Part shown: in pieces, positions 1-8,338 of the stretch
Layout: every line of letters begins with the position of its first letter
Numbering within the stretch: position 1 is the stretch's first letter
Assembly: GCA_938041615.1 (NCBI GenBank)
Contig: CALISV010000084.1
Coordinates: 1 to 8,338, forward strand
DNA: 8,338 bases
From: an uncultured Campylobacter sp.
Lineage (GTDB): Bacteria; Campylobacterota; Campylobacteria; Campylobacterales; Campylobacteraceae
Reading direction: 5' to 3'
The notes under the pieces: model-generated
Told to the model about the DNA's origin: nothing
What the model saw: the letters and a program-made list of their open reading frames with translations, nothing else
Databases searched by the model: none
Position numbers and translations under genes: made by a program

Positions 1-349
1 AAATTCTGTGCAGATGCGGCGAGATAACCGCATTACGCATTCGTGCCAATTTATAAGCGGCTTGCTTAGCGAAAATTCCATACTCGTGGATTTTAAATTA
101 GCGCTAAAATTTTGCGGCTGCAAATTTAGCCGCAGACGCGGAATTTTGCCTTTATAAAATTTCGCGGCAGAAGTAGCGATAAGATAATGCTGAATTCAAA
201 CTATAGAAGTGCTGTGTTTTTACAAAACTAAGACTTTAATCGTGAAGCGGCTTCCATAGCGAGCTAATCGCAGGTATAAATCCTAAAGCTCGCCTCGCTG
301 CATTTGTGCGGATTTGCTTGCAATTTAAGAAGCAAATCCGTCGCGTTTG
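1..349. other. Non-coding stretch with several stem-loops
   Basis: No gene is supported here. The stretch carries four inverted repeats: 113-119 with 128-134 (TGCGGCT/AGCCGCA, 7 bp); 137-147 with 156-166 (11 bp with one G-U pair); 259-265 with 287-293 (GCGAGCT/AGCTCGC, 21-base loop); and 309-319 with 330-340 (11 bp, listed separately). On the minus strand two frames stay open from about position 100 to the window edge, one starting with ATG at 81-79. Neither has a ribosome site or a recognisable product, so I do not call a gene. The stretch may be a structured 3' region, a dispersed intergenic repeat, or the tail of something beyond the window. Confidence 0.5.
309..340 (-). terminator. Stem-loop just downstream of purB
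   Basis: CGGATTTGCTT at 309-319 pairs perfectly with AAGCAAATCCG at 330-340 around a 10-base loop. On the minus strand it begins nine bases after the purB stop, which is where a terminator is expected. No U-run follows the stem in either direction, so intrinsic termination is unproven; it could instead protect the mRNA 3' end. Confidence 0.45.
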
Positions 350-1681
350 CTATTTGTCAAAAACTCTTTTAAAAATCCCATCCACGTGCCTGGCGTAATA
401 CGCATAATCAAAGCACTCTTTTATCTCGGCTTCGCCTAGGCTTGCGCGTAGCTCCTCGTCGGCGAGCAAATTTTGCAAAAACAGACTCTCGCCGTTTTCG
501 TTTATCACTTTTTTGCCCTCTTGCAGATCCGCCCAGACCTTCATCGCGTTGCGCTGTACGATCTTATATGCGTCCTCGCGTGAAATTCCGCGCTGCGGAA
601 GCTGTAAAAGCACGCGCTGAGAAAAGACGAGCCCGCCGGTCAAATTTAGATTTTTCATCATATTTTCCGGATAAACTACCAAATTTGCGATCAAATTCGT
701 AATGCGCGCGAGCATGAAATCGGCCGTGATGAAGGCGTCTGGTAGGATAAATCGCTCGACGGAGCTGTGGCTGATGTCGCGTTCGTGCCAGAGCGCGACG
801 TTTTCGAGCGCAGGCGTCACGTATGAGCGCAGCATCCTGCAAAGGCCGGTGATGTTTTCGCTAAGTACGGGATTACGCTTGTGCGGCATCGCGCTAGAGC
901 CCTTTTGGCCGGGACTGAAGTACTCCTCGGCCTCGTAAACTTCCGTCCTTTGGAAGTGGCGCACGGCGACGGCGATCTTTTCGCAGGTGGCGGCTAGCAC
1001 GGCGATCGCGCTGATAACGTGGGCGTAGCGATCGCGCTGGATGACTTGATTTGACGCGGGAGCAGGTTTTAGACCAAGCTCGGCGCAGGTTAACTCCTCA
1101 AACTCGAGCGGTGCGTGAGCGAAGTTTCCCATCGCGCCACTTAGTTTGCCGTAGGCGGCGACCTCTTTGGCGTCTTGCAGTAGCTTTAGCGCGCGTGCGA
1201 CCTCGTCGTACCAGACCGCAAGCACGAGTCCGAAGGTGATCGGTTCGCCGTGGATACCGTGGCTGCGGCCGACCATCATCGTGTTTTTGTGCTCCTGCGC
1301 TCTGGTTTTGATCGCGCTCATTAGGCCTTTTACATCCTCTATGATGAGCTCCATGCTGCTTTTGATCTGAAGCGCGACGGCGGTGTCGATGCAGTCGCTA
1401 CTAGTCATGCCGTAGTGTACGAAGCGGCTCTCATCGCCCAGACTCTCGCTCACGCTCGTTAGAAACGCGATCACGTCGTGCTTGGTTGTCTTTTCGATCT
1501 CGTCGATGCGCGCTACGTCAAATTTTGCGTTTTTGCAAATTTTCTCGCAGTCCGCATCGCTGATAAAACCTAGCTTATTCCACGCTTTGACCGCAGCCTT
1601 TTCGACCTCTAGCCACGCACTGTATTTTGCCTGCGTATTCCACTTCTGCGCCATTTGCTCGCGCGAATATCTCTCTACCAT
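350..1681 (-). CDS. purB: Adenylosuccinate lyase PurB
   Basis: Adenylosuccinate lyase is a cytosolic enzyme that removes fumarate twice in purine synthesis: from SAICAR to give AICAR, and from adenylosuccinate to give AMP. The 443-residue length is normal for the short bacterial form. The fumarase/aspartase superfamily signature SSAMPHKRNP lies at residues 262-271, on the flexible catalytic loop. GMTSSD at 91-96 and GRSHGIHGEP at 138-147 form substrate-binding regions. His68, His89, His141 and Glu275 fall at the same numbers as the active-site residues I recall from the B. subtilis enzyme. The ATG start is preceded by an AAAGAG-like ribosome site, and a TATAAT box lies about 50 bases upstream. 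The gene diverges from the RluA-family gene and is followed by a stem-loop. It appears intact. Confidence 0.97.
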   Translation of the reverse strand: MVERYSREQMAQKWNTQAKYSAWLEVEKAAVKAWNKLGFISDADCEKICKNAKFDVARIDEIEKTTKHDVIAFLTSVSESLGDESRFVHYGMTSSDCIDTAVALQIKSSMELIIEDVKGLMSAIKTRAQEHKNTMMVGRSHGIHGEPITFGLVLAVWYDEVARALKLLQDAKEVAAYGKLSGAMGNFAHAPLEFEELTCAELGLKPAPASNQVIQRDRYAHVISAIAVLAATCEKIAVAVRHFQRTEVYEAEEYFSPGQKGSSAMPHKRNPVLSENITGLCRMLRSYVTPALENVALWHERDISHSSVERFILPDAFITADFMLARITNLIANLVVYPENMMKNLNLTGGLVFSQRVLLQLPQRGISREDAYKIVQRNAMKVWADLQEGKKVINENGESLFLQNLLADEELRASLGEAEIKECFDYAYYARHVDGIFKRVFDK

Positions 1682-1704
1682 CTCTTTAGCCTTTTTTATG
1701 CGAA

Positions 1705-1716
1705 TTTTTGTATAAT
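1705..1716 (+). promoter_or_regulatory. Probable -10 promoter for the RluA-family gene
   Basis: TTTTTGTATAAT is a T-rich extended -10 with a perfect TATAAT (1711-1716). This is the typical Campylobacter housekeeping promoter form, which usually lacks a clear -35. It would give a leader of roughly 80 bases before the TTG start at 1808. Confidence 0.5.
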
Positions 1717-1729
1717 TTTTTAAGGAAAG

Positions 1730-1735
1730 ATTATA
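1730..1735 (-). promoter_or_regulatory. Probable -10 promoter for purB
   Basis: On the minus strand TATAAT, preceded by a T-rich run, lies about 50 bases upstream of the purB ATG. It sits within 25 bases of the opposing -10 at 1711-1716, so the two divergent promoters probably share or compete for the same short region. Confidence 0.45.
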
Positions 1736-1807
1736 TAAAAACTGGGCTGAAAAGGCGGTTAGTATCCGCTAAATTTGCCCTTAAATTTTAGATTTAAAGA
1801 GTGAAAG

Positions 1808-2716
1808 TTGCCTTATATTCATAAATTTATCGCGCGCGCCGAAGGGCAAAAAGCGTATGAAATTTTACTGCAAAACGGCTATAAAATGCGCGAAGCCCAG
1901 CGCCTCATCGACAAAGGTCGGCTTACCTGCGACGGCGCGGTCGTCAGCGAGAAAAACGCTTTGCTAAGCGGTGAAATTTGCTTGATAGAGTATGAGACGA
2001 ATCCACGAGGTCTAAAGCCGATTTTTGAGTGCGATAAATTTGCGGTTTTCGATAAACCCAGCGGCGTGCTCAGTCACCCAAACGGCAGGCACTGCGAATA
2101 CTCGCTAAATGACGAAATTTGGTCGCTCTACGGCCGCGAGGCCTCAGTTGCACATCGCTTGGACTGTGAAACTAGCGGACTCATCGTCATTGGCAAAGAC
2201 AAAAATGCGGTCGTAAATTTGAAAAAACTTTTTGAAAATCGGCAGGTTTATAAAAGCTACATCGCGCTCGCGCACGGAAAGATAAGCGAAAATTTGCGTA
2301 TCGAAGCAAATATGGATCTAGCAAACGACTACGACGACGTGAAAATGCGAATGCGAATTTGCGAGGATGGCAAAAGCGCAGTTACGGAGATTTTGCCGAT
2401 AGAGTATTTTGCCGATATCGATGCGACGCTGGTTCGAGCAGTACCGCTCACGGGCAGACAACATCAAATTCGCTTGCATTTGTTCCACGTGGAACATAAG
2501 ATTTTAGGCGAACCGCTTTATGGCCTTTCTCGACCGCAAATCGAGAAAATTTTAGATAAAGAGATGAGCGAAACAGAGCGGATTTTGACAACCGGCGCGC
2601 CGAGATTGCTACTGCATTCTGATGAAATTTGCTTTAAATTTGACGGTGTAGAATACAAAATAAAATCCAAATTTGATGCGAAAGATGAATTTTATAAACT
2701 TGTAAAGCACGGATAG
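1808..2716 (+). CDS. RluA-family RNA pseudouridine synthase with S4 domain
   Basis: This enzyme isomerises chosen uridines in RNA, probably 23S rRNA, to pseudouridine. The target cannot be assigned from sequence alone. Residues about 10-60 look like an S4 RNA-binding domain. The catalytic domain follows, with DKPSG at 82-86, the catalytic motif HRLD at 116-119 (Asp119 is the nucleophile) and TGRQHQIRLHL at 215-225. The length of 302 residues is normal for the RluC/RluD group. The start is TTG at 1808: an in-frame TGA lies just upstream at 1802-1804, a purine-rich AAAGAGTGAAAG precedes it, and the next Met (residue 27) would cut the S4 domain. A parS-like palindrome lies inside the gene and encodes residues 225-230. 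A specific name such as rluD would be a guess. Confidence 0.92.
   Translation: MPYIHKFIARAEGQKAYEILLQNGYKMREAQRLIDKGRLTCDGAVVSEKNALLSGEICLIEYETNPRGLKPIFECDKFAVFDKPSGVLSHPNGRHCEYSLNDEIWSLYGREASVAHRLDCETSGLIVIGKDKNAVVNLKKLFENRQVYKSYIALAHGKISENLRIEANMDLANDYDDVKMRMRICEDGKSAVTEILPIEYFADIDATLVRAVPLTGRQHQIRLHLFHVEHKILGEPLYGLSRPQIEKILDKEMSETERILTTGAPRLLLHSDEICFKFDGVEYKIKSKFDAKDEFYKLVKHG
2481..2496. promoter_or_regulatory. parS-like ParB-binding site (first copy)
   Basis: TGTTCCACGTGGAACA is a perfect 16-bp palindrome that fits the widely conserved bacterial parS consensus TGTTNCACGTGNAACA. It lies within the pseudouridine synthase gene, where it is read in frame across LFHVEH. An identical copy lies at 5347-5362. 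parS sites are loaded by ParB for chromosome segregation and cluster near the replication origin. No parA or parB is visible in this window. Confidence 0.82.
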
Positions 2717-3085
2717 ATTTTGAGCCGATTTGCTAGGCCTTTCTTTATTTACATTAGGAAGCTTTATAAAATATGACAGCACAAAAACGGTAAATTTTAG
2801 ATATGTAACATCCGCTAGCAATAGCGTCAAGCGTAAAATAATACTGCAAAATTTAGTTACGATTACAGTGCGATGTATTCGCATAAAAAGCGTTTTTACT
2901 TTGGCTATATAGTAATGCAAGAGATAAGCTAACGTAAATTTTGTTAGCAGACAATGTCTTGTAAATAGTATTTTAAAGTTAAAATTTTGTTAGTAAATTT
3001 AACCCTGTTAGTTAGCCCGTGCACTAAATTTAGACGGTTGAGAACCGGTTTTAGCACCGGCAAATTAGATTAAGCAGAAATTTAT

Positions 3086-3093
3086 GGGGGGGG
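3086..3093 (+). repeat. Eight-G homopolymer tract
   Basis: A run of eight G bases sits immediately before the -10-like TAGAAT and 37 bases upstream of the ATG of the membrane-protein gene. Poly-G tracts of about this length are the usual slippage sites for phase variation in Campylobacter. Here the tract is intergenic, so any effect would be on promoter spacing or leader translation. Function is inferred. Confidence 0.6.
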
Positions 3094-3099
3094 TAGAAT
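3094..3099 (+). promoter_or_regulatory. Possible -10 box for the 120-residue membrane protein
   Basis: TAGAAT directly follows the G8 tract and resembles the GGGTAAAAT box ahead of rsmA. A start point near 3106 would leave a leader of about 25 bases with a strong ribosome site AAGGAG at 3117-3122, eight bases before the ATG. This is weak evidence taken alone. Confidence 0.35.
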
Positions 3100-3130
3100 T
3101 ACGCAAAATTTTATTTAAGGAGTATTTTTC

Positions 3131-3493
3131 ATGAGTTTTATTAAAAAAATTTTCGGCGGACTTAGCGCGTCTTATTACCTGCGACATCTATTTTTCGGCG
3201 CTATTTTTACTACTTTATATGTCATACTTTTTTATAGTATGGGAGATAAACGAGTTCTTACATATATTGTCCTTGCAGGAAGCACCTTTTTATATCCATA
3301 TTCTCGCTTTGTTTATGAAAGTATCGTAGGCTTCATATTTGGCAAAAACGTCTTTTTTGTAAATGCTATTTTTTTACTCGTCGCTAAATTTATGACGATG
3401 CTTATTTGTTGGAGCTTTGCAGTTTTTATTGCGCTGGTAGGAATTTTGCATCTATATTTTTATCACACGAAAAATAAAACTTTTGACGAGTAA
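3131..3493 (+). CDS. Small multi-pass membrane protein, function unknown
   Basis: I do not recognise this 120-residue protein. It is strongly hydrophobic with a basic start (MSFIKKIF). Likely membrane segments are about residues 19-37, 43-58 and 75-110, the last long enough to cross twice, with a shorter hydrophobic stretch near 64-71. The tail HTKNKTFDE is polar. The very low charge and high Phe/Tyr content suggest an inner-membrane protein. The ATG has an excellent ribosome site (AAGGAG, 8-base spacing). The gene stands alone: the pseudouridine synthase ends 414 bases upstream and the next features face it on the minus strand. A G8 tract just upstream could make expression variable. It could be an accessory gene or a lineage-specific envelope protein; nothing in the sequence decides this. 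Confidence 0.8.
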   Translation: MSFIKKIFGGLSASYYLRHLFFGAIFTTLYVILFYSMGDKRVLTYIVLAGSTFLYPYSRFVYESIVGFIFGKNVFFVNAIFLLVAKFMTMLICWSFAVFIALVGILHLYFYHTKNKTFDE

Positions 3494-3538
3494 AAATCAA
3501 CCTGCGCGTAGGCGGCTCGGCAAATTTATAGCCAGAGG

Positions 3539-3922
3539 CTAAAACCCGAATGCCGTCTCGCCACTGCCGATTTTTATTACTTTGCCGCCTTACATCATCA
3601 CACCTAAACCGTGTTCCATATCCCACGAACAGTTAAACTGAAAGCTGATCTTTGCGGTATTGCCTATGATATAATATTTTGCAGCTCCAATAGTTCGCTA
3701 AGTTGCTGCACCTCACTGACGTTAGGCATTAAATCGTCTTTTGTTTCGTCAGGGTAGTTGCAAATTTCTTGCATTTTTGGATATTTTTTAAAATTTCGGC
3801 CATTAAGTTTTTATCTTTTATCTCAGTTTCTAGGCAGATTTTTAGGATTTTTTGAAAATTTTCTTATCAATATAGCAAAAATCATAGAGCAAGAATGCTA
3901 TATCATCGGTCGTGTTTGTCAT
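3539..3922 (-). pseudogene. Decayed DUF6985-like gene (WDxEHGLG motif)
   Basis: Read on the minus strand, pieces of one protein appear in successive frames. A start-like segment [20 protein letters not shown] begins at 3922. A shift at an A-run (3848-3853) leads to ILKICLETEIKDKN. A second shift near 3785-3795 leads to KYPKMQEICNYPDETKDDLM and, continuing, EVQQLSELLEL. A third near 3680-3690 leads to KYYIIGNTAKISFQ, then FNCSWDMEHGLGV (3599-3637). An in-frame TAA at 3590-3592 interrupts the end, after which GGKVIKIGSGETAF reads on to a TAG at 3541-3539. The WDxEHGLGV core followed by a KVxxIGxxxTAF segment resembles the DUF6985 family, whose role I do not know. At least three frameshifts and one nonsense codon rule out a working product. 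The 5' end overlaps the 34-residue ORF by 20 bases, so the original start is uncertain. Confidence 0.75.
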
Positions 3923-4007
3923 AAAAAGCCGTCTTTATGATTAGTCCGAGCCCTAAAAAAACCACTATACAGACGAAAACTATCTGGGATATATCAAGTA
4001 GCGTCAT
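3903..4007 (-). CDS. 34-residue single-span membrane peptide coupled to rlmN
   Basis: This short gene encodes [13 protein letters not shown]... with one hydrophobic span at about residues 8-28 and a charged tail ending YDKHDR. Its ATG (4007-4005) overlaps the rlmN stop in an ATGA arrangement, so it is probably translated by coupling after rlmN. The next gene upstream overlaps rlmN in the same manner, which supports this as a real operon member. I recall a small hydrophobic protein annotated beside rlmN in C. jejuni, which would make this its counterpart, but I cannot check this here. The function is unknown. The reading is strengthened by the clean single-span topology with a short polar end on each side. 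Confidence 0.65.
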
Positions 4008-5095
4008 TTTGCCGTCTTGGCTAGCGTTTTGCCATTTGTTTGATTGTCGCGCTCTTTTAGCTGTCCGCATGCCGCGCTGATATCTAGCCCCTTGCTCTGC
4101 CTGATGGTGCAGGTCACGCCGTGATCGCGCAGATACGTCTGAAATGCCTCCATATCGGCTGTGTTTGGACGTCCGTATTCGCTACCATCGTGTGGATTAA
4201 AGTAGATCAAATTTACTTTTGCTTTGATGCCGTGCAGCAGCGAAACGAGCTTTTTAGCATCTTTTATGCCGTCGTTCATGTCTTTTATGACGAGATACTC
4301 AAACATCACTCGCTTGCGCATATCGATCGGAAAGCCCCTCACGGCCTCCATAACGGACTCGATTTTGTAGGCGTTATTTATAGGCATCAATTTGCTGCGA
4401 AGCTCGTTAGTAACGGCGTGCAAAGATATCGCTAACAGCACGCCCAGATCCATCTCTCCGAGCTTTTTTATCTGGCTACCTAGCCCGCTCGTACTAACGG
4501 TCTGGCGGCGCGGCGCGATAGCTAACCCGTCGTTTTCTTTTAAAATTTTTATAGCTTTACTAACGTTTTCTAGGTTGTCAAGCGGCTCGCCCATGCCCAT
4601 ATATACGACGTTTACGCGGCGCTCGTAGGGGATTTTATTTTCTCTTTTTATCCACAAAATTTGCCCCACTATTTCGCCTGGCGTTAGGTTTCTCGTTAGT
4701 CCGCTCTTGCCGGTTAGACAAAACGAACAGCCCATGCGGCAGCCTACCTGCGAGCTAACACAGATGGTATAACGAGCATGGCGCGCTACCTCGCCATTTT
4801 CGTCGCTGAGCTCCTCTTTCATCGGTAGCAACACGCTTTCGATGCGCAGCCCGTCTTTGAGCTCGAAAAGATACTTTATAGAGCCGTCGGCGCTCTGCTC
4901 AAATTTGACGCACTTTAGCGGATCAAGGTAAAACTCCTGTGCCAAATTTGCACGCAAATCCTTTGGCAAATTTAGCATTTCATCAAAACTAGTTGCGTTT
5001 TTTTTGTATAGCCATTCGAAAATTTGCTTCGCGCGAAACGGCGGCGAGAGCTGCTCTTTCAGCTCGTCTAATGTAAAATCAAGCAAATTTTTCAA
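4004..5095 (-). CDS. rlmN: Dual-specificity RNA methyltransferase RlmN (23S A2503 / tRNA A37)
   Basis: RlmN is a radical-SAM enzyme that methylates C2 of adenosine 2503 in 23S rRNA and, in E. coli, A37 of some tRNAs, tuning the peptidyl-transferase region. The 363-residue protein has the iron-sulfur motif CxxxCxxC at Cys119, Cys123 and Cys126. The preceding CVSSQVGC supplies Cys112 and the C-terminal SAACGQL supplies Cys343; these match the two mechanistic cysteines of the E. coli enzyme (Cys118 and Cys355). GMGEP at 167-171 is the SAM-binding strand motif. The start is TTG at 5095-5093, giving MKNLLDF, overlapping the upstream stop as TTGA and preceded by AAGGAA eight bases away. An in-frame ATG start is absent nearby. 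The stop overlaps the start of the small membrane peptide gene. The gene is intact. Confidence 0.95.
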
Positions 5096-5757
5096 ATGAT
5101 TTCCTTTTGTTTTAGGTATTTTTCGAGCTCTTTTTTTGCTTGCTCGTGGTTTTTGATAAAGTCTGCGTGTGCGTTTTTGTCACAGAAATTCGTTGCTACA
5201 AATATACCGTAAGCCGGGATTTGAAATTTTTGCGCGACTTTGAGGACGGCAAAAAATTCCATATTTTCTAAAAAATATCCGCGCGCAAAAAGCTCGTGAG
5301 CTAAATTTTGATCTATTGTGATGAAATTTGAGGAATTTACTTTGCATGTTCCACGTGGAACAATAGAAGCGATTCCACTCTCTATCGGCAAATAACTTTT
5401 GTTTTCTAGGCTTGAAATTTCGATATTTGCTGCGACTGAGCTCTCGTAAATTTTAAAAATTTCCCCCTCTTTATAAAGTCCCGCCGAGCCTATAAAAATG
5501 ATTTCTCTCGGTAGTGCGTTTAAAATTTTATCTGGGTTTTGGGAGGATTTCGCGCTTTGCAAAATGGGCGAATCTATCAAATTTAGTCTTTCATCAAACT
5601 GTCCATTGGCCATCAAATTTTGCTCGTATCTACCGCAGCTATCAACCATAGCTCGCTTTTGCAAAAGCGCCGTCAAATTTATGCTCATATCTACTAGCCC
5701 CACGCCCATAGGTAGCGCGAAAGGAAATATCTCGTTTCGCCCCGCTGAAATAATCAC
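5092..5757 (-). CDS. Purine-nucleoside phosphorylase / MTA-nucleosidase-like protein
   Basis: This 221-residue protein belongs to the PNP/UDP phosphorylase fold, whose members cleave or phosphorolyse nucleosides. Supporting segments are [15 protein letters not shown] (18-32), IGSAGLY (89-95) and [11 protein letters not shown] (165-175). Met166-Glu167 of the last matches the ribose-binding Met-Glu pair of MTA/SAH nucleosidases. Where nucleosidases carry a catalytic Asp, it reads VATNFCD (187-193), with an Asn as in phosphorylases acting on 6-oxopurines. Substrate is therefore open: futalosine, inosine or guanosine types are all possible, and a name such as mqnB would be a guess. The start is GTG at 5757 with AAAGGG upstream; an in-frame TAG lies a little further up. 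The gene follows hisF by 37 bases and overlaps rlmN by four. It contains the second parS-like palindrome, read as VPRGT. Confidence 0.82.
5347..5362. promoter_or_regulatory. parS-like ParB-binding site (second copy)
   Basis: A second perfect TGTTCCACGTGGAACA, identical in all 16 bases to the copy at 2481-2496 and 2866 bp from it. It lies inside the nucleosidase-like gene, where the minus-strand frame reads it as VPRGT (residues 133-137). Two identical 16-bp palindromes in 8.3 kb in unrelated genes and different frames are not expected by chance, which supports a DNA-level role. Confidence 0.85.
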
Positions 5758-5794
5758 GCCATGCCCTTTTGTGCGCTAAATTTGAGTTCAAATT

Positions 5795-6550
5795 TCACAG
5801 CCTAACCTCGATGCCTTGCTCCCGCAAATATGTCTTAAGCGCCTTTATCTCAATCTCTCTAAAATGAAAGATAGAGGCCGCCAAGCATGCGTCCGCGCCC
5901 GCTAAAAATGCGTCCTTAAAGTGCTCCATTTTTCCCGCGCCGCCGCTTGCGATGACGGGGATATCAAGCGCGCTAAAAATCCGCGTTAAATTTAGCTCAA
6001 AGCCATTTTTGACGCCGTCGCAGTCCATCGACGTGAGTAAAATTTCGCCCGCACCGCGCTCCTGCGCCTCTTTCGCCCACGCCAGAGCGTCCCTGCCGGT
6101 ATCTAGCCTACCGCCGTTTATAAACACGCTATAACCCTCGCCCGTTTTCTTTGCGTCGATCGCGACTACGACGCACTGCGAGCCGAATTTATTCGCTGCT
6201 TCGTCTATTAAATTTGGATTTTTTATCGCGGCCGAGTTGAGGCTTATTTTGTCGCAGCCAACGTTTAGTAGGCGCGAGATATCATCGATCGTGCGTATGC
6301 CGCCGCCAACGGTCAGCGGGATAAAAAGCTCGCGCGCTACCCGCTCCACGACATCCACGATCGTATCGCGCTCAAGGTGCGACGCCGTGATATCAAGGAA
6401 GCACAGCTCGTCCGCACCCTCCTCGTTGTAGCGTTTGGCTATCTCGACCGGATCGCCCGCATCCACGAGACCTACGAAATTTACGCCCTTTACCACGCGT
6501 CCGTCTTTGACGTCTAGGCACGGGATTATGCGTTTTGCAAAATGATTCAT
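5795..6550 (-). CDS. hisF: Imidazole glycerol phosphate synthase cyclase subunit HisF
   Basis: HisF is the cyclase half of the HisF-HisH enzyme. It uses ammonia delivered from HisH to turn PRFAR into imidazole glycerol phosphate (histidine pathway) and AICAR, which re-enters purine synthesis. The 251-residue (beta-alpha)8 barrel has the typical start [16 protein letters not shown]. Asp13 and Asp132 correspond to the catalytic Asp11 and Asp130 of the Thermotoga enzyme. VGGGIR (81-86) and ASGGAG (201-206) are the two phosphate-binding loops. ATG is chosen at 6550 with a purine-rich AAGAAGAG upstream. No hisH or other his gene lies in this window, so the pathway genes must be elsewhere. hisF heads the minus-strand operon and diverges from rsmA; a 12-bp-arm inverted repeat lies in its leader. 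Confidence 0.97.
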
Positions 6551-6558
6551 CGCTCTTC

Positions 6559-6590
6559 TTTAGCTAAAATTTGGCTTTATTTTAGCTAAA
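6559..6590. repeat. Perfect 12-bp-arm inverted repeat in the hisF-rsmA spacer
   Basis: TTTAGCTAAAAT (6559-6570) and ATTTTAGCTAAA (6579-6590) are exact reverse complements separated by eight bases. The repeat begins nine bases upstream of the hisF ATG and reaches the ribosome-site region. A leader hairpin that masks the ribosome site, or an operator, are both possible. The arms are AT-rich and contain the AAATTTAGC-like words common in this DNA, so chance cannot be excluded. Confidence 0.5.
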
Positions 6591-6627
6591 TTTGACTTAT
6601 CTAATCATTACATAAGATATTTTTGGG

Positions 6628-6633
6628 TAAAAT
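6628..6633 (+). promoter_or_regulatory. Probable -10 box for rsmA-rnj
   Basis: TAAAAT preceded by TTTTTGGG is a Campylobacter-style -10 about 20 bases before the rsmA ATG. It leaves a short leader containing the ribosome site AGGAAAG at 6645-6651. Confidence 0.4.
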
Positions 6634-6653
6634 CGGCGAAATTTAGGAAAGAA

Positions 6654-7517
6654 ATGGAAAATATCAAAGCAAAAAAATGCTTCGGACAAAATTTTTTACA
6701 CGACGAAGCGACGCTAAACAAAATCATCCAAGCGATTCCCAAAGATACGCAAAATATCGTTGAAATTGGGCCTGGCTTAGGTGATTTGACATTTAGAATT
6801 TTGCGGATTTGCGGCGTAACTAGCTATGAGATAGATACCGAGCTTTTTGCGCTGCTGCAGAAAAAATTCGCAAACGAAATTCAAAACGGACGATTGAAAC
6901 TTTTTTGCAAAGACGCGCTGGATCAGTGGAGCGAAGACGGCTTAAACGATGAGCCGTATTTTTTAGCGGCAAACCTGCCCTACTACGTTGCTACGAAGAT
7001 GATCCTAAATGCGATCGAAGACGAGAAATGTTGCGGCCTGGTCGTGATGATACAAAAGGAAGTCGCGCTCAAATTTAGCGCGAAAAGCGGCGATAGAGAT
7101 TTTAGCTCTTTGGCGATTTTAGCCTCGCTTCAAGGCGGCTGTGAACTGCTTTTTGACGTGGATGCGAGCTGCTTTAACCCGCCGCCGAAGGTGACTTCCT
7201 CGGTTATAAAACTGCAAAAAAGTAAAAATTTAATAGGCGAAACGGGTATATTTGAGAGTAAATTTGAATACGAAAAATTTAAAACTTACCTCAAAATCGC
7301 CTTTAGCGCGCCTAGAAAAACGCTGATGAAAAATTTGAGCTCAAGCTACGAAAAGCCCGAAGTCGAGCGAATTTTTAGCATGTTAAATTTGAGCGCAAAC
7401 ATCCGTCCGCACGAGCTAAATGTCGATCTTTATCTAGAAGTATTTAAAAATTTAAAGGAAGATAATGAACGACAAAAACGAAGAAAAAGCGGTAGTTTCT
7501 CAGGGCAAGAGCAATAA
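6654..7517 (+). CDS. rsmA: 16S rRNA dimethyladenosine transferase RsmA (KsgA)
   Basis: RsmA uses SAM to dimethylate the two adjacent adenosines in the 3' terminal loop of 16S rRNA (A1518 and A1519 in E. coli), a late checkpoint in small-subunit assembly. Its loss classically gives kasugamycin resistance. The 287-residue protein begins with the family's KKCFGQNFL. VEIGPGLGDLT (36-46) is the SAM-binding loop, NLPYY (107-111) the catalytic motif IV, and CFNPPPKV the conserved substrate-side loop. ATG is chosen with AGGAAAG immediately upstream. The last 17 or so residues (after NLKED) are polar, KR-rich, and encoded in the 53-base overlap with rnj, so they look like an extension forced by the overlap. 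It is probably co-transcribed with rnj. Confidence 0.96.
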   Translation: MENIKAKKCFGQNFLHDEATLNKIIQAIPKDTQNIVEIGPGLGDLTFRILRICGVTSYEIDTELFALLQKKFANEIQNGRLKLFCKDALDQWSEDGLNDEPYFLAANLPYYVATKMILNAIEDEKCCGLVVMIQKEVALKFSAKSGDRDFSSLAILASLQGGCELLFDVDASCFNPPPKVTSSVIKLQKSKNLIGETGIFESKFEYEKFKTYLKIAFSAPRKTLMKNLSSSYEKPEVERIFSMLNLSANIRPHELNVDLYLEVFKNLKEDNERQKRRKSGSFSGQEQ

Positions 7518-8338
7518 AAAGCGCAGATTTCGCCCGAGAAATAAAAATAAACAAGAAAATTTAGACCAAAACGCACAAAACGGCGAGCAAAAAGCTAGTC
7601 AAAGCGTGATAGATAATTTCTTTTTAGAGCCTTTTGACGGCGGCGAACAGCACGCGCAAAACGGCGAACAACCTAACGCTAACAAACAAAACGGTAAAAG
7701 AAATCGTAGTAAAAATGGCAAACAAAACTCTCAAAACAGCGCGCAAAACGAAAATAAAAACGCTAACAAACAAGCTGCTAACACAGAAAATCAAACGGGC
7801 GAAGCTAAGCCGAAAAAACAGCGAAAGCCGAAGAAAAATTTACCCGCTAAGCTAAACGGTAACGAGCAGTGGCAGCAAGATATCGCCGCATCTATGGAGG
7901 CAAACAAGGCTGTCCACGAACTGCGTCTGGAGCCGATGAAATACCTAAACTCAACCGATCACAGGATCCGCGTTACGCCTCTTGGCGGGCTGGGCGAGAT
8001 CGGCGGAAATATGACGATATTTGAGACCGATACGAGCGCGATCATTGTCGATATCGGCATGAGTTTTCCTAGTGAGAGCATGCACGGCGTGGATATCCTG
8101 ATCCCTGACTTTGACTATGTGCGCAAGATAAAAGACAAGATAAAAGGCGTCGTCATCACGCACGCCCACGAGGATCACATCGGCGCGGTGCCCTACTTTT
8201 ATAAAGAATTTAAATTTCCGATTTACGCCACGCCTTTGCCGCTTGGTATGATAAATAACAAATTTGAAGAGCACGGACTAAAACAGGAGCGTTCGCTTTT
8301 CCGTTCGGTCGAAAAGCGCAAGCCGTATCTGATAGGGG
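7465..8338 (+). CDS. rnj: Ribonuclease J, 5' part (runs off the window)
   Basis: RNase J is a metallo-beta-lactamase/beta-CASP ribonuclease with 5'-3' exonuclease and endonuclease activity, the main mRNA decay and RNA maturation enzyme in Campylobacter and Helicobacter. The 291 residues visible have no stop. Residues 1 to about 165 are a polar, Asn/Gln/Lys/Arg-rich, probably disordered leader, with AQNGEQ occurring at both 37-42 and 64-69. The catalytic domain starts near residue 169 (RVTPLGGLGEIGGNM) and shows the zinc motif HAHEDH at 233-238 (His233, His235, Asp237, His238). The ATG at 7465 has AAAGGAAG four bases upstream and lies 53 bases inside rsmA. A later start would lose the ribosome site. 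A long leader of this kind is known in H. pylori RNase J. The beta-CASP and C-terminal parts lie beyond the window. Confidence 0.95.
   Translation, partial: MNDKNEEKAVVSQGKSNKKRRFRPRNKNKQENLDQNAQNGEQKASQSVIDNFFLEPFDGGEQHAQNGEQPNANKQNGKRNRSKNGKQNSQNSAQNENKNANKQAANTENQTGEAKPKKQRKPKKNLPAKLNGNEQWQQDIAASMEANKAVHELRLEPMKYLNSTDHRIRVTPLGGLGEIGGNMTIFETDTSAIIVDIGMSFPSESMHGVDILIPDFDYVRKIKDKIKGVVITHAHEDHIGAVPYFYKEFKFPIYATPLPLGMINNKFEEHGLKQERSLFRSVEKRKPYLIG

Follow-up and report, generated by a model that had tools for sequence, protein, structure and literature searches.

Two identical 16-bp palindromes in a stretch of 8,338 nucleotides from an uncultured Campylobacter sp. (the window, by which we mean the whole stretch analysed) are very probably the two parS sites of this chromosome, at which ParB would load and slide, and from which the bound copies would be pulled apart by ParA. 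This had been the proposal of a sequence-only reading of the same DNA, and it is supported by the fit to the parS consensus, the copy number of the sites in relatives, their distance from dnaA, and the presence of parA beside parB. The evidence supports assigning the pair to a known kind of element, the chromosomal parS. What the present analysis would add to this putative assignment is the age of the pair, its embedding in genes, and its apparent re-homing.

Both copies of TGTTCCACGTGGAACA are perfect palindromes, stand in open reading frames (Table 1) and have no mismatch to the parS consensus TGTTNCACGTGNAACA, as the sequence-only reading had described them. No further match with up to three mismatches was found in the window. 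The recurrence of such a 16-mer by chance had been called very unlikely, and our count agrees: two or more matches appeared in 0 of 200 dinucleotide shuffles, with a mean expectation of 0.02. The two genes read the site in different frames (TTG TTC CAC GTG GAA CAT for LFHVEH versus GTT CCA CGT GGA ACA for VPRGT), and the 20-bp flanks of the two sites, compared by eye, show no resemblance. Thus, the two sites do not appear to stem from a duplicated segment, and the idea that one is a copy of the other was rejected. No RNA families or tRNAs were found in the window, and its other inverted repeats amount to three weak pairs, none of them at either site. As regards a mobile copy, positions 2300-2720 of the window had no plasmid match. 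Separately, the 16-mer was seen in at least 120 stretches of viral contigs, the word being common elsewhere.

Table 1. Genes and candidate parS sites in the window
Feature	Coordinates	Strand	Description
purB-like gene	350..1681	-	PF00206 and PF10397; synteny marker flanking the pair
RluA-family pseudouridine synthase (host gene 1)	1808..2716	+	PF00849, E 1.1e-29
Candidate parS-1	2481..2496	none	Perfect palindrome TGTTCCACGTGGAACA in the rluA-like gene, codons L-F-H-V-E-H
rlmN	4004..5095	-	TIGR00048, over cut-off; between the two sites
Phosphorylase/nucleosidase-family protein (host gene 2)	5092..5757	-	PF01048 (PNP_UDP_1), E 6.7e-07
Candidate parS-2	5347..5362	none	Identical palindrome in the PNP_UDP_1-family gene (- strand), codons V-P-R-G-T
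hisF-like gene	5795..6550	-	PF00977, E 3.6e-85; synteny marker flanking the pair
ksgA-like gene	6654..7517	+	PF00398, E 5.8e-42; synteny marker
Metallo-beta-lactamase-fold gene	7465..8337	+	PF00753, E 1.4e-12; cut by the window end

The first host gene scores under the cut-off of the TIGR00005 model. In one scan of its product against genome contigs, the matches were C. showae CC57C (G001) at 94% and a Campylobacter MAG at 75%. Those of the best protein matches that carry a source name are assigned to Campylobacter, for the most part uncultured. Named homologues of the second host gene product are purine-nucleoside phosphorylases according to their source annotations. The last gene of the window is presumably rnj, the name given to it in the sequence-only reading.

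Copy number and turnover of the sites in relatives

Copy number, dnaA distance and parAB layout were read from relatives of the window's own genome, which we infer to share their layout. Each of the five closest genomes (G001, G037, G040, G041 and G042) has exactly two exact sites, all of them TGTTCCACGTGGAACA, 2.6-3.7 kb apart and inside the same two genes as in the window. None of the five has a one-mismatch copy anywhere in the genome, and their two-mismatch matches total 3, versus 20 with a reversed-pattern control (in G042 alone, 2 versus 1). In these relatives the copies are thus few and clustered, as parS sites should be; many evenly spread copies, which the sequence-only reading had named as grounds for giving up the idea, were not seen.

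On a wider scale, exact matches to TGTTNCACGTGNAACA were found in 10 of 48 genomes of the genus of G001, against one of 48 for the reversed pattern. Of the 153 family genomes, 37 match exactly (two sites in 23, one in 14, three in none) and 116 do not; the reversed control matched in one of the 153. In 22 of the 23 two-site genomes a single contig holds both sites, with 1.6-7.3 kb between them; in the other (G147) they fall on two contigs. Of the 398 genomes sampled from the order, 199 contain the exact consensus, none of them more than four times, and 17 match the reversed pattern.

For comparison of the two positions, we aligned the rluA-like gene in 87 rows, drawn from the window, 85 of the 153 family genomes and an additional G002 contig, and the phosphorylase-like gene also in 87 (86 genomes plus the window); both genes are present in 85 rows. 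The fetched set was hand-picked; it comprises 34 of the 37 exact-site genomes (G135, G139 and G147 were omitted) and representatives of the rest, and it omits most of a group of similar genomes with one-mismatch sites. Parallel to what the window shows, the positions are largely parS-like in related genomes. The rluA site falls into two classes, 69 of 87 rows with 0-2 mismatches and 18 with 5-10, and this bimodal distribution has nothing at 3-4; the site in the phosphorylase-like gene has 0-3 mismatches in 79 of 87; since the aligned rows were hand-chosen and are related, these counts are not independent. In 35 of 42 loci, a match with at most two mismatches falls in, or no more than 30 bp from, both genes; most of these loci were picked for an exact or one-mismatch site, so they show where sites are and not how frequent they are. 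The neighbourhood of purB, the rluA-like gene, rlmN, the phosphorylase-like gene, hisF and ksgA is largely common to the examined loci, and the phosphorylase-like protein of relatives goes down to 33% identity with that of the window. The pair is old, embedded in coding sequence and origin-proximal.

Neither the rluA site nor the phosphorylase site is present in six of the 85 rows. In three of these genomes (G128-G130), whose gene order differs, an exact site lies where the rluA match ends or about 150 bp away at most; in G124 and G127, sites with one mismatch occur at other places in the genome; and the sole site of G090 is a two-mismatch one in rlmN. A perfect site lies 2 bp past the rluA stop in G067.

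A third location is found in rlmN. In 14 genomes a parS-like site (0-2 mismatches) occupies a fixed position early in this gene, which there reads M/L-F-R/H-V-K-Q (MFRVKQ, MFHVKQ or LFRVKQ) instead of the usual x-F-R-A-K-Q. The rlmN of the window reads PFRAKQ and has no such site; G058, whose matches fall elsewhere in the frame, was counted as lacking it. The rlmN site is present in 10 of the 19 rows that lack the rluA or the phosphorylase site versus 4 of the 66 that have both (Fisher P 1.8e-5, with kinship ignored and largely one clade). All three sites occur together in G088, G108 and G113, and with weaker matches in G115. G085, G093 and G094, which have no exact site, each carry a one-mismatch site in the phosphorylase-like gene and a second in rlmN, separated by about 350 bp. 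This distribution looks like a turnover that would hold the count at about two sites. Four genomes count against it (G068, G081, G112 and G119): in each, the three genes together hold a single eroded site, and no site with one mismatch was found anywhere in the genome.

There may be some redundancy between the two sites, since partitioning in P. aeruginosa works with any single one of its four origin-proximal parS sites, according to PMC4368675. That the palindromes are parS, and that one suffices while the other is redundant or a secondary loading site, seems unlikely to us, although it deserves to be taken seriously: a single exact site is all that 14 of the 37 exact-match family genomes have, and eroded second sites are common. 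Against it, two is both the maximum and the commonest exact count in the family (23 of 37), and the rlmN site is often present where one of the other two has been lost, largely in the one clade.

Distance from the origin and the ParAB proteins

The two-site parS reading also draws on the place of the sites in the chromosome. They lie 14.5-21.9 kb from dnaA in all five closest relatives, in keeping with the origin-proximal location that the sequence-only reading had given for this gene set in C. jejuni, and by synteny with these relatives the window would lie near the origin too. The dnaA-dnaN region is given as the probable oriC of C. jejuni in the available part of PMC6052347.

ParB (TIGR00180) was found in 150 of 153 family genomes, and a gene for a ParA-type ATPase adjoins parB in all five closest genomes; the relatives of the window have both cognate proteins. 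In the three close genomes with both genes on one contig, parB is 359-459 kb from dnaA, and hence parAB and parS are not neighbours. The ParB of G041 matches a solved chain, 4umk_A, with E 1.6e-66; we take this chain to be H. pylori ParB. The KSR motif is present in all 50 aligned ParB rows.

On the proposed mechanism, a ParB homologous to 4umk_A would load at both sites and slide over the flanking DNA, ParA would then pull the ParB-bound copies apart, and segregation would be predicted to begin with the origin region. The two nearby sites may work together as a single centromere and SMC-loading zone. ParB loading, sliding and movement by ParA are described for ParABS systems generally in the excerpts available from PMC9178275. 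Sites inside genes would share their DNA with transcription.

Another possibility is that the palindrome is not parS and that some other regulator recognises its CACGTG core as an operator. Palindromic operators are common, but there are only two copies here, they are close to the origin and deep inside coding sequence, they fit the parS consensus exactly, and ParB is nearly universal in the family, all of which makes an operator very improbable.

In many of the fetched genomes the core is eroded, for example to CATGTG or CATATG, and such cores help explain why the exact consensus misses 116 of 153 family genomes although 150 have ParB. The raw core pairs at the two sites seem to match, with CG/CG in 28, TG-type at both in 16, and TA/TA in 3 of 85 rows. 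Co-change of the two sites was rejected in a branch-length-weighted same-branch test, with 6 shared core changes versus 4.4 expected (P 0.24) and, at positions 5/12, 2 shared versus 2.3 expected (P 0.72); a match of core variants beyond shared ancestry is not supported. A re-tuning of ParB to the eroded cores was likewise rejected, as KSR and the surrounding helix do not separate by core class in the 50 rows. The ParB difference QIANT versus QITNT appears in some TG-core genomes and not in others.

Conservation of the DNA word within coding sequence

Synonymous constraint was assessed in both genes by comparing codon identity in 5-codon windows with the expectation from each genome's own codon usage. 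The most constrained of 299 such windows in rluA is HLFHV (codons 225-229 of the open frame), which overlaps the site; the windows LFHVE and FHVEH come 3rd and 44th, so that only the overlapping HLFHV comes first. In the phosphorylase-like gene, IVPRG, which lies on the site, ranks first of 177.

The peptides behave differently with and without the site. Residues F-H and V-x-x-x-T are conserved in site-bearing relatives, and FH(V/M) is kept in the rows with the rluA site save three exceptions of 69. The 18 rows without it have 16 different aligned peptides, those of G058, G067 and G068 being possibly misaligned. Loss of the palindrome with the peptide intact had been named in the sequence-only reading as evidence against a role as DNA. 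It is not seen in the five closest genomes, and where the site is fully lost the peptide has diverged; it does occur in distant relatives (G043, G047 and G002b) as single-base erosion (GTA) under an unchanged LFHVEH. In G065, a phosphorylase match at E 1e-8 was not found, yet rlmN and hisF are separated by a 45-bp gap, the expected place of the phosphorylase gene, and a perfect TGTTTCACGTGAAACA stands in it. It appears that the DNA word, and not the peptide, is kept beyond apparent protein need, and conservation as DNA beyond coding need is one of the marks by which we assign sites to parS.

That codon preference and two conserved peptides alone produced the palindromes, which would then have no role as DNA, would accord with their place in coding sequence and with the conserved residues of site-bearing relatives, but it is the least probable reading of all, given that the two genes use different frames, that the codon-frequency product given the peptide is 0.0033 for rluA and 0.00008 for pnp with the window's codon usage, that synonymous constraint peaks at both sites, that the peptides diverge after loss of the rluA site, and that G065 keeps the DNA site with no detectable phosphorylase gene.

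Because the putative parS sites double as codons, the centromere would impose short peptides in these lineages: FHV[E/K]H on the RluA-like protein and, on the phosphorylase-like one, V[P/S]R[G/E]T. More tentatively, and with slightly less than even confidence, we propose a wider picture for the Campylobacteraceae, in which a centromere of roughly two sites, placed in housekeeping codons near the origin, sets the local protein sequence in place of the enzyme and is re-homed among the rluA-like gene, the phosphorylase-like gene, rlmN or a gap where a gene is missing, with the count staying near two; in many lineages, including some with no exact parS, a ParB with an unchanged recognition helix would read eroded cores (CATGTG, CATATG).

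Comparison with known partition systems

The C. jejuni cell cycle is called poorly understood in the accessible passages of PMC6052347. A literature search by title or abstract opening found no paper on a Campylobacter parS, and the available passages of related papers mention none. The pair described here provides a concrete candidate centromere address for Campylobacter. It also offers a natural system for studying the constraint that a DNA landmark puts on its host proteins, the movement of centromere sites from gene to gene, and the reason why their number stays at about two.

The nearest comparison is with H. pylori, whose chain 4umk_A is homologous to the ParB of a close relative of the window. 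The parS used in an H. pylori ParB study is TGTTCCACGTGAAACA, as given in the available text of PMC11229316, and it is the same as TGTTCCACGTGGAACA at 15 of 16 bases; unlike it, the site of the window has the fully symmetric CC..GG form, with both copies identical. For H. pylori, PMC9178275 cites two putative parS sites. The Noc-binding site (NBS), TATTTCCCGGGAAATA, is a related palindrome bound by a ParB paralogue, according to the excerpts of PMC7383237; the window does not match it, its CACGTG core fitting parS, and identity as a Noc-binding site was rejected.

Larger clusters are known elsewhere. The Caulobacter crescentus parS cluster has at least five sites (passages of PMC5815017) and Pseudomonas aeruginosa has four origin-proximal sites of ten (passages of PMC4368675), versus two in the window, both of them inside genes. 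In further contrast to Caulobacter and Pseudomonas, in the relatives of the window dnaA is separated from the sites by 14.5-21.9 kb and from parB by some 359-459 kb (the latter in three genomes).

Site position in relatives of the window genome

Three of the relatives' genomes (G124, G127 and G090; loci L160, L161 and L162, respectively) have lost the parS site from both host genes, the rluA-like gene and the phosphorylase-like gene, and retain a site in rlmN. The ParB proteins of all three are ordinary, and in G124 and G127 the one-mismatch variant TGTTTCATGTGAAACA is also present nearby.

In the divergent group G128-G130 (loci L094, L095 and L096), where the gene order differs, the exact parS sites adjoin the 3' end of rluA and lie outside the gene. 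In G129, one of the exact sites is accompanied, at a distance of 22 bp, by an additional copy with one mismatch.

The metagenome-assembled genome G002 contains two differing rluA-like copies, one on each of two contigs (L002 and L199). The copies also carry different parS variants; together, these data suggest that G002 is a mixed assembly.

A G tract and a small ORF in the window

The small ORF has a matched counterpart in three of the 42 loci around parS-like sites in relatives (L074, L076 and L085). G runs of the kind found upstream of it are known to be phase-variable in Campylobacter.

Features of the window near the small ORF
Feature	Position	Observation
G tract	3086-3093	Eight consecutive G, 37 bp upstream of the small ORF start
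Small ORF	3131-3493	No match to Pfam or NCBIfam profiles

Spacing and number of sites across the order

Among the 398 genomes of the order sample, G167, G288 and G305 have two exact parS sites separated by just ~230-290 bp, as opposed to kilobases, and a few genomes have three or four exact sites.
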